A stretch of 64,000 bases of DNA from Pseudomonadota bacterium (GTDB taxonomy: Bacteria > Pseudomonadota > Gammaproteobacteria > Xanthomonadales > Rhodanobacteraceae), in NCBI GenBank assembly GCA_029561145.1, contig JAKQJM010000088.1, forward strand, positions 124,001-188,000. Direction: 5' to 3'. The position numbers and the translations under genes were made by a program. How positions within the stretch are numbered: position 1 is the stretch's first letter; every line of letters begins with the position of its first letter. Shown here piece after piece: positions 1-64,000 of the stretch. The notes beneath the pieces are model-generated. The model was not told the DNA's origin and ran no database searches. It saw nothing but the letters and a program-made list of their open reading frames with translations.

Positions 1-83
1 AGTCCTGGCGGGATTCCCTCCGCACCTTACGCCGCGATACAGTCACCGACGATCGCCGAATCAACGAGGAAGCCAGACGACGC
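1..83. other. Left edge, no callable gene
   Basis: All three plus-strand frames are open or nearly so here, so this could be the tail of a gene lying outside the window, but too little is present to decide. A GAGGAAG purine run near 66-72 could be the ribosome binding site of the gene starting at 84. Confidence 0.4.
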
Positions 84-1154
84 ATGCGTATCCAACTGTT
101 TCTAGTTCCCCTGCTTGCTATGTTCGGGTGTCGAGCTGCGCTGGCAGTCCAGCAGGTGCCTGCCGCTCTGGTATTCACGCCCGAGCAAGCCATGCCCGTC
201 GAGGTCTATCGGGGCGACACGCGGACACTTCGTTTCGAGGTGCGCAACACCAGTTCGCGCACGATCTCGGTTTCCAAGGTGTTTCCACGCAAGGGCAAGG
301 GTGGCGGAACCGTGGAGCCCGGGTCCTTGGCACCGGGTGCCAAGGGTCTTGTCACGATCGAAGCGACCTTTCCCGAGGCCTTGGGCGAGGGACAGGTCAA
401 CTATCTCGTCAAAACCGACAATCCGGACAAGGAGACCGAGCTGCTTGAGGTGAATTACTTCGTCCAGTCGGCCTACGAGCCCGACCTGATGCTGCTGGAT
501 CTTGGCGATATCCACCCCGGCCAGCGCGTGCGCTCGACGCTCGAAGTGGAAACACGCCTGGCACCGGAACTTCGTTTCGACAAGGTCCTGTCAAAGCCGG
601 ATTGGTTGAACGTCGAAGTCAAACCCTCCGCTGGCGGCTCGGATCAATCGAGGATGGTTGTTGCCACAACGACGGGACAACCGCCAATTGGACTGAACAC
701 CACCGAGATCGTGCTGGAGTCCAACCTCGCCTCGGATCGCGTTTTGCATATTCCGGTGGTCGTTCGTTCGTTCAGCAAGTATGGAATCTCGCCGTTTCCA
801 TTGACCTTTGGTGGTGTGCCGGAAGGCCAGGACAAGGAGCGCACCTTGCGAGTCCGCAAATTCGATGGCGGGAAGGTCCAGATAAAGCACATCGAGACCG
901 GCAGTCCGGCGTTGCGTGTCAAGCAGGTCGAGTGCGGGAAAGCTTGTGTGGATCTCAAGCTCGACTTTGATTCGATGAAGGCGAGGGGTGGATTGCGCAT
1001 CGCACTGACGATTTCGTTTGTCGATGACGACGTTTCGTTGGCTGTGCCGATTGATGCCCTCGTGGTTCCGATTGGCGTCAAGTCGATTGAGTTGGGGGAC
1101 CTGGATACTTTGACGGTCCGTGGCAAGACGGAAATCCTGGAGCCGGGAAAATGA
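84..1154 (+). CDS. Exported Ig-like (DUF1573-type) protein
   Basis: Residues 1-21 form a signal peptide ending in an ALA cleavage site, so the product should be exported. A Cys at 16 is not in a good lipobox. The remainder is rich in beta-strand-like segments and looks like three stacked immunoglobulin-like modules (about 25-130, 135-235 and 240-330). The first carries the NTSS, PG and TDNPD pattern typical of DUF1573/ASH-like domains. Two Cys lie close together near residues 279 and 283. It overlaps the next gene by four bases (ATGA), so the two are probably translated together. No enzyme motif is visible. Function is unknown; a structural or adhesion-related envelope role is inference. Confidence 0.75.
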   Translation: MRIQLFLVPLLAMFGCRAALAVQQVPAALVFTPEQAMPVEVYRGDTRTLRFEVRNTSSRTISVSKVFPRKGKGGGTVEPGSLAPGAKGLVTIEATFPEALGEGQVNYLVKTDNPDKETELLEVNYFVQSAYEPDLMLLDLGDIHPGQRVRSTLEVETRLAPELRFDKVLSKPDWLNVEVKPSAGGSDQSRMVVATTTGQPPIGLNTTEIVLESNLASDRVLHIPVVVRSFSKYGISPFPLTFGGVPEGQDKERTLRVRKFDGGKVQIKHIETGSPALRVKQVECGKACVDLKLDFDSMKARGGLRIALTISFVDDDVSLAVPIDALVVPIGVKSIELGDLDTLTVRGKTEILEPGK

Positions 1155-1534
1155 CGAACTGGATACTGCTGGCATCCCTGCTGGTGATCGCGCCCGCCAA
1201 AGCCGAAAAGTATGGAGCGGCGCAGAGCTATTCGATTCCCTTGCTGCACTGGAGCAGCAAGCACGAGAAGGGCGTCTATGGGTACATCATCTACCGGGCT
1301 TCCCGGGCAAATGGCCCGTTCCTGCGAATCAACAAACGGGTCGTGCCTGCTGTCCGTTCGGTCAAGAGCGCCGATGCGACCGTGGCGGCCCAACCCAACC
1401 GTTACGAATTCAAGGACGAAACCGCCGATCCGGCGCAGACGTATTACTACTACGTGGACGTGATCTCGACGACGGGCCTGAAGCAAGGACTTACGCAACC
1501 GGTACGCAGGGATCCTCGACCCGTTAAGAATTGA
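1151..1534 (+). CDS. Small exported fibronectin type III-like protein
   Basis: A 127-residue product with a signal peptide ending AKA at about residue 18. The mature part is one fibronectin type III-like domain: a WSS turn, the GYIIYRA strand, an NGPF loop, and YYYYVDV near the end, the usual strand-C and strand-F signatures of FN3. It starts inside the stop of the upstream Ig-like gene (ATGA overlap), which argues for one exported complex or adhesin-like pair. No catalytic residues are recognisable. The gene is convergent with the sulfatase-fold gene. The FN3 call is fairly safe; the biological role is not known. Confidence 0.75.
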   Translation: MTNWILLASLLVIAPAKAEKYGAAQSYSIPLLHWSSKHEKGVYGYIIYRASRANGPFLRINKRVVPAVRSVKSADATVAAQPNRYEFKDETADPAQTYYYYVDVISTTGLKQGLTQPVRRDPRPVKN

Positions 1535-1544
1535 GCGCGATGAC

Positions 1545-1565
1545 GTGGCGCGGCCGAGGCGCCAC
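1545..1565. terminator. Hairpin between convergent genes
   Basis: GTGGCGC (1545-1551) pairs with GCGCCAC (1559-1565) around a 7-base loop. There is no clear T-tract on either strand, so this is a possible bidirectional termination hairpin, not a classical intrinsic terminator. Confidence 0.35.
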
Positions 1566-1572
1566 TATCCGG

Positions 1573-3693
1573 TCAGTGCTCTTGCGCAGGGATGGGGCGC
1601 AGGTCGGGGGCGAGCAGAGCTTCCAGTTCGGGCAGTGAATGGGCCTGGTTCAGCAAGGACGGCCTGGCCCGAATGGCTTCGGAGAGGCTTGCTCTCGCCG
1701 GCTCCCGGTCGCCACGAGCGATCATGATCTGCGCCAGCCGAAAGCGGGCTTCGGCATAGTTCGCGTCTGCGGGTTTCACGCGAAGCAACCACTTTTCTGC
1801 GTCTTCAGGGAGTTTCTCGTCATACAGCATCAAGCCGAGCAGGGCGGGATAGACAAATTCGTCTCCACCCACACTCGCGGCCTTCTCAAGCGTCCCGATT
1901 GCCGCCTTGCGATCACCGCGTTGGCGCTGCTGGAGCGCCATGTTCTGCAGCAGGCGCACATCGTCCGGGGCGATCTCCAGAGCCTTCACCAAGGCGTTCA
2001 TCGCCTCGTCATTGCGCCCGCTCGCACGAAGCGTCAGTGCGAGGTTGCCCCAGGCTGCGGCCCGTCGCGGTTGCAAACGCACGGTTTCCATCCACTGCTG
2101 AATGGCGGCTTCGATCTGCCCGCTCCGCGTCAAAGCGTCAGCCAGTGCATAGTGGGTTTCGACCTGGCTCGGGTCGATCTCCACGCTCTTGCGGAGTCGC
2201 GGAATGGCGTCGTCGAACCGGTTCATCTTCAGAAGCGTTATGCCCGAGCGCAGGGTTGCATAGCGATTGTTGGGGTCTGTTTGCAGAACCTGTTCAAATG
2301 CATCGAGCGCCGCCTCGTGTCGATCAGCGTGCATCAGGGACTCGGCATGACGCAGGATGTTGCGTTCCTTGAGTCGATCACGGGGGTTGGCTAGCCCCGA
2401 GGTGGGAATGTCCTGAACGGATGCGTTGCCGAGGTAGCCGAGACTTGCGAGCTCGCGCATGGTTTCCTCATCTTGTATTCGCGTTGAATCGAGCGCATCG
2501 CGAGGGGCCTTCAGCGCGTCGACAGCCAGTTGCATCCGATCGCTGCGGACCACGTCTTGATTGACGAGATCACGGGTCTCATCAGGGTCTGAGGTGAGGT
2601 GGTACAACTCGGGTGCAGGACCATCGATCACTTTCCAGCCCTTGCTGCGCAACGCTGCCAGGGGCGACCAGCCATAGGTGGTCCATGGCACGAAGGTTTC
2701 GCTGTACCCGTCCGGAATTTCCTGCGGCTCGCCGAACAGTGTGTCGGCCAGGCTGATGCCGTCGGCCTTGTCAAAGGGGGGAAGGCCGAGCAGGTCGAGG
2801 ATAGTGGGTGCGATGTCGATCAGTCGCGGTTGCGTGGTGGGCCGGGAAGGAGGCAGGTGGCTGGAACTGAAAATCAACGGAACCAGGGTGGTGGTGTCGT
2901 AAACAAACAGTCCGTGTTCCACCTCACCGTGTTCACCGAACGCTTCGCCATGGTCCCCTGAAAGCACGACAAGGGGATCTTGTCGAAGCTGTTTCAATTG
3001 TCCCAATAGTCTTCCGATCTCCTGGTCGACGTAACGGATTTCACCGAGGTATTGGGCGTACTCGTCATTGCCTTCAAATCCCTTGGGAGGCGCATAAGGA
3101 GTATGCGGATCGTACAGATGCAGCCAGACAAACCAGGGCTTGTCCGGGTTCTGTCTGATCCAGCTGATCGCCGCATCCACCGTGGCTGCGGCGGGACGGT
3201 CAAGCCAGCCTTCCTTGCCGCTGGTCAGTTGATCGTCGTAGTGGTCGAACCCGTGATCGAGACCGAACCGTTTCAACAACACGAACGCACTCACGAAGGC
3301 GGCCGTGCCATATCCTTTTTCATGCAGTCGATCCGCGAGCAGTGCGACGCCCTCCGGCAGATTCTGGCCGTTGTCGCGGACACCATGATGGGCCGGATTG
3401 CGACCGCTCATGATGCTGGCGTGCGATGGCAAGGTCAGCGGGGCGGGCGCCACTGCGTTGCTGAAGGCAACGCCGGTTTCGGCGAGCGCATCGATATTTG
3501 GGGTCGCGTTCTTGCCGGCCACCCAGCCGAGGCCATCGGGTCGCAGCGTATCGACGGTGATCAACAACACCGGGGTTCCGGCGGGAACCCGATGCTGCGC
3601 CTGTCGGTACCAGGTGCTGGCAATCCAGCCCGCGCCTGCCATGGCCAGTGCAGGCAGGAGAACGGTCCAGCCGGAATTGCTCAATGTTCTCAA
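1573..3693 (-). CDS. Membrane-anchored sulfatase-fold hydrolase with TPR tail
   Basis: A 706-residue protein: one N-terminal membrane segment (about 9-26), an alkaline-phosphatase/sulfatase-fold domain (about 40-390) and at least five TPR repeats (about 430-650). Metal-ligand motifs are visible: ITVDTLRPD (D48), SGDHGE (D247/H248) and VEHG (H260). The nucleophile position reads T87-L-P-S-H, not the C/S-x-P-x-R motif that is converted to formylglycine in true sulfatases. A Thr nucleophile is known in related phosphohydrolases and phosphotransferases, so sulfate-ester hydrolysis is doubtful. The start is TTG with a strong GAGGA site upstream; no in-frame ATG precedes residue 18. The TPRs may dock a partner. 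The substrate is unknown. Confidence 0.85.
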   Translation of the reverse strand: MRTLSNSGWTVLLPALAMAGAGWIASTWYRQAQHRVPAGTPVLLITVDTLRPDGLGWVAGKNATPNIDALAETGVAFSNAVAPAPLTLPSHASIMSGRNPAHHGVRDNGQNLPEGVALLADRLHEKGYGTAAFVSAFVLLKRFGLDHGFDHYDDQLTSGKEGWLDRPAAATVDAAISWIRQNPDKPWFVWLHLYDPHTPYAPPKGFEGNDEYAQYLGEIRYVDQEIGRLLGQLKQLRQDPLVVLSGDHGEAFGEHGEVEHGLFVYDTTTLVPLIFSSSHLPPSRPTTQPRLIDIAPTILDLLGLPPFDKADGISLADTLFGEPQEIPDGYSETFVPWTTYGWSPLAALRSKGWKVIDGPAPELYHLTSDPDETRDLVNQDVVRSDRMQLAVDALKAPRDALDSTRIQDEETMRELASLGYLGNASVQDIPTSGLANPRDRLKERNILRHAESLMHADRHEAALDAFEQVLQTDPNNRYATLRSGITLLKMNRFDDAIPRLRKSVEIDPSQVETHYALADALTRSGQIEAAIQQWMETVRLQPRRAAAWGNLALTLRASGRNDEAMNALVKALEIAPDDVRLLQNMALQQRQRGDRKAAIGTLEKAASVGGDEFVYPALLGLMLYDEKLPEDAEKWLLRVKPADANYAEARFRLAQIMIARGDREPARASLSEAIRARPSLLNQAHSLPELEALLAPDLRPIPAQEH

Positions 3694-3699
3694 GCCAAT

Positions 3700-3705
3700 T
3701 TCCTC
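3700..3705 (-). promoter_or_regulatory. Shine-Dalgarno site deciding a TTG start
   Basis: GAGGAA on the minus strand lies six bases before the TTG at 3693-3691. It supports this rare start for the sulfatase-fold gene over an internal ATG 17 codons later, which would cut the membrane anchor. Confidence 0.55.
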
Positions 3706-3887
3706 ATGGGGTTTCTGAAACGTTCGCGCCTTTGTGGTGCCAGACTATCGCACGCCGGGTGGCTCCTGTTTCGCGCAGGGAGCAGGAAGCCGGGCAGCCG
3801 TGGATGACTGCTGCCTGCATGTCAGTGCCGGGTTGCCGGAACGGTTTTGCCCGCGTATTGGCAAAGTGATGCAAATGCTTGCAGGGC

Positions 3888-3915
3888 TTTCATTTTTCTG
3901 CAAATCCGCTAAAAT
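3888..3915 (+). promoter_or_regulatory. Candidate promoter of the rpsP operon
   Basis: TAAAAT at 3910-3915 is a good -10 box. A weak TTTCAT -35 candidate lies 16 bases upstream. The -10 is followed at once by GCGCGG, a G+C-rich discriminator of the kind found at stringently controlled ribosomal promoters. The position, 75 bases before rpsP, fits. Inference only. Confidence 0.45.
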
Positions 3916-3990
3916 GCGCGGCTCACTTGGCCCGACCCGGTTGTTTCCCGGCGTGCGCGCCGGAAATTCCAGCAATATCAGAGAGATATC

Positions 3991-4251
3991 ATGGTCAAGA
4001 TTCGCCTTTCACGTGGCGGCGCGAAGAAGCGCCCGTTCTATCACATCGTTGTTGCCGACCAGCGCGATGCGCGCGACGGCCGCAACATCGAGCGCGTCGG
4101 TTTCTACAATCCGATCGCTGCCGGGCAGGACGTCAAGCTTCAGCTCGACACCGAGCGCGTCAAGCATTGGCTGGAAAAGGGCGCCCAGCTCACCGAGAAG
4201 GTCAAGGCGCTCTACAAGGCGGCAGCGAAGCAGGCAGCACAAGCGGCGTGA
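3991..4251 (+). CDS. rpsP: 30S ribosomal protein S16
   Basis: An 86-residue basic protein with the S16 opening [20 protein letters not shown] and the conserved [15 protein letters not shown] block. Length is close to the usual 80-90. S16 binds 16S rRNA early in 30S assembly. It is first in the conserved order rpsP-rimM-trmD-rplS. Its TGA stop overlaps the GTG start of rimM, implying translational coupling. The C-terminal tail is rich in Ala, Lys and Gln, as in relatives. Confidence 0.98.
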
Positions 4252-4763
4252 TCGCAGCGGGTGACCGGTTGATCCTGGTTGGCAGGATCGTCGGGCTTCA
4301 CGGCGTGGCGGGCGAGGTCAAACTCGAGTCCTACACCGAACCCCGCTCGCAGATCTTCAGGTATCAGCCGTGGTTGTTGAGTTCGGCAACCGGCGATCGC
4401 GAAATCAGCGGTTGCCGGGGCAGGGAGCAAGGCAAGGGAATGGTCGCAACCCTGCCTGATGTTGTCGACCGGGATCGCGCAGCGAGTCTGGTCGGATGCG
4501 AGATCAAGGTCAGGCGATCGGCTCTGCCCGAACCGAGACCGGATGAGTACTACTGGACCGACCTCGAAGGACTTGAGGTCATCACGATCGATGGTGTTGC
4601 GCTCGGGCGGATATCCCACCTGCTCGCAACGGGCGCCAACGATGTGATGGTGGTGCGGGATGGCGAGCGTGAGCGGTTGTTGCCCTTCGTGCTCGAAGAC
4701 TATGTGAAGACTGTGGATTTCGAGGCTGGCCGGGTAACGGTCGACTGGGATCCGGAGTTCTAG
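4248..4763 (+). CDS. rimM: Ribosome maturation factor RimM
   Basis: A 171-residue protein with an N-terminal RimM barrel ([19 protein letters not shown]) and a C-terminal PRC-barrel beginning at [11 protein letters not shown] and ending in [11 protein letters not shown]. RimM binds S19 and helps mature the 30S head. I chose the GTG at 4248, which overlaps the rpsP stop in a GTGA junction and gives normal family length. The frame stays open further upstream, but that would run antisense-like through rpsP. Gene order supports the call strongly. Confidence 0.95.
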
Positions 4764-4789
4764 GAATCGGATTGGGCGGACACCGCGCG

Positions 4790-5539
4790 ATGCGCATCGA
4801 CGTCATCACGCTGTTTCCCGAGTTCATCGAATCCTGTGCTGGGATCGGGGTGGTTGGCAGGGCGCAGGAGCGCGGATTGCTTGAGGTTGTGACTTGCAAT
4901 CCACGCGATTTCGCGACCGACAACCACCGTACCGTCGACGGCCGTCCATTCGGTGGAGGCCCGGGAATGTTGATGACGATTGCGCCGTTGCGCGATGCGC
5001 TCGACAGGGTCCGCCAGGCGTCGACGGAACCGGCAAGAGTGATTTACCTGAGTCCGCAGGGAGCGCGGCTCACGCAGGAAAAAGTCGTCGAGCTGGCGCG
5101 CATGGATCGAGTGATCCTCTTGTGCGGTCGCTATGAAGGTGTTGACGAACGCGTACTCGAGAACCTGGTCGACGAGGAACTTTCCATCGGCGACTATGTG
5201 CTTTCCGGTGGCGAGTTGGCAGCAGCCATCGTGATCGACGCGATTGGAAGGTTGCAGGATGGCGCGTTGAATGATGCGCAGTCCGCCGAACAGGATTCCT
5301 TTGCCGGAGGACTGCTCGATTGTCCGCACTACACGCGACCGGTCAGCGACGATCTCGGTGAAGTGCCTGAAGTTTTGCTGTCGGGTGATCACGCGATGAT
5401 CCGGCGCTGGCGACGCAAGCAGGCTCTTGGAAGAACCTGGCTGCGACGTCCGGATTTGCTCACGCGTGTGGAACTCGATGCTGAGTCCCGTACGCTGCTT
5501 GATGAATTCCGCCGGGATTATCGGGCGGCCGAGAACTAG
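4790..5539 (+). CDS. trmD: tRNA (guanine37-N1)-methyltransferase
   Basis: A 249-residue SPOUT-class enzyme that methylates G37 of tRNAs to prevent +1 frameshifting. Trefoil-knot SAM-binding motifs are clear: SPQG (88-91), [10 protein letters not shown] (112-121) and [10 protein letters not shown] (133-142). GGGPGM lies at 55-60 near the N-terminus. The ATG at 4790 begins the conserved [11 protein letters not shown]; a TTG 18 bases earlier is less likely. It sits between rimM and rplS as usual. Confidence 0.97.
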
Positions 5540-5593
5540 CGGGGCGGCTGGAGCCGAACCTGCATGATGAATCCAACGATACTGGTGAATGCC

Positions 5594-5959
5594 ATGAACC
5601 TCCTCCAACAATTCGAAGCAGAACAGATTACCCGCTCCCTGCCGAAGTTCAGCCCCGGCGATACCGTCGTGGTCAACGTCAAGGTCAAGGAAGGCAACCG
5701 CGAGCGCGTGCAGGCCTATGAAGGCGTGGTCATCGCGAAAAAGAACGCCGGCCTGAGTTCCGCCTTCACCGTGCGCAAGATGTCTCACGGTACCGGCGTC
5801 GAGCGCGTTTTCCAGGCGCACAGCCAGATCATCGAGTCGGTTGTCGTCAAGCGTCGTGGTTCCGTGCGCGGCGCGAAGCTGTACTACCTGCGTGGCCTGC
5901 AGGGCAAGAAGGCTCGCATCAAGGAAGATCTCGGCACGCCGATCGCCGCCCAGGATTGA
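5594..5959 (+). CDS. rplS: 50S ribosomal protein L19
   Basis: A 121-residue protein beginning [11 protein letters not shown], with the L19 core [26 protein letters not shown]-like [12 protein letters not shown], and the C-terminal [11 protein letters not shown] block. L19 sits at the 30S-50S interface. Starts ten codons upstream are possible, but this ATG matches the family N-terminus. It is last in the rpsP operon and is followed by a strong terminator. Confidence 0.97.
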
Positions 5960-6021
5960 ACCCGCGGCAGTTCAGGATGCAAGTCTTGGAGCATTGAGTC
6001 GCGTCTGTGCTCCTCGTCGCG

Positions 6022-6053
6022 ATACGGCCGCCGCAAGGCGGCCGTATTGTTTT
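6022..6053 (+). terminator. Rho-independent terminator of the rpsP operon
   Basis: A perfect 11-bp stem (ATACGGCCGCC at 6022-6032 with its complement at 6037-6047), a GCAA tetraloop and then TGTTTT. It lies 62 bases after rplS. Confidence 0.9.
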
Positions 6054-6149
6054 GGCGCAACGGGGCTTTGGCGGCTCATCAGCGGTTGAAAAGCGCTGCG
6101 ATGATCCCCACCAGCAGGGCAGCTCAGACTTTTCCCGAGGCCCTCGCCG

Positions 6150-8024
6150 ATGACTGCCACCACCGCTGAAACCCGCAAGTTCGAAGCCGAAGTTGCACAG
6201 GTGCTTCACCTTGTCACCCATTCGCTCTATTCGCACAAGGAAATCTTCCTGCGCGAACTCGTTTCGAATGCCTCCGATGCCTGCGACAAGCTGCGTTTCG
6301 AATCGATCGCGCATCCCGAGTGGGTGGCGAATGATCCAGAACTGCGCATCGACATCTCGATCGATAAAGACGCACGCACGCTGAGCGTCCACGACAACGG
6401 CATCGGCATGAGTCGCGCGGAGCTGGTTGCGAATCTCGGCACGATCGCGAGCTCTGGAACGCGTCGTTACCTGGAATCCCTGACCGCCGAGAACAAGGCC
6501 GATAGCCGCCTGATTGGCCAGTTCGGTGTCGGTTTTTATTCTGCGTTCGTCGTCGCCGACAAGGTCACTGTTGTCAGTCGTCGGGCCGGCAGCGAGGCGT
6601 CGGAGAGCGTGCGCTGGGAAAGTGACGGAAAGGGCGAGTACACGCTCGAAACTGTCAACGTCGACCGGCAGGGCACGACGGTCACGCTGCACCTGAAGGA
6701 AGACGAAAGCGAGTTCCTCGAATCCTGGAAGATCCGTAGCCTGGTTTCGCGCTACTCGGACCATATCGGCTTCCCGATCCGCATGCCGAAGGAAGTGGAT
6801 GGCAAGCCTGATGACGAATGGGAGGCTGTCAACTCGGCGTCCGCCTTGTGGACGCGTTCGAAGAACGAGCTCAAGGACGAGGAATACCAGAATTTCTACA
6901 AGTCGCTCAGCCACGACTTCAACGATGCGCTGAGCTGGACTCACAATCGCGTCGAAGGCAACCAGAACTTCACCTCGCTGCTGTACGTTCCGGCCAAGGC
7001 GCCCTTCGATTTCATGAATGGTCGCGAGGAGCGCAAGGGGCTCAAGCTCTATATCCGCCGTGTCTTCATCATGGATGCGAGCGAACAGTTGTTGCCGGCG
7101 TATCTGCGTTTCGTGCGTGGAGTCGTCGATTCCGATGACTTGCCGCTCAATGTCAGTCGCGAAATCCTGCAGCAGAACCGCCAGGTCGAACGGATCAAGG
7201 GAGCCTGCACCAAGCGCGTGCTCGATCTGCTCGACAAGCTCGCCAAGGACGAGGCCGACAAGTACACGACGTTCTGGAGCGCGTTTGGCGGTGTCCTCAA
7301 GGAAGGTATTGCCGAGGATGCAAGCAACCGCGAGCGCATCGCCAAGCTCCTGCGCTTCGCCTCGACGCATTCCGAAGGCGCGGCACCGACCGTGGCGCTC
7401 GATGACTACATCGGCCGCATGCAGGCCGGGCAGGAAATCATCTGGTACATCACGGCCGATTCCCATGCGGCAGCCAAGGGCAGCCCGCAGCTGGAGTCAC
7501 TGCGGGCCAAGGGCGTTGAAGTCCTTCTGATGTCGGATCGCATCGATGAATGGATGGCGGGCTACCTGACCGAATACGCGGGCAAGAAACTGCGCCATAT
7601 CGGCAAGGGCGAGATCGAACTGGATTCGGCGGATGCGGAAGCACACAAGGCCAGCGAGGAAGCGGCTTCCGGTGTCGTCGCCAAACTCAAGGAATTGCTC
7701 GGTGCACGGGTCAGTGATGTGAAGGTCAGCCGTCGCCTTACCGAATCGCCGTCGTGCGTGGTGCTCGACGAATACGACATGGCCTTGCACCTGCGTCGCG
7801 TGCTCAAGCAATCTGGCCACGAGATGCCCGATTCGGCACCAGTGCTCGAGATCAATCCGGCGCACGCCCTGGTCAAGCGTCTGGAGACCGAGACCGACGA
7901 TGCCCGATCCAACGATCTCGCCCTGTTGCTGCTCGAACAGGCCCAGGTTGCAGAAGGGGCGCAGCTCGATGACCCGGCAGCGTTTGTGCAGCGTGTGAAC
8001 CGCGTCATTCTCGGAATGGATTGA
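6150..8024 (+). CDS. htpG: Molecular chaperone HtpG (Hsp90)
   Basis: A 624-residue protein, the same length as the E. coli family member. The GHKL ATPase motifs are all present: NASDA (40-44), DNGIGM (82-87) and GQFGVGFYS (123-131). The middle domain carries the conserved VDSDDLPLNVSREILQ block, with dimerisation sequence at the C-terminus (DEYDMALHLRRVLK, NPAHALVKRL). Hsp90 dimers remodel client proteins in the cytosol. It stands alone between two intrinsic terminators; I cannot pick out a heat-shock promoter with confidence. Confidence 0.98.
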   Translation: MTATTAETRKFEAEVAQVLHLVTHSLYSHKEIFLRELVSNASDACDKLRFESIAHPEWVANDPELRIDISIDKDARTLSVHDNGIGMSRAELVANLGTIASSGTRRYLESLTAENKADSRLIGQFGVGFYSAFVVADKVTVVSRRAGSEASESVRWESDGKGEYTLETVNVDRQGTTVTLHLKEDESEFLESWKIRSLVSRYSDHIGFPIRMPKEVDGKPDDEWEAVNSASALWTRSKNELKDEEYQNFYKSLSHDFNDALSWTHNRVEGNQNFTSLLYVPAKAPFDFMNGREERKGLKLYIRRVFIMDASEQLLPAYLRFVRGVVDSDDLPLNVSREILQQNRQVERIKGACTKRVLDLLDKLAKDEADKYTTFWSAFGGVLKEGIAEDASNRERIAKLLRFASTHSEGAAPTVALDDYIGRMQAGQEIIWYITADSHAAAKGSPQLESLRAKGVEVLLMSDRIDEWMAGYLTEYAGKKLRHIGKGEIELDSADAEAHKASEEAASGVVAKLKELLGARVSDVKVSRRLTESPSCVVLDEYDMALHLRRVLKQSGHEMPDSAPVLEINPAHALVKRLETETDDARSNDLALLLLEQAQVAEGAQLDDPAAFVQRVNRVILGMD

Positions 8025-8074
8025 GGTCAGGCGAGCAACCGCTGCCGGGGCCTCCGATCTGGGTTATTGTGTGC

Positions 8075-8108
8075 AACGGCGCGTGTCCATCACGCGCCGT
8101 TTGTCTTT
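8075..8108 (+). terminator. Terminator after htpG
   Basis: An 11-bp perfect stem, AACGGCGCGTG (8075-8085) with CACGCGCCGTT (8091-8101), a 5-base loop and a T-rich TGTCTTT tail. It ends 19 bases before the next start. Confidence 0.8.
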
Positions 8109-8126
8109 GTTGACCGACAGGTTGCG

Positions 8127-9275
8127 ATGAAGATTGAAACCAAATTGCCGAAGGTCGGAACGTCGATCTTCACCGTCATGAGCCAATTGGCGGCGAGCCA
8201 CGACGCGGTCAATCTCGGCCAGGGGTTCCCTGATTTCGACGGTCCGCAAGCGCTGCGTGATGCACTCGCCACGGCGATGAATTCGGGCAGGAACCAATAC
8301 GCACCCTCTGCCGGCTGGCCGGCCTTGCGCCAGCAGATCGCGCGCAAATCCGAGGCGCTCTACAACTGCCGTGTCGATGCCGAATCGGAGGTCACGGTGA
8401 CTTCGGGTGCCACCGAGGCCCTGTTCGCGGCCATCGCCGCAGTCGTGCGGCTGGGTGACGAGGTCATTGTGCTCGACCCGTGCTACGACAGTTACGAACC
8501 CGCGATCGAGCTCAACGGTGGTGTCGCCGTGCACGTACCGCTTGACGCGCGCGACTTCTCGGTCGACTGGCAACGGGTACGCGATGCAATCACGGCGCGG
8601 ACACGCATGATCATCGTCAATTCGCCGCACAACCCCTCGGGTGCCGTGTTTGCGGGATCCGACCTCGACACCCTGGCTGAAATCACGCGCGCTACCGATA
8701 TCGTTGTCCTTTCCGACGAGGTCTACGAGCACATCGTCTTCGATGGCAAGCTGCATCAGAGCGTGTTGCGCCATGCGGAACTGGCCGCGCGCAGTTTCGT
8801 TGTCAGTTCGTTTGGAAAGACCTATCACTGCACGGGCTGGAAGGTCGGCTACTGTGTGGCGCCGCGTGAACTGAGTAGCGAGTTCCGCAAGGTTCACCAG
8901 TACCTGACTTTCTGCACCTTCACCCCTGCGCAGGTCGCGCTGGCGGAAGTTCTCGATAAAATGCCGGACCACTACCTGCAGTTGCCGGCGTTCTACCAGG
9001 CACGTCGCGAATACTTCCGCGATCTGCTTGCGGGAACGCGGTTTCGCCTGCTGCCGGTTGCCGGTGCCTATTTCCAGCTTGTCGATTATTCGGCGATCAG
9101 CGACAAGGACGACTTCAGCTTCTGCGAATGGCTGGTCGCCAACGCCGGGGTGGCGGCGATTCCGATTTCGGCGTTCTATGAATCGCCACCTCCGGAAATG
9201 CGCCTGATCCGGTTCTGCTTCGCCAAGTCCGACCAGATCCTTAGTGCCGCCGCCCAGCGCCTCCGCACGCTCTGA
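8127..9275 (+). CDS. ybdL: Methionine/aromatic aminotransferase, YbdL-like
   Basis: A 382-residue fold-type I PLP aminotransferase. Seen: VNLGQGFPDF (28-37), SPHNPSG (166-172), SDEVYEH (196-202) and the PLP lysine in SSFGKTYH (K231). GQGFPDF is typical of the kynurenine/methionine aminotransferase group that includes YbdL. It is followed one base later by an omega-amidase. In methionine salvage the transaminase makes the keto acid (often using glutamine) and the amidase clears the resulting ketoglutaramate, so pairing is expected. Exact substrate preference is inferred. Confidence 0.85.
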   Translation: MKIETKLPKVGTSIFTVMSQLAASHDAVNLGQGFPDFDGPQALRDALATAMNSGRNQYAPSAGWPALRQQIARKSEALYNCRVDAESEVTVTSGATEALFAAIAAVVRLGDEVIVLDPCYDSYEPAIELNGGVAVHVPLDARDFSVDWQRVRDAITARTRMIIVNSPHNPSGAVFAGSDLDTLAEITRATDIVVLSDEVYEHIVFDGKLHQSVLRHAELAARSFVVSSFGKTYHCTGWKVGYCVAPRELSSEFRKVHQYLTFCTFTPAQVALAEVLDKMPDHYLQLPAFYQARREYFRDLLAGTRFRLLPVAGAYFQLVDYSAISDKDDFSFCEWLVANAGVAAIPISAFYESPPPEMRLIRFCFAKSDQILSAAAQRLRTL

Positions 9276-9276
9276 C

Positions 9277-10089
9277 ATGTCTGCAACGACACCTTCCGCA
9301 TTGCGCGTATCCCTCGTCCAGGGTGCGACGCGCTGGCACGACGCCGCAGCGAACCGGGCGTACTACGGAGCACTGGTTCGCAACCTGCAGGGTCACTCCG
9401 ACCTGATCGTCCTGCCGGAAACGTTTCTGAGCGGTTTCACCAATGAAACGCTCGGCAACGCGGAGGGCATGGATGGTGAAGGCGTGCGCTGGCTCGTCGC
9501 GCTGGCCCGCGAGGTGGGTGCAGTGGTCACCGGCAGCCTGATCATCCGTGAGGGCGAGAAATGCGTGAATCGACTGATCTGGGCACGCCCGGATGGCAGT
9601 CATGTGATCTACGACAAGCGTCATCTGTTCCGGATGGCCGATGAACACCTTCGTTACACAGGCGGCAGCGATCGCCTGATCGTCGAGCTCAACGGCTGGC
9701 GCATCTGCCCGCAGGTCTGTTACGACCTGCGATTCCCGGTCTGGTTGCGTAATGCCTATGATCGCGCGGCGGCTCGTTTCGATTACGACGTGCTGCTGTT
9801 TGTCGCCAACTGGCCGACACCGCGACGCCATGCCTGGTCGACCTTGCTGCGTGCGCGGGCCATCGAAAACCTGAGCTATTGCATCGGCGTCAATCGGGTC
9901 GGCATCGATGGCAATGGCATTGCCTATTCGGGAGACAGCATGGTGGCTGATTTCCTCGGTCAACCGCTGGTCGAGTTGGGTGCACAGGAGCAGGTCGTGA
10001 CGATCAGCCTCGACCCTGCTGCGCTCGATGCGCACCGCGCGCGCTTTCCGGCCTGGATGGACGCCGACGCCTTCGTGGTGACGCGCTGA
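9277..10089 (+). CDS. Omega-amidase, nitrilase superfamily (YafV-like)
   Basis: A 270-residue nitrilase-superfamily enzyme with the full Glu-Lys-Cys triad: E48 in VLPETF, K114 in YDKRHLFRM and C148 in CPQVCYDLRFP. The DLRFP sequence after the Cys and the short length match omega-amidases that hydrolyse 2-oxoglutaramate or 2-oxosuccinamate. The start lies one base after the aminotransferase stop, so the two are almost certainly cotranscribed and act in series. Confidence 0.88.
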   Translation: MSATTPSALRVSLVQGATRWHDAAANRAYYGALVRNLQGHSDLIVLPETFLSGFTNETLGNAEGMDGEGVRWLVALAREVGAVVTGSLIIREGEKCVNRLIWARPDGSHVIYDKRHLFRMADEHLRYTGGSDRLIVELNGWRICPQVCYDLRFPVWLRNAYDRAAARFDYDVLLFVANWPTPRRHAWSTLLRARAIENLSYCIGVNRVGIDGNGIAYSGDSMVADFLGQPLVELGAQEQVVTISLDPAALDAHRARFPAWMDADAFVVTR

Positions 10090-10090
10090 A

Positions 10091-11026
10091 CTATTCCGGA
10101 TTGCCTGCCGGCTCGCCGGAACAAAGTTTTTCCCAGTACGGTTGTGGACCGAATCGCTCGACCAGGAAGTCGATCAATGCGCGTGTCTTAGCAGGCAGCG
10201 AGCGCGTCTGCGCATACACGGCATGAATCGCGATCGGTGGTACCGTCCATGCTTCGAGCACGCGAACGAGATCGCCTCTTTTCAGATAGTCCGCCGCGAT
10301 GAAGGTGGGCAATACACTGATGCCGTGGCCCTGGGCCGTAGCGGCGGCAATGAAATCCCCGTTGTTCACCAGCAGGTTGCCCTTGATCCGCGTGGCGGTC
10401 GATATTCCGTCGCGCTCGAGCACGATTTCATCGCGCCGTGTAGCGAGGGAGTAGATCATGAAATTGTGGCGTGCGAGGTCGCCTGGTTCCTCCGGTCTGC
10501 CCGCTTTCCCGAGATAACCCGGCGATGCCACCATGATCAGGCAGGCGGGGGCAATGCGACGTGCGATCAGCGATGAATCGGCGAGCTTCCCGATGCGGAT
10601 GGCGAGGTCGAACCCTTCGTCGACAAGGTCGACGATACGATCACTGAGTTCGAGTTCAAGTTCGACGCGCGGATAACGCTGCTGGAAATCGGAAAACGCC
10701 GGTGCGAGATGCAGCACCGAAAACGATATCGGTGCGCTGACCCGCATTCGCCCGCGCGGCTCGACCTGAAGCTCTGCAGCTTCGGCTTCGGCTTCGGCCA
10801 GTTGGGACAGTATTTCGCTCACGCGCTGATAGTAGTTTCTGCCCGGATCGGTCAGGCTGATCCGGCGTGTCGTGCGATTGAGCAATCGTACGCCGAGTGA
10901 ATCCTCGAGGTTCTGGATCAGCTTGCTGGCGAGTGCCCGCGAGATGCCGAGCTGATCGGCTGCTGCGGTAAAACTGCCGGAATCGACGACGCGCGTGAAC
11001 AGCTGCATGCCCTGGAATTTGTCCAT
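10091..11026 (-). CDS. LysR-family transcriptional regulator
   Basis: A 311-residue LysR-type regulator. The N-terminal winged HTH is clear (SFTAAADQLGISRALASKLI at 18-37, then NRTTRRISLTDPG). A substrate-binding domain follows from about 90 to 300. It belongs to the common group with LEDSLGVRLLNRTTR. Its start overlaps the stop of the arsC-like gene in an ATGA junction, so it is second in a two-gene minus-strand operon. The ligand and targets are not evident; it runs convergently into the aminotransferase/amidase pair with one base between stops. Confidence 0.92.
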   Translation of the reverse strand: MDKFQGMQLFTRVVDSGSFTAAADQLGISRALASKLIQNLEDSLGVRLLNRTTRRISLTDPGRNYYQRVSEILSQLAEAEAEAAELQVEPRGRMRVSAPISFSVLHLAPAFSDFQQRYPRVELELELSDRIVDLVDEGFDLAIRIGKLADSSLIARRIAPACLIMVASPGYLGKAGRPEEPGDLARHNFMIYSLATRRDEIVLERDGISTATRIKGNLLVNNGDFIAAATAQGHGISVLPTFIAADYLKRGDLVRVLEAWTVPPIAIHAVYAQTRSLPAKTRALIDFLVERFGPQPYWEKLCSGEPAGNPE

Positions 11027-11376
11027 CAGAGGATATCCAGCACCGCTTCGGGCGGTCGCCCGATGGCGGCCTTGCCGCCGGCGATCACGATCGGTCGCTG
11101 GATCAGCTGAGGATGTGCATGCAGAGCGGCGAGGAGTTCGGCGCGGCCGAGATTCGGATCATCCAGTCCATTCGACAGATAGGCGCTCTCGTCCCGACGC
11201 ATCAGTTCGCGCGGCTGCAGACCAAGCAAGGCGAGCAGTTGCTCGAGTTCCTCGATGCCTGGTGGCGCGCGCAGGTAGTAGACTATCCTCGGCACGATGC
11301 CGCGTTCCGCCAGCAATTCCAGCGTCGCGCGGGATTTTGAGCAGCCTGGGTTGTGCAGGATCGTGACGGTGTTCAA
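11026..11376 (-). CDS. arsC: ArsC-family (glutaredoxin-type) arsenate reductase
   Basis: A 116-residue thioredoxin-fold protein with NPGCSKS (9-15, catalytic Cys12), the YYLRAPPG segment, MRRDE and a C-terminal QRPIVI block that contributes an Arg to the site. Length matches ArsC/YffB-type reductases. No arsenite pump or ArsR lies nearby, so a genuine arsenic role is uncertain; the YfgD-like subgroup is an alternative. Cotranscribed with the LysR gene. Confidence 0.85.
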   Translation of the reverse strand: MNTVTILHNPGCSKSRATLELLAERGIVPRIVYYLRAPPGIEELEQLLALLGLQPRELMRRDESAYLSNGLDDPNLGRAELLAALHAHPQLIQRPIVIAGGKAAIGRPPEAVLDIL

Positions 11377-11491
11377 GCCGGTGTCCCGGGAGGATTCGGA
11401 GCACGACTTTGACCGGTACGGGTTGCTCAGGCAAGCATTGGCGAGGCCGCCCCTGTCGTTCCGGGCTCAGCGGGGCGCCTGGATCCGCGGT

Positions 11492-11704
11492 TCAGTATGC
11501 GGGCGTTCGTCGACGCAAGCGGATGCTGTCCAGCTCGCGTGTGACGATGTACCGCTCTGCTGCGGGCCGATCGGGAAAACTCGCAATCACGCTGCCATCC
11601 TCCGGTCCGCGCACCTCGTAGCGATGGGATCGGGCGTGTGCGTCGTCGATCCGGTCAAGGCAGTAGCCGAGGATGTTTGCTTCGGTTCGATTTTGTTGCT
11701 GCAT
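11492..11704 (-). CDS. Small hypothetical protein
   Basis: A 70-residue product starting MQQQNRTEAN. It contains HRYEVRGPEDGSVIASFPD and RYIVTRELDSIRLRRR, which look like a small beta-alpha fold with alternating charge. A start 12 codons upstream is also open. I do not recognise the family. Support comes from coding-like composition and its place on the same strand as the downstream arsC-like gene, 115 bases away. Confidence 0.5.
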   Translation of the reverse strand: MQQQNRTEANILGYCLDRIDDAHARSHRYEVRGPEDGSVIASFPDRPAAERYIVTRELDSIRLRRRTPAY

Positions 11705-12038
11705 GGTTACCTCGATAAGCCAATCACGGGAGCACAGCATAGGGATCGCGTGTGTCGATGCGGTTAATCGAATGTTTCCAGCGTGTTATCGGACCCGACT
11801 GGGGGCATTGCCGTGCTTTCGCTGTGAACCAATCGACACCCCGAACGTTATGCGCTTGTGCAGGCGCAGCTCTACGACGCATCAATTCGACCAGATCCGC
11901 CTGCTAGAATGGCCGCCGATCGAGACCTGGGGGCGATGCGCTGAACGGTTTCGAGACAGCAGCATTCCAGTCACATAGTGCGAATCGAGGTTCGCGTGAC
12001 TGGCGGTCGAGGATCGGATTTCATTGGGAGAGGAAAAG
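11705..12038. other. Divergent intergenic region, candidate promoter
   Basis: No supportable gene. TAGAAT at 11905-11910 is a plausible -10 box for the CsgG-like gene, but no good -35 is visible at the right distance. A GGGAGAGGAAAAG purine run at 12026-12038 is its ribosome binding site. Confidence 0.4.
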
Positions 12039-12755
12039 ATGAAGAAATTTGTAGTGGTAGCCACGTTGGCGCTTGCAGGTTTCGGGTTCGCGGGAATGGC
12101 GCTCGCACAGGGCGGCAAGCCAGCGGTCGGCGTTGCCGAATTCAAGAACGAGTCCGGTGCGGCCTGGTGGCGGGGCGGCGTGGGCTGGGAGCTTTCCGGG
12201 ATGTTGTCGAACGAGTTGTCGAGTACGGGAAGCTTCCGTGTCGTCGAGCGTTCAAAGCTCGAGAACGTTCTGGAAGAGCAGAATCTCGCGGCATCGGGCC
12301 GTGTACGCTCGGGAACCGGCGCCAGCATCGGGAAATTGACCGGTGCGGACTATCTCGTCATGGGCACGGTTACGTCCTATGAGGAAAACACGGCGAGCAC
12401 GGGTGGCGGCATCAGCTTCAAGGGCATTTCGCTCGGCGGCAAGAAGAGCGAAGCCTACATTGCCGTTGACGTGCGCGTGGTCAATGCGACGACCGGCGAG
12501 GTCGACTTCTCGCGCACCGTGGAAGGCCGCACATCGGGTGGTGGCGTGAGCGTCGGCGTATTCCGCGGTGGATTCGGCGGTTCGTTGTCGCAGGAAAAGA
12601 ACACGCCAGCCGGCAAGGCGATCCGCGCCGTGCTCGTCGAAGTGACCGACTATCTGAGCTGCGTCATGGTCGAGCGCAATGGTTGCGAGGCCGATTATGC
12701 CGCCAAGGAACGCAAGCGCCGCGACAGCAACAAGAAAGGTGTGAAGCTGGACTGA
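12039..12755 (+). CDS. CsgG/curli-type exported lipid-less protein
   Basis: A 238-residue protein with a signal peptide cleaved after ALA at about residue 23 and no lipobox Cys. The body matches the CsgG/HfaB-like fold: VGVAEFKNES, a WELSGMLSNELSSTGSFRVVER block, the LTGADYLVMGTVTSYEE strand, and VDVRVVNATTGEVDFSRTVEG. True CsgG is a lipoprotein pore with curli genes nearby; neither feature is present here, so secretion of curli is unlikely. Two C-terminal Cys (near 209 and 216) could form a disulfide. The end is highly basic (KERKRRDSNKKG). A strong terminator follows. Confidence 0.8.
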   Translation: MKKFVVVATLALAGFGFAGMALAQGGKPAVGVAEFKNESGAAWWRGGVGWELSGMLSNELSSTGSFRVVERSKLENVLEEQNLAASGRVRSGTGASIGKLTGADYLVMGTVTSYEENTASTGGGISFKGISLGGKKSEAYIAVDVRVVNATTGEVDFSRTVEGRTSGGGVSVGVFRGGFGGSLSQEKNTPAGKAIRAVLVEVTDYLSCVMVERNGCEADYAAKERKRRDSNKKGVKLD

Positions 12756-12781
12756 TTCCAGGCTGGGTTTTTGCCTTCAGG

Positions 12782-12812
12782 AAACGGTGGGGCGCAAGCT
12801 CCACCGTTTTTT
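12782..12812 (+). terminator. Intrinsic terminator after the CsgG-like gene
   Basis: AAACGGTGGGGC (12782-12793) pairs with GCTCCACCGTTT (12798-12809) with one G-U pair around GCAA, then a TTTTTT run. An upstream A-tract is short on the other strand, so it may also serve the convergent rluB weakly. Confidence 0.88.
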
Positions 12813-12865
12813 GTGATCGCGGATCCGATCGAGGAAGCGCGGCTCGACGATATCGGGCTGGTGCC

Positions 12866-14458
12866 CTAGTCCTTCGACCCTGGGCCGCGACGGTTGCCGT
12901 TGCCCGATCGCCCCTGGTTTCCGCGACGACCACCAGGACCCGCATTCCCACCCGGGCGATTGCCCCCGTTTGGATTGCCGCGTGGACCATCGCGGTTCGG
13001 TTTGCCGCGATTGGCCCAAACGCCCTGACCACGATTCCCGTCGACCGCCGGTGCGCGATTGCCTCGTGCATCGTCGTGAATCGAATTGCCTCGGGGTGCG
13101 CGATTGCCCATCGCATCGTCTTGTCGCGCGTTGGGATTGGATGATCGATTGCCCTGCGCCGGACCACGACGCGGCATGCCGCCTTGCGGCGGGCGATTTC
13201 CGTTTGCGTTCTCGTTGCGCGGACCGCGGTTTCCATGGGCGACGTTGCCGTTCGCATTCGGGTTGCCACGATTCACCTGATTGCCTGGCGATTGCCCTCC
13301 CGCGCGTTGCCCGCCCTTGCGATTGCGAGCGCCGGGCTGCGGAGAATCCGGGAACCACGCACGCAGGATGGCCGGATTGAGTCCTGGATCGACATATTGC
13401 GAGCCCGCAGCCGGGGCAACCTTGCCGCGCGGTCTCGACGGGCGTGGTCCACCGCCTCCGCGCGAGCGCTTGCCCTTGTTGCCGCCAGGTGCGCGCCAGC
13501 CGTCGTCGCGCAACCGGTCGAACTGGCCGAATTCGCGCGCTTCCTCGGTACGCGTGCTGGTCCATGCTTGCTGGGTCTTCGGATCCGGACGGAATTCGGT
13601 TTGCGTACTGCGGCGCTGACCGATCACCGACGCCAGGGTCAACCGCGCCTCTGGTTCGGCTGCGCCACAGAGCTCGCGCAGAGATTTGACCTGGTCGGCA
13701 TCCAGTTCCTGGCTTTGCTGACGCTTGAGCAGGCGCGGCAACTCGACGTTCGCGTAGCGCACGCGCTTCAGGCGGCTGACCATGAGGCCGACGGCCTCCC
13801 ACATGCGGCGGACCTCCCGGTTGCGGCCTTCGCGAATGACGACACGAAACCAGGAATGGCTTCCGCCACGGCTGATCACGGCGATTTCGTCGAAGTGGGC
13901 CGGGCCGTCTTCAAGCTCGACTCCACTACGCAGGCGTTCGATGACCTCATCGGGGACCTCGCCGTGCACGCGGCAGATGTATTCGCGCTCGAGTTCCGAG
14001 CTCGGATGCATGAGGGCATTGGCAAGCGCGCCGTCGGTGGTCAGCAGAAGCAGGCCGGTGGTGTTGATGTCGAGGCGACCAACGGCGATCCAGCGCGCGC
14101 CCTTCAGGCGAGGCAGGTGCTCGAACACGGTCGGTCGGCCATCGGGATCATCGCGCGTCGTCATCACGCCTTCCGGCTTGTTGTAGACCAGGACCTGGGC
14201 ATGTTCGGTACTGTCGCTGATCACGACGAAGCGCTTGCCGTCGATCTCGATGCGGTCGCCCGCCCGAACACTGAGGCCCAGCGACGCCGGTGCGCCATTG
14301 ACCTGTACTTCACCGGCCTCGATGCGACCTTCAAGCATGCGTCGCGAGCCCAGCCCCGCCGTGGCGAGCACCTTGTGCAGGCGTTCCTCGAGCGTGGCGA
14401 CGACGTCGTCGGGAGCGGAGCGTTTCAGGGAAAGTACGTTGCGTACGGGGGAGGTCAT
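12866..14458 (-). CDS. rluB: 23S rRNA pseudouridine-2605 synthase with long disordered tail
   Basis: A 530-residue protein. The first 270 residues are a complete RluB: S4 RNA-binding domain (about 25-75, LHKVLATAGLGSRR) and a RsuA-type synthase with catalytic D130 in GRLDINTTGLLLLT, plus EGRNREVRRMWEAVG. RluB modifies U2605 of 23S rRNA. Residues about 271-530 are a low-complexity tail, increasingly made of Asn, Gly, Arg and Pro (repeated GNR, RGN and NPNA units). E. coli RluB is about 290 residues, so the tail nearly doubles it. It overlaps scpB by four bases, the usual scpA-scpB-rluB order. Confidence 0.93.
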   Translation of the reverse strand: MTSPVRNVLSLKRSAPDDVVATLEERLHKVLATAGLGSRRMLEGRIEAGEVQVNGAPASLGLSVRAGDRIEIDGKRFVVISDSTEHAQVLVYNKPEGVMTTRDDPDGRPTVFEHLPRLKGARWIAVGRLDINTTGLLLLTTDGALANALMHPSSELEREYICRVHGEVPDEVIERLRSGVELEDGPAHFDEIAVISRGGSHSWFRVVIREGRNREVRRMWEAVGLMVSRLKRVRYANVELPRLLKRQQSQELDADQVKSLRELCGAAEPEARLTLASVIGQRRSTQTEFRPDPKTQQAWTSTRTEEAREFGQFDRLRDDGWRAPGGNKGKRSRGGGGPRPSRPRGKVAPAAGSQYVDPGLNPAILRAWFPDSPQPGARNRKGGQRAGGQSPGNQVNRGNPNANGNVAHGNRGPRNENANGNRPPQGGMPRRGPAQGNRSSNPNARQDDAMGNRAPRGNSIHDDARGNRAPAVDGNRGQGVWANRGKPNRDGPRGNPNGGNRPGGNAGPGGRRGNQGRSGNGNRRGPGSKD

Positions 14459-15219
14459 GCGTCTTGCTCCGTGGTGTCGGCGTCAGTTACGGACGAAGAC
14501 AAGGTCTGGGGATGGCTGCGGATCGCTGCGGGGTCGTGCGCCGGGTCAGGAACCGGGGCATCCGATTCTCCGGACACGTCGACGTCGAGTTCGTCGATCG
14601 CCTGCGCGAGGATTTCGGGATCGCCTTCGATCTGCGGGGTTTCGCCGTCGCTCGAAGGGCTGGGTAGCGACAGTTGTGGGTCGAGATCCTCGAAGTCGCG
14701 AATCTCGCTGAGCGAAGGCAGCTCGTCGAGCGACTTGAGGTTGAAATAGTCGAGAAATCCGCGCGTGGTACCGAACAGCGCCGGCTTGCCCGGGACATCG
14801 CGATGGCCGACGACGCGGATCCATTCGCGCTCCTCGAGCGTCTTGATGATATGGGTCGACACGGCGACGCCGCGAATCTGCTCGATTTCCGCGCGCGTGA
14901 TCGGCTGCCGGTAGGCGATCAGTGCCAGGGTTTCGAGCAGGGCGCGCGAATAGCGGCTCGGGCGCTCGGTCCACAACCGCGCGACCCAGCCGTGGACGTC
15001 CTGACGGACCTGGTAGCGGAATCCCGAGGCGACCTCGATCAGCTCGATCCCGCGCTGCTCGCAATCGGCCTGCAGCGACTGGATCGCACGCGCGATGTCG
15101 TCATGGCTGGTCGCCTCGTTCTCTCCGAACAGGGCGAGAATCTGGGTCGGGGTCAGCGGATTTCCGGCGGCAAGCAGGGCCGCTTCGATGATGCGTTTGA
15201 GAAGTTCGAATTCGATCAT
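14455..15219 (-). CDS. scpB: Segregation and condensation protein B
   Basis: A 254-residue kleisin-associated protein with tandem winged helices: LLKRIIEAALLAAGNPL at the start, LLETLALIAYRQPITRAEIE in the middle and GKPALFGTTRGFLDYFNL. It partners ScpA and SMC in chromosome condensation. I chose the ATG at 15219 beginning MIEFELL; the frame is open for another 68 codons upstream but that part overlaps scpA and is not coding-like. The C-terminal 70 residues are acidic and probably disordered. It is 10 bases downstream of scpA. Confidence 0.95.
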   Translation of the reverse strand: MIEFELLKRIIEAALLAAGNPLTPTQILALFGENEATSHDDIARAIQSLQADCEQRGIELIEVASGFRYQVRQDVHGWVARLWTERPSRYSRALLETLALIAYRQPITRAEIEQIRGVAVSTHIIKTLEEREWIRVVGHRDVPGKPALFGTTRGFLDYFNLKSLDELPSLSEIRDFEDLDPQLSLPSPSSDGETPQIEGDPEILAQAIDELDVDVSGESDAPVPDPAHDPAAIRSHPQTLSSSVTDADTTEQDA

Positions 15220-15229
15220 GTGCACGGGT

Positions 15230-16087
15230 TCAATCGGCCACTGCCAACGATTTGATGTAGATCGGCGCAAGCGTTTCGACCTGGCTGATCTCGATGAGTT
15301 GTTCCTTGGCCAGCTCGAGAATGGCGAGGAACGTGACGACGATGCCTTGACGCCCTTCTCCGGTATCGAACAGGCTTTCAAAACGATGAAACTCGCCATT
15401 GCCGAGCGAGCGCAGCACGTCACTCATCCGGTTGCGGACCGACAGGGCTTCGCGCTGGATCGCGTGATGGCTGAAGAGTTCGGCACGGTTGAGCACGTCC
15501 TTGAGCGACAGCAGCAGCTCGCGCATGTCGACCGGCGGAGGCAGGCGGATGATGTTGCGATCGGGTACATGGGCAGAGACGAGGGCGCTGTCGCGTTCGA
15601 GGCGCGGAAGTCCGTCGATGTCGGCGGCCGCCTGCTTGAAACGCTCGTACTCCTGCAAGCGCCTGACCAGCTCGGCGCGCGGATCTTCCTCGAGATTCTC
15701 GGCATCCGGCGGTCGTGGCAGGAGCAGACGCGACTTGATCTCGGCAAGGATCGCGGCCATGACCAGATATTCGGCTGCCAGTTCGAGTCGCATTTCCTGC
15801 ATGAGGTCGATGTAGTCGACATATTGCCGTGTGATTTCGGCAACCGGGATGTCGAGGATGTCGAGATTCTGTCGGCGGATCAGGTAGAGGAGCAGATCGA
15901 GCGGGCCTTCGAACGCATCGAGGATGACCTCGAGCGCATCCGGGGGGATGTACAGATCCTGCGGCATTTGCAGGACGGGCTCGCCACGCACGATCGCCAG
16001 CGGCATTTCCTGCTGCTGCGGAACCGGCGGGAACGCCGTGACGGATTCGTCGTGCTGGATTTGGATTTCGGCTGTCGGGGTGTTCAT
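15230..16087 (-). CDS. scpA: Segregation and condensation protein A (kleisin)
   Basis: A 285-residue ScpA with the hallmark FEGPLDLLLYLIRRQNLDILDIPVAEI-type block (split here at about residues 68-95), YLVMAAILAEIKSRLLLP, and the C-terminal winged helix (TFLAILELAKEQLIEI). It bridges the SMC heads and recruits ScpB. ATG at 16087 is the first good start; the open frame continues 72 codons further but lacks family similarity there. First gene of scpA-scpB-rluB. Confidence 0.95.
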   Translation of the reverse strand: MNTPTAEIQIQHDESVTAFPPVPQQQEMPLAIVRGEPVLQMPQDLYIPPDALEVILDAFEGPLDLLLYLIRRQNLDILDIPVAEITRQYVDYIDLMQEMRLELAAEYLVMAAILAEIKSRLLLPRPPDAENLEEDPRAELVRRLQEYERFKQAAADIDGLPRLERDSALVSAHVPDRNIIRLPPPVDMRELLLSLKDVLNRAELFSHHAIQREALSVRNRMSDVLRSLGNGEFHRFESLFDTGEGRQGIVVTFLAILELAKEQLIEISQVETLAPIYIKSLAVAD

Positions 16088-16674
16088 ATCCGATCCGGTG
16101 GCCCGATGCCTCACGGCGTGGGTCATGCGCAGATCTCGCGTGAAAGAAGTCGACCTGCGAATGCGGCTGCGCAGATCATGCGTGGCTGGCGATTGCGCGC
16201 CGAAACCATGCGACTGACGCTTGGCACGGGCTTGCCGGAGCGCGCCCAACGCCATCGTCGATACTTGAACCAACCGGTATTCCCGGTACACGCTCACATG
16301 CACCGATCATCCGGGCCCGGTAAACCGGCGGGTCAGCAGGACATCGGGTTGCATGCAGGCAGATCACCAACGGGTTCACCCGGAACTCCACCCGATCCGG
16401 ATGCCATGCGACTTGCGCGATGGCCGGTGTTGCGACTGCCCTTGTTGCTGGCGTCACCACGGGTCAGTCGGGAATCGCCCCTCGACCCTTCGGCGCGGGC
16501 GCAAGAGTAAGGCCATTCGATGGTCGAAGTCCAGCTTGCGGCGCGCGGCAACGTGAAACGCCGACACCCGACACGCCCGCGGCAGGCCATTGATGCCGGG
16601 TCGATGGCGGGTCAGATGGCCCGGCCGTAGCAACCATCGGCTAACATAGGCGCCCCGTCCGGAAACGCATTGCC
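16088..16674. other. 587-base stretch with no supportable gene
   Basis: It separates the divergent scpA and yciI genes. Open frames exist on both strands but their translations are Arg/Ser/Pro-rich, as expected from noncoding high-G+C DNA. A 10-base palindrome, CCGGGCCCGG, lies at 16311-16320. No tRNA-like or terminator-like structure was seen. It is unusually long for this window. Confidence 0.5.
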
Positions 16675-16974
16675 ATGTGGTACGCCATTACTGGTCACGA
16701 CAACCCCGATTCGCTGGAAGGACGCAAGACCAGCAGGCCGGCGCATATCGAGCGCCTGAAGGCCTTGCATGAGCAGGGGCGTCTGCTCCTCGCAGGCCCT
16801 TTTCCTGCGATCGACAGCGAAGACCCCGGGCCGGCCGGATTCACCGGCAGCTTGATCGTGGCCGAATTTGCCGACCTCGAGGCCGCGAAGGCGTGGGCGG
16901 CAGTCGACCCATACGTCGACGCGGGGGTTTACCGGTCCGTCGACATCCGCCCATTCCGCAAGGCCCTCCCGTGA
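16675..16974 (+). CDS. yciI: YciI family protein
   Basis: A 99-residue YCII-fold protein: [13 protein letters not shown], the conserved His of [20 protein letters not shown], and [29 protein letters not shown]. In relatives the His-Asp pair forms a putative active-site pocket, but the reaction is not settled. The TGA stop overlaps the GTG start of the bolA-like gene. It heads the run yciI-bolA-PPIase-smc-zipA. Confidence 0.92.
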
Positions 16975-17243
16975 GTGATCGTCTGGCGGCAATCCGCGCG
17001 CGGCTGGAAGAGCAACTCTCGCCCGATGAACTGGAGATCACCGACGACAGTCATCGCCATGTCGGTCATGCCGGCGCACGGGATGGTCGCGGGCATTTCA
17101 GTGTGCGTATTTCCAGCCGTTCGTTCGAGGGAATGGCGCCCCTTGCCCGGCATCGTGCGGTCTATGCGGCACTCGGCGAGTTGATGCAGACAGAAATCCA
17201 CGCGCTCGCCATCGATGCGCGAATCCCGGAGGAAGGAAAATGA
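16971..17243 (+). CDS. bolA: BolA family protein
   Basis: A 90-residue BolA-like protein with the class II KH-like fold: [27 protein letters not shown] split around the HRHVGH motif, [12 protein letters not shown], and [13 protein letters not shown]. BolA proteins work with monothiol glutaredoxins in iron-sulfur or redox sensing, and some act in envelope gene regulation. Start is GTG at 16971 in a GTGA overlap with yciI; its stop overlaps the next gene by ATGA. The tight coupling on both sides is seen directly. Confidence 0.93.
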
Positions 17244-18091
17244 CGGCAAGAGCCTCATCAAGGACAACGCTGGTCCTGCTCGCACTGCTGGCGATCAGCG
17301 GCTGCGAAGACAAGTCCGCAGGCTCCACCCTGTCGGCGGATCTGCCGTTGGCGGAGACAGTCAATGGGCAACGCGTCCCGCAGGTACTGCTCGATGTTCT
17401 TGCCCGCGAGCGCAAGCTCGATCTTTCCGTGCCCGAACAGCGCGCGCGTGCGGTGCTCGAGCTGACCGATTACATCCTTCTGGATCAGGCGACCCGGGCC
17501 GAGTCGTACATGAAGGATCCGACGTTTGCTGCGGCCGTCGAGATCAACCGGCTGCAGGGTCAGGCGAATGCGGCGATGGGAAAATTCCGTGACAGCGCCC
17601 AGGTCGATGACAGCGTGCTGAGAACCGAGTACCAGCAGCAGATCGCCAAGGCGGGAACGTCCGAGTACGACTTCAGCCAGTTGCTGTTCGACAACGAGGA
17701 TGACGCACTGAAGGCGGCGGGCGAAGCACTCAGCAAGCCGTTCAACGAAGTGTTCGACGCCTGGAGCAAGCGCGCCAAGCAGGCGCGTGCATTCCAGCGG
17801 GTGCGGCCGGCCCAGTTGCCTGAGCTGCTCGGCAAGGAACTTTCATCGCTGAAATCCGGCGAGACCGGGAAGATTCCGGTGCACACCGAGTATGGCTGGC
17901 ACGTGATTCATGTCGGCGCGATATCACCCTTCGTGCCGCCGACCTTCGAGCAGCTCAAGGACGGCATTCGCGATACCGTGCTTGCACAGATAGGCCAGAA
18001 GCGCCTTGAGAAGCTGCGCAGCGAAGCGAGCATCACGACGCCGGAGCCCGCCACGCCGGCTGCCGCGTCCGCTGAAAAACCCGCCAACTGA
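17240..18091 (+). CDS. PpiC-type peptidyl-prolyl isomerase lipoprotein
   Basis: A 283-residue predicted lipoprotein: membrane segment then AISGC (Cys22). The layout is that of the EpsD/SurA-like parvulin group: an N-terminal helical chaperone region (about 40-130), a degenerate parvulin domain (about 132-225) ending in GETGKIPVHTEYGWHVIHV, and a short Ala/Pro tail. The GWH-I-H motif marks the parvulin core. It should help fold exported proteins in the periplasm. Start overlaps the bolA stop (ATGA). Confidence 0.85.
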   Translation: MTARASSRTTLVLLALLAISGCEDKSAGSTLSADLPLAETVNGQRVPQVLLDVLARERKLDLSVPEQRARAVLELTDYILLDQATRAESYMKDPTFAAAVEINRLQGQANAAMGKFRDSAQVDDSVLRTEYQQQIAKAGTSEYDFSQLLFDNEDDALKAAGEALSKPFNEVFDAWSKRAKQARAFQRVRPAQLPELLGKELSSLKSGETGKIPVHTEYGWHVIHVGAISPFVPPTFEQLKDGIRDTVLAQIGQKRLEKLRSEASITTPEPATPAAASAEKPAN

Positions 18092-18115
18092 TCCGAGCCG
18101 GAGCAACCCCGTTTC

Positions 18116-21100
18116 ATGCGACTGACCACAATCAAGCTGGCTGGCTTCAAGTCCTTCGTCGATCCGACCACGCTGCACCTGCCGACCAACATGTCGGCCG
18201 TGGTTGGCCCGAACGGCTGCGGCAAATCCAACATCATCGATGCGATCCGCTGGGTCATGGGTGAGAGCGCCGCGAGCAGGTTGCGCGGCGATTCACTGAC
18301 CGATGTCATTTTTTCCGGATCGAGCGCGCGCAAACCCGTCGGTCAGGCCGTGGTCGAGCTGGTGTTCGACAATTCCGACGGCACCGTGACCGGCGAATAC
18401 GCCCATTACAACGAGATCTCGGTCAAACGTCTGGTCAGTCGAGATGGCCAGTCGCAGTATTTTCTCAACGGCACGCGTTGTCGCCGGCGCGACATCACCG
18501 ACCTGTTCCTCGGCACCGGACTTGGCCCGCGCAGCTACTCGATCATCGAGCAGGGCATGATCAGCCAGATCGTGGAATCCGATCCCGAGCAATTGCGCGT
18601 GCACCTCGAGGAGGCCGCCGGGATATCGCGCTACAAGGAGCGTCGCAAGGAAACGGAGAGCCGCATCAAGGCGACCCGCGAAAACCTTGACCGCGTGCGT
18701 GACGTGCGCGACGAAGTCGACAAGCAGCTCGAACATCTCAAACGTCAGGCACGTGCCGCCGAGCGCTGGCAGGATTTCCAGGGGCAGCACAAGCGCAAGG
18801 AGGCCGAACTCAAGGCCGTCACCCTGCGCGAATCGCGCGCGGATCTCGATGCCCAATCGGGATCCCTGCGCCAGGCCGAGCTTGCGATCGAACAGCAACT
18901 GGCCGAGCAGCGACAGCGCGAAGCGCAAATAGAAACCGGGCGAGAGGCCCATGTGGCCGCGAGCGAGCACCTCAATGCGGTGCAGGCCGAGGTCTACAAG
19001 GTAGGCGCCGAGATCGCGCGGGTGGAACAGCAGATCCAGCACAACCACGTTCTTGCCGAGCAACTCGAGCGTGCGCGCACCGAGACCGCGAACGCACACG
19101 CACAACTGGCCGAGCACATCGCGGGCGACACCGCGCAGATTGAAGCTCTGCGTGAAAGCCTGAGTGAGTCAGCGCCGCAACGCGAGGCCTTGCATGAAGC
19201 GGTCGAGAACGCGGCGGAAGTGCTGCGCCTCGCCGAAGCCGGCCTTGCCGAGTGGCAGGAGCAATGGGACGCCTACACGCGCTCCAGTTCCGAAGCCGGA
19301 CAGGCCGCCGAGATCGAGCGCACGCGCCTGGACTATCTCGATCGACAATGCATCGAGGCGGATCGTCGTCGCGAGATGCTCGACGCCGAGAAGCGCGCCG
19401 CCGATTTCGGCGAGTTCGCGCGCGCCCTGGAAATCCTCGATGTCGACCATGGCCAACTGCGCGAACAGGTCGAGACGTTTACCGCACTGCTTGATACCCG
19501 GCGCAACGAGCTCGAGCAGATCCTGGAGACCGAACGGCAACTGCAGACAGGCCTCAGCACACGTCGTGGCGAGCTGGAGAAGTCCCGTGGCCGCCTGGCT
19601 TCACTCGAAGCATTGCAGCACGCCGCACTGGGTGAGGACGGCGGTGTTGCCCATGACTGGCTGGAACGGCTTGGCATCGGTCGGTCGCGCCGGCTCGGTG
19701 AAGTCCTCGAGGTCGATGCGGGCTGGGAGCGTGCCATCGAAACGGTCCTGCAGGGCTGGCTCGATGCGGTCCTCGTCGATTCGCCGCAGGCGATGGAAGC
19801 GGATCTCGCGAGTTTGCGTGATGCTGACGTGACCCTGCTTGCCGCGGCATCGAGCGATGCGGTCCACGCGCCGGGCACCTTGGCGGCACATGCCCGCGGT
19901 CCGAGTGCGGCGCTGGCTGTGCTGGCGCGCGTGCACACCGTGGAATCGATCGATTCGCTGGCCGGGATGACGAACGCGCTCGAACCCGGTCACTCGATCG
20001 TCACCCGTGATGGTGAGTGGGTGGGACCCGGATTCGCCCGTGTTGCGCGTGCCCAGGGATCGCAGGTTGGCGTGCTTGCTCGCGAGCGCGAGATCGCCGA
20101 GCTTGGAAGCCGGATCCTCGATCTGGATACCGAGATCGAGGAATTCGCAGCGCAGCTTGAGGAATCGCGGGTTGCCCGGATCGATGCCGAGCGCGTGCGC
20201 GACGATGCACAGCGCGACCTGCATTCCGGGCACCGCCGGCTTGCCGAGATTTCCGGCCAGTTGCAAAGCCAGCGCGGACGCATGGAAAGTGCCCGCGAAC
20301 GGCTCGTCCGGGTCGATGCCGAACTGGACGAACTGATCGTCAAGCTCGATTCTGACAAGGGCCAGTCGCGCGAAGCGCGAGGACGCCTGGACAAGGCAGT
20401 CGAGCGCATGGGCGAGCTCGAACAGCAACGCCAGCAACTCGACGGAAGTCGGCGGCAGCTGCTCGAAAGTCGCGAGGAAGCGCGCATGAATGCGCGTGAG
20501 GCACGCGATACCGAGCATCAGGCCGCGCTATCGGTGGAATCCAAGCGTTCCTCGCTGAGTTCGCTCGAGCAGGCCTTGCAGCGGATGCAGGCCCAACTGG
20601 CCCAGCTTGAATCGCGCCGCAGCGAGATTGCCGCGCAGATCGAAGCGGGAGGCGATCCGCTCGCCGAACTCGAAGGAGAACGCCAGGCTTGCTTGAACCA
20701 GCGATTGCTGGTCGATCGCCAGCTGGTCGAGGCACGCAAGGCGCTCGAGGAGCGCGACGCCGAAATGCGTCGTATCGAAGTCGAACGCAATGCGATCGTC
20801 GAGGCACTGACCGTGCGACGGGAACACCTGGCCAATCTCCGCCTCAATGAGCAGGAACATCGGCTGCAGGCGCAGGCTCTCGCCGAAGCGATCGTCGAGG
20901 CCGGGTTCGAGATCGAAGCCCTGCTTGCCGAATTGCCCGATGAGATCGATGCGGTCCGGTGGCGCAGCGACCTCGACGAGCTCGAGCAGAAAATTCGGCG
21001 CCTTGAGCCGGTCAACCTTGCCGCGATCAAGGAGTACGAGGAGCAATCCCAGCGCAAGACCTATCTCGACGCCCAGCTCACCGACCTCGGCACTGCCCTG

Positions 21101-21619
21101 GAAACCCTCGAAGCCGCGATCCGCAAGATCGATCGCGAGACGAGGCAGCGCTTCAAGGATACGTTCGATCGCGTGAATGCCGGCGTGCAGGAGCTGTTCC
21201 CGCGCCTGTTCGGCGGTGGCCAGGCGTATCTCGAACTGACCGGCGATGACTTGCTGTCGACCGGCGTTTCGATCATGGCGCGTCCGCCCGGAAAGCGCGT
21301 GACATCGATATCGCTGTTGTCCGGTGGCGAGAAGGCGATGACTGCCGTGGCCCTGGTGTTCTCGATCTTCCGCCTCAACCCCGCGCCTTTCTGCCTGCTC
21401 GACGAGGTCGACGCGCCGCTTGACGAGGCCAACGTCGGCCGCTTCTCGGCGATGGTTACCGAGATGAGCCAGAACGTTCAGTTCATCTTCGTCACCCACA
21501 ACAAGGCAACCATGGAGGCCGCGTCGCAGCTCTGCGGCGTGACCATGCGTGAGCCCGGCGTTTCGCGTCTTGTGCAGGTCGACCTCGCGGAAGCCGCTAA
21601 ACTGGCTGGAGCCGCGTAG
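18116..21619 (+). CDS. smc: Chromosome partition protein SMC
   Basis: A 1167-residue SMC with Walker A GPNGCGKSN (31-39), a QSQ-containing loop (DGQSQYF), long coiled coils from about 170-500 and 670-1010, a hinge near 505-660, the ABC signature LLSGGEKAM and Walker B FCLLDEVDAPLDEANV. It makes the bacterial condensin with ScpA and ScpB, whose genes lie 2 kb away on the other strand. Position 24 bases after the PPIase gene suggests cotranscription. Followed closely by zipA, as in Pseudomonas and Xanthomonas. Confidence 0.98.
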   Translation: MRLTTIKLAGFKSFVDPTTLHLPTNMSAVVGPNGCGKSNIIDAIRWVMGESAASRLRGDSLTDVIFSGSSARKPVGQAVVELVFDNSDGTVTGEYAHYNEISVKRLVSRDGQSQYFLNGTRCRRRDITDLFLGTGLGPRSYSIIEQGMISQIVESDPEQLRVHLEEAAGISRYKERRKETESRIKATRENLDRVRDVRDEVDKQLEHLKRQARAAERWQDFQGQHKRKEAELKAVTLRESRADLDAQSGSLRQAELAIEQQLAEQRQREAQIETGREAHVAASEHLNAVQAEVYKVGAEIARVEQQIQHNHVLAEQLERARTETANAHAQLAEHIAGDTAQIEALRESLSESAPQREALHEAVENAAEVLRLAEAGLAEWQEQWDAYTRSSSEAGQAAEIERTRLDYLDRQCIEADRRREMLDAEKRAADFGEFARALEILDVDHGQLREQVETFTALLDTRRNELEQILETERQLQTGLSTRRGELEKSRGRLASLEALQHAALGEDGGVAHDWLERLGIGRSRRLGEVLEVDAGWERAIETVLQGWLDAVLVDSPQAMEADLASLRDADVTLLAAASSDAVHAPGTLAAHARGPSAALAVLARVHTVESIDSLAGMTNALEPGHSIVTRDGEWVGPGFARVARAQGSQVGVLAREREIAELGSRILDLDTEIEEFAAQLEESRVARIDAERVRDDAQRDLHSGHRRLAEISGQLQSQRGRMESARERLVRVDAELDELIVKLDSDKGQSREARGRLDKAVERMGELEQQRQQLDGSRRQLLESREEARMNAREARDTEHQAALSVESKRSSLSSLEQALQRMQAQLAQLESRRSEIAAQIEAGGDPLAELEGERQACLNQRLLVDRQLVEARKALEERDAEMRRIEVERNAIVEALTVRREHLANLRLNEQEHRLQAQALAEAIVEAGFEIEALLAELPDEIDAVRWRSDLDELEQKIRRLEPVNLAAIKEYEEQSQRKTYLDAQLTDLGTALETLEAAIRKIDRETRQRFKDTFDRVNAGVQELFPRLFGGGQAYLELTGDDLLSTGVSIMARPPGKRVTSISLLSGGEKAMTAVALVFSIFRLNPAPFCLLDEVDAPLDEANVGRFSAMVTEMSQNVQFIFVTHNKATMEAASQLCGVTMREPGVSRLVQVDLAEAAKLAGAA

Positions 21620-21644
21620 GCCAGCGCACCTTCAAGGAGTCGGC

Positions 21645-22424
21645 ATGGAGCAGCAAGCATTGGGCGCGACAGAGATGCGCGTCATCATCTTCATCATCGG
21701 CCTCATCGCTCTTGCGCTGATCTACCTGTTCGGGCGGCCGAAGAAGCCGGGGCAGGGCAAGCGCACGCTGTTTCGCAAGCCGGCAGGGGAGCGCGTCGAG
21801 CCGACGTTCGAAGGTGATGTCGAACTGGACGACACGCTCGATTCCACGCTGCACGGCGAACAACTGGAGTTGCTCGGTTCGAACGAAGTTCCGTTCGAAT
21901 CGATCGCTGTCGAGACCAGGGGAAAAGGCAGGACGCGCCGCCCCACTCGCCCGCTGGTCGGCGTCCGTCCGGATTCGCCCATCGAGCGGATCGTCACGTT
22001 GTTCGTCTGTGCCCGCGCCGGCCTGCTCATTTCGGGCAGCGATCTCGTCGTCGCCGCCGAAAAGTCCGGGCTCGAGTTCGGCGACCAGGGGATCTTCCAT
22101 CGCATGGTCACCGGCAAGAGCGAGTCAGGTCCGATCTTCAGCATGGCCAACATGGTCAAGCCCGGCAGTTTCGACATGACCACGATCGAACAGCTGGAAA
22201 CGCCGGGGCTGACCTTGTTCATGGCCTTGCCTGGACCGCTCTCCGCACTGGATGCCTGGGACACGCTGCTGCCGACCGCACAACGCCTGGCTGAGCTGCT
22301 GGACGCGAGCCTGCTCGACGAGAAGCGCGGCGCACTGGGGCGCCAGGGTATCGCTCATGTCCGCGATGAATTGCGTGCATGGGACCGCAAGCAGGAAGGT
22401 GGGCAGATCCGGCCGAGCTGGTAG
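21645..22424 (+). CDS. zipA: Cell division protein ZipA
   Basis: A 259-residue protein: N-terminal membrane anchor (about 12-29, MRVIIFIIGLIALALIYLFG), a charged linker, and the C-terminal ZipA/FtsZ-binding domain from about 125 (IVTLFVCAR, FHRMV, FSMANMVKPGSFD, LTLFMALPGP). ZipA tethers FtsZ to the membrane. The AAGGAGT site upstream of 21645 supports this ATG; the Met ten codons later, next to the anchor, is an alternative. In many gammaproteobacteria ligA comes next; here it does not. Confidence 0.92.
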   Translation: MEQQALGATEMRVIIFIIGLIALALIYLFGRPKKPGQGKRTLFRKPAGERVEPTFEGDVELDDTLDSTLHGEQLELLGSNEVPFESIAVETRGKGRTRRPTRPLVGVRPDSPIERIVTLFVCARAGLLISGSDLVVAAEKSGLEFGDQGIFHRMVTGKSESGPIFSMANMVKPGSFDMTTIEQLETPGLTLFMALPGPLSALDAWDTLLPTAQRLAELLDASLLDEKRGALGRQGIAHVRDELRAWDRKQEGGQIRPSW

Positions 22425-22581
22425 CCAGCGCCATTGGTGATCCCGGGTCCGGGCGTGAGTGGAACGGTTTGTGACGATGTGTTCCGCGCTGCGTCGCAGA
22501 TAGTGTGAATGCTCGACTTCAGCCGGCGATCATTTGCCCATCGCCGTGGTCTGGCGAATATTCCCCACCAGGAGACACATC

Positions 22582-22980
22582 GTGAGCAAGCAGATCAAAG
22601 TGATGAAAACGGTCAAGCCAGGCCCGAGCGCATCGGTCGACAAGGTCCAGCAGGTTTGGCTGGCTGGTCTCGGCGCATTCTCGATCGCGCAGAAGCAGGG
22701 CAAGGTGATCCTTGACGGAATGATCAACGAAGGACGTTCATTCCAGTTGCGTACCGACAAGCTTGCGCGCAAGGTTTCGGGCGAGATCAAGGCAGTCGCG
22801 GAAACGCGCATGGCGCCGGTCAAGCTCCGCCTTGCGGCACTGCGCAGCGATGCCGAAGCGAAGATCGAACAGGGTGTGGGCCGCCTGATGTCATATGCGG
22901 GGATCCCGTCCAAGGCCGATGTCGACTCCCTGATTGCACGCGTCGACAAGCTTTCGCGCCAGTTGCGCGCTACCAGGTAG
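22582..22980 (+). CDS. Phasin family protein
   Basis: A 132-residue phasin: VDKVQQVWLAGLGAFSIAQKQGK at the N-terminus, then an amphipathic helical body ending in VDSLIARVDKLSRQLR. Phasins coat polyhydroxyalkanoate or other lipid granules. The start is GTG with an AGGAGA site eight bases upstream; an earlier in-frame start lacks one. It shares the WLAGLGAF core with the longer phasin at 26242-26895. A terminator follows. Confidence 0.88.
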   Translation: MSKQIKVMKTVKPGPSASVDKVQQVWLAGLGAFSIAQKQGKVILDGMINEGRSFQLRTDKLARKVSGEIKAVAETRMAPVKLRLAALRSDAEAKIEQGVGRLMSYAGIPSKADVDSLIARVDKLSRQLRATR

Positions 22981-23000
22981 TTCTCTGGCAGGATTCGAAA

Positions 23001-23028
23001 AAGCGGCCGCCTTGAGCGGCCGTTTTTC
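23001..23028 (+). terminator. Terminator after the phasin gene
   Basis: A 10-bp stem, AAGCGGCCGC (23001-23010) with GCGGCCGTTT (23016-23025), one G-U pair, loop CTTGA, T-run to 23027. It also separates the convergent TetR gene. Confidence 0.85.
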
Positions 23029-23037
23029 GTTGTGCAC

Positions 23038-23670
23038 TCAGCGCAGGTAGGCCGCGGCCAGCGTATTCAGATGCAGGCGTTCCGAGTCGCGCAGGAAGGG
23101 AGCGATAAGCATCATGACCTGATGGATGCCCCGGCCGACATCGAGCTGGCCCGATTCGTTCTTGCCGTGCCGCACGGCGTCGAAATTCAACCAGAACGTG
23201 GCTACCAGCACGATGTTCTCCGCGGTTGCGCGGATCTCGTCGGCGCTGGCCCGGAAAATTCCGGCGGCGGCAAGACCGCGCATGACCGATTCCGCGTTTT
23301 CCGACGCACGCTTGAGGATGCGCGCGAAATGCAGGCGCAACTTGCGGTTGCGCGAAAGGATGTCGACAAGATCGCGATAGACGAAGCGGAAATCCCACAT
23401 GCACTCGAAGATCAGATGCAGTTGCAGCCAGACATCCTCGAGGTTCGGTAATCGATCACCGGGGGTAACCAGGGCTTCGTCGATACGCTGTTCATAGCGT
23501 GCGAACAACTGCCCGATGATGTCGTCCTTGTTCCGGTAGTGGTAGTAGAGATTGCCGGGGCTGATGCCCAGTTCGTCGGCGATGTGGTTGGTCGTTACGT
23601 TCGGCTCGCCCTGGCCGTTGAACATCGCCAACGCGGTTTCAAGAATGAGCTCGCGTGTCTGGCGCGCCAT
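23038..23670 (-). CDS. TetR-family regulator, PhaD-like
   Basis: A 210-residue TetR protein with HTH TTNHIADELGISPGNLYYHY (26-45). The stretch ILETALAMFNGQGEPNVTT and the ISPGNLYYHY helix strongly resemble the PhaD regulators of Pseudomonas PHA loci, as I remember them. PhaD senses an acyl-CoA-type ligand and controls phasin genes. ATG at 23670 begins MARQTREL; the longer open frame upstream overlaps the ACBP gene. It is 28 bases downstream of the ACBP gene on the same strand. PHA/lipid context supports the assignment, which still needs a tree. Confidence 0.85.
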   Translation of the reverse strand: MARQTRELILETALAMFNGQGEPNVTTNHIADELGISPGNLYYHYRNKDDIIGQLFARYEQRIDEALVTPGDRLPNLEDVWLQLHLIFECMWDFRFVYRDLVDILSRNRKLRLHFARILKRASENAESVMRGLAAAGIFRASADEIRATAENIVLVATFWLNFDAVRHGKNESGQLDVGRGIHQVMMLIAPFLRDSERLHLNTLAAAYLR

Positions 23671-23698
23671 GGGAAATGCCGAGCCGGAGACGCCGTGC

Positions 23699-23956
23699 TC
23701 AGGCGCGCAGCTTGGCGACCAGGTCGATGTATTTCTGCATCGCTTCGTTCTTGGCTGTGCCCTTGAGCTTCGCCCATGCCTCGTACTTGGCTGTTCCGAC
23801 GAAATCGAAGAAGCCGGGTTTGGGGCCGGCAACATCACCGTCGGCGCCTTGCTTGTAGAGCGCGTAGAGCTTCAACAGGGTGTCGTTGTCTGGACGATCG
23901 TCCAGCTTCTTGATGTCTTCGGCGGCTTTCTCGAAGCTGGCTTGAAGCTTGGACAT
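23699..23956 (-). CDS. Acyl-CoA-binding protein
   Basis: An 85-residue four-helix ACBP. Signature residues are present: LKLYALYKQGADGD, KPGFFDFVGTAKYEAWAKLKG and EAMQKYIDLVAKL. ACBPs hold long-chain acyl-CoA esters in the cytosol and deliver them to enzymes. Divergent from the fatty acyl-CoA reductase gene by 199 bases and upstream of the TetR gene in the same orientation. The position beside an acyl-CoA-consuming enzyme suggests substrate delivery; this is inference. Confidence 0.95.
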   Translation of the reverse strand: MSKLQASFEKAAEDIKKLDDRPDNDTLLKLYALYKQGADGDVAGPKPGFFDFVGTAKYEAWAKLKGTAKNEAMQKYIDLVAKLRA

Positions 23957-24155
23957 GGTATTCGGCCTGATTGGATGCGCCCCTGCGCCGCAACTTTCTA
24001 TCATGCACCCACAAGGCGGTCAACGCGACGGGCAGCACCGCGGCAAGTGCATGGAAACCCGTCCGGCGGACGATTATGCTGTCCATACGGTGGCGTCCGC
24101 GACCATCCGTGATGGCCGGATCTTCGTGGCCGATCAACCTGGACTGGAGTGGGAA

Positions 24156-26150
24156 ATGACATATTTCGTGACTGGCGCCACAGGCTTCATCGGTCGTCAC
24201 TTGCTGGAAAAATTGCTGTTGCGGAAAGGCCGGATCTACTGTCTGGTGCGCAAGGAATCGACTGCGAAGTTCGAAGCGCTGCGCGAGCGACTCGGTGCAG
24301 ACAAGGATCGCCTGATTGCGGTCAGCGGGGATCTGGGCAAGGCCCGGCTTGGCTTGACGCCGACGTCACTGAAGAATCTCGGCGGCAAGATCACCCATTT
24401 CTTCCATCTCGCGGCGCTGTACGATCTCGCTGCCGACGAAGCCAGCCAGGTGAAGGCCAATATCGACGGAACGCGCCATGCCGTGCAATTGGCTGAAGTA
24501 CTCAAGGCCGGCTGCTTCCATCACACCAGTTCGATCGCCGCAGCCGGCCTTTACCCGGGCGTGTTCCGCGAGGACATGTTCGATGAAGCGGAAGGCCTCG
24601 ACAATGTCTATTTCCGCACCAAGCACGATTCCGAGGGCATCGTCCGTTCGGAATGCAAGCGGCCATTCCGCATCTATCGCCCCGGCATCGTCATCGGCAA
24701 CTCGCAGACCGGTGAAATGGACAAGATCGACGGACCCTATTACTTCTTCCAGTTGATCAAGAAGATGCGCCAGGTCCTGCCGCCATGGATGCCAACGGTC
24801 GGGCTCGAAGGCGGGCGCTTGAACCTCGTTCCGGTGGACTGGGTCGCAGCGAGCATGGATCACATCGCGCATATCCCGAAGCTCGACAGCCAATGCTTCC
24901 ATCTGACCGATCCGGCGCCGTATCGAATCGGCGAAGTGCTCAACATCTTTGCTGACGCAGGACACGCGCCGAAGATGAGCATGCGCATCGACGCACGCAT
25001 GTTTGCATTCGTCCCGAGTGCGATCCGCCAGGCGCTGTCGAGCCTGCCGCCGGTGCGGCGCATGCTCAACGTGTTCCTGCGCGATTTCGGCATTCCGGCC
25101 GAGATCATGCGCTTCATCAACTATCCGACCCGGTTCGATACGCGTGAAACCGATCGCGCGCTTCGCGGCTCCAAAATCAAGCTGCCTAAGCTGCAGACCT
25201 ACGCGTGGCGTCTCTGGGACTACTGGGAGCGTCATCTCGACCCGGCCCTGTTCGTCGATCATTCGCTGTCCGGCAAGGTTCGGCGCAAGGTGGTCGTGAT
25301 CACGGGCGGATCATCAGGCATCGGCAAGGCCGTCGCCATCAAGGTCGCCGCGGCCGGGGCCAAGGTGGTCATCTGTGCGCGTGGCGAGGAGGAGCTTGCG
25401 GCGGCAAAGATGGAAATCGAAGGGGCGGGCGGCACCTGTCATACCTACAAGGTCGATCTTGCCGAACTGGCATCCTGCGATGCCTTCGTCAGTCAGGTCA
25501 CAGCGGATCACGGCAGCGTCGATATCCTGATCAACAATGCGGGTCGGTCGATTCGCCGCGCAATTGCGTCGAGCTACGATCGTTTCCATGATTTCGAACG
25601 CACGATGCAGCTCAACTATTTTGGTTCGCTGCGTTTGATTCTCGGCTTTCTGCCGAAGATGACCGAGCGCCATCGTGGCCACATCATCAACATTTCGTCG
25701 ATCGGCGTACTGACCAATGCTCCGCGATTCTCGGCCTATGTTTCGTCGAAGGCGGCGCTGGATGCGTTCTCGCGGTGTGCACAGGCCGAATTCTCCGATC
25801 TCGGCATCAACTTCACGACGATCAACATGCCACTCGTGAAGACACCGATGATCGCGCCGACCAAGATGTACGATTCGGTGCCGACGCTGAGCCCGGAGGA
25901 AGCCGCGGACCTCGTGGTAGAGGCGATCATCGAGCGACCGGTGCGTGTGGCCACGCGCACCGGAATCTTCGCGCAGCTGTTCTATTCGGTCTCTCCGCGC
26001 GCCTACGAGATCGTCATGAACACGGCGTTCCGCCTGTTCCCCGATTCATCCGCGGCGAAGGGCATCAAGGGCATTCGCCAGGAGATGCAGCAAGGGCCGT
26101 CTTCGGAACAGGTCGCGTTCGCGGCGTTGATGCGGGGCGTCCACTGGTAG
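24156..26150 (+). CDS. Two-domain fatty acyl-CoA reductase (SDR)
   Basis: A 664-residue protein with two Rossmann domains. The first (about 1-350) is an extended-SDR/thioester-reductase type with TGATGFIG (6-13) and YFRTKHDSEG. The second (about 375-600) is a classical SDR with TGGSSGIG (383-390), NNAGRS, and Y528-x3-K532 in YVSSKAA. This architecture and length match the alcohol-forming fatty acyl-CoA reductases of Marinobacter, which reduce acyl-CoA to aldehyde and then to alcohol. ATG at 24156 begins MTYFVTGATGF with GGAG upstream. Lipid neighbours support the role. It ends against a minus-strand phasin. Confidence 0.85.
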   Translation: MTYFVTGATGFIGRHLLEKLLLRKGRIYCLVRKESTAKFEALRERLGADKDRLIAVSGDLGKARLGLTPTSLKNLGGKITHFFHLAALYDLAADEASQVKANIDGTRHAVQLAEVLKAGCFHHTSSIAAAGLYPGVFREDMFDEAEGLDNVYFRTKHDSEGIVRSECKRPFRIYRPGIVIGNSQTGEMDKIDGPYYFFQLIKKMRQVLPPWMPTVGLEGGRLNLVPVDWVAASMDHIAHIPKLDSQCFHLTDPAPYRIGEVLNIFADAGHAPKMSMRIDARMFAFVPSAIRQALSSLPPVRRMLNVFLRDFGIPAEIMRFINYPTRFDTRETDRALRGSKIKLPKLQTYAWRLWDYWERHLDPALFVDHSLSGKVRRKVVVITGGSSGIGKAVAIKVAAAGAKVVICARGEEELAAAKMEIEGAGGTCHTYKVDLAELASCDAFVSQVTADHGSVDILINNAGRSIRRAIASSYDRFHDFERTMQLNYFGSLRLILGFLPKMTERHRGHIINISSIGVLTNAPRFSAYVSSKAALDAFSRCAQAEFSDLGINFTTINMPLVKTPMIAPTKMYDSVPTLSPEEAADLVVEAIIERPVRVATRTGIFAQLFYSVSPRAYEIVMNTAFRLFPDSSAAKGIKGIRQEMQQGPSSEQVAFAALMRGVHW

Positions 26151-26196
26151 GCGAGTGGATGCCGTCGACACCGAAGCGTCAAATCATGCGCGCATG

Positions 26197-26228
26197 AAAA
26201 AGCCCCTCGCCGTTCCGGGCGAGGGGCT
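26197..26228 (-). terminator. Terminator of the minus-strand granule operon
   Basis: AGCCCCTCGCC (26201-26211) pairs perfectly with GGCGAGGGGCT (26218-26228), loop of six. On the minus strand the stem runs into TTTTT. It ends the phasin/patatin/PHA-protein transcripts. Confidence 0.9.
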
Positions 26229-26241
26229 CCGCTTCGCGGTC

Positions 26242-26895
26242 CTACTTGGCGCCTGCCTTTTTCTTGCTTGCGGCGTTCCGTGCAACGGGCTTCTTCGCAA
26301 CCGGCTTCTTTGCCGGAGCGGCCGTCCGCTTGGCGCCGACGTGCTTGAGCTGCGCCGATTCGAGTTCACGGGCTACGTCGGCCAGCTCATCCTTGATGCG
26401 GGATACCGATCGCGTGGCGCTTGTGCGGCTGGTCGCCGGCTTGCTGACGGCCCTGGCGGCCGGTTTTGCATTGAGTTTGCTCACTTCGCGGGCGAGTTCC
26501 TCGATACGAGTGGTAAGGCCCTTGAGTTCGGTGCTGCCCGGAACACCAAGCCGGCTCAATGCGCGCGAGACACGATTTTCGAACACCTTTTCGAGCTTGT
26601 CCCAGGTCTCCTGGCTACGCTCCTTGACTTGACCAACCGCTGCCTCAACGGCCCCACGTGCTTCCTCGGCCTTGCCTGCGGTGAGCTTGCGCGTCTTCTG
26701 CTCGAGCGAGACGCCCTCGCGAACCAGGGCCTCGAACAGGCGTGTTCCCTCGTCCTGCGCCTTGGCGAACGCGCCCAGTCCGGCGAGCCAGATGTGCTGC
26801 GCGGACTCGACGATCGATTTTCCACCGGCGCGAGCCGAGGGCGTGCTGGCAGCTGGCGCGGCTTTGGATTTCAGCTTCGGCTTGGGCTTGGTCAT
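26242..26895 (-). CDS. PhaF-like phasin with histone H1-like tail
   Basis: A 217-residue protein. The N-terminal phasin part contains ESAQHIWLAGLGAFAKAQDEG and a long helical, coiled-coil-like body (about 25-125). The C-terminal third is Lys/Ala/Pro-rich with AKKPVAKKPVARN-type repeats like histone H1. That two-part design is the one of PhaF, which binds granules with one end and DNA with the other and helps partition granules at division. ATG at 26895 starts MTKPKPK; the frame stays open upstream without similarity. Confidence 0.85.
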   Translation of the reverse strand: MTKPKPKLKSKAAPAASTPSARAGGKSIVESAQHIWLAGLGAFAKAQDEGTRLFEALVREGVSLEQKTRKLTAGKAEEARGAVEAAVGQVKERSQETWDKLEKVFENRVSRALSRLGVPGSTELKGLTTRIEELAREVSKLNAKPAARAVSKPATSRTSATRSVSRIKDELADVARELESAQLKHVGAKRTAAPAKKPVAKKPVARNAASKKKAGAK

Positions 26896-26986
26896 TGCAG
26901 GGTTCCTTCGATGGGATGGGCACGGGATGCCCGGTTGGTTGCGCAGGTTAGTTCCGCTTCCTAGAGCAAGTAATCGATGCGGAAGA

Positions 26987-28294
26987 TCAGGAATGCACCG
27001 AGCTCGGCGCGGTTCGTTTTGTCGTGCGGCGCGTCGCCGATCTGGATCGGGCAGTGGCCGGGCTTTCGCGATCGATCGCGACATCGAGGTCGTCGAGTGC
27101 CCGATGCAGTTTCGAGGTGGCCTTCGAACGCCGTGGCGGTTTTCCGTCGAGACCGCCGAGCAGGGTACGCTCTGGATCGTCGAGCACGCGCGCGCGCAGT
27201 TGCAATCCGTGACGCTCGAGCAAGGGCCCGAGCGCGCGTCGATGCGTGCGCAAGTCCTTCAGGGTCGATTGATAGGCGTGCTCGGCGAGCCTCTTGCGGT
27301 GTGCGAAGCTGAAGATGTTGGTGAAGAACATCTCGGTGTCGTCGTCGTCAGGTTCGATCAGGAGCAGATCGGAACCGCTGTACTGGCGCTCGTACTTCGG
27401 GATGCTGGCCTGCATGCGCGACTGCAGCAGGGTGCGGAACATCTGCGAGAGGACCGCCGGCAAGCCGCCCTCGACGAGACTGCTGGGCGAGCTCTTGCCC
27501 AATGCATTGGCATGCGCCGTGTCGATGGGGACCAGCGGGTTGATTGCCAGCACGAGATCGGCGCCGGCATCCATTGCAACCGACGCATGCACGGTATGGC
27601 GCAAGGCTCCATCGACAAAGTACCTACCGTTGATCGCTACCGGTGGATAGAGGCCGGGCAGGGCGGAACTGGCTTCGATCGCGCGCGAGATCGGCACGTC
27701 ATCGTGGTCCTTGGTACCGAAGCGAACGGCCTGCCCGCTGTCGAGTTCCACCGCGACGATGACCAGCTTGCGCGCGAGCTCGCGAAAATCGTTGCTGCGC
27801 CCGTGCCCGGTATAGGCGTCGCGAAGGAACCGCTCGATCGCCTCATTGTCGAACAATCCGGTGGGCAGCAGGCTGCCCAGTTTGAGCAGGGTATCGGAAA
27901 CCCGCAGGTCGAACGGATGCCGGGCAAATTCGGCGAGACCGCCGAGCAGCAGGCGAGGCACTCCCCATAGCCGCCGCAGATACTCGTAGATGGCCGGCCG
28001 CACGAAGTTCTCGGGACGGAAATTGAACTGGTCGGAATCGCCGGTGATGAAGATGCGGCACAATTCGGCCGTGCTCAGGCGATTGGCCAGGCTGGCGGCG
28101 ACGTAGGCGCCAGAGCTGATGCCGACGTATACATCGAGGGCGTTCATGTCGAGCCCTTCGATCGCGTCCTCGAGCGCGCGGACTGCCCCGATCTCGAAGA
28201 TGCCGCCGATCGGGCCGCCCCCGGCGACAGCAAGGCCGATCTGCGGGCGTCGCGACCTTTTGACCGGTTTCCGCGCTGCCTTGATGACCAGCAT
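26987..28294 (-). CDS. Patatin-like phospholipase
   Basis: A 435-residue patatin-fold lipase. Oxyanion loop GGGPIGG (25-31), nucleophile S60 in GISSG (58-62) and catalytic D228 in DGA (228-230) are all present. The C-terminal 60 residues are basic (RRSKATSK, RSRSATRRTTKR). Patatins hydrolyse acyl esters, and some relatives act as PHA depolymerases. ATG at 28294 overlaps the stop of the upstream PHA-system gene (ATGA), so the two are coupled. The location among phasins suggests a granule or neutral-lipid substrate, by inference. Confidence 0.9.
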   Translation of the reverse strand: MLVIKAARKPVKRSRRPQIGLAVAGGGPIGGIFEIGAVRALEDAIEGLDMNALDVYVGISSGAYVAASLANRLSTAELCRIFITGDSDQFNFRPENFVRPAIYEYLRRLWGVPRLLLGGLAEFARHPFDLRVSDTLLKLGSLLPTGLFDNEAIERFLRDAYTGHGRSNDFRELARKLVIVAVELDSGQAVRFGTKDHDDVPISRAIEASSALPGLYPPVAINGRYFVDGALRHTVHASVAMDAGADLVLAINPLVPIDTAHANALGKSSPSSLVEGGLPAVLSQMFRTLLQSRMQASIPKYERQYSGSDLLLIEPDDDDTEMFFTNIFSFAHRKRLAEHAYQSTLKDLRTHRRALGPLLERHGLQLRARVLDDPERTLLGGLDGKPPRRSKATSKLHRALDDLDVAIDRESPATARSRSATRRTTKRTAPSSVHS

Positions 28295-28569
28295 CAGGCG
28301 ATCTGCTCGTCGAGATGGCGATTGATTTCGCGTTCGATCATCGGCTTCATCATGCCCATGACGAAGCCGAGGTCGGCGAATACGTGCACCTCGCCCTTCT
28401 CGAGGGCGATATGGCCATCGACGCCACTGCGCGAGAACGCAAGGGTGTTGCCTTCCCACGCGCAATCGAGATCGAATTCCTTGGCAATGGATTTGGCGAG
28501 CTTGTTGACCGCCTTGCGCGCTTCGGCAAGCGAAAGCTGGTGTTTGCGGCGGATATCGATTTTCGCCAT
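28294..28569 (-). CDS. Polyhydroxyalkanoic acid system family protein
   Basis: A 91-residue protein beginning MAKIDIRRKHQLS and containing AWEGNTLAFSRSGVDGHIAL and the C-terminal MKPMIEREINRHLDE. This matches the small PHA granule-region family described in PHA gene clusters (PHA_gran_rgn). Its biochemical role is not established. It starts the operon PHA protein, patatin, and probably the PhaF-like phasin (91 bases further on). Confidence 0.85.
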   Translation of the reverse strand: MAKIDIRRKHQLSLAEARKAVNKLAKSIAKEFDLDCAWEGNTLAFSRSGVDGHIALEKGEVHVFADLGFVMGMMKPMIEREINRHLDEQIA

Positions 28570-28771
28570 TTGGATTCTCCTGGTGCGGCAACGCTGGGGC
28601 GTCGCGCGGCGCCCGCTATGATGCCCTAGCCGGGCCAATCGCAGAAGCGTCCGACAGGGCCGAAGGGCAGCGTCGGGTCGCCTGACAGGCCTCTGGTCCG
28701 ATGCCGCCGGACAGGTGTCAGCGATCCCGCATCCTGATAAAGTGCCCGCAATTTCCACAATCCGTGCGCTG

Positions 28772-29599
28772 ATGCGACTGAGCTTTTCCAACGTTGAACA
28801 TGCGGACGTGCTCGTCGACAACGGCGTCACCGGTATTGGATCAGCGCAAGGAAATGCAGTCATGCTCGCGGCGGACGGAGTCATGCCGTGGCATGCGCGC
28901 CTCGTGATCGACAAGCGCGGCATGATCCTTGAGGTTCTCGACAAGCAGGCGCGTACCCACGTCAATGCGCGCCCGGTCGTCGAACGGGCATTGTTGCGAC
29001 TCGGCGATGTCATCAATTTCGACGCCGTCGCGGTCATGTTGAAGCCAGACAGCGATGCCATCATCGATACGCGCGTCCCGCCTGAAACATCGGTTGCGGA
29101 TGCATCGGAGGAAATCGGGCGCGTGGTCCTGCGCGGCGTGTCGGGAGCGCATTTCGGCAAGACCGTCAAGGTCGGGACGCGGCTGCTGATCGGCAGTGGA
29201 CCGAATGGCCTCGATCTCGACGAACCAGGCATGGCCGAGCGGCATGCGGTCATCGGCGCGAGCGACGACGCCATCCACCTGCGCGACCTTGGTTCGACCA
29301 ACGGCTCCGAGGTCAATGGCATCCGGGTCAGGAATGCCGTGCTCCATCCCGGCGACCAGATTTCATTTGGACGCAACCGCTTCGTGCTCGAGGCGCCCGG
29401 ATATCCGGGTCGCGGCCAAAGCATGCCGACGCCCGCCAACATGGCTCCCGCGATCACGCAGACATTCGACGCGATCCAGATGGCCGATCCAGCGCCATCC
29501 ACCGCTGACGACGGCGGCACCGGCATCTGGTGGTTGATCGCCGCTGCTGCACTGATCGGACTCGGCATCGCCGGCCTTATCTGGTTCGGCAATTACTGA
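28772..29599 (+). CDS. Double FHA-domain membrane protein
   Basis: A 275-residue protein with two forkhead-associated domains (about 18-95 and 115-205). The second has the canonical LGSTNGSEVNGIRV loop and HAVI; the first is degenerate (HARLVI and THVNARPV). A hydrophobic anchor lies at about 250-271, so the FHA domains face the cytosol with a C-terminal tail anchor. FHA domains bind phosphothreonine peptides, but no Ser/Thr kinase gene is in the window. ATG at 28772 was chosen; 19 more codons are open upstream. Its stop overlaps the msrQ stop tail to tail by seven bases. Confidence 0.85.
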   Translation: MRLSFSNVEHADVLVDNGVTGIGSAQGNAVMLAADGVMPWHARLVIDKRGMILEVLDKQARTHVNARPVVERALLRLGDVINFDAVAVMLKPDSDAIIDTRVPPETSVADASEEIGRVVLRGVSGAHFGKTVKVGTRLLIGSGPNGLDLDEPGMAERHAVIGASDDAIHLRDLGSTNGSEVNGIRVRNAVLHPGDQISFGRNRFVLEAPGYPGRGQSMPTPANMAPAITQTFDAIQMADPAPSTADDGGTGIWWLIAAAALIGLGIAGLIWFGNY

Positions 29600-30249
29600 G
29601 ATCGGGTTGTATTGGCCGGTGCCGAGCCGGCAGGCGTGCCGGTTCGTCGCTTGATCAACCGGTGTGGAACACGAGCCAGCATCAGTGCGGCAAATATCCC
29701 CGCGTAGATCACCGGCTCGATGGCGGCGATCGTCTCCCCATACTTGACCTGCCAGAGAAAGTGCAGGGCGGCGAACAATCCACTCGCGTAGACCAGTCGG
29801 TGCAGACGCTGCCAGTTGCGCCCAAGCCGACGCATCATGCCCCTGGTCGAGGTGATGGCAAGGGGGATCATCAGCAGCCACGCCAGAAACCCCACGGTGA
29901 CGAAAGGCTTCTTGGCGATCTCGACGAGGATCTGCGACCAGAACCCGCCAAGATCGACGATCAGATAGACCGCCAGGTGGACGCTGGCATAAAAGAATGC
30001 AAACAAGCCGAGCATGCGCCGGAACCGGATCAACGCATTCCAGCCGGTCAATTTTCGCGCCGGTGTGATCGCAAGTGTTGCCAGCAGGAAGCGTAGCGCC
30101 CAGATCCCGGTGTTGTGCTCAAGCTGGGCTACCGGGTCAGGGCCCAGCGCATTCTGCGAGACCTTCCAGGCCAGCCATCCCATCGGAACCAGCGCGAGCA
30201 GGAAAACCACTGGCTTGGTCGCCGCGATGCGATCGAAGGATCGTGCCAT
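29593..30249 (-). CDS. msrQ: MsrQ, heme membrane subunit of methionine sulfoxide reductase
   Basis: A 218-residue integral membrane protein with about six helices and the conserved His pairs in HNTGIWALRFLL, YASVHLAVYL and LHRLVYASGLFAALHFLW that ligate b-type hemes. MsrQ passes quinol electrons to MsrP. Its ATG overlaps the msrP stop (ATGA), the standard msrP-msrQ order. The C-terminal tail overlaps the end of the FHA gene. Confidence 0.95.
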   Translation of the reverse strand: MARSFDRIAATKPVVFLLALVPMGWLAWKVSQNALGPDPVAQLEHNTGIWALRFLLATLAITPARKLTGWNALIRFRRMLGLFAFFYASVHLAVYLIVDLGGFWSQILVEIAKKPFVTVGFLAWLLMIPLAITSTRGMMRRLGRNWQRLHRLVYASGLFAALHFLWQVKYGETIAAIEPVIYAGIFAALMLARVPHRLIKRRTGTPAGSAPANTTRSQ

Positions 30250-31235
30250 CAGTGGTTCCTGACCAGGTCCATGCCTGCATAGAGCGAGGCGACCTGGTCG
30301 GCATAGCCATTGAACGGAAGGGTCTGAAGCCGGTTTCCAAACAGGTTGAAGCCATCACCGGCGATACGCCGCTCACTGCCCTGGCTCCAGCGCGGATGGC
30401 TGACCGCGGGATTGACGTTCGAGTAGTACCCGTACTCGTCAGGCGCCGACTGGTTCCAGGAAGTTTCCGGCTGTTGCTCGACAAACTCGATGCGCACGAT
30501 CGACTTGATGCTCTTGTAGCCGTATTTCCATGGCACGACGAGACGCAATGGTGCGCCGTTCTGGGCAGGCAGCTCGCGACCATAGATGCCAACGGCCAAC
30601 AGGGTCAGCGGATGCATGGCTTCGTCGATGCGCAGGCCTTCCCGGTAAGGCCAGTCCAGTACCGGGTAGCCGAGTCCCGGCATCTGCTCGCGACGGGCGA
30701 CGGTGGTGAAGGAGACATGGCGCGCACTTGAGGCCGGCTGGAAACGCTTGAGCACGGCGGCCAGCGGAATGCCGACCCACGGAATCACCATCGACCATGC
30801 CTCGACGCAGCGCAAACGGTAGATGCGCTCCTCCAGCGCATGTCCCTTGAGGATGTCCTCCAGTGTGAACGTTCCGGTGATTCCGGCCTTGCCCGCGATT
30901 TCCACGCTCCACGGTTTGGGCTTGAATCCCGATGAATTCTGCGCGGGATCGGCCTTGTCGGTGCCGAACTCGTAGTAGTTGTTGTAGTGCGTTGCATCCT
31001 TGCTGCTGGTCTGCACTTCCCTGGAACTGAACGTGCTGTTGTGCGTGAAGATCAGTTTCGTGCCCGGCAATTCATCGCCGGCCGCAGCCTCCGCGGGTGG
31101 TTCCACGGCATCGCTGCACCCGGCGAGCAGGCTCGGCATGAGGGCAAGTCCCTTCAGCAGCGTGCGCCGGCGCAGGTAGACGGACTCCGGAGTGATCTCC
31201 GACGGATTGATTGGAAGGCCGATTCGATCTGCCAT
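30249..31235 (-). CDS. msrP: MsrP, periplasmic methionine sulfoxide reductase, molybdopterin subunit
   Basis: A 328-residue sulfite-oxidase-fold enzyme. A Tat signal is plain ([10 protein letters not shown], 21-30). C143 in [11 protein letters not shown] is the Mo ligand, and [12 protein letters not shown] is also conserved. MsrP reduces oxidised methionine in periplasmic proteins. Unusually the Tat signal ends in LLAGC (36-40), a good lipobox, so the enzyme may be lipid-anchored. ATG at 31235 gives the normal Tat peptide. Cotranscribed with msrQ; divergent from serC by 208 bases. Confidence 0.95.
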
Positions 31236-31443
31236 GCGATGGGTTCCCGTTGGGATTTTCGTTACTCGGATCCTGCAAAGGTGCAGCACAGGATGTGCAG
31301 ACAACCGACCGGATCACGACGGTGATCCTTTCAGAATGAACTTGCGGACATGCTGCGTTGCGACATACTGTTGCTTCCCCGCACGAAGCAGCTATCCGCG
31401 CTTCCTGCACTGTATCCCCATCGAAGACTGGCGGGAGCGCCTT

Positions 31444-32526
31444 GTGACGCGTGGCTACAACTTCAGCGCCGGTCCGGCCGCGCTGCCGGAAGAGGTCCTG
31501 ATCCAGGCCCGCGACGAAATGCTCGAGTGGGGCCGGGCGCGCGCCTCGGTGATGGAAATCAGTCATCGTGGCCGCGACTTCATGGACCTTGCCGCGGAGT
31601 CCGAACGGGACCTGCGCCAGCTGATGTCGATTCCATCGGGCTACCAGGTGCTTTTCCTGCAGGGCGGGGCCACCCAGCACTTTGCCCAGATCCCGATGAA
31701 TCTGGCTCGGATCGACCAGGTCGCCGACTACATCGTTACCGGTGCCTGGGGCGAAAAAGCGGTCAGGGAAGCGAAGCCTTACGTGCAACCGCGGATCGCT
31801 GCGAGCTCGCTCGATTCGCATTACACGCGTATTCCGCCACGCGCCGACTGGGACCTGGATCCGCGCGCGGCCTACGTGCACTACACGCCGAATGAAACCA
31901 TCCACGGCGTCGAGTTCCAGAGCGTGCCCGAGGTCGCGGGTATTCCGCTGATTGCCGACATGTCCTCCGACATCCTCTCGCGTCCGCTGGAGGTCTCGAG
32001 GTTCGGCCTGATCTACGCCGGCGCCCAGAAAAACATCGGTGCATCGGGGCTGGTGATCCTGATCGTTCGTGACGACCTGCTGGAACGCTGCACGGGCAAC
32101 ATCGCGGGGATCTTCAACTACGCCGAACACGCGGCCAACCATTCGCTGTTCAATACCCCGAACACCTATGGCTGGTATCTCGCATCGCTCGTGTTCAAGT
32201 GGCTCAAGCGCCAGGGCGGCGTGGTCGCGATGGGCGAGCGCAACCGGGTCAAGGCCGAACGGCTGTATTCCGCCATCGACAGTTCGGGCTTCTATGCAAA
32301 TCCGGTCAGCGCGGATGCGCGCTCCTGGATGAACGTGCCGTTCTTCCTGCCGCGCGCCGAGCTTGACCGCCTGTTTCTGGAGGAGGCCGATGCCGCCGAT
32401 CTTCTTGGCCTGAAAGGCCACAAGCTGCTCGGCGGCATGCGCGCGTCGATCTACAACGCAACTTCGTTGGCGGCCGTCGACGTGCTGATCGACTTCATGG
32501 GCGATTTTGCGCGACGCCGTGGCTGA
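31444..32526 (+). CDS. serC: Phosphoserine aminotransferase
   Basis: A 360-residue PLP enzyme starting (GTG) VTRGYNFSAGPAALPEEV, with HRGRDF, QGGATQHF, PLP lysine K196 in GAQKNIGASG, and MRASIYNATS near the end. It makes phosphoserine from 3-phosphohydroxypyruvate and also serves pyridoxal phosphate synthesis. Length matches the family. It heads the conserved run serC-pheA-hisC-aroA-cmk-rpsA. Confidence 0.97.
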   Translation: MTRGYNFSAGPAALPEEVLIQARDEMLEWGRARASVMEISHRGRDFMDLAAESERDLRQLMSIPSGYQVLFLQGGATQHFAQIPMNLARIDQVADYIVTGAWGEKAVREAKPYVQPRIAASSLDSHYTRIPPRADWDLDPRAAYVHYTPNETIHGVEFQSVPEVAGIPLIADMSSDILSRPLEVSRFGLIYAGAQKNIGASGLVILIVRDDLLERCTGNIAGIFNYAEHAANHSLFNTPNTYGWYLASLVFKWLKRQGGVVAMGERNRVKAERLYSAIDSSGFYANPVSADARSWMNVPFFLPRAELDRLFLEEADAADLLGLKGHKLLGGMRASIYNATSLAAVDVLIDFMGDFARRRG

Positions 32527-32601
32527 GGTTTCGGCGACGAACATCCGGCGATACGCTGTCGTCCGGCCTTTTCGGATTGCGGGACAATGGGACCTGCAGC
32601 A

Positions 32602-33711
32602 ATGAGCAATGAACTCGAACCACCGGCGCCGGCGATGGATCTGGCCGAGGTGCGCACGCGCATCGACGGAATCGATCGGGCCATCCAGAACCTGATCGCC
32701 GAGCGCGCACGCTGGGCACATCAGGTCGGCCTGGCCAAGGGGCCGCTGGCCGCCGCTGTCGACTATTACCGTCCCGAGCGCGAGGCACAGGTGCTACGCA
32801 TGGTGGTCGACCGCAACGAGGGACCGCTCAGTGACGAAGTGCTGGTGCACGTGTTCCGCGAGATCATGTCCGCGTGTCTGGCGCAGCAGGAGCCGCTGAA
32901 AATCGGCTATCTCGGTCCCGAGGGCACGTTCAGCCAGCAGGCCGTGCTCAAGCATTTCGGCCGCTCGGCACACGGCCTGCCGATGGCCAGCATCGAGGAG
33001 GTGTTCCAGGAGGTCGAGAACGGCAATGCCGATTTCGGTGTGGTCCCGGTCGAGAATTCCGGGCAGGGCACGATCCAGATCACGCTCGACATGTTCCTGA
33101 CCTCGAACATCAAGATCTGCGGTGAAGCCGAACTGCGCGTGCACCAGTACCTGCTTTCGCGCAGCGGTCGCATCGACGACATCGAGCGCATCTATTCGCA
33201 TCCCCAATCGTTTGCGCAGACCCAATCCTGGCTGCGCGGCAACCTCCCCAAGGTCGAGAAGATTCCGGTATCGAGCAATGCCGAAGGCGCACGTCGGGCG
33301 CGCAACTCCGACGATGCGGCAGCGATCGCCGGCGAATCGGCGGGTCTGGTCTATGGCTTGAAAAAGGTCATCACGCGGCCGATCGAGGACCATGCCGACA
33401 ACACGACACGTTTTCTTGTGCTCGGTCGCCAGATCTTCCCCCCGTCCGGGCACGACCGCACGTCGGTGCTGGTTTTCATCAAGGATCAGCCGGGCGCGTT
33501 GTTCAACGTGTTGAGCCCGTTCGCGAAACATGGCATCACGATGAACCGCATCGAATCACGTCCATCGCACCAGGCAAAATGGGAATACGCGTTCTTCATC
33601 GATCTCGCCGGCCATGTCGACGATGAGCCGATGCAGAGGGCCCTGTCCGAACTCGATGCGCATGTCGCCCAGATCAAGGTGCTCGGCTCGTACCCGGTGG
33701 CGGTTCCGTGA
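32602..33711 (+). CDS. pheA: Bifunctional chorismate mutase/prephenate dehydratase
   Basis: A 369-residue P-protein: AroQ-type mutase (about 12-98), prephenate dehydratase (about 103-280: GYLGPEGTFSQQA, VPVENSGQGTI, TRFLVLG) and a C-terminal ACT domain (GALFNVLSPFAKHG, ESRPS) for phenylalanine feedback. It feeds phenylalanine synthesis. A start five codons earlier is also possible. Its stop overlaps the GTG of hisC. No leader-peptide attenuator was seen. Confidence 0.96.
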   Translation: MSNELEPPAPAMDLAEVRTRIDGIDRAIQNLIAERARWAHQVGLAKGPLAAAVDYYRPEREAQVLRMVVDRNEGPLSDEVLVHVFREIMSACLAQQEPLKIGYLGPEGTFSQQAVLKHFGRSAHGLPMASIEEVFQEVENGNADFGVVPVENSGQGTIQITLDMFLTSNIKICGEAELRVHQYLLSRSGRIDDIERIYSHPQSFAQTQSWLRGNLPKVEKIPVSSNAEGARRARNSDDAAAIAGESAGLVYGLKKVITRPIEDHADNTTRFLVLGRQIFPPSGHDRTSVLVFIKDQPGALFNVLSPFAKHGITMNRIESRPSHQAKWEYAFFIDLAGHVDDEPMQRALSELDAHVAQIKVLGSYPVAVP

Positions 33712-34814
33712 GTTTCGATGGCGCGCGCCTCGCCAATACGACGACGAAGGTCCTGCGTGCCTACGATCCGGGCCATGACCTGCCCGCATTGAGGCTTCGA
33801 TTCGGTGCGCGACTCGCCGAGTTGGGTTCGAACGAGAACGTGCTCGGGCCAAGTCCCCGGGTTGCCGCTGCCCTCGCAACATCGATACCGGTGATATTCC
33901 GCTATCCCGATCCGAAGGGGACGGCTCTCAAGAATGCGCTTGCGACACACCTCAAGGTGGATGCTTCGCGGATCGCGCTGGGCAATGGCTCGCATGAACT
34001 GCTGATGCTGCTTGCCCAGTGCTTCGCGGACGCGCAGGTCTCGGTGGTCCATTCCGAATTCGGCTTCGCCGTGTTCCCGATCGCCTCCGCGGCGGTCGGC
34101 GCAATCACGATCCGCGTCGCCGCCTTGCCATCCGATCACGCGACGGCGCCGTATGGGCATGATCTCGATGCGATCGCCGCTGCCGTGCGCGACGACACGC
34201 GCATCGTCTTCCTGGCCAATCCGAACAATCCGACCGGAACCTGGTTCGATGATGCGACACTGGATAAATTCCTGGCCGGCGTCCCCGAGTCGACCCTCGT
34301 CGTGGTCGACGAGGCCTATCACGAATTTGTCGAGGACCCGGCGCTGAGCAGCGCGGCACGCTTTCTCGATCGTTACCCGAACCTAGTGGTCACGCGCACG
34401 TTCTCCAAAGCCTACGCGCTGGCTGGTCTGCGTATCGGCTACCTGGTCGCGCACGCCAGTGTCGTCGATGTGCTCGAGCGCCTGCGCGAATCGTTCAACG
34501 TCAATGCACTCGCCCTCGCGGCCGCTGAAGCGGCCTTGGCCGATGCGGACCATCTTGCGCATGTGCGCGAATGGACGCGCCGGGAACGCGACTGGCTGAG
34601 TGAGGCGTTGCGCAGCCGCGGATACAAGGTCGTGCCTTCGCAGGCGAACTTCGTCCTGGTCGATCTGGCCCGCACTGCGGCATCGCTGGAATCACACCTT
34701 TTCGAGCGAGGCGTCATCGTCCGGCCGATGGGTGGCTATGGCCTGGGTCATGCGCTGCGCATCAGCATCGGCTCGCGCGGCGAGAACGAACGCCTGCTGG
34801 CAGCGCTGCCATGA
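33708..34814 (+). CDS. hisC: Histidinol-phosphate/aromatic aminotransferase
   Basis: A 368-residue fold-type I aminotransferase with LGSNENVLGPSP, NPNNPTGTW, VVDEAYHEF, PLP lysine K234 in TFSKAYALAGLRIGY and a final ISIGSRGEN. HisC-type enzymes make histidinol phosphate but often also transaminate phenylpyruvate. Lying between pheA and aroA, it most likely serves phenylalanine/tyrosine as in Pseudomonas hisC2. Start GTG at 33708 (GTGA with pheA); the stop overlaps aroA (ATGA). Confidence 0.92.
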   Translation: MSFDGARLANTTTKVLRAYDPGHDLPALRLRFGARLAELGSNENVLGPSPRVAAALATSIPVIFRYPDPKGTALKNALATHLKVDASRIALGNGSHELLMLLAQCFADAQVSVVHSEFGFAVFPIASAAVGAITIRVAALPSDHATAPYGHDLDAIAAAVRDDTRIVFLANPNNPTGTWFDDATLDKFLAGVPESTLVVVDEAYHEFVEDPALSSAARFLDRYPNLVVTRTFSKAYALAGLRIGYLVAHASVVDVLERLRESFNVNALALAAAEAALADADHLAHVREWTRRERDWLSEALRSRGYKVVPSQANFVLVDLARTAASLESHLFERGVIVRPMGGYGLGHALRISIGSRGENERLLAALP

Positions 34815-36121
34815 ATCCGTCGCTGGTCTGGACCAGCCGGGCGCGGGGCCCGTTGCATGGAGCAGCGGTCATTCCAGGCGACAAGTCCGTTTCCCATCGG
34901 GCAATCATGCTTGCCGCGATCGCGCAGGGCAGGTCGCGTATCACGGGGTTTCTCGAGGGCGAGGACACCCGTGCGACTGCTGCCGCATTTGCGCAGATGG
35001 GGGTGTGGATCGAGACGCCATCGCCGTCCGAACGCATCGTGCATGGCGTCGGCCTGCGCGGCTTGCGCGCTCCGCAGGCATCGATCGACTGCGGCAATGC
35101 CGGCACCGGCATGCGGTTGCTCGCAGGGTTGCTGGCCGGGCAAGCCTTCGACTCGGAGCTTCGCGGCGATGCTTCGCTTTCGCGACGCCCGATGCGTCGG
35201 GTCATCGAGCCGCTGGTATCGATGGGCGCCGAGATCGAGTCGGACGAGGGCGCCCTGCCTCCGCTGCGGATTCGAGGGGGGCATTCGCTGGCAGGGATTT
35301 CCTGCACCCCGGCGGTGGCCAGTGCGCAGGTCAAGTCGGCAATCCTGCTTGCCGCGCTCTATGCACACGGAACAACCGTAGTCCGCGAGGTTCGTCCAAC
35401 GCGCGACTACACGGAACGCATGCTCGAGGCATTTGGCTGGCCGATCGAGTTCGGTTCCGGTTGGGCGCGCCTGGCAGGTGGCCATGCGCTTGCTGCGACC
35501 GACGTTGTCGTCCCAGCCGACTTTTCATCGGCGGCATTCTTCCTCGTCGCGGCAACGATTACCCCTGGCTCGTCGCTGCTGTTGCGCTCGGTCGGCATCA
35601 ACCCCCGGCGCACCGGCCTGCTCGAGGTGCTGCGCCTGATGGGCGCCGACATCACCGAGATCAATCCCGTCGTGCGCGGCGGGGAGTTGCTGGCCGACCT
35701 GCAGGTGCGTCATGCCGCCTTGCGCGGCATCGACGTGCCCGAGGCGCTGGTGCCGGACATGATCGACGAGTTTCCGGCCCTGTTTGTCGCCGCTTCGGTC
35801 GCCGCAGGCACTACCCGCATCCGCGGGGCAGCCGAACTGCGGGTCAAGGAATCCGATCGCCTTGCGATGATGGCGCGCGGGTTGGCGACACTCGGCATCG
35901 AGGTTGACGAGAGTCCCGATGGCGCGACAATCACGCCCGGCACGCTGGGCGCGGGACGGGTCGAGAGTGCCGGCGATCATCGCATCGCGATGGCATTCGC
36001 GGTCGCGGGCCTGGTGTCGACCGGAATCGTCACGATCAATGATTGCGCCAACGTCGCCACGTCCTTTCCCGGATTCGACGTGCTCGCCAATGGCTGCGGG
36101 TTCGACATCAGGGTTGCCTGA
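34811..36121 (+). CDS. aroA: EPSP synthase (3-phosphoshikimate 1-carboxyvinyltransferase)
   Basis: A 436-residue enzyme of the shikimate pathway. [10 protein letters not shown] (22-31), [37 protein letters not shown]-type [10 protein letters not shown], and [13 protein letters not shown] are all visible. It condenses shikimate-3-phosphate with PEP. ATG overlaps the hisC stop. In Pseudomonas a prephenate dehydrogenase (tyrA) domain precedes aroA; no such domain exists here. Confidence 0.97.
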
Positions 36122-36204
36122 AATCAGCAGGGCAGCGATCCGCGAGCCCGCATCGGCGAATGCACGGCTACAATCCCTCCCACGAACCCGTCTTGCCAAC
36201 GACC

Positions 36205-36885
36205 ATGCCAGCCAACACGCCTCCCGTCCTGACCATTGATGGCCCCTCCGGCTCCGGAAAAGGCACGATCAGCCGTCTCGTTGCCGATCAGCTAGGCTGG
36301 CATCTGCTCGATTCTGGCGCCTTGTATCGGGCCGTCGGCTATGCCGCGGGCGCTGCAGGGCTCGATTTGTCGGATGCCGACGCGATCACGCGTTGCGCGC
36401 AAACGACAAAGATCCGCTTCCGCGATCCGGGCGACGGCGGCGAGACTCGCGTAGTCGTCAACAGCCACGATGCCACCGATGAACTGCGTACCGAGACCGC
36501 GGGGGCGGCGGCATCGGCCATTGCTGCCTTTCCGGGTGTGCGCAACGCCCTGTTCGAGATGCAACGGGGTTTCCGCAAGACTCCGGGACTGGTTGCCGAC
36601 GGACGTGACATGGGCACCGTGATCTTCCCGGATGCGCCGTTCAAGGTCTTCCTCACGGCGAGCGCCGAGGAGCGGGCGCGAAGGCGCCATAAGCAGTTGA
36701 AGGATAAGGGGTTGAATGTTACCCTTGCCGCCCTTTTGCGCGAGATCCAGGCGCGCGACGAGCGCGATGCCGCGCGTACGGTGGCTCCGCTCAGGCCGGC
36801 GGTGGATGCATTGACGATCGATACCACAGGTATCCCGGTCGCCGGTGTTGTCGCCGCGGTGCTCTCGGTGGTTCGTCCCGCCTGA
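36205..36885 (+). CDS. cmk: Cytidylate kinase
   Basis: A 226-residue P-loop NMP kinase: [10 protein letters not shown] (12-21), [24 protein letters not shown] and RARRRHKQL. It phosphorylates CMP and dCMP. The ATG at 36205 begins [13 protein letters not shown]; longer frames upstream overlap aroA. It lies 83 bases after aroA and precedes rpsA, an order shared with most gammaproteobacteria. Confidence 0.96.
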
Positions 36886-37044
36886 TTGCGTGCAAGAGGG
36901 GAATCGGTCCGGCATCCGGTATTCCGGAGGTCGGTATTTACTCATGGCATGTCATTGCATGCCCCTGACAGGTGGATCGAATCGCCCGCGTCGACCCGCG
37001 AGTCGCGCCCGGATTACGGTCTGTTGTCTTCTCTGGAAAATCAC

Positions 37045-38739
37045 ATGAATGCAAGTTTTGCCGAAACCGCGATGACCGAAAGCTTTGCCGAGATGTTCGA
37101 GCAGAGCCAGTCGATCGCCAATCTCAAGCCGGGATCGATCGTTCTTGGCACCGTCGTCGAAATCCGCTCGGACGTCGTCGTGATCAATGCCGGACTCAAG
37201 TCCGAAGGCATCGTTCCGATCGAACAGTTCCGCAACGATGACGGCGTGCTCGAGATCCATGTAGGCGACGAGGTCAAGGTTGCCCTCGACTCCATCGAAA
37301 ACGGATTCGGCGAGACCATGCTCTCGCGCGAGAAAGCCAAGCGTTCGCTCGTGTGGGACGAACTCGAGGAAGTCCATTCGAAGAACGAAAGCGTCATCGG
37401 TCGCATTTCCGGCAAGGTCAAGGGTGGTTTCACGGTCGACATCAAGGATGTCCGTGCGTTCCTGCCCGGCTCGCTGGTCGACGTGCGTCCGGTTCGCGAC
37501 CCTTCCTACCTCGAAGGCAAGGAACTCGAGTTCAAGATCATCAAGCTCGATCGCAAGCGCAACAACGTGGTGGTTTCGCGTCGTGCGGTCGTTGAAAGCG
37601 AATTCAGCGTCGAGCGCGAGCAGCTGCTCGATCGCCTGCAGGAGAATGCAGTCGTCAAGGGTGTGGTCAAGAATCTCACCGATTACGGCGCATTCGTCGA
37701 CCTCGGCGGCATCGATGGTCTGCTGCATATCACCGACATGGCCTGGAAGCGCGTGCGCCACCCGAGCGAAGTGGTCAACGTCGGCGACGAACTCGATGTG
37801 CGCGTGCTCAAGTTCGATCGCGAGCGCAACCGCGTCAGCCTCGGCCTCAAGCAGCTTGGCGAGGATCCCTGGGTCGCCATCAGCCGCCGTTACCCGAGCG
37901 GCACCAAGGCGGTCGGCAAGGTTTCCAACGTCACCGATTACGGTTGCTTCGTCGAGCTCGAAGCGGGCGTCGAAGGCCTTGTCCACGTTTCCGAAATGGA
38001 TTGGACCAACAAGAACGTCAACCCGGCCAAGGTCGTGCAGGTCGGCGATGACGTCGAAGTCATGGTTCTGGATGTCGATGAAGAGCGTCGTCGCATCTCG
38101 CTCGGCATCAAGCAGACCCGCGCCAATCCGTGGGAAGCCTTTGCCGCGATCTACAAGAAGAACGACAAGGTTGCCGGCCAGATCAAGTCGATCACCGATT
38201 TCGGCATCTTCATCGGTCTCGAAGGCGGCATCGATGGCCTGGTCCACCTGTCCGACATCTCGTGGGCGGCAGCGGGCGAAGACCTTGTGCGCAACTTCAA
38301 GAAGGGCGACGAGATCGAAGCCGTCGTGCTTGCGGTCGATCCGGAGCGCGAGCGCATCTCGCTCGGCATCAAGCAGCTCGAACAGGATCCGTTCGGCCAG
38401 TTCATGGCCAACCATCCGCGCGGCAGCATCCTCAACGGCACGGTCCGTGAAGTGGATGCGCGTGGCGTGACGGTCGATATCGAGGAAGGCATCGAGGGTT
38501 ATCTGCGTGCCAACGACATCGCCAAGGAACGCGTCGACGACGCCACCCTGCATTTCAAGGTTGGCGATCCGGTCGAGGCGAAGTTCATCGGAATGGATCG
38601 CAAGGGCCGCGTACTGCAGTTGTCGATCCGCGCCAAGGACGAGGAAGAGCTGCAGTCGGTGCTCGATGACTACCAGAGCACGACCGGGGCAACGACCCAG
38701 CTCGGCGCCCTGTTGAAAGAGAAGTTCAACCGCGAGTGA
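37045..38739 (+). CDS. rpsA: 30S ribosomal protein S1
   Basis: A 564-residue protein with six S1 RNA-binding repeats; the last four share the pattern [28 protein letters not shown]1 brings mRNA to the 30S subunit. ATG at 37045 has TGGA eight bases upstream. An ATG nine codons later begins [12 protein letters not shown], which matches the E. coli N-terminus, so 37072 is a real alternative. An upstream open extension to 36886 is not family-like. A 159-base leader could hold S1 autoregulation. Confidence 0.96.
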
Positions 38740-38748
38740 TGCGGGTTG

Positions 38749-38772
38749 GTCGGCAGGCGCAAGCCTGCCGAC
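38749..38772 (+). terminator. First of two hairpins between rpsA and ihfB
   Basis: GTCGGCAGGC (38749-38758) pairs perfectly with GCCTGCCGAC (38763-38772) around GCAA. No T-tract follows, so it may protect the rpsA 3' end or attenuate rather than fully terminate. Confidence 0.55.
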
Positions 38773-38784
38773 TGCTGAGAATGC

Positions 38785-38808
38785 GGCGCCCACCTGCCGG
38801 TGGGCGCC
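38785..38808 (+). terminator. Second hairpin between rpsA and ihfB
   Basis: GGCGCCCACC (38785-38794) pairs perfectly with GGTGGGCGCC (38799-38808) around TGCC. Again there is no T-tract. It ends 28 bases before ihfB. Confidence 0.5.
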
Positions 38809-38836
38809 ATTGACCCCGTCCAGCGTGTGTCTCTCG

Positions 38837-39148
38837 ATGACCAAGTCAGAATTGATCGAAGCGCTTTCGTCACGCCAGCAGCACCTGGCTGCCAACGATG
38901 TGGAGTTGGCCGTCAAGAGCATGCTCGAACAGATGACCCATGCCCTCGCCGACGGCGAGCGCATCGAGATCCGCGGATTCGGCAGCTTCTCGCTGCATTT
39001 CCGTCCGCCACGCATGGGCCGCAATCCGAAGACCGGTGATGCGGTCGCGTTGCCCGGCAAACATGTGCCACACTTCAAGCCCGGCAAGGAATTGCGTGAA
39101 CGGGTGAACGGAAGCAGCGCTCCCGTTTCGTCCGACGGCACCCACTGA
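38837..39148 (+). CDS. ihfB: Integration host factor beta subunit
   Basis: A 103-residue HU/IHF-family protein starting [14 protein letters not shown], with the DNA-bending arm [20 protein letters not shown] and the [12 protein letters not shown] strand. The arm sequence and location directly after rpsA identify IhfB. It pairs with IhfA to bend DNA. Start at 38837 matches the family; upstream codons are not conserved. Confidence 0.96.
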
Positions 39149-39194
39149 TTGCCAAGGGTCGCCGTTTGGCGATCTATCCCTGGAGATATCGGCC

Positions 39195-39494
39195 ATGCGA
39201 CTTGGCGTGGTGGTGTTGATCTTGCTGTCGGTCGCCTTTGGCGCCACGTTCGGCGCCCTGAATTCCGACCGCGTCGCATTCGATCTCTATTTTTGTGAGC
39301 TGATGTTGCCGAAGGGCGGAGCCTTGCTCGCCGCGCTGGCGCTTGGTTGGGTTTTCGGCGGATTGATCGTCTGGTTCGTCGGGGTCAGGCGTCTGCAACG
39401 GGAATTACGCTCGGCGAAACGCATGTTGCGGGACCTGCGCGCCAAATCGCCTTCGGACTCCGCACCCGATGGAACGGCCAACGGTCGCTCATGA
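39195..39494 (+). CDS. lapA: LapA family membrane protein
   Basis: A 99-residue protein with two membrane segments (about 3-22 and 40-64) separated by the NSDRVAFDLYF motif, and a basic cytoplasmic tail with short helix. LapA partners LapB in lipopolysaccharide assembly control. The stop overlaps lapB (ATGA). Follows ihfB, as in E. coli and relatives. Confidence 0.93.
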   Translation: MRLGVVVLILLSVAFGATFGALNSDRVAFDLYFCELMLPKGGALLAALALGWVFGGLIVWFVGVRRLQRELRSAKRMLRDLRAKSPSDSAPDGTANGRS

Positions 39495-40663
39495 GCGAAC
39501 TTTCCCTGCTTTTCCTGCTGCTGCCGGTCGCCGCATTCTCCGGCTGGTATGTCGCCCGGCGGGGCAGCGAGCGAACCTCCGGCGCACGTGTCAGCGAGCT
39601 GTCGAGCAACTACTTCCGCGGCCTCAACTACCTGCTCAACGAGCAGCAGGACAAGGCGATCGAGGTGTTCCTCAAGCTTGCCGAATACAACCGCGATACG
39701 GTTGAGACCCATCTCGCCCTTGGCAACCTGTTTCGCCGCCGTGGAGAAGTGGATCGAGCGATTCGCGTCCACCAGAACCTGATTGCGCGGCCCAGTCTCA
39801 GCGAGGCCGAGAAGACCATCGCCCTGCTCGAGCTCGGTGAGGACTACATGCGCGCAGGCCTGCTCGATCGCGCGGAAACCCTTTTTACCGATCTCGTCGC
39901 GATGGATGCGCTCGCGCCATCCGCGCTGACCCATCTCGTCGCGATCTACCAGCACGAGCGGGACTGGAACAAGGCGATCGACAACGCCCGCAAGCTGGAG
40001 GCAGCCACGGGCGAATCCCGTGGCGAGATCATCGCGCAGTTCCATTGCGAACTGGCCGAACAGGCACGCAGTCGAGCTGCATGGGAGCAGGCGCGTGAGT
40101 CCCTTGATGCGGCGTTGCAGGCCGAACACGATTGCGTGCGGGCGAGCATGATCCTCGGCCATATCGAGTCAGCGCTCGGCAACCTCGATGCGGCGATCGC
40201 GGCATTCGAGCATGTCGCCGAACGCGACGTTGACTATGTGCCGGAAATACTTTCGCCCCTGCTCGATTGCTACGCGCGCGCGCAGCGCATGCAGCGTGCC
40301 GAGGAATTCCTGCTGCGTATGACCGAGCGCCACCAGGGGGTTTCCCCTGTGCTTGCACTGGCCAAGCTCTATACGCGGACCAAGGGCGAGAAATCAGCGG
40401 TCGAGTTCCTCACCCGGCAACTGCATCAACGTCCTTCGGTGCGCGCGCTGATGGCACTGATCGACGCCAACCTGCACAACGCCGAAGGAGAGGCGCGCGA
40501 AAGTTTCCTGATCCAGCGCGATCTCACTCGAAAGCTGCTCGAAGGCCAGGCCATGTACCGATGCACGCGTTGCGGATTCGGCGCCAAGGCCCATCACTGG
40601 CAATGCCCCAGTTGCAAGAACTGGAGCACCGTGCGTCCGATCCACAGCGTGGTGGGAGAGTAG
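39491..40663 (+). CDS. lapB: LPS assembly protein LapB
   Basis: A 390-residue protein: N-terminal anchor (about 5-20), a run of TPRs (about 35-330), and a C-terminal rubredoxin-like zinc site YRCTRCGF...CPSCKNW. LapB recruits LpxC to FtsH and so tunes lipid A output. ATG at 39491 overlaps lapA. All domains are intact and length equals the E. coli protein. Confidence 0.95.
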   Translation: MSELSLLFLLLPVAAFSGWYVARRGSERTSGARVSELSSNYFRGLNYLLNEQQDKAIEVFLKLAEYNRDTVETHLALGNLFRRRGEVDRAIRVHQNLIARPSLSEAEKTIALLELGEDYMRAGLLDRAETLFTDLVAMDALAPSALTHLVAIYQHERDWNKAIDNARKLEAATGESRGEIIAQFHCELAEQARSRAAWEQARESLDAALQAEHDCVRASMILGHIESALGNLDAAIAAFEHVAERDVDYVPEILSPLLDCYARAQRMQRAEEFLLRMTERHQGVSPVLALAKLYTRTKGEKSAVEFLTRQLHQRPSVRALMALIDANLHNAEGEARESFLIQRDLTRKLLEGQAMYRCTRCGFGAKAHHWQCPSCKNWSTVRPIHSVVGE

Positions 40664-40673
40664 GCAGGAACGC

Positions 40674-41783
40674 ATGTCGAGCCTGTCCTTTCCGGCCTGG
40701 TTGATGCTGGCGCTGACTACGCTTGCAGGATCGGTCCTTTTCACGTGGCTGAGCCTGGTCTACGCATCGCGGCGACGGATGATCGACCAGCCCGGCCAGC
40801 GACGCTCGCACAGCGTGCCGACGCCGCGCGGTGGCGGCACGGGGATCGTGCTGGCCGTGGTTGCCGGGCTGTCCGCATGCTGGATCGCAGGCGCGGATTC
40901 CGTCGACATATCCAGTTTCATCGCGCTGCTCGCATCGATCATGCTGGTCGCCCTCGTTGGCTGGATTGACGACCACGGCGGCCTCGGCGCGCTTGTTCGG
41001 CTGCTTGCGCATGCCGCGTCGGCACTTTTGCTCGGCGTGCCCGTCATGCTGCTGGACGGGCACGGGATACTCGCCAATCCGGCCTTGCCGTGGATACTCG
41101 CTGCGCTGCTGGCGTGCGCGATCGCCATCGTCTGGTCGATCAACCTGCACAACTTCATGGATGGCATCAACGGCCTGCTCGCAACACAGGCGATCTTCGT
41201 CTTCTCCGCGCTGTCCTGGCTTTGCCTGGAAGCGGGCCGAAGCGCCGAAGCGCAACGCATCGGAATCCTTCTCGCGGCAACGCTCGGGTTCCTTCCGTTC
41301 AACTTCCCACGCGCGCGCATCTTCATGGGCGATGTCGGCAGCGGAGTACTGGGCCTGCTCATCATCGTCAGCATCGGTTGGCAGATCGCCGCGGTACCGG
41401 GCGAGCCGTTCTACGGTTTGATCGCCTGTTCGGCCTTCGTCGTGGACAGCACGGCGACCCTGTTGTCACGCATGTTGAGCGGCCGGCGTTGGTATAGTGC
41501 GCACCGCGAACACCTGTATCAGTGGCTGGTCCGGTCCGGCTTCAGCCACGCCAGAGTGGTCGGCTTCTACATGGCGTGGAATCTGCTGGTCGTGGTGCCG
41601 GCCCTGCTCTGGGTTCATCGCGAATCGGCGATCATGGGCGCGTTATCGCGAGGCCATGCGATGTCCTTGCCGGCCGGAAGCGAGGTCTTGTTTTCGATCT
41701 ATGCCATCGGTGCCCTGGTCTGGGTATTCGGCAAGCGCTACTGCCTCAACAGATGCAAGGATTCGAGAGTGACGGCGTCGTGA
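40674..41783 (+). CDS. WecA/MraY-family undecaprenyl-phosphate phosphosugar transferase
   Basis: A 369-residue protein with about 10-11 membrane helices. Family signatures: VPTPRGGG (loop 1), DDHGGL (Mg site), NLHNFMDGINGLL, FMGDVGSG and the C-terminal HREHLYQ motif. It should transfer a HexNAc-1-phosphate to undecaprenyl phosphate to begin O-antigen or another glycan, in the WbpL/WecA group rather than MraY. It lies 10 bases after lapB, and its stop overlaps the next gene (GTGA). Sugar specificity is not readable. Confidence 0.9.
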   Translation: MSSLSFPAWLMLALTTLAGSVLFTWLSLVYASRRRMIDQPGQRRSHSVPTPRGGGTGIVLAVVAGLSACWIAGADSVDISSFIALLASIMLVALVGWIDDHGGLGALVRLLAHAASALLLGVPVMLLDGHGILANPALPWILAALLACAIAIVWSINLHNFMDGINGLLATQAIFVFSALSWLCLEAGRSAEAQRIGILLAATLGFLPFNFPRARIFMGDVGSGVLGLLIIVSIGWQIAAVPGEPFYGLIACSAFVVDSTATLLSRMLSGRRWYSAHREHLYQWLVRSGFSHARVVGFYMAWNLLVVVPALLWVHRESAIMGALSRGHAMSLPAGSEVLFSIYAIGALVWVFGKRYCLNRCKDSRVTAS

Positions 41784-43666
41784 TCAACAAGCTCATCGCC
41801 AAGATCCATCCCCGCCTCGCGGTGGTCGTCCACGACCTCGCGATGGTCTGGTTGGCATGGACGGCGATCACGTCGATACGCTGGTCATTCGAATCCGCTC
41901 GACCGGATTTTGGCCTGTTCGGGACCGAAGCCTGGCTGGTGTTGATCGCGCAGGGACTGATCTTCTGGATCACCGGTCTGTACAAGGGACTCTGGCGCTT
42001 CGCCAGCTTGCCCGACCTGTGGAACATCCTGCGTGCCGCGACGCTGGGAGCATTGGCGATTGCGGTCACCCTGTTCCTCTACAACCGCCTCGCCACCGTG
42101 CCACGCACCGTGTTGCTGCTATACCCGGTGACGCTCGCCGTGCTGCTCGGATTGCCGCGCCTGGCCTATCGTTACTGGAAGGACAGTCGCCTCGACTTTC
42201 TTTCGCGCTCGCCGGCGATGCGTGTGCTCGTGCTCGGCGCGGGTCGCGCGGGCGACACGCTGGTTCGCGGCCTTGTGCGCGAGAACCGTTATCGCCTGGT
42301 CGGCATGCTTGACGACAATCCGCAGATCCGCGGCGCGCGTATCCATGGTGTTCCGGTGCTCGGAACGCTCGAGCAATTGCCCGATCTGGCTCGCCAGACT
42401 GCGGCGCAGATGCTGCTTATCGCGATGCCCTCGGCAACCAGTACGCAGATGCAGCGCGTCGTCGGTTTCTGTGAAACGACCGGCTTGCCGTTTCGCACGA
42501 TGCCGCGTCTTGCCGATGTCGTCGCGGGTCGATCGAGTTTCGGCGAACTCAAGGAGGTCGCCATCGAGGATCTGCTCGGACGTGAGCAGGTGCAGCTCGA
42601 CTGGACCTCGATCCGGACCGGTATCTCAGGCAAGCGCGTTCTCGTCACGGGCGGCGGTGGCTCGATCGGCTCCGAACTGTGTCGCCAGGTTGCCCGGCTT
42701 GGGGCGAGTGCGCTGACCATCCTCGAGATTTCCGAATACAACCTCTATCGCATCGAACAGGAGCTGCGTCGCGAGTTTCCCGATCTGCTGCTGGACGCGC
42801 GCATCGGCGATTGCGGGGATCTGGTCGGATGCGAGCATGTGTTTGAACTGGCGCGCCCGCATGTGGTTTTCCACGCGGCGGCGTACAAGCATGTTCCGCT
42901 GCTGCAGGAGCAACTGCGCGAGGCTTTCCGCAACAACGTCCTCGGTACGCACACGGTCGCCCAGGCGGCAAACCGCCATGGCGTGGAGTGCTTCGTCCTC
43001 ATCTCGACCGACAAGGCGGTCAATCCGAGCAGCATCATGGGTGCCTGCAAGCGCGCAGCCGAGATCTACTGCCAGAATTTCGCTGCGCATTCCCAGACGC
43101 GTTTCATCACCGTGCGGTTCGGAAACGTGCTCGATTCCGCGGGATCGGTCGTGCCGTTGTTTCGCGAGCAGATCCGCAATGGCGGGCCGGTTACCGTGAC
43201 CCATCCGGAAATCACGCGCTACTTCATGACGATCCCCGAAGCCTGCCAATTGATCCTGCAGGCCGGCGTGCTCGGCAAGGGCGGCGAGATCTTCGCGCTC
43301 GACATGGGCGAGCCGGTCAAGATCGCCTATCTCGCCGAGCAGATGATCCTGCTGGCGGGCAAACAGCCGGGCCGCGACATCCAGATCGCCTATACCGGAT
43401 TGCGATCCGGAGAGAAGCTGTTCGAGGAACTGTTCCATCCGCTCGAGAACTACCAGGCCACCACGCACGCGAAGATCTTTCTCGCCCAGCATCGCAGCGT
43501 TGCCTGGAGCCTGTTGAACCTGCAGTTGCAGCAGGCGCAACAGGCCGTCGGCAGCTACGACGAAATCGGGCTGCGACGTATCCTCGACCAGCTTCTGCCG
43601 GAGTTCGAAGTTCCGGCCGCAAATGCAGACGACAATGTCGTCGCGTTTTCAGTGCGACCCTCCTGA
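41780..43666 (+). CDS. WbpM/CapD-family nucleotide-sugar 4,6-dehydratase
   Basis: A 628-residue inner-membrane protein: four N-terminal helices (about 10-120), a Rossmann-like CoA-binding module (VLVLGAGRAGDTLV) and an extended SDR domain (VLVTGGGGSIGSELC). The active site has STDKAVNPSSIMGACKR, the S-M-K version that replaces the usual Tyr, typical of the WbpM/PglF/FlaA1 group. These convert UDP-GlcNAc to a 4-keto-6-deoxy sugar. GTG start at 41780 in a GTGA overlap with the transferase gene; the pair probably act together. Confidence 0.93.
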   Translation: MINKLIAKIHPRLAVVVHDLAMVWLAWTAITSIRWSFESARPDFGLFGTEAWLVLIAQGLIFWITGLYKGLWRFASLPDLWNILRAATLGALAIAVTLFLYNRLATVPRTVLLLYPVTLAVLLGLPRLAYRYWKDSRLDFLSRSPAMRVLVLGAGRAGDTLVRGLVRENRYRLVGMLDDNPQIRGARIHGVPVLGTLEQLPDLARQTAAQMLLIAMPSATSTQMQRVVGFCETTGLPFRTMPRLADVVAGRSSFGELKEVAIEDLLGREQVQLDWTSIRTGISGKRVLVTGGGGSIGSELCRQVARLGASALTILEISEYNLYRIEQELRREFPDLLLDARIGDCGDLVGCEHVFELARPHVVFHAAAYKHVPLLQEQLREAFRNNVLGTHTVAQAANRHGVECFVLISTDKAVNPSSIMGACKRAAEIYCQNFAAHSQTRFITVRFGNVLDSAGSVVPLFREQIRNGGPVTVTHPEITRYFMTIPEACQLILQAGVLGKGGEIFALDMGEPVKIAYLAEQMILLAGKQPGRDIQIAYTGLRSGEKLFEELFHPLENYQATTHAKIFLAQHRSVAWSLLNLQLQQAQQAVGSYDEIGLRRILDQLLPEFEVPAANADDNVVAFSVRPS

Positions 43667-43686
43667 AACCCCAACGAGTAACCCCG

Positions 43687-44583
43687 ATGAGCAACGCACG
43701 TCTTCGCAAGGTGGTGTTCCCGGTCGCCGGGCTTGGTACGCGATTTCTGCCGGCGACCAAGGTCGTGGCCAAGGAAATGCTGCCCGTGCTCGATCGACCG
43801 CTGATCCAGTATGCCGTCGACGAGGCTGTCGATGCCGGCGCGGATACCCTGATCTTCGTCACCAATCGCTACAAGCACGCGATCGCCGACTACTTCGACA
43901 AGGCCTATGAACTCGAGAGCAAGTTGGCGAAGTCGGGCAAGGATGAACTGCTCGCGCTCGTGCAGGGCACGCTGCCGAGGAATGTGCGCTGCGTGTTCGT
44001 GACCCAGCCCGAAGCGCTCGGACTCGGACACGCCGTGCTTTGTGCAAAACCGGTTGTCGGCGACGAGCCATTCGGCGTGGTGCTCGCGGACGACCTGATC
44101 TGGAACGGGCATTCCGCGGCCGGTCGGCCCGGCGCCCTGCGTCAGATGTCGGAAGTCGCTTTCCGCGAGGACGCCGGCGTCGTCGCCGTCGAGGAAGTGC
44201 CGCGCGAAGACACCGGCAAGTACGGCATTGTCGATGCCGAAAGCATTTCCGAGCGTGCCGCCCGCATTCGTCTCGTCGTCGAGAAGCCGAAGCCCGAAGT
44301 CGCGCCGTCCAACCTCGCCATTGTCGGGAGATATGTGCTGCCCGGGCGCATCTTCAGCCTGCTCGAACGGACCAAACCCGGTGCCGGCGGCGAAATCCAG
44401 CTCACCGATGCGATCGAGGACCTGCTCCACGAGAAGCCGGTGCTCGCCTATCGCTTCGAAGGCACGCGCTTCGACTGCGGAAACAAGCTCGGCCTGGTCA
44501 AGGCTACCCTGCACATGGCGCTGAACGATGCGCAGATCGCTTCCGATACGCGTGCCTATCTCGATTCGATGAACAATTCCTGA
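43687..44583 (+). CDS. galU: UTP-glucose-1-phosphate uridylyltransferase
   Basis: A 298-residue nucleotidyltransferase: VVFPVAGLGTRFLPATKVV, KEMLPVLDRPLIQYAVDEA, QPEALGLGHAVLCA, VVLADDLIW and FDCGNKLG. It makes UDP-glucose for LPS and glycans. ATG at 43687 begins MSNARLRKV. It lies 20 bases after the WbpM-like gene and completes the envelope-sugar block that starts at lapA. Confidence 0.97.
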   Translation: MSNARLRKVVFPVAGLGTRFLPATKVVAKEMLPVLDRPLIQYAVDEAVDAGADTLIFVTNRYKHAIADYFDKAYELESKLAKSGKDELLALVQGTLPRNVRCVFVTQPEALGLGHAVLCAKPVVGDEPFGVVLADDLIWNGHSAAGRPGALRQMSEVAFREDAGVVAVEEVPREDTGKYGIVDAESISERAARIRLVVEKPKPEVAPSNLAIVGRYVLPGRIFSLLERTKPGAGGEIQLTDAIEDLLHEKPVLAYRFEGTRFDCGNKLGLVKATLHMALNDAQIASDTRAYLDSMNNS

Positions 44584-44618
44584 TGCGCGGGGCATCCTTG
44601 AATCAGCGGCATTGACCG

Positions 44619-45785
44619 ATGGACCTCAGCTACATCCTCAATCATCTTGGTGAGGAGCGCGGAACCTATCACGGTGCAGTCGCTCCGCCGATCGTGCAAT
44701 CGTCGATCTTTGCGTTCCCGTCCGTGGCCGAGATGCGGCGCGGCTTCGCCGATGAATTCGCCGAGCACATGTATACGCGCGGCAACAACCCCACGGTGGC
44801 GATCCTGCGCAAGAAGGTCGCCGCGCTCGAAGGAGCCGAGGATTGCCTCGCCTTCAGCAGCGGCGCCGCGGCGATGTCCGCCGCCGTGTTCGCGAGCGTG
44901 CGGGCTGGTGACCATGTCGTCTGTGTCGCACAACCCTACAGCTGGACACGCAGCCTGCTTCGCGATCTCCTGCCGGGATTCGGCGTGTCCACCGGCTTCG
45001 TCGATGGCACCGATGTCGCCAACTTCGAAGATGCGCTCAAGCCGGAAACGCGACTGATCGTGCTCGAAAGTCCGAATTCGATGACCTTCGAGCAGCAGGA
45101 TCTCTCGGCGGTGGCCAGGCTCGCCCGCAGCCGCGGGATCCGCACGATCTGCGACAACAGTTTCGCCACGCCGCTGAACCAGTCGCCGATCTCCCACGGC
45201 ATCGACCTTGTCGTGCATTCGGCGACCAAGTACCTCAACGGCCACAGCGATGTGGTCGCAGGCATGCTGTGCGGCAGCGACGCGATCATGCGCGAGGTTT
45301 TCAAAGGGCCGTACATGACCTTCGGCGCGATACTGTCCCCGCACGATGCCTGGCTGCTGATCCGCGGATTGCGTACGCTGGCCGTGCGCATGGAGCGGGT
45401 CGCCTCGACAACGGCCAGGGTTCTCGCCTTTGTCGAAGCGCATCCCGCCATCCGTGCGGTTTTCCATCCACACGCCGTGGCCAATCCCCAACTTGCGTTG
45501 AGCCAGCGCCAGCTCTCCGGATCCAGCGGGCTGTTGACGATCGATCTGGCGACCAGCGAGATCTCCGCGGTCGAGCGGTTCTGCGCTGCGCTCAAGCGCT
45601 TCCTGATGACGGTGTCCTGGGGCGGCTACGAATCGCTGGCATTTCCGTTGTGCGCGGTGTTTCCGCCCGATGTGCCGATCCGGCCCTCTGCGGCATTGCC
45701 GCTCAGCCTGGTCCGGCTTTCGATCGGTCTCGAGGAACCCGAGGTGCTGATCGCCGATCTCGATCAGGCATTGGCTCAGCTCTGA
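44619..45785 (+). CDS. metC: Cystathionine beta-lyase-type PLP enzyme
   Basis: A 388-residue Cys/Met-metabolism PLP enzyme with YTRGNNPTV, CLAFSSGAAAMSAAVF, LESPNSMTFE, CDNSFATPLNQ and PLP lysine K204 in HSATKYLNGHSDVVAG. The family includes cystathionine beta- and gamma-lyases and synthases; METC-type is my best guess because the sequence keeps the SWGGYESL and SIGLEE motifs. Substrate is not certain. ATG at 44619. It precedes a monooxygenase gene by 52 bases. Confidence 0.78.
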   Translation: MDLSYILNHLGEERGTYHGAVAPPIVQSSIFAFPSVAEMRRGFADEFAEHMYTRGNNPTVAILRKKVAALEGAEDCLAFSSGAAAMSAAVFASVRAGDHVVCVAQPYSWTRSLLRDLLPGFGVSTGFVDGTDVANFEDALKPETRLIVLESPNSMTFEQQDLSAVARLARSRGIRTICDNSFATPLNQSPISHGIDLVVHSATKYLNGHSDVVAGMLCGSDAIMREVFKGPYMTFGAILSPHDAWLLIRGLRTLAVRMERVASTTARVLAFVEAHPAIRAVFHPHAVANPQLALSQRQLSGSSGLLTIDLATSEISAVERFCAALKRFLMTVSWGGYESLAFPLCAVFPPDVPIRPSAALPLSLVRLSIGLEEPEVLIADLDQALAQL

Positions 45786-45837
45786 TGGACGTCCGGTCGG
45801 AGGTCATGCTCTCCGCTGCGCCGATATCGCGAAACGC

Positions 45838-47118
45838 ATGGCGCTGACCTCCCTGCAGATCGCCATTGTCGGATTCGGTACCGCAGGCCAGGCAGCTGCT
45901 GTCCTGCTGTCGCGCGATGGCCACTCGGTCCAGGTATTCGAACAAACCAGCAAGCTCGGCCCGGTCGGCGCCGGTTTCCTGCTGCAGCCGGTCGGCCTGC
46001 AGGTGCTATGGGAAATGGGCCTGCTGGCCAAGGCAGCGGCATATGGCCGACGCGTGGAGCGCCTGTACGGCGAAACCCGCAAGGGTCGTGTCGTCATGGA
46101 CATGCGGTACATGCATCTCGACCCGGTCCTGAGTGGGCTGGGCATGCAGCGTGGAGCCTTGTTCTCCATTCTCGCCGAGGCGCTCGGCAGCGAAGTGCCG
46201 ATCCATTGTGGACGTCGCATCGTCGCGGTCAGCGATGACGGGCGGCGCATCTGCACCGCGGATGGAAAAAGCGAGGGCCCGTTCGACCTGATCCTGTGCG
46301 CGGACGGATCGGCTTCGCTACTGCGCAACGGTGTCGGCAAACGACGGATCGACAAACCCTATCCCTGGGGCGCCTTGTGGTGCCTGCTCGCGCAAGGCGA
46401 CTGGGCGTATCCGCGCGAATTGCGCCAGCGCTATCTGAAGGCGCGCAAGATGATCGGCTTCCTGCCGGTCGGAACGCGGCCTGATGACGCGACAGCGCGA
46501 CTGAGTTTCTTCTGGAGTCTGCCAGCATCCGAATTCGATTCGTGGCGTGCCCGCGGCATCGAGCCGTGGCTTGACGAGATCAAGGCGCTCTGGCCCGAAG
46601 CGCGTGCGCAAATGGGCGCCATTCGCGATGTCGATCAACTCAGTCGGGCCGGCTATCGGGATGTGATTCCGGTCGGCTGGTATCGTGATCGCGTCGTCCT
46701 GCTCGGTGATGCGGCTCATGCGATGAGCCCGCAGCTGGGGCAGGGCGTCAACATGGCCTTGCTCGACGCATTGGCGATTCGCGATGCACTGCGCATGCAC
46801 ACCCGTCTCGACGAGGCGTTGTCGCAGTATCAGCAGCTTCGTTCGCGTCACGTTTCGGCGTACCACTTCTGGAGTCGCTGGCTGACCCCCTTGTTCCAGT
46901 CCGAACTTGACCTGGTTGCTGCGCTTCGCGATCTGGCCTTTCACCCGATGGGACGAGTCTGGGGGCTGCGCTCGCTGATGCTGCGCGTGCTCTCGGGAAC
47001 CCAGCTCGGAGCATTCGGCAAGTTTCGCCTGTCCGACGAATTCATGCTTGCCTTCGAGAGATTGCAATACCAGGAATCCGCAGTTGCGCTGCTGGAACCT
47101 TCCACCGAACAGGAATGA
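45838..47118 (+). CDS. FAD-dependent monooxygenase
   Basis: A 426-residue class A flavoprotein hydroxylase. Dinucleotide motif VGFGTAGQAA (about 10-19), the DG-type LCADGSAS and the second FAD motif VLLGDAAHAMSPQLGQGVN are intact. Relatives include UbiH-type and salicylate hydroxylases; no membrane segment. Substrate is unknown. The gene is followed 10 bases later by an aminotransferase and preceded by a Cys/Met PLP enzyme. Confidence 0.85.
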   Translation: MALTSLQIAIVGFGTAGQAAAVLLSRDGHSVQVFEQTSKLGPVGAGFLLQPVGLQVLWEMGLLAKAAAYGRRVERLYGETRKGRVVMDMRYMHLDPVLSGLGMQRGALFSILAEALGSEVPIHCGRRIVAVSDDGRRICTADGKSEGPFDLILCADGSASLLRNGVGKRRIDKPYPWGALWCLLAQGDWAYPRELRQRYLKARKMIGFLPVGTRPDDATARLSFFWSLPASEFDSWRARGIEPWLDEIKALWPEARAQMGAIRDVDQLSRAGYRDVIPVGWYRDRVVLLGDAAHAMSPQLGQGVNMALLDALAIRDALRMHTRLDEALSQYQQLRSRHVSAYHFWSRWLTPLFQSELDLVAALRDLAFHPMGRVWGLRSLMLRVLSGTQLGAFGKFRLSDEFMLAFERLQYQESAVALLEPSTEQE

Positions 47119-47128
47119 CGAGGATTCA

Positions 47129-48253
47129 ATGATCAGTTTTCAACCGTCCGAAGTGTTGCTGCTGGGGCCGGGGCCCTCGCCGGTCGCGCGACGTGTGCTC
47201 GAAGCCATGGCGAGGCCGACCATCGGCCATCTCGATCCGCGATTCGTCGGCATGATGGATGAACTCAAGGAACTGCTGCGGTTCGCGTTCCAGACACGGA
47301 ACATGATGACGGTACCGATTTCCGCGCCGGGCTCGGCGGGAATGGAGGCGGCCTTCGTCAACCTGATCGAACCGGGCGACAAGGTCGTGATCTGCCAGAA
47401 CGGCGTGTTCGGTGGGCGCATGCGCGAGAACGTCATGCGCATCGGAGCGACGCCGATCATGGTCAACGATGCCTTCGGCACTCCGATCGATCTCGACAAG
47501 ACCGAGGCGGCGATAAAGGCCAATCCCGGCATCAAGGCGCTTGCCTTCGTGCATGCCGAAACCTCGACCGGCGTCGAGTCGGACGCGGCGAGCCTGTGCA
47601 GGCTGGCAGCCGGGCACGGCGCGTTGAGCATCGTCGATGCGGTCACCAGCCTCGCCGGCATCCCGCTGCACGTCGACGCGTGGGGCGCGGATGCGGTCTA
47701 TTCGGGATCGCAGAAATGCCTCGGTGCGCCGCCCGGACTGGCGCCGTTGACGTTCAACGATAAGGCCATGGCGGCGCTCAAGGCGCGTCGCACGCCGGTG
47801 CAGAGCTGGTTTCTCGACCTGGGTCTCGTCATGGGCTACTGGCAGGGCAGCGGGGCGCGTGCCTATCACCACACGGCGCCGATCAACATGCTCTACGCGC
47901 TGCATGAAGCGCTCGTGATGCTCAAGGAGGAAGGGCTCGAAGCGGCCTTCGCACGACACCGCTTGAATCACCTGCGCCTCAGGGATGGACTCGAATCGAT
48001 CGGGCTCGAGTTGCTGGTCGCGGAGAAATCACGACTGCCGCAACTCAATGCGGTCAAGGTGCCGGAGGGTGTCGACGAGGCCGTGGTGCGCAAGCGCCTG
48101 CTCGACGAGTTCGCCATCGAGATCGGTGCCGGACTCGGTGAACTGGCCGGCAGGATCTGGCGGATCGGCCTGATGGGTTCGGGCAGCAATCCGCACAGTG
48201 TCGATCGCGTCGTCGAGGCGTTGGCTGTCTGCCTGCAGCGCAAGGCGGCCTGA
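47129..48253 (+). CDS. Alanine-glyoxylate aminotransferase family protein
   Basis: A 374-residue fold-type I PLP enzyme of the class V serine/alanine-glyoxylate group: LLLGPGPSPVARRVLEAM, HLDPRF, VHAETSTGV, SIVDAVTSLAG, and PLP lysine K196 in SGSQKCLGAPPGL. Family members use alanine or serine as donor to glyoxylate. The ATG at 47129 begins MISFQPSEVL. It is 10 bases after the monooxygenase stop, so cotranscription is likely; the actual donor and acceptor cannot be read. Confidence 0.88.
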   Translation: MISFQPSEVLLLGPGPSPVARRVLEAMARPTIGHLDPRFVGMMDELKELLRFAFQTRNMMTVPISAPGSAGMEAAFVNLIEPGDKVVICQNGVFGGRMRENVMRIGATPIMVNDAFGTPIDLDKTEAAIKANPGIKALAFVHAETSTGVESDAASLCRLAAGHGALSIVDAVTSLAGIPLHVDAWGADAVYSGSQKCLGAPPGLAPLTFNDKAMAALKARRTPVQSWFLDLGLVMGYWQGSGARAYHHTAPINMLYALHEALVMLKEEGLEAAFARHRLNHLRLRDGLESIGLELLVAEKSRLPQLNAVKVPEGVDEAVVRKRLLDEFAIEIGAGLGELAGRIWRIGLMGSGSNPHSVDRVVEALAVCLQRKAA

Positions 48254-48288
48254 TCAGCGTTGCCTTGAGGACTTCAGGCTCCTCGCGA

Positions 48289-48567
48289 TCATTCAGTCGA
48301 CGATGCGACCTGGCGGACGGTCGCCGGCGCGAGCGGCTCGCCGCGTCGGTAGGCAATGCGCTGCTGGCCGCCGTTGCAAGTTCCGACAATCCTGGCGTCG
48401 GTGATGGCCGATGCATCGAGGATCTCAAGCGCATAGGCGCGGACTCCATTCCTCTCGATCTTGCCTGCGATTTCCGCCTTGAGTTCATCGCAGGGTTTGC
48501 GTGTCGTGGTGGTTTGTGCACTGGCAATGCACGGGAAGATCAGGGCAAGTGCAAGGATGGCTTTCAT
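48289..48567 (-). CDS. DUF1161 periplasmic protein
   Basis: A 92-residue exported protein: signal peptide ending ASA at about residue 17, then KPCDELKAEIAGKIERNGVRAYALEI and IVGTCNGGQQRIAYRR. The two Cys and the CDELKAEI block identify DUF1161. No function is known for the family. It is convergent with the aminotransferase gene and stands alone. Confidence 0.88.
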   Translation of the reverse strand: MKAILALALIFPCIASAQTTTTRKPCDELKAEIAGKIERNGVRAYALEILDASAITDARIVGTCNGGQQRIAYRRGEPLAPATVRQVASSTE

Positions 48568-48732
48568 GGTCTGATGGTCGCTCGAATGGGAAGGAATCAG
48601 GCAATCAACGCGGCTGGCCCGGCGTCGAGGAAGCCATCCTGCGTGTACCGGGTGACTTGATCGGGCCCTGCTTGTGGCGGAATTCTGGCAATCCGCTTGG
48701 CGCGGCGCCGGATTCCTGCCGCTGGCGGCGAC

Positions 48733-51700
48733 TCAATGGAAATCGCGCGACTGCGAACCGATCTCGGGAAGCAGGGCATCGAGATTGACCAGGCGATGGG
48801 CGATCACGTGCTGCACGCCGTCGCTCGATTGCAGTTCACCCTCGACGCCAAGCAAGGTGCTGTCGATCAGGACACGACGCTGATCCTCGGCCAGGGCCGC
48901 CCAGACGATGATATTGAGGATGCCGGTCTCATCTTCGAGGGTCACGAAGGTGACGCCCTTGGCGGTACCCGGACGCTGGCGCACGGTGACCAGGCCTGCA
49001 CAACGCACACGCCGGCCATGCCTGCAGCCGAGCACATCGCGGGCGCGCTGCATGCGGCGCTGATCGAGCGCAGCACGCGCGAACGACAGCGGGTGCCGAC
49101 GCAAGGTGAATCCCTGGCTCGCGTAATCGCTCATCACGTCCTTGTGCAATGACGGTGCAGCCAACTGGACGGATTCCTCGTTCACTGCAGCGCCCTCGAG
49201 CACGGCAATCGTCCGATCGACGCCAGCGCTGTCCCAGCGTGCCTGATGGCGATGCCCGCTCAGGCTGCGCAGGGCATCGGCATCGGCGAGACGCGCACGT
49301 TCGCCGGCATTCAAGTCGGCACGATGGATCAGGTCGGCGACATCGCGGAACGCATGCTGCCTGCGCGCCTCGACGAGCCGCGTCGCACTCGCTTCGGAAA
49401 ATCCCGCAATGCGTGAAAAGCCCAGACGCAACGCATGGGCACGGGTTCCTGCGGCGGGCGAAGGTGGATCGTGGGGGAGTGACTTGGGCGGTGGCGCGTT
49501 GGCGGAGGATGACGCGCAAGCATCGCGGCTGAAGTCGCCGACATCGGTCTTGCGGTCGTCCAACGCCTCCAGCGTGCAATTCCATTCGCTGCTTGTCGCG
49601 TCGACCGGCAGCACGCGCACGCCGTGTCGCCGTGCATCACGGATCAACTGGGCCGGGGCGTAGAAGCCCATCGGCAGCGAGTTGAGCAGGGCACAGACAA
49701 AGGCTGCCGGGTAATGGCATTTGAGCCAGGACGAGGCATACGCGAGCAGGGCGAAACTGGAGGCATGCGATTCGGGGAAACCGTAGTCGCCGAAGCCCTT
49801 GATCTGCGAAAAGATGCGTTCGAAATAGCTTTCTTCGTAACCATTCGCCAGCATGCCGTCGCGGATGCGCTCGCGGAACGGTTCGAGGCCGCCCTTGCGC
49901 TTCCATGCGGCCATCGCGCGGCGCAGTTCATCGGCCTGGCCCGGCGTGAAGCCGGCGACGAGCTCGACCAGCTTCATCACCTGTTCCTGGAAGATCGGCA
50001 CGCCGAGCGTGCGCTCCAGCACGACCTTCACCCGCGAATCGTCCAGACCCGCGGCGCGCTCGCTGGCTGATTGCGGATAATCGACGGCTTCCCGTCCCTG
50101 CCGGCGACGCAGGTACGGATGCACCATGCCACCTTGGATCGGACCCGGGCGCACGATCGCGACCTGGACGACCAGATCGTAGAAAACGGTCGGGCGCAGG
50201 CGCGGCAGCATCGACATCTGCGCGCGCGATTCGATCTGGAACACGCCGATCGTGTCCGCGGCGCGGATCATCGCGTAGGTCGGCTCGTCGTCCTGCGGCA
50301 CGGTGGCGAGCTCGAAGCGCTTTCCCGCATGCCGATGCACGAGATCGAAGCACTTGCGCAGGCAGGTCAGCATGCCGAGCGCGAGGCAATCGACCTTGAG
50401 CAGCCTCATCGATTGGAGATCGTCCTTGTCCCACTGGATGATCGTGCGTTCCGCCATCGCCGCGTTCTCGACCGGAACGAGGGTATGCAGGGGATGTTCG
50501 GAGATGACGAAGCCGCCGACATGCTGGGACAGATGGCGTGGAAAACCGCGCAGCTGCGCAACCAGGGCCGCGACCCGCCGCATGACCGGCGCATCGGGAT
50601 CGAAGCCGCGTTCGCGCAGGGCATCGGCCATCGACAAGTCCGCGTTGGTGCGCGCATAGGCCATGCTCAACTGGTCGAGTTGATCGTCGGCGAGGCCAAG
50701 CACGCGTCCGATATCGCGCGCCGCGCTCTTGCCCCGGTAGCGGATGACCGTCGCCGCCAGCGCCGCGCGTGTGCGGCCATATTTGCCGAACACGTACTGG
50801 ATGACTTCCTCGCGCCGCTCGTGCTCGAAATCGACGTCGATATCGGGCGGCTCCTTGCGCTCGCTCGATAGGAAGCGCTCGAACAGCAGATTGCCTTTCT
50901 CGGGATCGACCGCGGTGATGCCGAGGCAATAACAGACCGCCGAATTGGCCGACGAGCCGCGCCCCTGGCAAAGGATCGGCGGCTTGCATCCGCGCGCCCA
51001 GGCAACGATGTCGTGGACGGTAAGGAAGAAATGTTCGTATTCGAGCTTTTCGATCAGCGCGAACTCGTGCTCGAGTTGATGGCTGACCGGGTCGGGGGTT
51101 CCCCGTGGCCAATGTCGCCGTGCGCCGGTCAGGGTGAGCTGCCGCAGATGATCGATCGCACGCATGCCGGCCGGGACCAGTTCGTGCGGGTAGACGTACT
51201 TGATGTCGCGCAGATTGAACCGGCAACGGGCGGCGATGCGTCGGGTCTCGTCGATCAGTTCGGGCGGATAGAGCGTGGCGAGTTCCTCGCGTGGACGCAG
51301 GTGACGCTCGCCGTTCGGGAACAAGGCATGGCCGGCTTCGGCGATCGTGCAGCCGAGGCGAATCGCGGCCAGCGCATCCTGCAAGGCGCGCCGGCCGCGC
51401 GCGTGCATGTGCACATCGCCGCTCGCGACAAGAGGCAGGCCGTGGCGCTGCCCCAGCGCTTGCAGGGCAGCCAGCATCGCGGCATCGCCGCCGCCCCGAT
51501 GCAGTTCGACGGCTATCCATGCACGTGGGCCGAAATGGTGGACGATCCATGCGGCATCGGCATCCGTGTCGGCGACCGCGGAAAGGTGGGCGGGCCATAG
51601 CACCAGCACGTCTTCATGCAGGCTCTCGACATCGGCACGAACCAGCGCGTACTCCCCCTTGGCGCTGCGTCGGCGGCCGGTCGTGATGAGTTGGCAGATG

Positions 51701-51981
51701 CTCGAATAGGCCTTCTGGCTGCTGGCGAGCAGGACGAGTTTCGGACCGTCATCGAGTTGCACCTCGGTGCCGGTGATCAGGGCGACGCCGGAGGCTTCGG
51801 AGGCTTCCAGTGCGCGCACGATGCCGGCCAGCGAGCATTCGTCGGTGATCGCGAGTGCGTCGTAGCCGAGCCGGGCCGCGCGCCCGAACAATTCCGCTGC
51901 GCTCGATGCGCCACGCTGGAAACTGAAATTGCTCAGCGCGTGCAGTTCGGCATAGGCCGGTGGTGGATTCAGGCAAACCAT
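48733..51981 (-). CDS. dnaE2: Error-prone DNA polymerase DnaE2
   Basis: A 1082-residue C-family polymerase: PHP domain from YAELHALSNFSFQRGAS, palm catalytic aspartates in PDIDVDF (379-385), CQGRGSSANSAVCY, the finger/helix-hairpin region, and a C-terminal OB fold (CAGLVTVRQRPGTAKGVTF). DnaE2 with ImuB performs SOS-induced translesion synthesis. ATG at 51981 begins MVCLNPPPAYAELHA and overlaps the end of imuB by 13 bases. The beta-clamp partner is ImuB, so the pair is expected to be cotranscribed. Confidence 0.95.
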   Translation of the reverse strand: MVCLNPPPAYAELHALSNFSFQRGASSAAELFGRAARLGYDALAITDECSLAGIVRALEASEASGVALITGTEVQLDDGPKLVLLASSQKAYSSICQLITTGRRRSAKGEYALVRADVESLHEDVLVLWPAHLSAVADTDADAAWIVHHFGPRAWIAVELHRGGGDAAMLAALQALGQRHGLPLVASGDVHMHARGRRALQDALAAIRLGCTIAEAGHALFPNGERHLRPREELATLYPPELIDETRRIAARCRFNLRDIKYVYPHELVPAGMRAIDHLRQLTLTGARRHWPRGTPDPVSHQLEHEFALIEKLEYEHFFLTVHDIVAWARGCKPPILCQGRGSSANSAVCYCLGITAVDPEKGNLLFERFLSSERKEPPDIDVDFEHERREEVIQYVFGKYGRTRAALAATVIRYRGKSAARDIGRVLGLADDQLDQLSMAYARTNADLSMADALRERGFDPDAPVMRRVAALVAQLRGFPRHLSQHVGGFVISEHPLHTLVPVENAAMAERTIIQWDKDDLQSMRLLKVDCLALGMLTCLRKCFDLVHRHAGKRFELATVPQDDEPTYAMIRAADTIGVFQIESRAQMSMLPRLRPTVFYDLVVQVAIVRPGPIQGGMVHPYLRRRQGREAVDYPQSASERAAGLDDSRVKVVLERTLGVPIFQEQVMKLVELVAGFTPGQADELRRAMAAWKRKGGLEPFRERIRDGMLANGYEESYFERIFSQIKGFGDYGFPESHASSFALLAYASSWLKCHYPAAFVCALLNSLPMGFYAPAQLIRDARRHGVRVLPVDATSSEWNCTLEALDDRKTDVGDFSRDACASSSANAPPPKSLPHDPPSPAAGTRAHALRLGFSRIAGFSEASATRLVEARRQHAFRDVADLIHRADLNAGERARLADADALRSLSGHRHQARWDSAGVDRTIAVLEGAAVNEESVQLAAPSLHKDVMSDYASQGFTLRRHPLSFARAALDQRRMQRARDVLGCRHGRRVRCAGLVTVRQRPGTAKGVTFVTLEDETGILNIIVWAALAEDQRRVLIDSTLLGVEGELQSSDGVQHVIAHRLVNLDALLPEIGSQSRDFH

Positions 51982-53456
51982 CCCTGCAGCATCCAGTTGC
52001 CGGTCTCGCCGCTCGCGACATAGGCCCAGGCGCGCTGGCCTTCGCGTGTCTGCACGACGTAGTAGTCGTGACGCTGGTCGTCGCCGTCCCACCAGCCGCT
52101 CTCGATGCGCTCGGGACCGGCAAGGATGTTCGACGGCGCAGGGCGCAGCGGGATTGCCCTGCGCAACAACCACGAAGGGCGCGGTGGACACGCCTGTGCA
52201 CCATTGCGGGTCAGGCTGGCATCGCGACGCGAAGACGAAGGGTCGGGAGAAGAAGAAGAAGGAGCCTGGCGAACGGAGTCCCTGCCGATCGGACAAGTTC
52301 GCCAGGCGCGTCCCGGACGATGATCAGCCACCTCGACGGAACGGAAGATCGCCTCGTCACCGAGCCGGGCACGCAGGCGTTCGATCAGGACTGGCCATTC
52401 CATGGTTCCGGGCGAGGCGGTGGCGAACAGGTCTTCGTGCAAGGGACGCAGGGTCGGCAGGTTTTCCGCAATCACATCCAGTGCCTGTACCGGCGCGACC
52501 AGGGCAATGCGTTCGAGGCGCGTCCTGGCGAGTTCGAGCAGGATCGCGACATCGCGTTGCGCTTCGAGCAGGCCGACCGTGATCCGGGTGGTCGCCTGCT
52601 GCTCGTGTTCGAGCACAAGATCGAACGACTGCACGCCGCCATCGCGGGCGACGAGGAAACGGCCGAGGTCGCGCAGCATGCGTTGCAGTGGAAACAGCAG
52701 GGCTTCGATGCGGTCGATGCGGTAGTCGAACTCGATCCGGCGCTGGTAACGCGTAGCGGGCTGGTAAGCAGCCAAGGCTTCCGGAACGAGGCCGCGCATG
52801 CGATCGAGGTGGAGCAGGGCAGCCGGACCGATACGACGACTCAACTCGGCGCGCGGCAGGGCGAACAGCTGGCCGAGCTTGTACAGCCCCATGGATGCCA
52901 AACTACTTGAGGTTTTATTTCCAAGCCCGCAATTTGAAACGAAAATATCAGACAGCGCATTGATCAACTGAGGCTTCGACATGAGCGCGATGCCATCCTG
53001 CGAAGCGGCCAGGACACGGGCTCCGGCAGCCACCGGCGCAGCGACCAGCCGATAATCCAGCGCCCAGCCATCGAAATCCTCGCGCAGGCGGCGTTCGAGT
53101 GCCACCCAGCCTCCAAACAAGGCCAGGCTGGCACCGACTTCGACCAGCAGGGCGCGCGGCGGTGCCAGGCTGACCTCATTGCTGAAACGGTAGGCCGTGT
53201 CGGCCAGGGCAGTCAGCAGATGACGTTCCGCCTCGCCATCCCGACGCCATGCCGGCAGGTCTGCCTGCAATGCGCGGGCGGCAGCCAGCGATTGCCCGCT
53301 GCGGATGCCCGCCGCACGTGCCGCGCGGTTGACCTGCACCACGCGCGGATTGCGCAAAGGCCCGTCGATGAGTGCTGCCGCGGTATCGCGCGCACATTCC
53401 TGAGGGCGTGCGGCATCGAGCGGCAATTCGGGGAAATACAGGCATGCCCAGAGCAT
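51969..53456 (-). CDS. imuB: Y-family polymerase-like accessory protein ImuB
   Basis: A 495-residue Y-family relative starting MLWACLYFPELPLDA. The acidic catalytic residues of active Y-polymerases are not evident, as in ImuB proteins, which bridge DnaE2 and the beta clamp. The C-terminal part has DHRPGRAWR and ESGWWDGDDQRHDYYVV, with a Ser/Arg/Pro-rich insertion between. Residues about 160-190 are encoded by an A+T-rich patch unlike the rest. No imuA/sulA-like gene lies upstream, although it usually does. Confidence 0.92.
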   Translation of the reverse strand: MLWACLYFPELPLDAARPQECARDTAAALIDGPLRNPRVVQVNRAARAAGIRSGQSLAAARALQADLPAWRRDGEAERHLLTALADTAYRFSNEVSLAPPRALLVEVGASLALFGGWVALERRLREDFDGWALDYRLVAAPVAAGARVLAASQDGIALMSKPQLINALSDIFVSNCGLGNKTSSSLASMGLYKLGQLFALPRAELSRRIGPAALLHLDRMRGLVPEALAAYQPATRYQRRIEFDYRIDRIEALLFPLQRMLRDLGRFLVARDGGVQSFDLVLEHEQQATTRITVGLLEAQRDVAILLELARTRLERIALVAPVQALDVIAENLPTLRPLHEDLFATASPGTMEWPVLIERLRARLGDEAIFRSVEVADHRPGRAWRTCPIGRDSVRQAPSSSSPDPSSSRRDASLTRNGAQACPPRPSWLLRRAIPLRPAPSNILAGPERIESGWWDGDDQRHDYYVVQTREGQRAWAYVASGETGNWMLQGWFA

Positions 53457-53480
53457 GGGGCGATCCAGCAGGAATCAATG

Positions 53481-53499
53481 TACGTATCTTAGTACGTAT
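53481..53499 (-). promoter_or_regulatory. Candidate operator upstream of imuB
   Basis: TACGTAT occurs twice in direct repeat (53481-53487 and 53493-53499, period 12), 25-43 bases before the imuB start and unlike the G+C-rich surroundings. On the minus strand it reads GTAC-N8-GTAC. Damage-inducible genes usually have a LexA operator here. This is not a perfect match to any LexA box I know. Confidence 0.35.
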
Positions 53500-53548
53500 T
53501 ACGCATGTCGTCGCCAGGTCTTGCCTTGGCCATCCGTTGTCGACCGGA

Positions 53549-54139
53549 CTAGCGCGATTCGACGAGGGCACGACCCCGGCTCAGGTCGCGCACGAAAACC
53601 GAGAACGCCGCGACCCGGTCGCGCGGCAAATGCAATCGCAGGCGGGCTCCACGCGCATCGAAGGATTCATCGAGCTTGCGGATCGAGAACTCGTCGAAGC
53701 GTGCATGCAGGATCGGCAGCAGGGCGAACTCGCAATCGAGCTGGACCTCGGCCATGTCGACCAGCGGCGTTCTCGGCGCCAGGCGCAGGCATTCGGCCGC
53801 GCAGCCACCATAGGCACGGGCCAGGCCGCCTGCGCCGAGCTTGGTGCCGCCATACCAGCGCGTGACGACGACGATGACCTGGTCGAACCCCTGTCCTTCG
53901 ATCGCCTGCAGGATCGGGCGACCGGCCGTGCCGCCCGGTTCGCCATCATCGGAGAACCGATACAGGTGTCCGATACGGTAGGCCCAGCAATTGTGGGTCG
54001 CCAGCGGATCGCCGATGTCGGCAAGGAACGCCAATCCCTGTTCGGGATTCTCGACCGGGGCGGCATGGGCAAGGAAACGGCTCTTGCGGATTTCCTGCAG
54101 CAGGCTCGCTGGTGCGGTCAGGGTATGCAGGCCACTCAC
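53549..54139 (-). CDS. yigZ: IMPACT/YigZ family protein
   Basis: A 196-residue protein with the UPF0029 N-terminal domain: SRFLAHAAPVEN, HNCWAYRIG, SDDGEPGGTAGRPIL, and VTRWYGGTKLGAGGLARAYG. The C-terminal half is the DUF1949 domain. Family role is unclear, possibly RNA or translation related. Start GTG at 54139 overlaps the stop of the anti-sigma gene (GTGA), making it third in the sigma/anti-sigma operon. Confidence 0.92.
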   Translation of the reverse strand: MSGLHTLTAPASLLQEIRKSRFLAHAAPVENPEQGLAFLADIGDPLATHNCWAYRIGHLYRFSDDGEPGGTAGRPILQAIEGQGFDQVIVVVTRWYGGTKLGAGGLARAYGGCAAECLRLAPRTPLVDMAEVQLDCEFALLPILHARFDEFSIRKLDESFDARGARLRLHLPRDRVAAFSVFVRDLSRGRALVESR

Positions 54140-55044
54140 TCGGCCAGCCGGCGCAACTCGTCGGAAAGCTGCCAGTCCGGATACATGCGACGGAACAGGC
54201 GCAGGTTCTCGATGGCTTCCTGGCGCTGCCCCTCGTGCTTCAGGCGCACGATTTCGGCCAGCCAGTCCTGCGGGGCCAGGTGCATGTTCTGGCGCAACTT
54301 GACCGACGTACTCGGTGCCGGCGCGCGCGATTGCTCGGCCGCGGCTTTCGGCGCGCTCATCGTCGCGGCACGGCCTGCCGTCGACGCGACGGGACGCTCG
54401 CCACGTTTCAGTTCGCCAAGCGCGTCCGCGGCGGCGCCGCTGGAAGCATCATCCTTTGCTTCCGGGAACGCCCTGGCTTCGTCGGCCGCCGACAAGGCCG
54501 GTGCAGGTTCCGGCTGCGCAAGATTCTCCTGCATCGGCGGCGGTGGTGGCGGTGGTGGTGGTGCGGCGGCCGGCAACGCGGGCGGACGTGCTGTTTTCTT
54601 CCGCGCTTGCGGGGCAGGTGCCTGATCGGCGGCTTGCGCTGCCGCTGCCGCGGGTGCTTGCTTGTCCGTGATCGCCGCATCGCGTTCCAGCACTTCGGAT
54701 TTCTGCAGGCGTGCCGATTCGCTGATCGGCTGCACCGCAATCACCGAGCGCCCGGCTTGATCGGGGCGGGTCTGGGTCTCCTGGGTATCGATCTGCTTGC
54801 CGACCTGCCAGGCGATGCCGGCGGCCAGAACGAGACCGGCCACCGAGCCGACACCGAACAACCAGCGCTGCGCAGGCGGCGCGCGACCACCCTGCACGGC
54901 CCGCGCGGCATTCGCGATCACGACGCGATCCAGACGGCGCGGCGGTTCCGGGCGCGACAGGCGCCGATAGATCGCACCGAACTCGCCCGCATCGGCATCG
55001 AGCAGGCGCTCGAGATCGTGGTCGGGGTCGCGGGGCGCGTTCAT
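54136..55044 (-). CDS. Candidate membrane anti-sigma factor
   Basis: A 302-residue single-pass membrane protein. Residues 1-60 are cytosolic, the membrane segment is about 62-80, and the periplasmic part is Ala/Pro/Gln-rich with a run of nine prolines, ending in a conserved-looking helix pair (DWLAEIVRLKHEGQRQEAIENLRLFRR). No zinc motif (HxxxCxxC) is present, so it is not a ZAS-type anti-sigma. The location directly after the sigma gene with ATGA overlap is the main evidence. Confidence 0.65.
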   Translation of the reverse strand: MNAPRDPDHDLERLLDADAGEFGAIYRRLSRPEPPRRLDRVVIANAARAVQGGRAPPAQRWLFGVGSVAGLVLAAGIAWQVGKQIDTQETQTRPDQAGRSVIAVQPISESARLQKSEVLERDAAITDKQAPAAAAAQAADQAPAPQARKKTARPPALPAAAPPPPPPPPPMQENLAQPEPAPALSAADEARAFPEAKDDASSGAAADALGELKRGERPVASTAGRAATMSAPKAAAEQSRAPAPSTSVKLRQNMHLAPQDWLAEIVRLKHEGQRQEAIENLRLFRRMYPDWQLSDELRRLAE

Positions 55045-55616
55045 GTCTCGAACCTCGCACGGACGCGCGCCAGGGCGTAGCGCAGACGCGACTTGACGGT
55101 CTCGCGGCCCGCTCCGGTGACCTCGGAAATCTCCTCAAGGCCGAGGCCATTTTCCATACGCAACAAGAAGGTTACACGCTGTTCCTCAGGTAATTCCTCC
55201 AGTGCGAGCTGGAGGCGGCGGCGTTGTTCGAACTCACTCAGCACGCGATCGGGCTGTTCGTCGTCAGGGGCATCGAGCTGGCTGAAGATGACTTCGGTTT
55301 CGTCGGCCGAAGCCTGCGGGCGATTGCGCCGGAACCGGTCGATCACGAGGTTGTGGGCGATCTGCAGCAACCAGGTCGTGAACTTGGCCTCGACCCGGTA
55401 ACGCTCACGCGCAGCCACGGCACGGCTCCAGGTTTCCTGGAACAGTTCGTCGGCATCGGCGCGATGGTGGAGGGAGCGCAGGAGAAAGCGGTACAGGGTG
55501 CCACGATGGCGCCGATAGAGCATTTCGAAGGCGAGCAGATCGCCTCCGGCATACGCAAGCATCAGTTCTTCGTCCGTTCGTTCCGACCCCATGGCTGCGA
55601 GGTTAAGGCAATCCAT
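55041..55616 (-). CDS. ECF-type RNA polymerase sigma factor
   Basis: A roughly 190-residue ECF sigma factor: sigma-2 region (LLAFEMLYRRHRGTLYRFLL, DADELFQETWSRAVAARERY, FTTWLLQIAHNLVIDRFRR) and sigma-4 HTH (EEISEVTGAGRETVKSRLRYALARVR). Several in-frame starts exist; I use the Met beginning MDCLNLAAMGSER, with Met at 55592, 55628 and 55658 as alternatives, none with a clear ribosome site. Followed by the membrane anti-sigma gene in an ATGA overlap. The stimulus is not evident. Confidence 0.9.
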   Translation of the reverse strand: MDCLNLAAMGSERTDEELMLAYAGGDLLAFEMLYRRHRGTLYRFLLRSLHHRADADELFQETWSRAVAARERYRVEAKFTTWLLQIAHNLVIDRFRRNRPQASADETEVIFSQLDAPDDEQPDRVLSEFEQRRRLQLALEELPEEQRVTFLLRMENGLGLEEISEVTGAGRETVKSRLRYALARVRARFET

Positions 55617-55723
55617 GGAGTCCGTCATCAACATGGGTGCAGGGTTCAACGCACCCATGGCCGAATCGGGGTTGATGGGGCCGGGATTCGTCCAGGCATA
55701 TCGTCGCCTGCCAATCCTTACCT

Positions 55724-55737
55724 AGTGTCCAGACACT
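55724..55737. promoter_or_regulatory. Dyad upstream of the ECF sigma operon
   Basis: AGTGTC-CA-GACACT is a perfect 6+6 inverted repeat with a 2-base centre. That is too tight for a hairpin terminator, so it looks more like an operator. It lies 66 bases before the 55658 alternative start of the sigma gene. Confidence 0.3.
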
Positions 55738-55800
55738 CACCCGGCCAATCCGGAGCGAGCGGCGCCCGCACGCGACTGGCCCTCTTTCCGAATCCCGCTC

Positions 55801-59208
<3,408 letters not shown>

Positions 59209-59280
59209 GACGAAACGCAGGACGGCCGATAGTCCCCTCCGAAGCGAATGCCGCGAGACGTGTTTTCGCGCTTCGCGCGT

Positions 59281-59323
59281 CCCCTCATCCGCCCTGCGGG
59301 CTCCTTCTCCCGAGGGGAGAAGG
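59281..59323. repeat. REP-like intergenic element between ligA and ahpF
   Basis: It carries CCTCATCCGCCCTGCGGGC and a perfect stem CCTTCTCCC (59303-59311) with GGGAGAAGG (59315-59323). Elements with this wording are scattered in many high-G+C proteobacterial genomes. It may also terminate the two convergent genes. Only one copy is in the window. Confidence 0.5.
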
Positions 59324-59347
59324 GAAAATCTGCCAGGCAGGGCGCGA

Positions 59348-60928
59348 CTAGGCCGCCGCGCGTGTTGCATCCTGCGCTGGTGCTGACGTGCGGATCAGGT
59401 GGTCGAACGCGCTCAACGCCGCTTTCGAGCCTTCGCCCATCGCGATGACGATCTGCTTGTACGGCACCGTCGTGCAATCACCGGCGGCGAACACGCCGGG
59501 AATCGAGGTTTCGCCGCGCGCATCGACTTCGATCTCGCCGCGCGGGCTCAGCTTGAGCGTACCCTTGAGCCATTCCGTGTTCGGCAGCAGGCCGATCTGC
59601 ACGAAGATGCCTTCGAGATCGACGCCGTGTTCTTCACCGCTCGGGCGATCCTTGTAGACCAGCCCGCTCACGCGCTGGCCATCGCCGAGCACTTCGGTCG
59701 TCTGCGCGGAGACAATGACGCGCACGTTGGTGAGGCTGCGCAACTTGCGTTGCAGCACTTCATCCGCGCGCAACTGGCTGTCGAACTCGATCAGGGTTAC
59801 GTGATTGACGATGCCGGCGAGATCGATCGCCGCCTCGACGCCGGAGTTGCCGCCACCGATCACGGCAACGCGCTTGCCCTTGAACAGCGGACCGTCGCAG
59901 TGCGGGCAGTAGGCCACGCCCTTGTTGCGGTATTCGTTTTCGCCGGGCACGTTCATCTGGCGCCAGCGCGCGCCGGTAGACAACACCACGCTGCGCGCCT
60001 TCAACGATGCTCCACTTTCGAGCTGCACCTCGATCAGTTCGCCCGGGATCAGTTTCTGCGCGCGCTGCAGGTTCATGATGTCGACGTCGTATTGCCTGAC
60101 GTGTTGTTCGAGCTGCGCGGCGAGCTTCGGGCCGTCGGTCTCCTGCACCGAGATGAAGTTCTCGATGCTCATCGTGTCGAGCACCTGGCCGCCGAAACGT
60201 TCGGCAACGACGCCGGTGACGATGCCCTTGCGCGCGGCATAGATGGCCGCTGCTGCGCCGGCCGGGCCGCCACCGACGACGAGCACGTCGAAGGCCGGTT
60301 TGGCGGCGATCTTCCCGGCTGCGCGTTTGGCTGCGCCGGTATCGATCTTGGTGACGATTTCGGCGAGTTCCATGCGACCCTGACCGAACGGTTGGCCGTT
60401 GAGGTAGACGGTCGGCACCGACATGACCTGGCGCTGCTCGACTTCGTCCTGGAACAGTGCGCCATCAATCGCGACATGGCTGATGCGCGGATTCAGCACG
60501 GCCATGAGGTTCAACGCCTGCACGACGTCCGGGCAGTTCTGGCACGACAGCGAGAAATAGGTTTCAAAGGCGAAGTCGCCATCGAGGTTGCGCACCTGTT
60601 CAAGCAGATCGGCCGCTTCCTTCGATGGATGGCCCCCGACCTGGAGCAGGGCGAGCACGAGCGAGGTGAATTCGTGGCCCATCGGAATGCCTGCGAAGCG
60701 CAGGTGCACGCTGCCATCCGGACGGCCGATCGTGAACGACGGAGCACGCACGCCGGTTTCGTCGCGTTCGACGAGGGTGATCTTGTCGGACAGCGAAACG
60801 ATGTCGTGCAACAGTGATTGCATTTCGGCCGATTTCTCGCTGCCATCGAGGGCGGCGCTGATTTCGATCGGCTGGGTCACACGCTCGAGGTAGGCCTTGA
60901 GCTGCGCCTTGAGGTCTTGGTCGAGCAT
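59348..60928 (-). CDS. ahpF: Alkyl hydroperoxide reductase subunit F
   Basis: A 526-residue flavoprotein: N-terminal thioredoxin-like domains with C129-x2-C132 ([11 protein letters not shown]), FAD motif GGGPAG (219-224), the redox pair C341-x2-C344 ([10 protein letters not shown]) and [15 protein letters not shown]. It takes NADH electrons and re-reduces AhpC. ATG at 60928 begins [10 protein letters not shown]. It lies 152 bases downstream of ahpC on the same strand. Confidence 0.97.
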
Positions 60929-61080
60929 GGTCTCGGGTTCCGTGCAAAGGAAAGAGTGGGGGCACCCCGGCGGGAGAGCGCACTGGGGTGCCATGGCGGA
61001 TCGACCGCAGTGGTCGACCCGCCTTCAGCGGCTCCCCGTGGCTGGCCTCGGCTGGCGGCGGGGAACCATGAAGCGCTGGA

Positions 61081-61644
61081 TCAGATCTTGCCGACGAGGT
61101 CGAGCGAGGGCTTCAGCGTCTTCTCGCCTTCCTTCCACTTGGCCGGGCACACTTCGCCCGGGTGGCTGGCAACATACTGCGCGGCCTTGAGCTTGCGAAT
61201 CGTCTCGGTCACGTCACGTGCGATCGCGTTGTCGTGGATCTCGAGCGTCTTGATGACGCCGTCGGGATCGACGATGAACGTGCCGCGCAGGGCCAGGCCC
61301 GCTTCCTCGATGTGCACGTCGAACGCGCGAGTGAGCTGATGGGTCGGGTCGCCAACCAGCGGGAACTGCGCCTGACCGACTGCCTGCGAGGTTTCGTGCC
61401 ATACCTTGTGCGAGAAGTGCGTGTCGGTGGTGACGATGTAGACCTCGGCATTCGCCTTCTGGAACTCGGCGTAATGCTTGGCCGCGTCCTCGACTTCGGT
61501 CGGGCAGTTGAAGGTGAACGCCGCGGGCATGAAGATGATGACCGACCACTTGCCCTTGAGGCTGGCATCGGAGACTTCGACGAACTTGCCGTTGTGGAAA
61601 GCCTGGGCCTTGAACGGCTTGACGGTGGTATTGATCAGGGACAT
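61081..61644 (-). CDS. ahpC: Alkyl hydroperoxide reductase subunit C (peroxiredoxin)
   Basis: A 187-residue 2-Cys peroxiredoxin, the same length as E. coli AhpC. Peroxidatic C47 lies in PAAFTFNCPTE and the resolving C166 in HPGEVCPAKW; the C-terminus is the family SLDLVGKI. It removes hydrogen peroxide and organic peroxides. First of ahpC-ahpF. A dyad 100 bases upstream could be an OxyR-type site. Confidence 0.97.
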   Translation of the reverse strand: MSLINTTVKPFKAQAFHNGKFVEVSDASLKGKWSVIIFMPAAFTFNCPTEVEDAAKHYAEFQKANAEVYIVTTDTHFSHKVWHETSQAVGQAQFPLVGDPTHQLTRAFDVHIEEAGLALRGTFIVDPDGVIKTLEIHDNAIARDVTETIRKLKAAQYVASHPGEVCPAKWKEGEKTLKPSLDLVGKI

Positions 61645-61740
61645 CGGAGTTTCCTTTGGTTTGGGATGGAATCAGTGACAGGGCCGCATGTTAGACGTTG
61701 GGCGGATATTCGTGAAATTGATTGATTGTATTCCAGTGAT

Positions 61741-61755
61741 CGATAATGGCTATCG
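61741..61755. promoter_or_regulatory. Dyad in the ahpC-epmA divergent region
   Basis: CGATA-ATGGC-TATCG is a perfect 5+5 inverted repeat in an A+T-rich stretch. The GATA/TATC spacing is reminiscent of part of an OxyR site, expected before ahpC. A full four-part OxyR motif is not visible, so this is tentative. Confidence 0.3.
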
Positions 61756-61791
61756 TAGTGATGGTGTCCGGAACAAGGATGGCAGCGTTGC

Positions 61792-62748
61792 ATGACTGAC
61801 AGAACCGCAGCACTGCACTTGCGCGCGCGCCTCTATGCGCTGGTCCGCGAATTTTTCGCGACACGCGACGTCCTCGAGGTCGAAACGCCGATCCTTTCGC
61901 TGGCTGCCAACACGGAGCCGAACATCGAGAGTTTCAGCACGACGTTCTCGGGTCACGCCGACGCAGGCTCGGCGGAACGCTGGCTGCGCACCTCGGCCGA
62001 GTTTCCGCTCAAGCGCCTGCTCGCCGCCGGCGTGGGCGATTGCTACGAACTCGGTCGCGTGTTTCGCAACGGTGAAGCGGGCAGACGACACAACCCCGAA
62101 TTCACGATGCTCGAATGGTATCGGGTCGGCTGGGACCATTTGCGCCTGCTCGACGAGACCGTCGAACTGGTTCGCCACGCGTTGGCGATGGTCGGTCGCG
62201 AAGCCAGCCTCGCCTCGATGACCTACCGCGATGTGTTCGTCGAGGCTCTCGGCATCGATCCATTCGCCGCATCAATCGATGTGTTGCGCAATTGCCTTGG
62301 CGATATCCAGATCAATGGTGAAGGCCTCAAGCGTGATGACTGGCTCGACCTGCTGATCACCCATCGCATCCAGCCCGATTTCCCGTCCGACCGCATCACG
62401 GTGGTCCGCGACTGGCCGCCCACGCAATGCGCCCTGGCCAGGATCCGCCACGACGATCTGCCTGTCGCCGAACGCTTCGAGCTGTATCTCGGTCCACATG
62501 AACTTGCCAATGGTTACCACGAACTCACCGATCCGGCGGAACAGCGCGCACGATTCGAGAACGATAACCGGCGCCGCCGGACTCGCGGACAGCGCGAGTT
62601 GCCGATTGACGAAAACCTGCTGAGGGCACTCGGCAGCGGCCTGCCCGACTGCGCGGGCGTCGCGCTCGGCATCGAACGTTTGCTGATGTGCCTGAGCGGG
62701 AGCGAGGATATCCGTGCGCTGCTTTCGTTCGGTTTTTCCGACGCCTGA
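61792..62748 (+). CDS. epmA: Elongation factor P beta-lysine ligase
   Basis: A 318-residue class II lysyl-tRNA-synthetase-like protein without an anticodon domain: VETPILSLAANTEPNIESF, LRTSAEFPLKRLLAAG, FTMLEWYR, ELANGYHEL and GVALGIERLLM. EpmA attaches beta-lysine to EF-P. Length matches the family. Divergent from ahpC. Neither efp nor epmB is in the window. Confidence 0.95.
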   Translation: MTDRTAALHLRARLYALVREFFATRDVLEVETPILSLAANTEPNIESFSTTFSGHADAGSAERWLRTSAEFPLKRLLAAGVGDCYELGRVFRNGEAGRRHNPEFTMLEWYRVGWDHLRLLDETVELVRHALAMVGREASLASMTYRDVFVEALGIDPFAASIDVLRNCLGDIQINGEGLKRDDWLDLLITHRIQPDFPSDRITVVRDWPPTQCALARIRHDDLPVAERFELYLGPHELANGYHELTDPAEQRARFENDNRRRRTRGQRELPIDENLLRALGSGLPDCAGVALGIERLLMCLSGSEDIRALLSFGFSDA

Positions 62749-62867
62749 TCCATTGGCGAAGAGTAGCCGGATTGCCCGGGTGAAGAGCGGAAGATCAGCA
62801 GCGGTGCCTGCGACGGTCCCTGTAGAGTGAGTCCGCGGATTGCCGGAAAGGTGTCAGCAGAATCTGC

Positions 62868-64000
62868 TCATCCACCGGTGTTGGCGGAATTCGAGCACGC
62901 TGGCCGAATCCATATCCACGCGATGATGGCGGCCAGCGCCGCCGCCGCCGAGCCGAGCAGGAAGGCGGTCTCGCCTCCCGCCGCCTCCCAGACCTGACCC
63001 GACAACAGGGCGCCAAGCACGCCGCCTATGCCGGACGAGAAACCATAGTAGATGCCCTGGGCGTGTCCGTTCTGGCGACCCGGGAAGAACAGCACGAGGA
63101 ACTGCATGCTCGCGGCGAAGAACGCGGCGAAACTGAGCGCGTGAAGGGTTTGCGCGAAGGCCATAAGAATGATGTTGTCGGGCCAGGTAGCGACCATCGC
63201 CCAGCGCAGGCTGGCGGCGATCAGCGAGACGATCAGCACGCTGGCCGCATTCCAGCGACGGAAGATCCAGGCCGAGAAGGCGAACACGAGGATCTCGACA
63301 ATCACGCCGATCGACCAGTAGATGCCGAGCGCCGACGTGCGGTAGCCATGCTCGTCGAGATAGATCGAATAGAACGTGTAATACGGTCCGAACGAGATCT
63401 GCATGAGCAGTGCGACGATGAAGAAGGCGATCACCTCGGGGCGGCGCAACTTGCCGATGAAGCTTGGCGATTCCACATCGGTCGCGACGAGCGGTGGGCG
63501 TCCGTAGTCGTTGAAGAAGGCGGCGATGGCCATCGCCGCGAAAAGCGGCAGCATCAGCCAGGGCAGGGCCGTGACCGGCAGGTGATCGAGCAACACTCCG
63601 AACAGGGCGACGACCGCGACGAACCCGATCGAACCCCAAACGCGGATGCGACCGTAACGCTCGCTCTTGCCGACCAGGTGCGACAGCGTGATCGATTCGA
63701 ACTGCGGCATCACGGCGTTGTACATGAAGCAGAACACGCACATGACGACAAACAGCGCGCTGAAATCGTGTGGCAGGGTGAAGAAGGCAAAGCTCGCGAC
63801 AGTCAGCACGGAACCGGCGCGCAACCAGCGGATCGGATGCGAGGACCGCGCGGCCAGCGCGCTCCAGGTGCTCGGCGCGAATATGCGCGTGCCGTACCAG
63901 AGGCTCATCAGGATGCTGATCGCGGCGACATCCTGACCCCGCTCCTTGAGGTACAGAGCCCAGTAAGGATTGAACGCGCCGAGCGCGGCGTAGTAGGCGA
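62868..64000 (-). CDS. MFS transporter, HcaT-like (5' end beyond window)
   Basis: The visible 376 residues include at least 10 membrane helices and end NSANTGG. The frame continues past the right edge: the most upstream residues read AYYAALGAFNPYWALYLKERG, then GTRIFAPSTWSALA. This N-terminal pattern is that of the MFS_1-like/HcaT (3-phenylpropionate) group. Substrate is not certain. Its start is not in the window. It is convergent with epmA. Confidence 0.88.
   Translation of the reverse strand, partial: AYYAALGAFNPYWALYLKERGQDVAAISILMSLWYGTRIFAPSTWSALAARSSHPIRWLRAGSVLTVASFAFFTLPHDFSALFVVMCVFCFMYNAVMPQFESITLSHLVGKSERYGRIRVWGSIGFVAVVALFGVLLDHLPVTALPWLMLPLFAAMAIAAFFNDYGRPPLVATDVESPSFIGKLRRPEVIAFFIVALLMQISFGPYYTFYSIYLDEHGYRTSALGIYWSIGVIVEILVFAFSAWIFRRWNAASVLIVSLIAASLRWAMVATWPDNIILMAFAQTLHALSFAAFFAASMQFLVLFFPGRQNGHAQGIYYGFSSGIGGVLGALLSGQVWEAAGGETAFLLGSAAAALAAIIAWIWIRPACSNSANTGG

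Follow-up and report, generated by a model that had tools for sequence, protein, structure and literature searches.

Known wax-ester and granule systems

In the wax-ester pathway of Marinobacter, a fatty acyl-CoA reductase (FAR; MAQU_2507 or MAQU_2220) works together with an enzyme of the WS/DGAT type, and the mycobacterial FAR homolog Rv3391 (650 aa; 40% identity to MAQU_2507 across 639 aa) uses NADPH to form aldehyde and alcohol (PMC3522743; PMC7744569). The window analyzed here, a stretch of 64,000 nucleotides from a member of the Rhodanobacteraceae, encodes a FAR of the size and kind of MAQU_2507 and Rv3391, and WS/DGAT occurs in the same genome, as in Marinobacter. In the block described here, the FAR gene is linked to those of a TetR protein, an acyl-CoA-binding protein (ACBP), phasins, a patatin and a PHA_gran_rgn protein.

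Coat proteins of the TadA/HBHA kind are known from actinobacteria. They are structural proteins of neutral-lipid droplets in bacteria that store wax ester or triacylglycerol, which resembles the role proposed here for the phasins of the block, and they are tabulated apart from phasins (PMC8478749). The PhaF/PhaI/PhaD system of Pseudomonas putida (PMC3918157) resembles the block in the TIGR01837 membership of one phasin and in a TetR-family regulator nearby, but the block contains no identified PHA synthase or depolymerase, and 60 of the 112 FAR carriers examined here show no PHA synthase match.

A further likeness is found in coastal sediment metagenomes, where beta-proteobacterial scaffolds carry WS/DGAT and ACBP; two of them also encode a "polyhydroxyalkanoic acid system family protein" along with a short-chain dehydrogenase (SDR) that shares 59% identity with MAQU_2507, and another WS/DGAT scaffold encodes a putative phasin (PMC10351704). 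These clusters thus share WS/DGAT, ACBP, a FAR-like SDR and "PHA" proteins with the present system. The phasin and the system protein are taken there as part of PHA metabolism, whereas here they are read as a coat of wax bodies; the parts of PMC10351704 covered contain neither a test against PHA synthase nor a wax-coat proposal, both of which are offered here. No description of a phasin coat on wax-ester bodies turned up in our literature searches.

Composition of the block

The seven genes named in the initial annotation were confirmed by curated family models, at the places given there. Phasin 1 (22603..22980, plus strand, about 125 aa) matches PF05597 with 76.3 bits against a cut-off of 28.8 and falls under the cut-off of TIGR01837 (62.9 versus 94.7 bits); its start is most likely the ATG at 22603 rather than the GTG at 22582 chosen previously. 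Phasin 2 (26242..26895, minus strand, 217 aa), which has a Lys/Ala/Pro-rich tail, scores 141 bits with PF05597 and also exceeds the TIGR01837 cut-off (115.8 bits), so that both phasins of the block lie over the PF05597 family cut-off. The ACBP (23699..23956, minus strand, 85 aa) scores 102 bits. The patatin-like hydrolase (26987..28294, minus strand, 435 aa, 98.5 bits) retains both catalytic motifs, GxSxG and DG[AG], as GISSG and DGA. The PHA_gran_rgn protein (28294..28569, minus strand, 91 aa) matches PF09650 with 105.6 bits and TIGR02610 with 95.3 bits (cut-off 40.25), and PF09650 has been counted as one of four phasin Pfam families (PMC5658603). PHA monomer-supply or polymerization genes were not identified in the block by family-model searches.

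The TetR-family repressor (23038..23670, minus strand, 210 aa from the start MARQTRE) comprises TetR_N and PF13972 (148 bits), and its best solved chains are 3nnr and 3rh2. PhaF is a PF05597 protein, and PhaD is a TetR-family regulator encoded within a pha synthesis cluster. The earlier label "PhaD-like" lacks family support: no NCBIfam TetR model among those listed reached its cut-off, and the protein is of the TetR family, but the PhaE-PhaC genes of this genome lie on a different contig.

The reductase (24156..26150, plus strand, 664 aa) matches NF005539/PRK07201 with 980 bits (cut-off 549) over model positions 1-657 of 657. A single chain carries NAD_binding_4 at the N-terminus, with the motifs TGATGFIG (6) and YFRTK (152), and a short-chain dehydrogenase domain (adh_short) at the C-terminus, with TGGSSGIG (383) and YVSSK (528). 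In an alignment of 115 orthologs longer than 640 aa, among them the protein of the window, Y152, K156, Y528 and K532 are kept in 99% or more of the rows aligned, and the exact glycine patterns of the N- and C-terminal motifs occur in 103 and 96 orthologs, respectively. By family model and motifs, the enzyme matches the fatty-acyl kind of reductase.

Conservation of the FAR neighborhood

The initial annotation proposed to examine whether the block is conserved, and the neighbors of FAR proved to be conserved in the order and beyond. From 121 FAR loci, 115 distinct ones were obtained, of which 32 were dropped from the count because their flanks were too short; the remaining 83, the window's included, have flanks of 5 kb on both sides. 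At these loci, TetR was found no more than 6 kb from FAR in 74 cases, ACBP in 74, phasin in 68, patatin in 45, PF09650 in 44, a TPR protein in 44 and WS/DGAT in 16. Assuming roughly two PF05597 genes per 3.5 Mb of genome, simple arithmetic predicts a phasin within 6 kb by chance at less than 1% of FAR loci, so the clustering seen at 68/83 is far above chance. The arrangement WS - TPR - phasin - TetR - ACBP - FAR recurs at several loci in families f8, f10 and f11, and beta-proteobacterial loci, such as that of Chitinimonas taiwanensis (L147), have much of the same set in a different order. Lack of conserved order, together with grouping of the reductase among non-fatty-acyl SDRs in a tree, had been named beforehand as the outcome that would speak against the initial reading; as far as tested, by neighbors, family model and motifs, that outcome is not seen.

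Some frequent neighbors lie outside the block in the window. An FHA-domain protein (28715..29599, plus strand, by family match) adjoins it and is a neighbor at 36/83 FAR loci, and the TPR protein (55801..56643, minus strand; 386 bits in the homolog search, at G000:C76:179804-180637) is located about 27 kb away. The FFLEELY-motif protein (NF047641), a neighbor at 39/83 loci elsewhere, was not found in the source genome in a search run without a positive control.

The linkage of phasin to FAR is not universal. The phasin/patatin/PHA_gran_rgn block adjoins FAR in genomes without a PHA synthase match, for example G112 and G067 (loci L044 and L046). Distances were compared in 37 of the 60 FAR genomes that lack PhaC, and among the matches listed a phasin lies within 6 kb of FAR in 24 and in none of the other 13. 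Nine of these 13 belong to family f9, and in three of the 13 (G070, G073 and G103) a phasin is found within 3 kb of WS/DGAT instead.

Co-occurrence with wax synthase and PHA synthase

As the initial annotation stated, neither PHA synthase nor WS/DGAT matched within the window. Both are present elsewhere in the source genome, which has a class III PHA synthase (PhaE-PhaC) and one WS/DGAT with the HHxxxDG motif (HHCYADG); genome-wide, such matches are confined to contigs C84 and C105, and the window belongs to C76. An SDR gene adjoining the WS/DGAT gene was considered as its operon partner and ruled out, because the two are convergent.

Of the 200 genomes examined from the order, 112 have FAR, counting seven with only partial matches (G025, G037, G105, G109, G114, G118 and G147). 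WS/DGAT occurs in all 112 and in 2 of the 88 others (G134 and, with an E value no better than 9.6e-4, G172); here negatives are genomes not among the matches listed, 68 of the negatives for FAR and 66 for WS/DGAT not being named individually. The PF05597 phasin likewise occurs in 112/112 FAR genomes, and in 30/88 others. This count uses a threshold of E below 1e-7, which gives 142 genomes; the Pfam cut-off gives 144, the two further genomes, probably G142 and G149, being FAR-negative and PhaC-positive.

PHA synthase was found in 52 of the 112 FAR genomes and is not seen in 60, a class defined with TIGR01836 (50 without a match and 10 with only E above 1e-5) and in which TIGR01838 exceeds its cut-off in none (one 20-bit match). 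PF05597 does not depend on PHA synthase in this class, being present in 60/60 of these FAR/WS genomes, with PF09650 in 58/60; the source genome itself does have PHA synthase. Among the 130 genomes with PHA synthase, a different phasin family, PF09361, exceeds its cut-off in 116 and is under it or absent in the other 14; it exceeds the cut-off in none of the 70 genomes without the enzyme. Of the 78 genomes that have PHA synthase and lack FAR, 29 carry PF05597, which is therefore not specific to wax; none of the 9 genomes lacking both PHA synthase and FAR/WS carries it. PHA_gran_rgn is found in 189/200 genomes and in 3 of those 9. Among 14 named control genomes, PF05597 matched two (Synechococcus and Methanosarcina, over cut-off in one) and PF09361 two (Caulobacter and Methanosarcina), so both models can give stray matches.

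A tree-aware test on 61 genomes, which were hand-chosen for contrasts rather than at random, with frames chosen by similarity and families f7 and f9 absent, agrees with the genome counts on few independent events. In 10 independent contrasts for FAR, PF05597 changed in the same direction in 5.6 on average and in the opposite direction in 0 (sign test, median p 0.031, range 0.016-0.063). Among rows without PhaC, 3/3 pairs agree (p 0.25), and among rows with PhaC, 3.6/8 agree and none is opposite (p 0.125). PF09361 followed PhaC in 5.9 of 6 contrasts (median p 0.031, range 0.031-0.063). Agreement is mostly lacking for the crossed pairs (PF09361 in 2.0/10 FAR contrasts and PF05597 in 0.8/6 PhaC contrasts). 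PHA_gran_rgn moved with FAR in only 3/10 contrasts (p 0.25); given also its counts of 189/200 and 3/9, it is at most a marker of granules, whether of PHA or of wax.

A probable wax-ester module and its alternatives

From gene content and genome comparison, the block is probably a wax-ester synthesis and granule module, in which "PHA" granule proteins would coat wax-ester bodies, a localization that we infer. In such a module, ACBP would hold long-chain acyl-CoA, and FAR, using both active domains, would convert acyl-CoA with NADPH to aldehyde and then to fatty alcohol, which WS/DGAT would join to a second acyl-CoA to form wax ester. The product would gather in bodies coated with phasins and perhaps also with the PF09650 protein, and the stored lipid would be released by the patatin. 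The TetR protein may repress ACBP and FAR until acyl-CoA accumulates. Because triacylglycerol is also a possible product of WS/DGAT enzymes, the bodies may hold a mixture of lipids. The source genome's PHA synthase would belong to a separate system, paired with the PF09361 family in the genomes examined. The order may thus divide its phasin families by granule content, a view that we slightly favor, with PF09361 on PHA granules and PF05597, perhaps together with PF09650, as the native coat of wax-ester bodies. A phasin expressed in triacylglycerol-making bacteria can bind lipid inclusions (PMC6273058).

The initial annotation saw a shared lipid-granule program that diverts acyl-CoA between polyester and wax. 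The locus does look like a lipid-granule locus with conserved neighbors; the diversion is not borne out, as FAR is tied to WS/DGAT (112/112) and not to PHA synthase (52/112). With the block beside FAR in genomes without PHA synthase, and PHA synthase accompanied by PF09361, the polyester half of the reading is unneeded. An unlikely yet serious alternative is that PHA and wax bodies share a single set of granule proteins and a single regulator, which determine how acyl-CoA is divided between the two. It draws on the presence of both synthases in the source genome and on the wide occurrence of PHA_gran_rgn, and the coat proteins may have a dual use, given PF05597 in 29/78 genomes with PhaC and no FAR, the case of G170, of the window's genus, where about 8.4 kb separate the end of PhaC, in a PhaE-PhaC pair, from the FAR that follows, and alphaproteobacterial WS/DGAT regions described as containing mainly PHA metabolism genes (PMC10351704). 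It is opposed by the 60 genomes in which FAR, WS/DGAT and PF05597 occur together without a PHA synthase match, by PhaC contrasts that barely shift PF05597 but do shift PF09361, and by the lack of any identified PHA monomer-supply or polymerization gene in the block.

It is improbable that the phasins and the PF09650 protein are instead general stress or nucleoid-associated helpers kept by FAR/WS lineages, because co-occurrence with FAR/WS is complete over 112 genomes, PF05597 is missing from all nine genomes with neither system, and the linkage of phasin to FAR is close; the tail of phasin 2, the weak match of a WS-linked phasin (L117) to a histone-H1-like model (21 bits, cut-off 80) and the title of PMC5658603, which calls phasins multipurpose, are what such a role would explain. 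Least probable is that the reductase is some other two-domain SDR. None of the 21 solved chains listed spans both of its domains, which leaves room for this view, but the NF005539 score, the conserved double active site, the invariant pairing with WS/DGAT and the activity of the mycobacterial homolog all argue for a fatty acyl-CoA reductase.

If the wax-ester reading is true, many annotated genes bear a misleading name (PhaF, "PHA granule protein" or "PHA system protein"), and many "PHA" annotations need correction. Wax-ester engineering would then have granule proteins and a candidate regulator at its disposal, and the question of a wax-body coat would be directly testable in members without PHA synthase.

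Transcription units and promoter region

The strand layout implies at least four transcription units: phasin 1 (plus), TetR-ACBP (minus), FAR (plus) and PHA_gran_rgn-patatin-phasin 2 (minus). Of the initial description of the block, the seven genes stand and the bounding terminators do not, since two clear hairpins sit inside the block and not at its edges. One, at 22998..23027 where the phasin 1 and TetR genes converge, is flanked by A and T runs and is terminator-like (a minus-strand site in the scan, with 8 pairs, 7 of them GC). The other, at 26201..26228 between FAR and phasin 2, is followed by a T run and would serve the minus-strand genes; it was found by eye and is absent from the scan list. 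Terminator-like sites numbered 11 in the scan and 7.3 (sd 3.1) in shuffled sequence. A single operon is ruled out by the four strand groups and the two internal hairpins.

ACBP and FAR diverge from a putative promoter region at 23957..24155. Expectation-maximization (EM) motif searches of 94 and 92 intergenic sequences yielded no convincing palindrome as a TetR operator. A conserved -35/-10-like element faces ACBP, with a model weight of 0.9 where a TetR gene is close (62 sequences) and 0.4 in the 30 others, and the element CTCTGGCAA was found in the same kind of search in 0.5 of the 62 intergenic sequences with a close TetR gene.

Gene content and borders of the locus

The locus is best described as a predicted wax-ester module, a kind of pathway that is already known. 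What is new is that the "PHA" granule proteins of its seven-gene block track wax synthesis more than PHA synthesis, and that another phasin family of the genomes examined shows the reverse pattern, following PHA synthesis more than wax synthesis.

The seven genes (approximately 22582-28569) were confirmed by Pfam and NCBIfam searches, each above its own family's Pfam cut-off: a phasin (PF05597), a TetR regulator (PF00440 and PF13972), an acyl-CoA-binding protein (ACBP; PF00887), a fatty acyl-CoA reductase (FAR; 24156-26150, forward strand), a second phasin (PF05597), a patatin and a PHA_gran_rgn protein (PF09650, TIGR02610). FAR, of 664 aa, consists of NAD_binding_4 followed by adh_short; its match to NF005539 (PRK07201) is full-length and scores 980 bits, and at least 99% of aligned rows conserve the YxxxK residues of both domains. 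Its nearest named records, within the best 80 of at least 588 candidates, are from Lysobacterales bacterium 63-13 (90%) and a Dokdonella sp. MAG (88%), which makes a Dokdonella-like source organism probable. The gene content reported in the initial annotation stands, but the terminators that it placed at the borders of the block were not confirmed; two hairpins sit within the block. A reading of the seven genes as a single operon was also rejected. Upstream lie ZipA (Pfam/NCBIfam) and, by our own reading, SMC; downstream, an FHA-domain protein identified by Pfam (28715-29599, forward strand) is followed, in our reading of the open reading frames, by MsrQ and MsrP, which often come next in other loci as well.

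The PHA synthase (PhaC) and wax synthase (WS/DGAT) missing from the window, for which a genome-wide search had been proposed, are both encoded elsewhere in the source assembly (3.6 Mb, 149 contigs). A class III PhaC (TIGR01836, 550 bits) on contig C84 adjoins PhaE (TIGR01834, 155 bits; cut-off 154.95), and a single protein on contig C105 carries both WS/DGAT domains and the motif HHCYADG. A PF09361 phasin is present on contig C34 (45 bits). On C105 (locus L004, approximately 6103-6915, forward strand), a single-domain short-chain dehydrogenase with weak resemblance to a mycolate reductase model (184 bits; cut-off 380) is convergent with the genome's sole WS/DGAT match. In another genome from the genus of the window (G170, C2:602355-611827), a class III PhaC ends approximately 8.4 kb before FAR, an arrangement from which the window's genome differs.

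Distribution of granule proteins with wax and PHA synthesis

Co-occurrence was scored for every family in one set of 200 genomes from the order, each at least 90% complete. FAR occurs in 112 genomes, WS/DGAT in 114 (113 above cut-off) and PHA_gran_rgn in 189; PF05597 is found in 165 at E 1e-3 (144 above cut-off), PF09361 in 121 (116 above cut-off), and the TIGR01836 model of PHA synthase matches 140 at E 1e-3 (114 above cut-off). PhaC was scored present in 130 genomes, comprising the 114 of class III and 16 with clear class I/II-like matches, and 10 weak matches (E > 1e-5) were scored absent. Every one of the 112 FAR genomes has WS/DGAT, which occurs without FAR in G134 and, at E 9.6e-4, in G172.

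All 60 genomes with FAR and without PhaC carry PF05597, and none has PF09361 beyond two weak matches; TIGR01838 is above cut-off in none of these 60 (one 20-bit match). Two of them, G112 and G067, carry the block and are probably Arenimonas-like, judging from the genes around it. With both enzymes (n = 52), PF05597 is present in 52 and PF09361 above cut-off in 49. Genomes with PhaC and without FAR (n = 78) have PF05597 in 29 and PF09361 above cut-off in 67, and among the 10 with neither enzyme PF05597 occurs once, in G134 together with WS/DGAT, and PF09361 is above cut-off in none. In control genomes, PF05597 and PF09361 each matched 2 of 14, and WS/DGAT 0 of 14.

Fisher tests on these tables ignore kinship, and relatedness was examined on an SMC protein tree of 61 chosen genomes. 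Over 10 independent FAR contrasts, PF05597 changes in the same direction in 5.6 on average and never in the opposite one (sign test, median p 0.031, range 0.016-0.063); over 6 PhaC contrasts, PF09361 does so in 5.9 (median p 0.031, range 0.031-0.063). The crossed pairs give 2.0 of 10 for FAR and PF09361 and 0.8 of 6 for PhaC and PF05597. Judging from these contrast counts, the split of phasin families between wax and PHA synthesis is supported, with few independent events beneath it. When the rows are divided by PhaC, those lacking it yield just 3 FAR contrasts, in all of which PF05597 goes in the same direction (p 0.25); in those that have it, PF05597 follows FAR in 3.6 of 8, with none opposite (p 0.125). 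PHA_gran_rgn follows FAR in 3 of 10 contrasts, with none opposite (p 0.25).

Physical linkage was compared, over the listed phasin matches, in 37 of the 60 FAR genomes without PhaC. A phasin lies within 6 kb of FAR in 24 of them; nine of the remaining 13 belong to family f9. Three of the 13 (G070:C9, G073:C27 and G103:C32) instead have a PF05597 phasin less than 3 kb from WS/DGAT, on a contig different from that of FAR, and have no PHA synthase match.

Possible roles and precedents

In the module as predicted, ACBP would feed FAR, the phasins and perhaps also the PF09650 protein would coat wax bodies, the patatin may mobilize lipid and the TetR regulator may sense acyl-CoA. According to the portions of the sources available, the reductase MAQU_2507 converts acyl-CoA/ACP to alcohol (PMC3522743, PMC7744569), Rv3391 produces aldehyde and alcohol with NADPH (PMC3522743), and the phasin PhaP1 can reach TAG inclusions when expressed in TAG makers (PMC6273058). 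PF09650 is one of four phasin Pfam families in the part available of a review (PMC5658603), in whose text a term search found neither "wax" nor "triacylglycerol." In literature on phasins, wax ester/TAG inclusions and PHA-system proteins that included few subscription papers, the sole close precedent, itself available in part, describes WS/DGAT regions of Alphaproteobacteria that contain genes of PHA metabolism (PMC10351704). Like the block, its scaffolds bring together ACBP, FAR and PHA-named proteins, there with WS/DGAT; the passages available assign the PHA-named proteins to PHA metabolism, whereas a coat on wax bodies is proposed here.

Conserved and occasional neighbors of FAR

The neighborhood was compared in 121 loci (115 distinct), namely 40 from genomes of the order, 80 named loci and the window; because the named loci are the best 80 of at least 588 candidates, they favor close relatives. 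Neighbors were counted, using profiles derived from these same loci, in the 83 loci with at least 5 kb on either side of FAR. In this sample, which includes loci from those best 80 of at least 588, TetR and ACBP are each found at most 6 kb from FAR in 74 of 83 loci, a phasin in 68, the patatin in 45, PHA_gran_rgn and a TPR protein in 44 each, an FFLEELY-motif protein in 39, the FHA protein in 36, an Mrr_cat protein (cluster c10) in 19 and WS/DGAT in 16. In several f8, f10 and f11 loci the order WS-TPR-phasin-TetR-ACBP-FAR recurs, and FAR is often followed there by patatin, FFLEELY or PHA_gran_rgn; loci of Chitinimonas, Burkholderiales and Chromatiales hold much of the same gene set in a partly different order. 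The TPR protein, which in the window's genome lies approximately 27 kb from the block (55801-56643, reverse strand), is a candidate for a further part of the module.

The two best-matching solved relatives of the window's TetR are 3nnr and 3rh2, the former from Marinobacter, a genus that makes wax esters. Within the close TetR group, most of the regions between ACBP and FAR (23957-24155 in the window) conserve an ACBP-facing TTGACC element with a -10-like partner. Approximately half of this group has CTCTGGCAA upstream of FAR, which is absent from 23957-24155 of the window as read.

The FFLEELY-motif protein, which corresponds to NF047641 in the single member tested (L132), gave no match in the window's genome in a search run without a positive control. 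It lies near or between patatin and PHA_gran_rgn in loci L088, L094, L102, L117, L132, L137, L140, L147 and L152. The Mrr_cat protein, whose domain resembles restriction endonucleases, is located between FAR and the second phasin in several f2 genomes (loci L043, L044, L045, L046 and L048).
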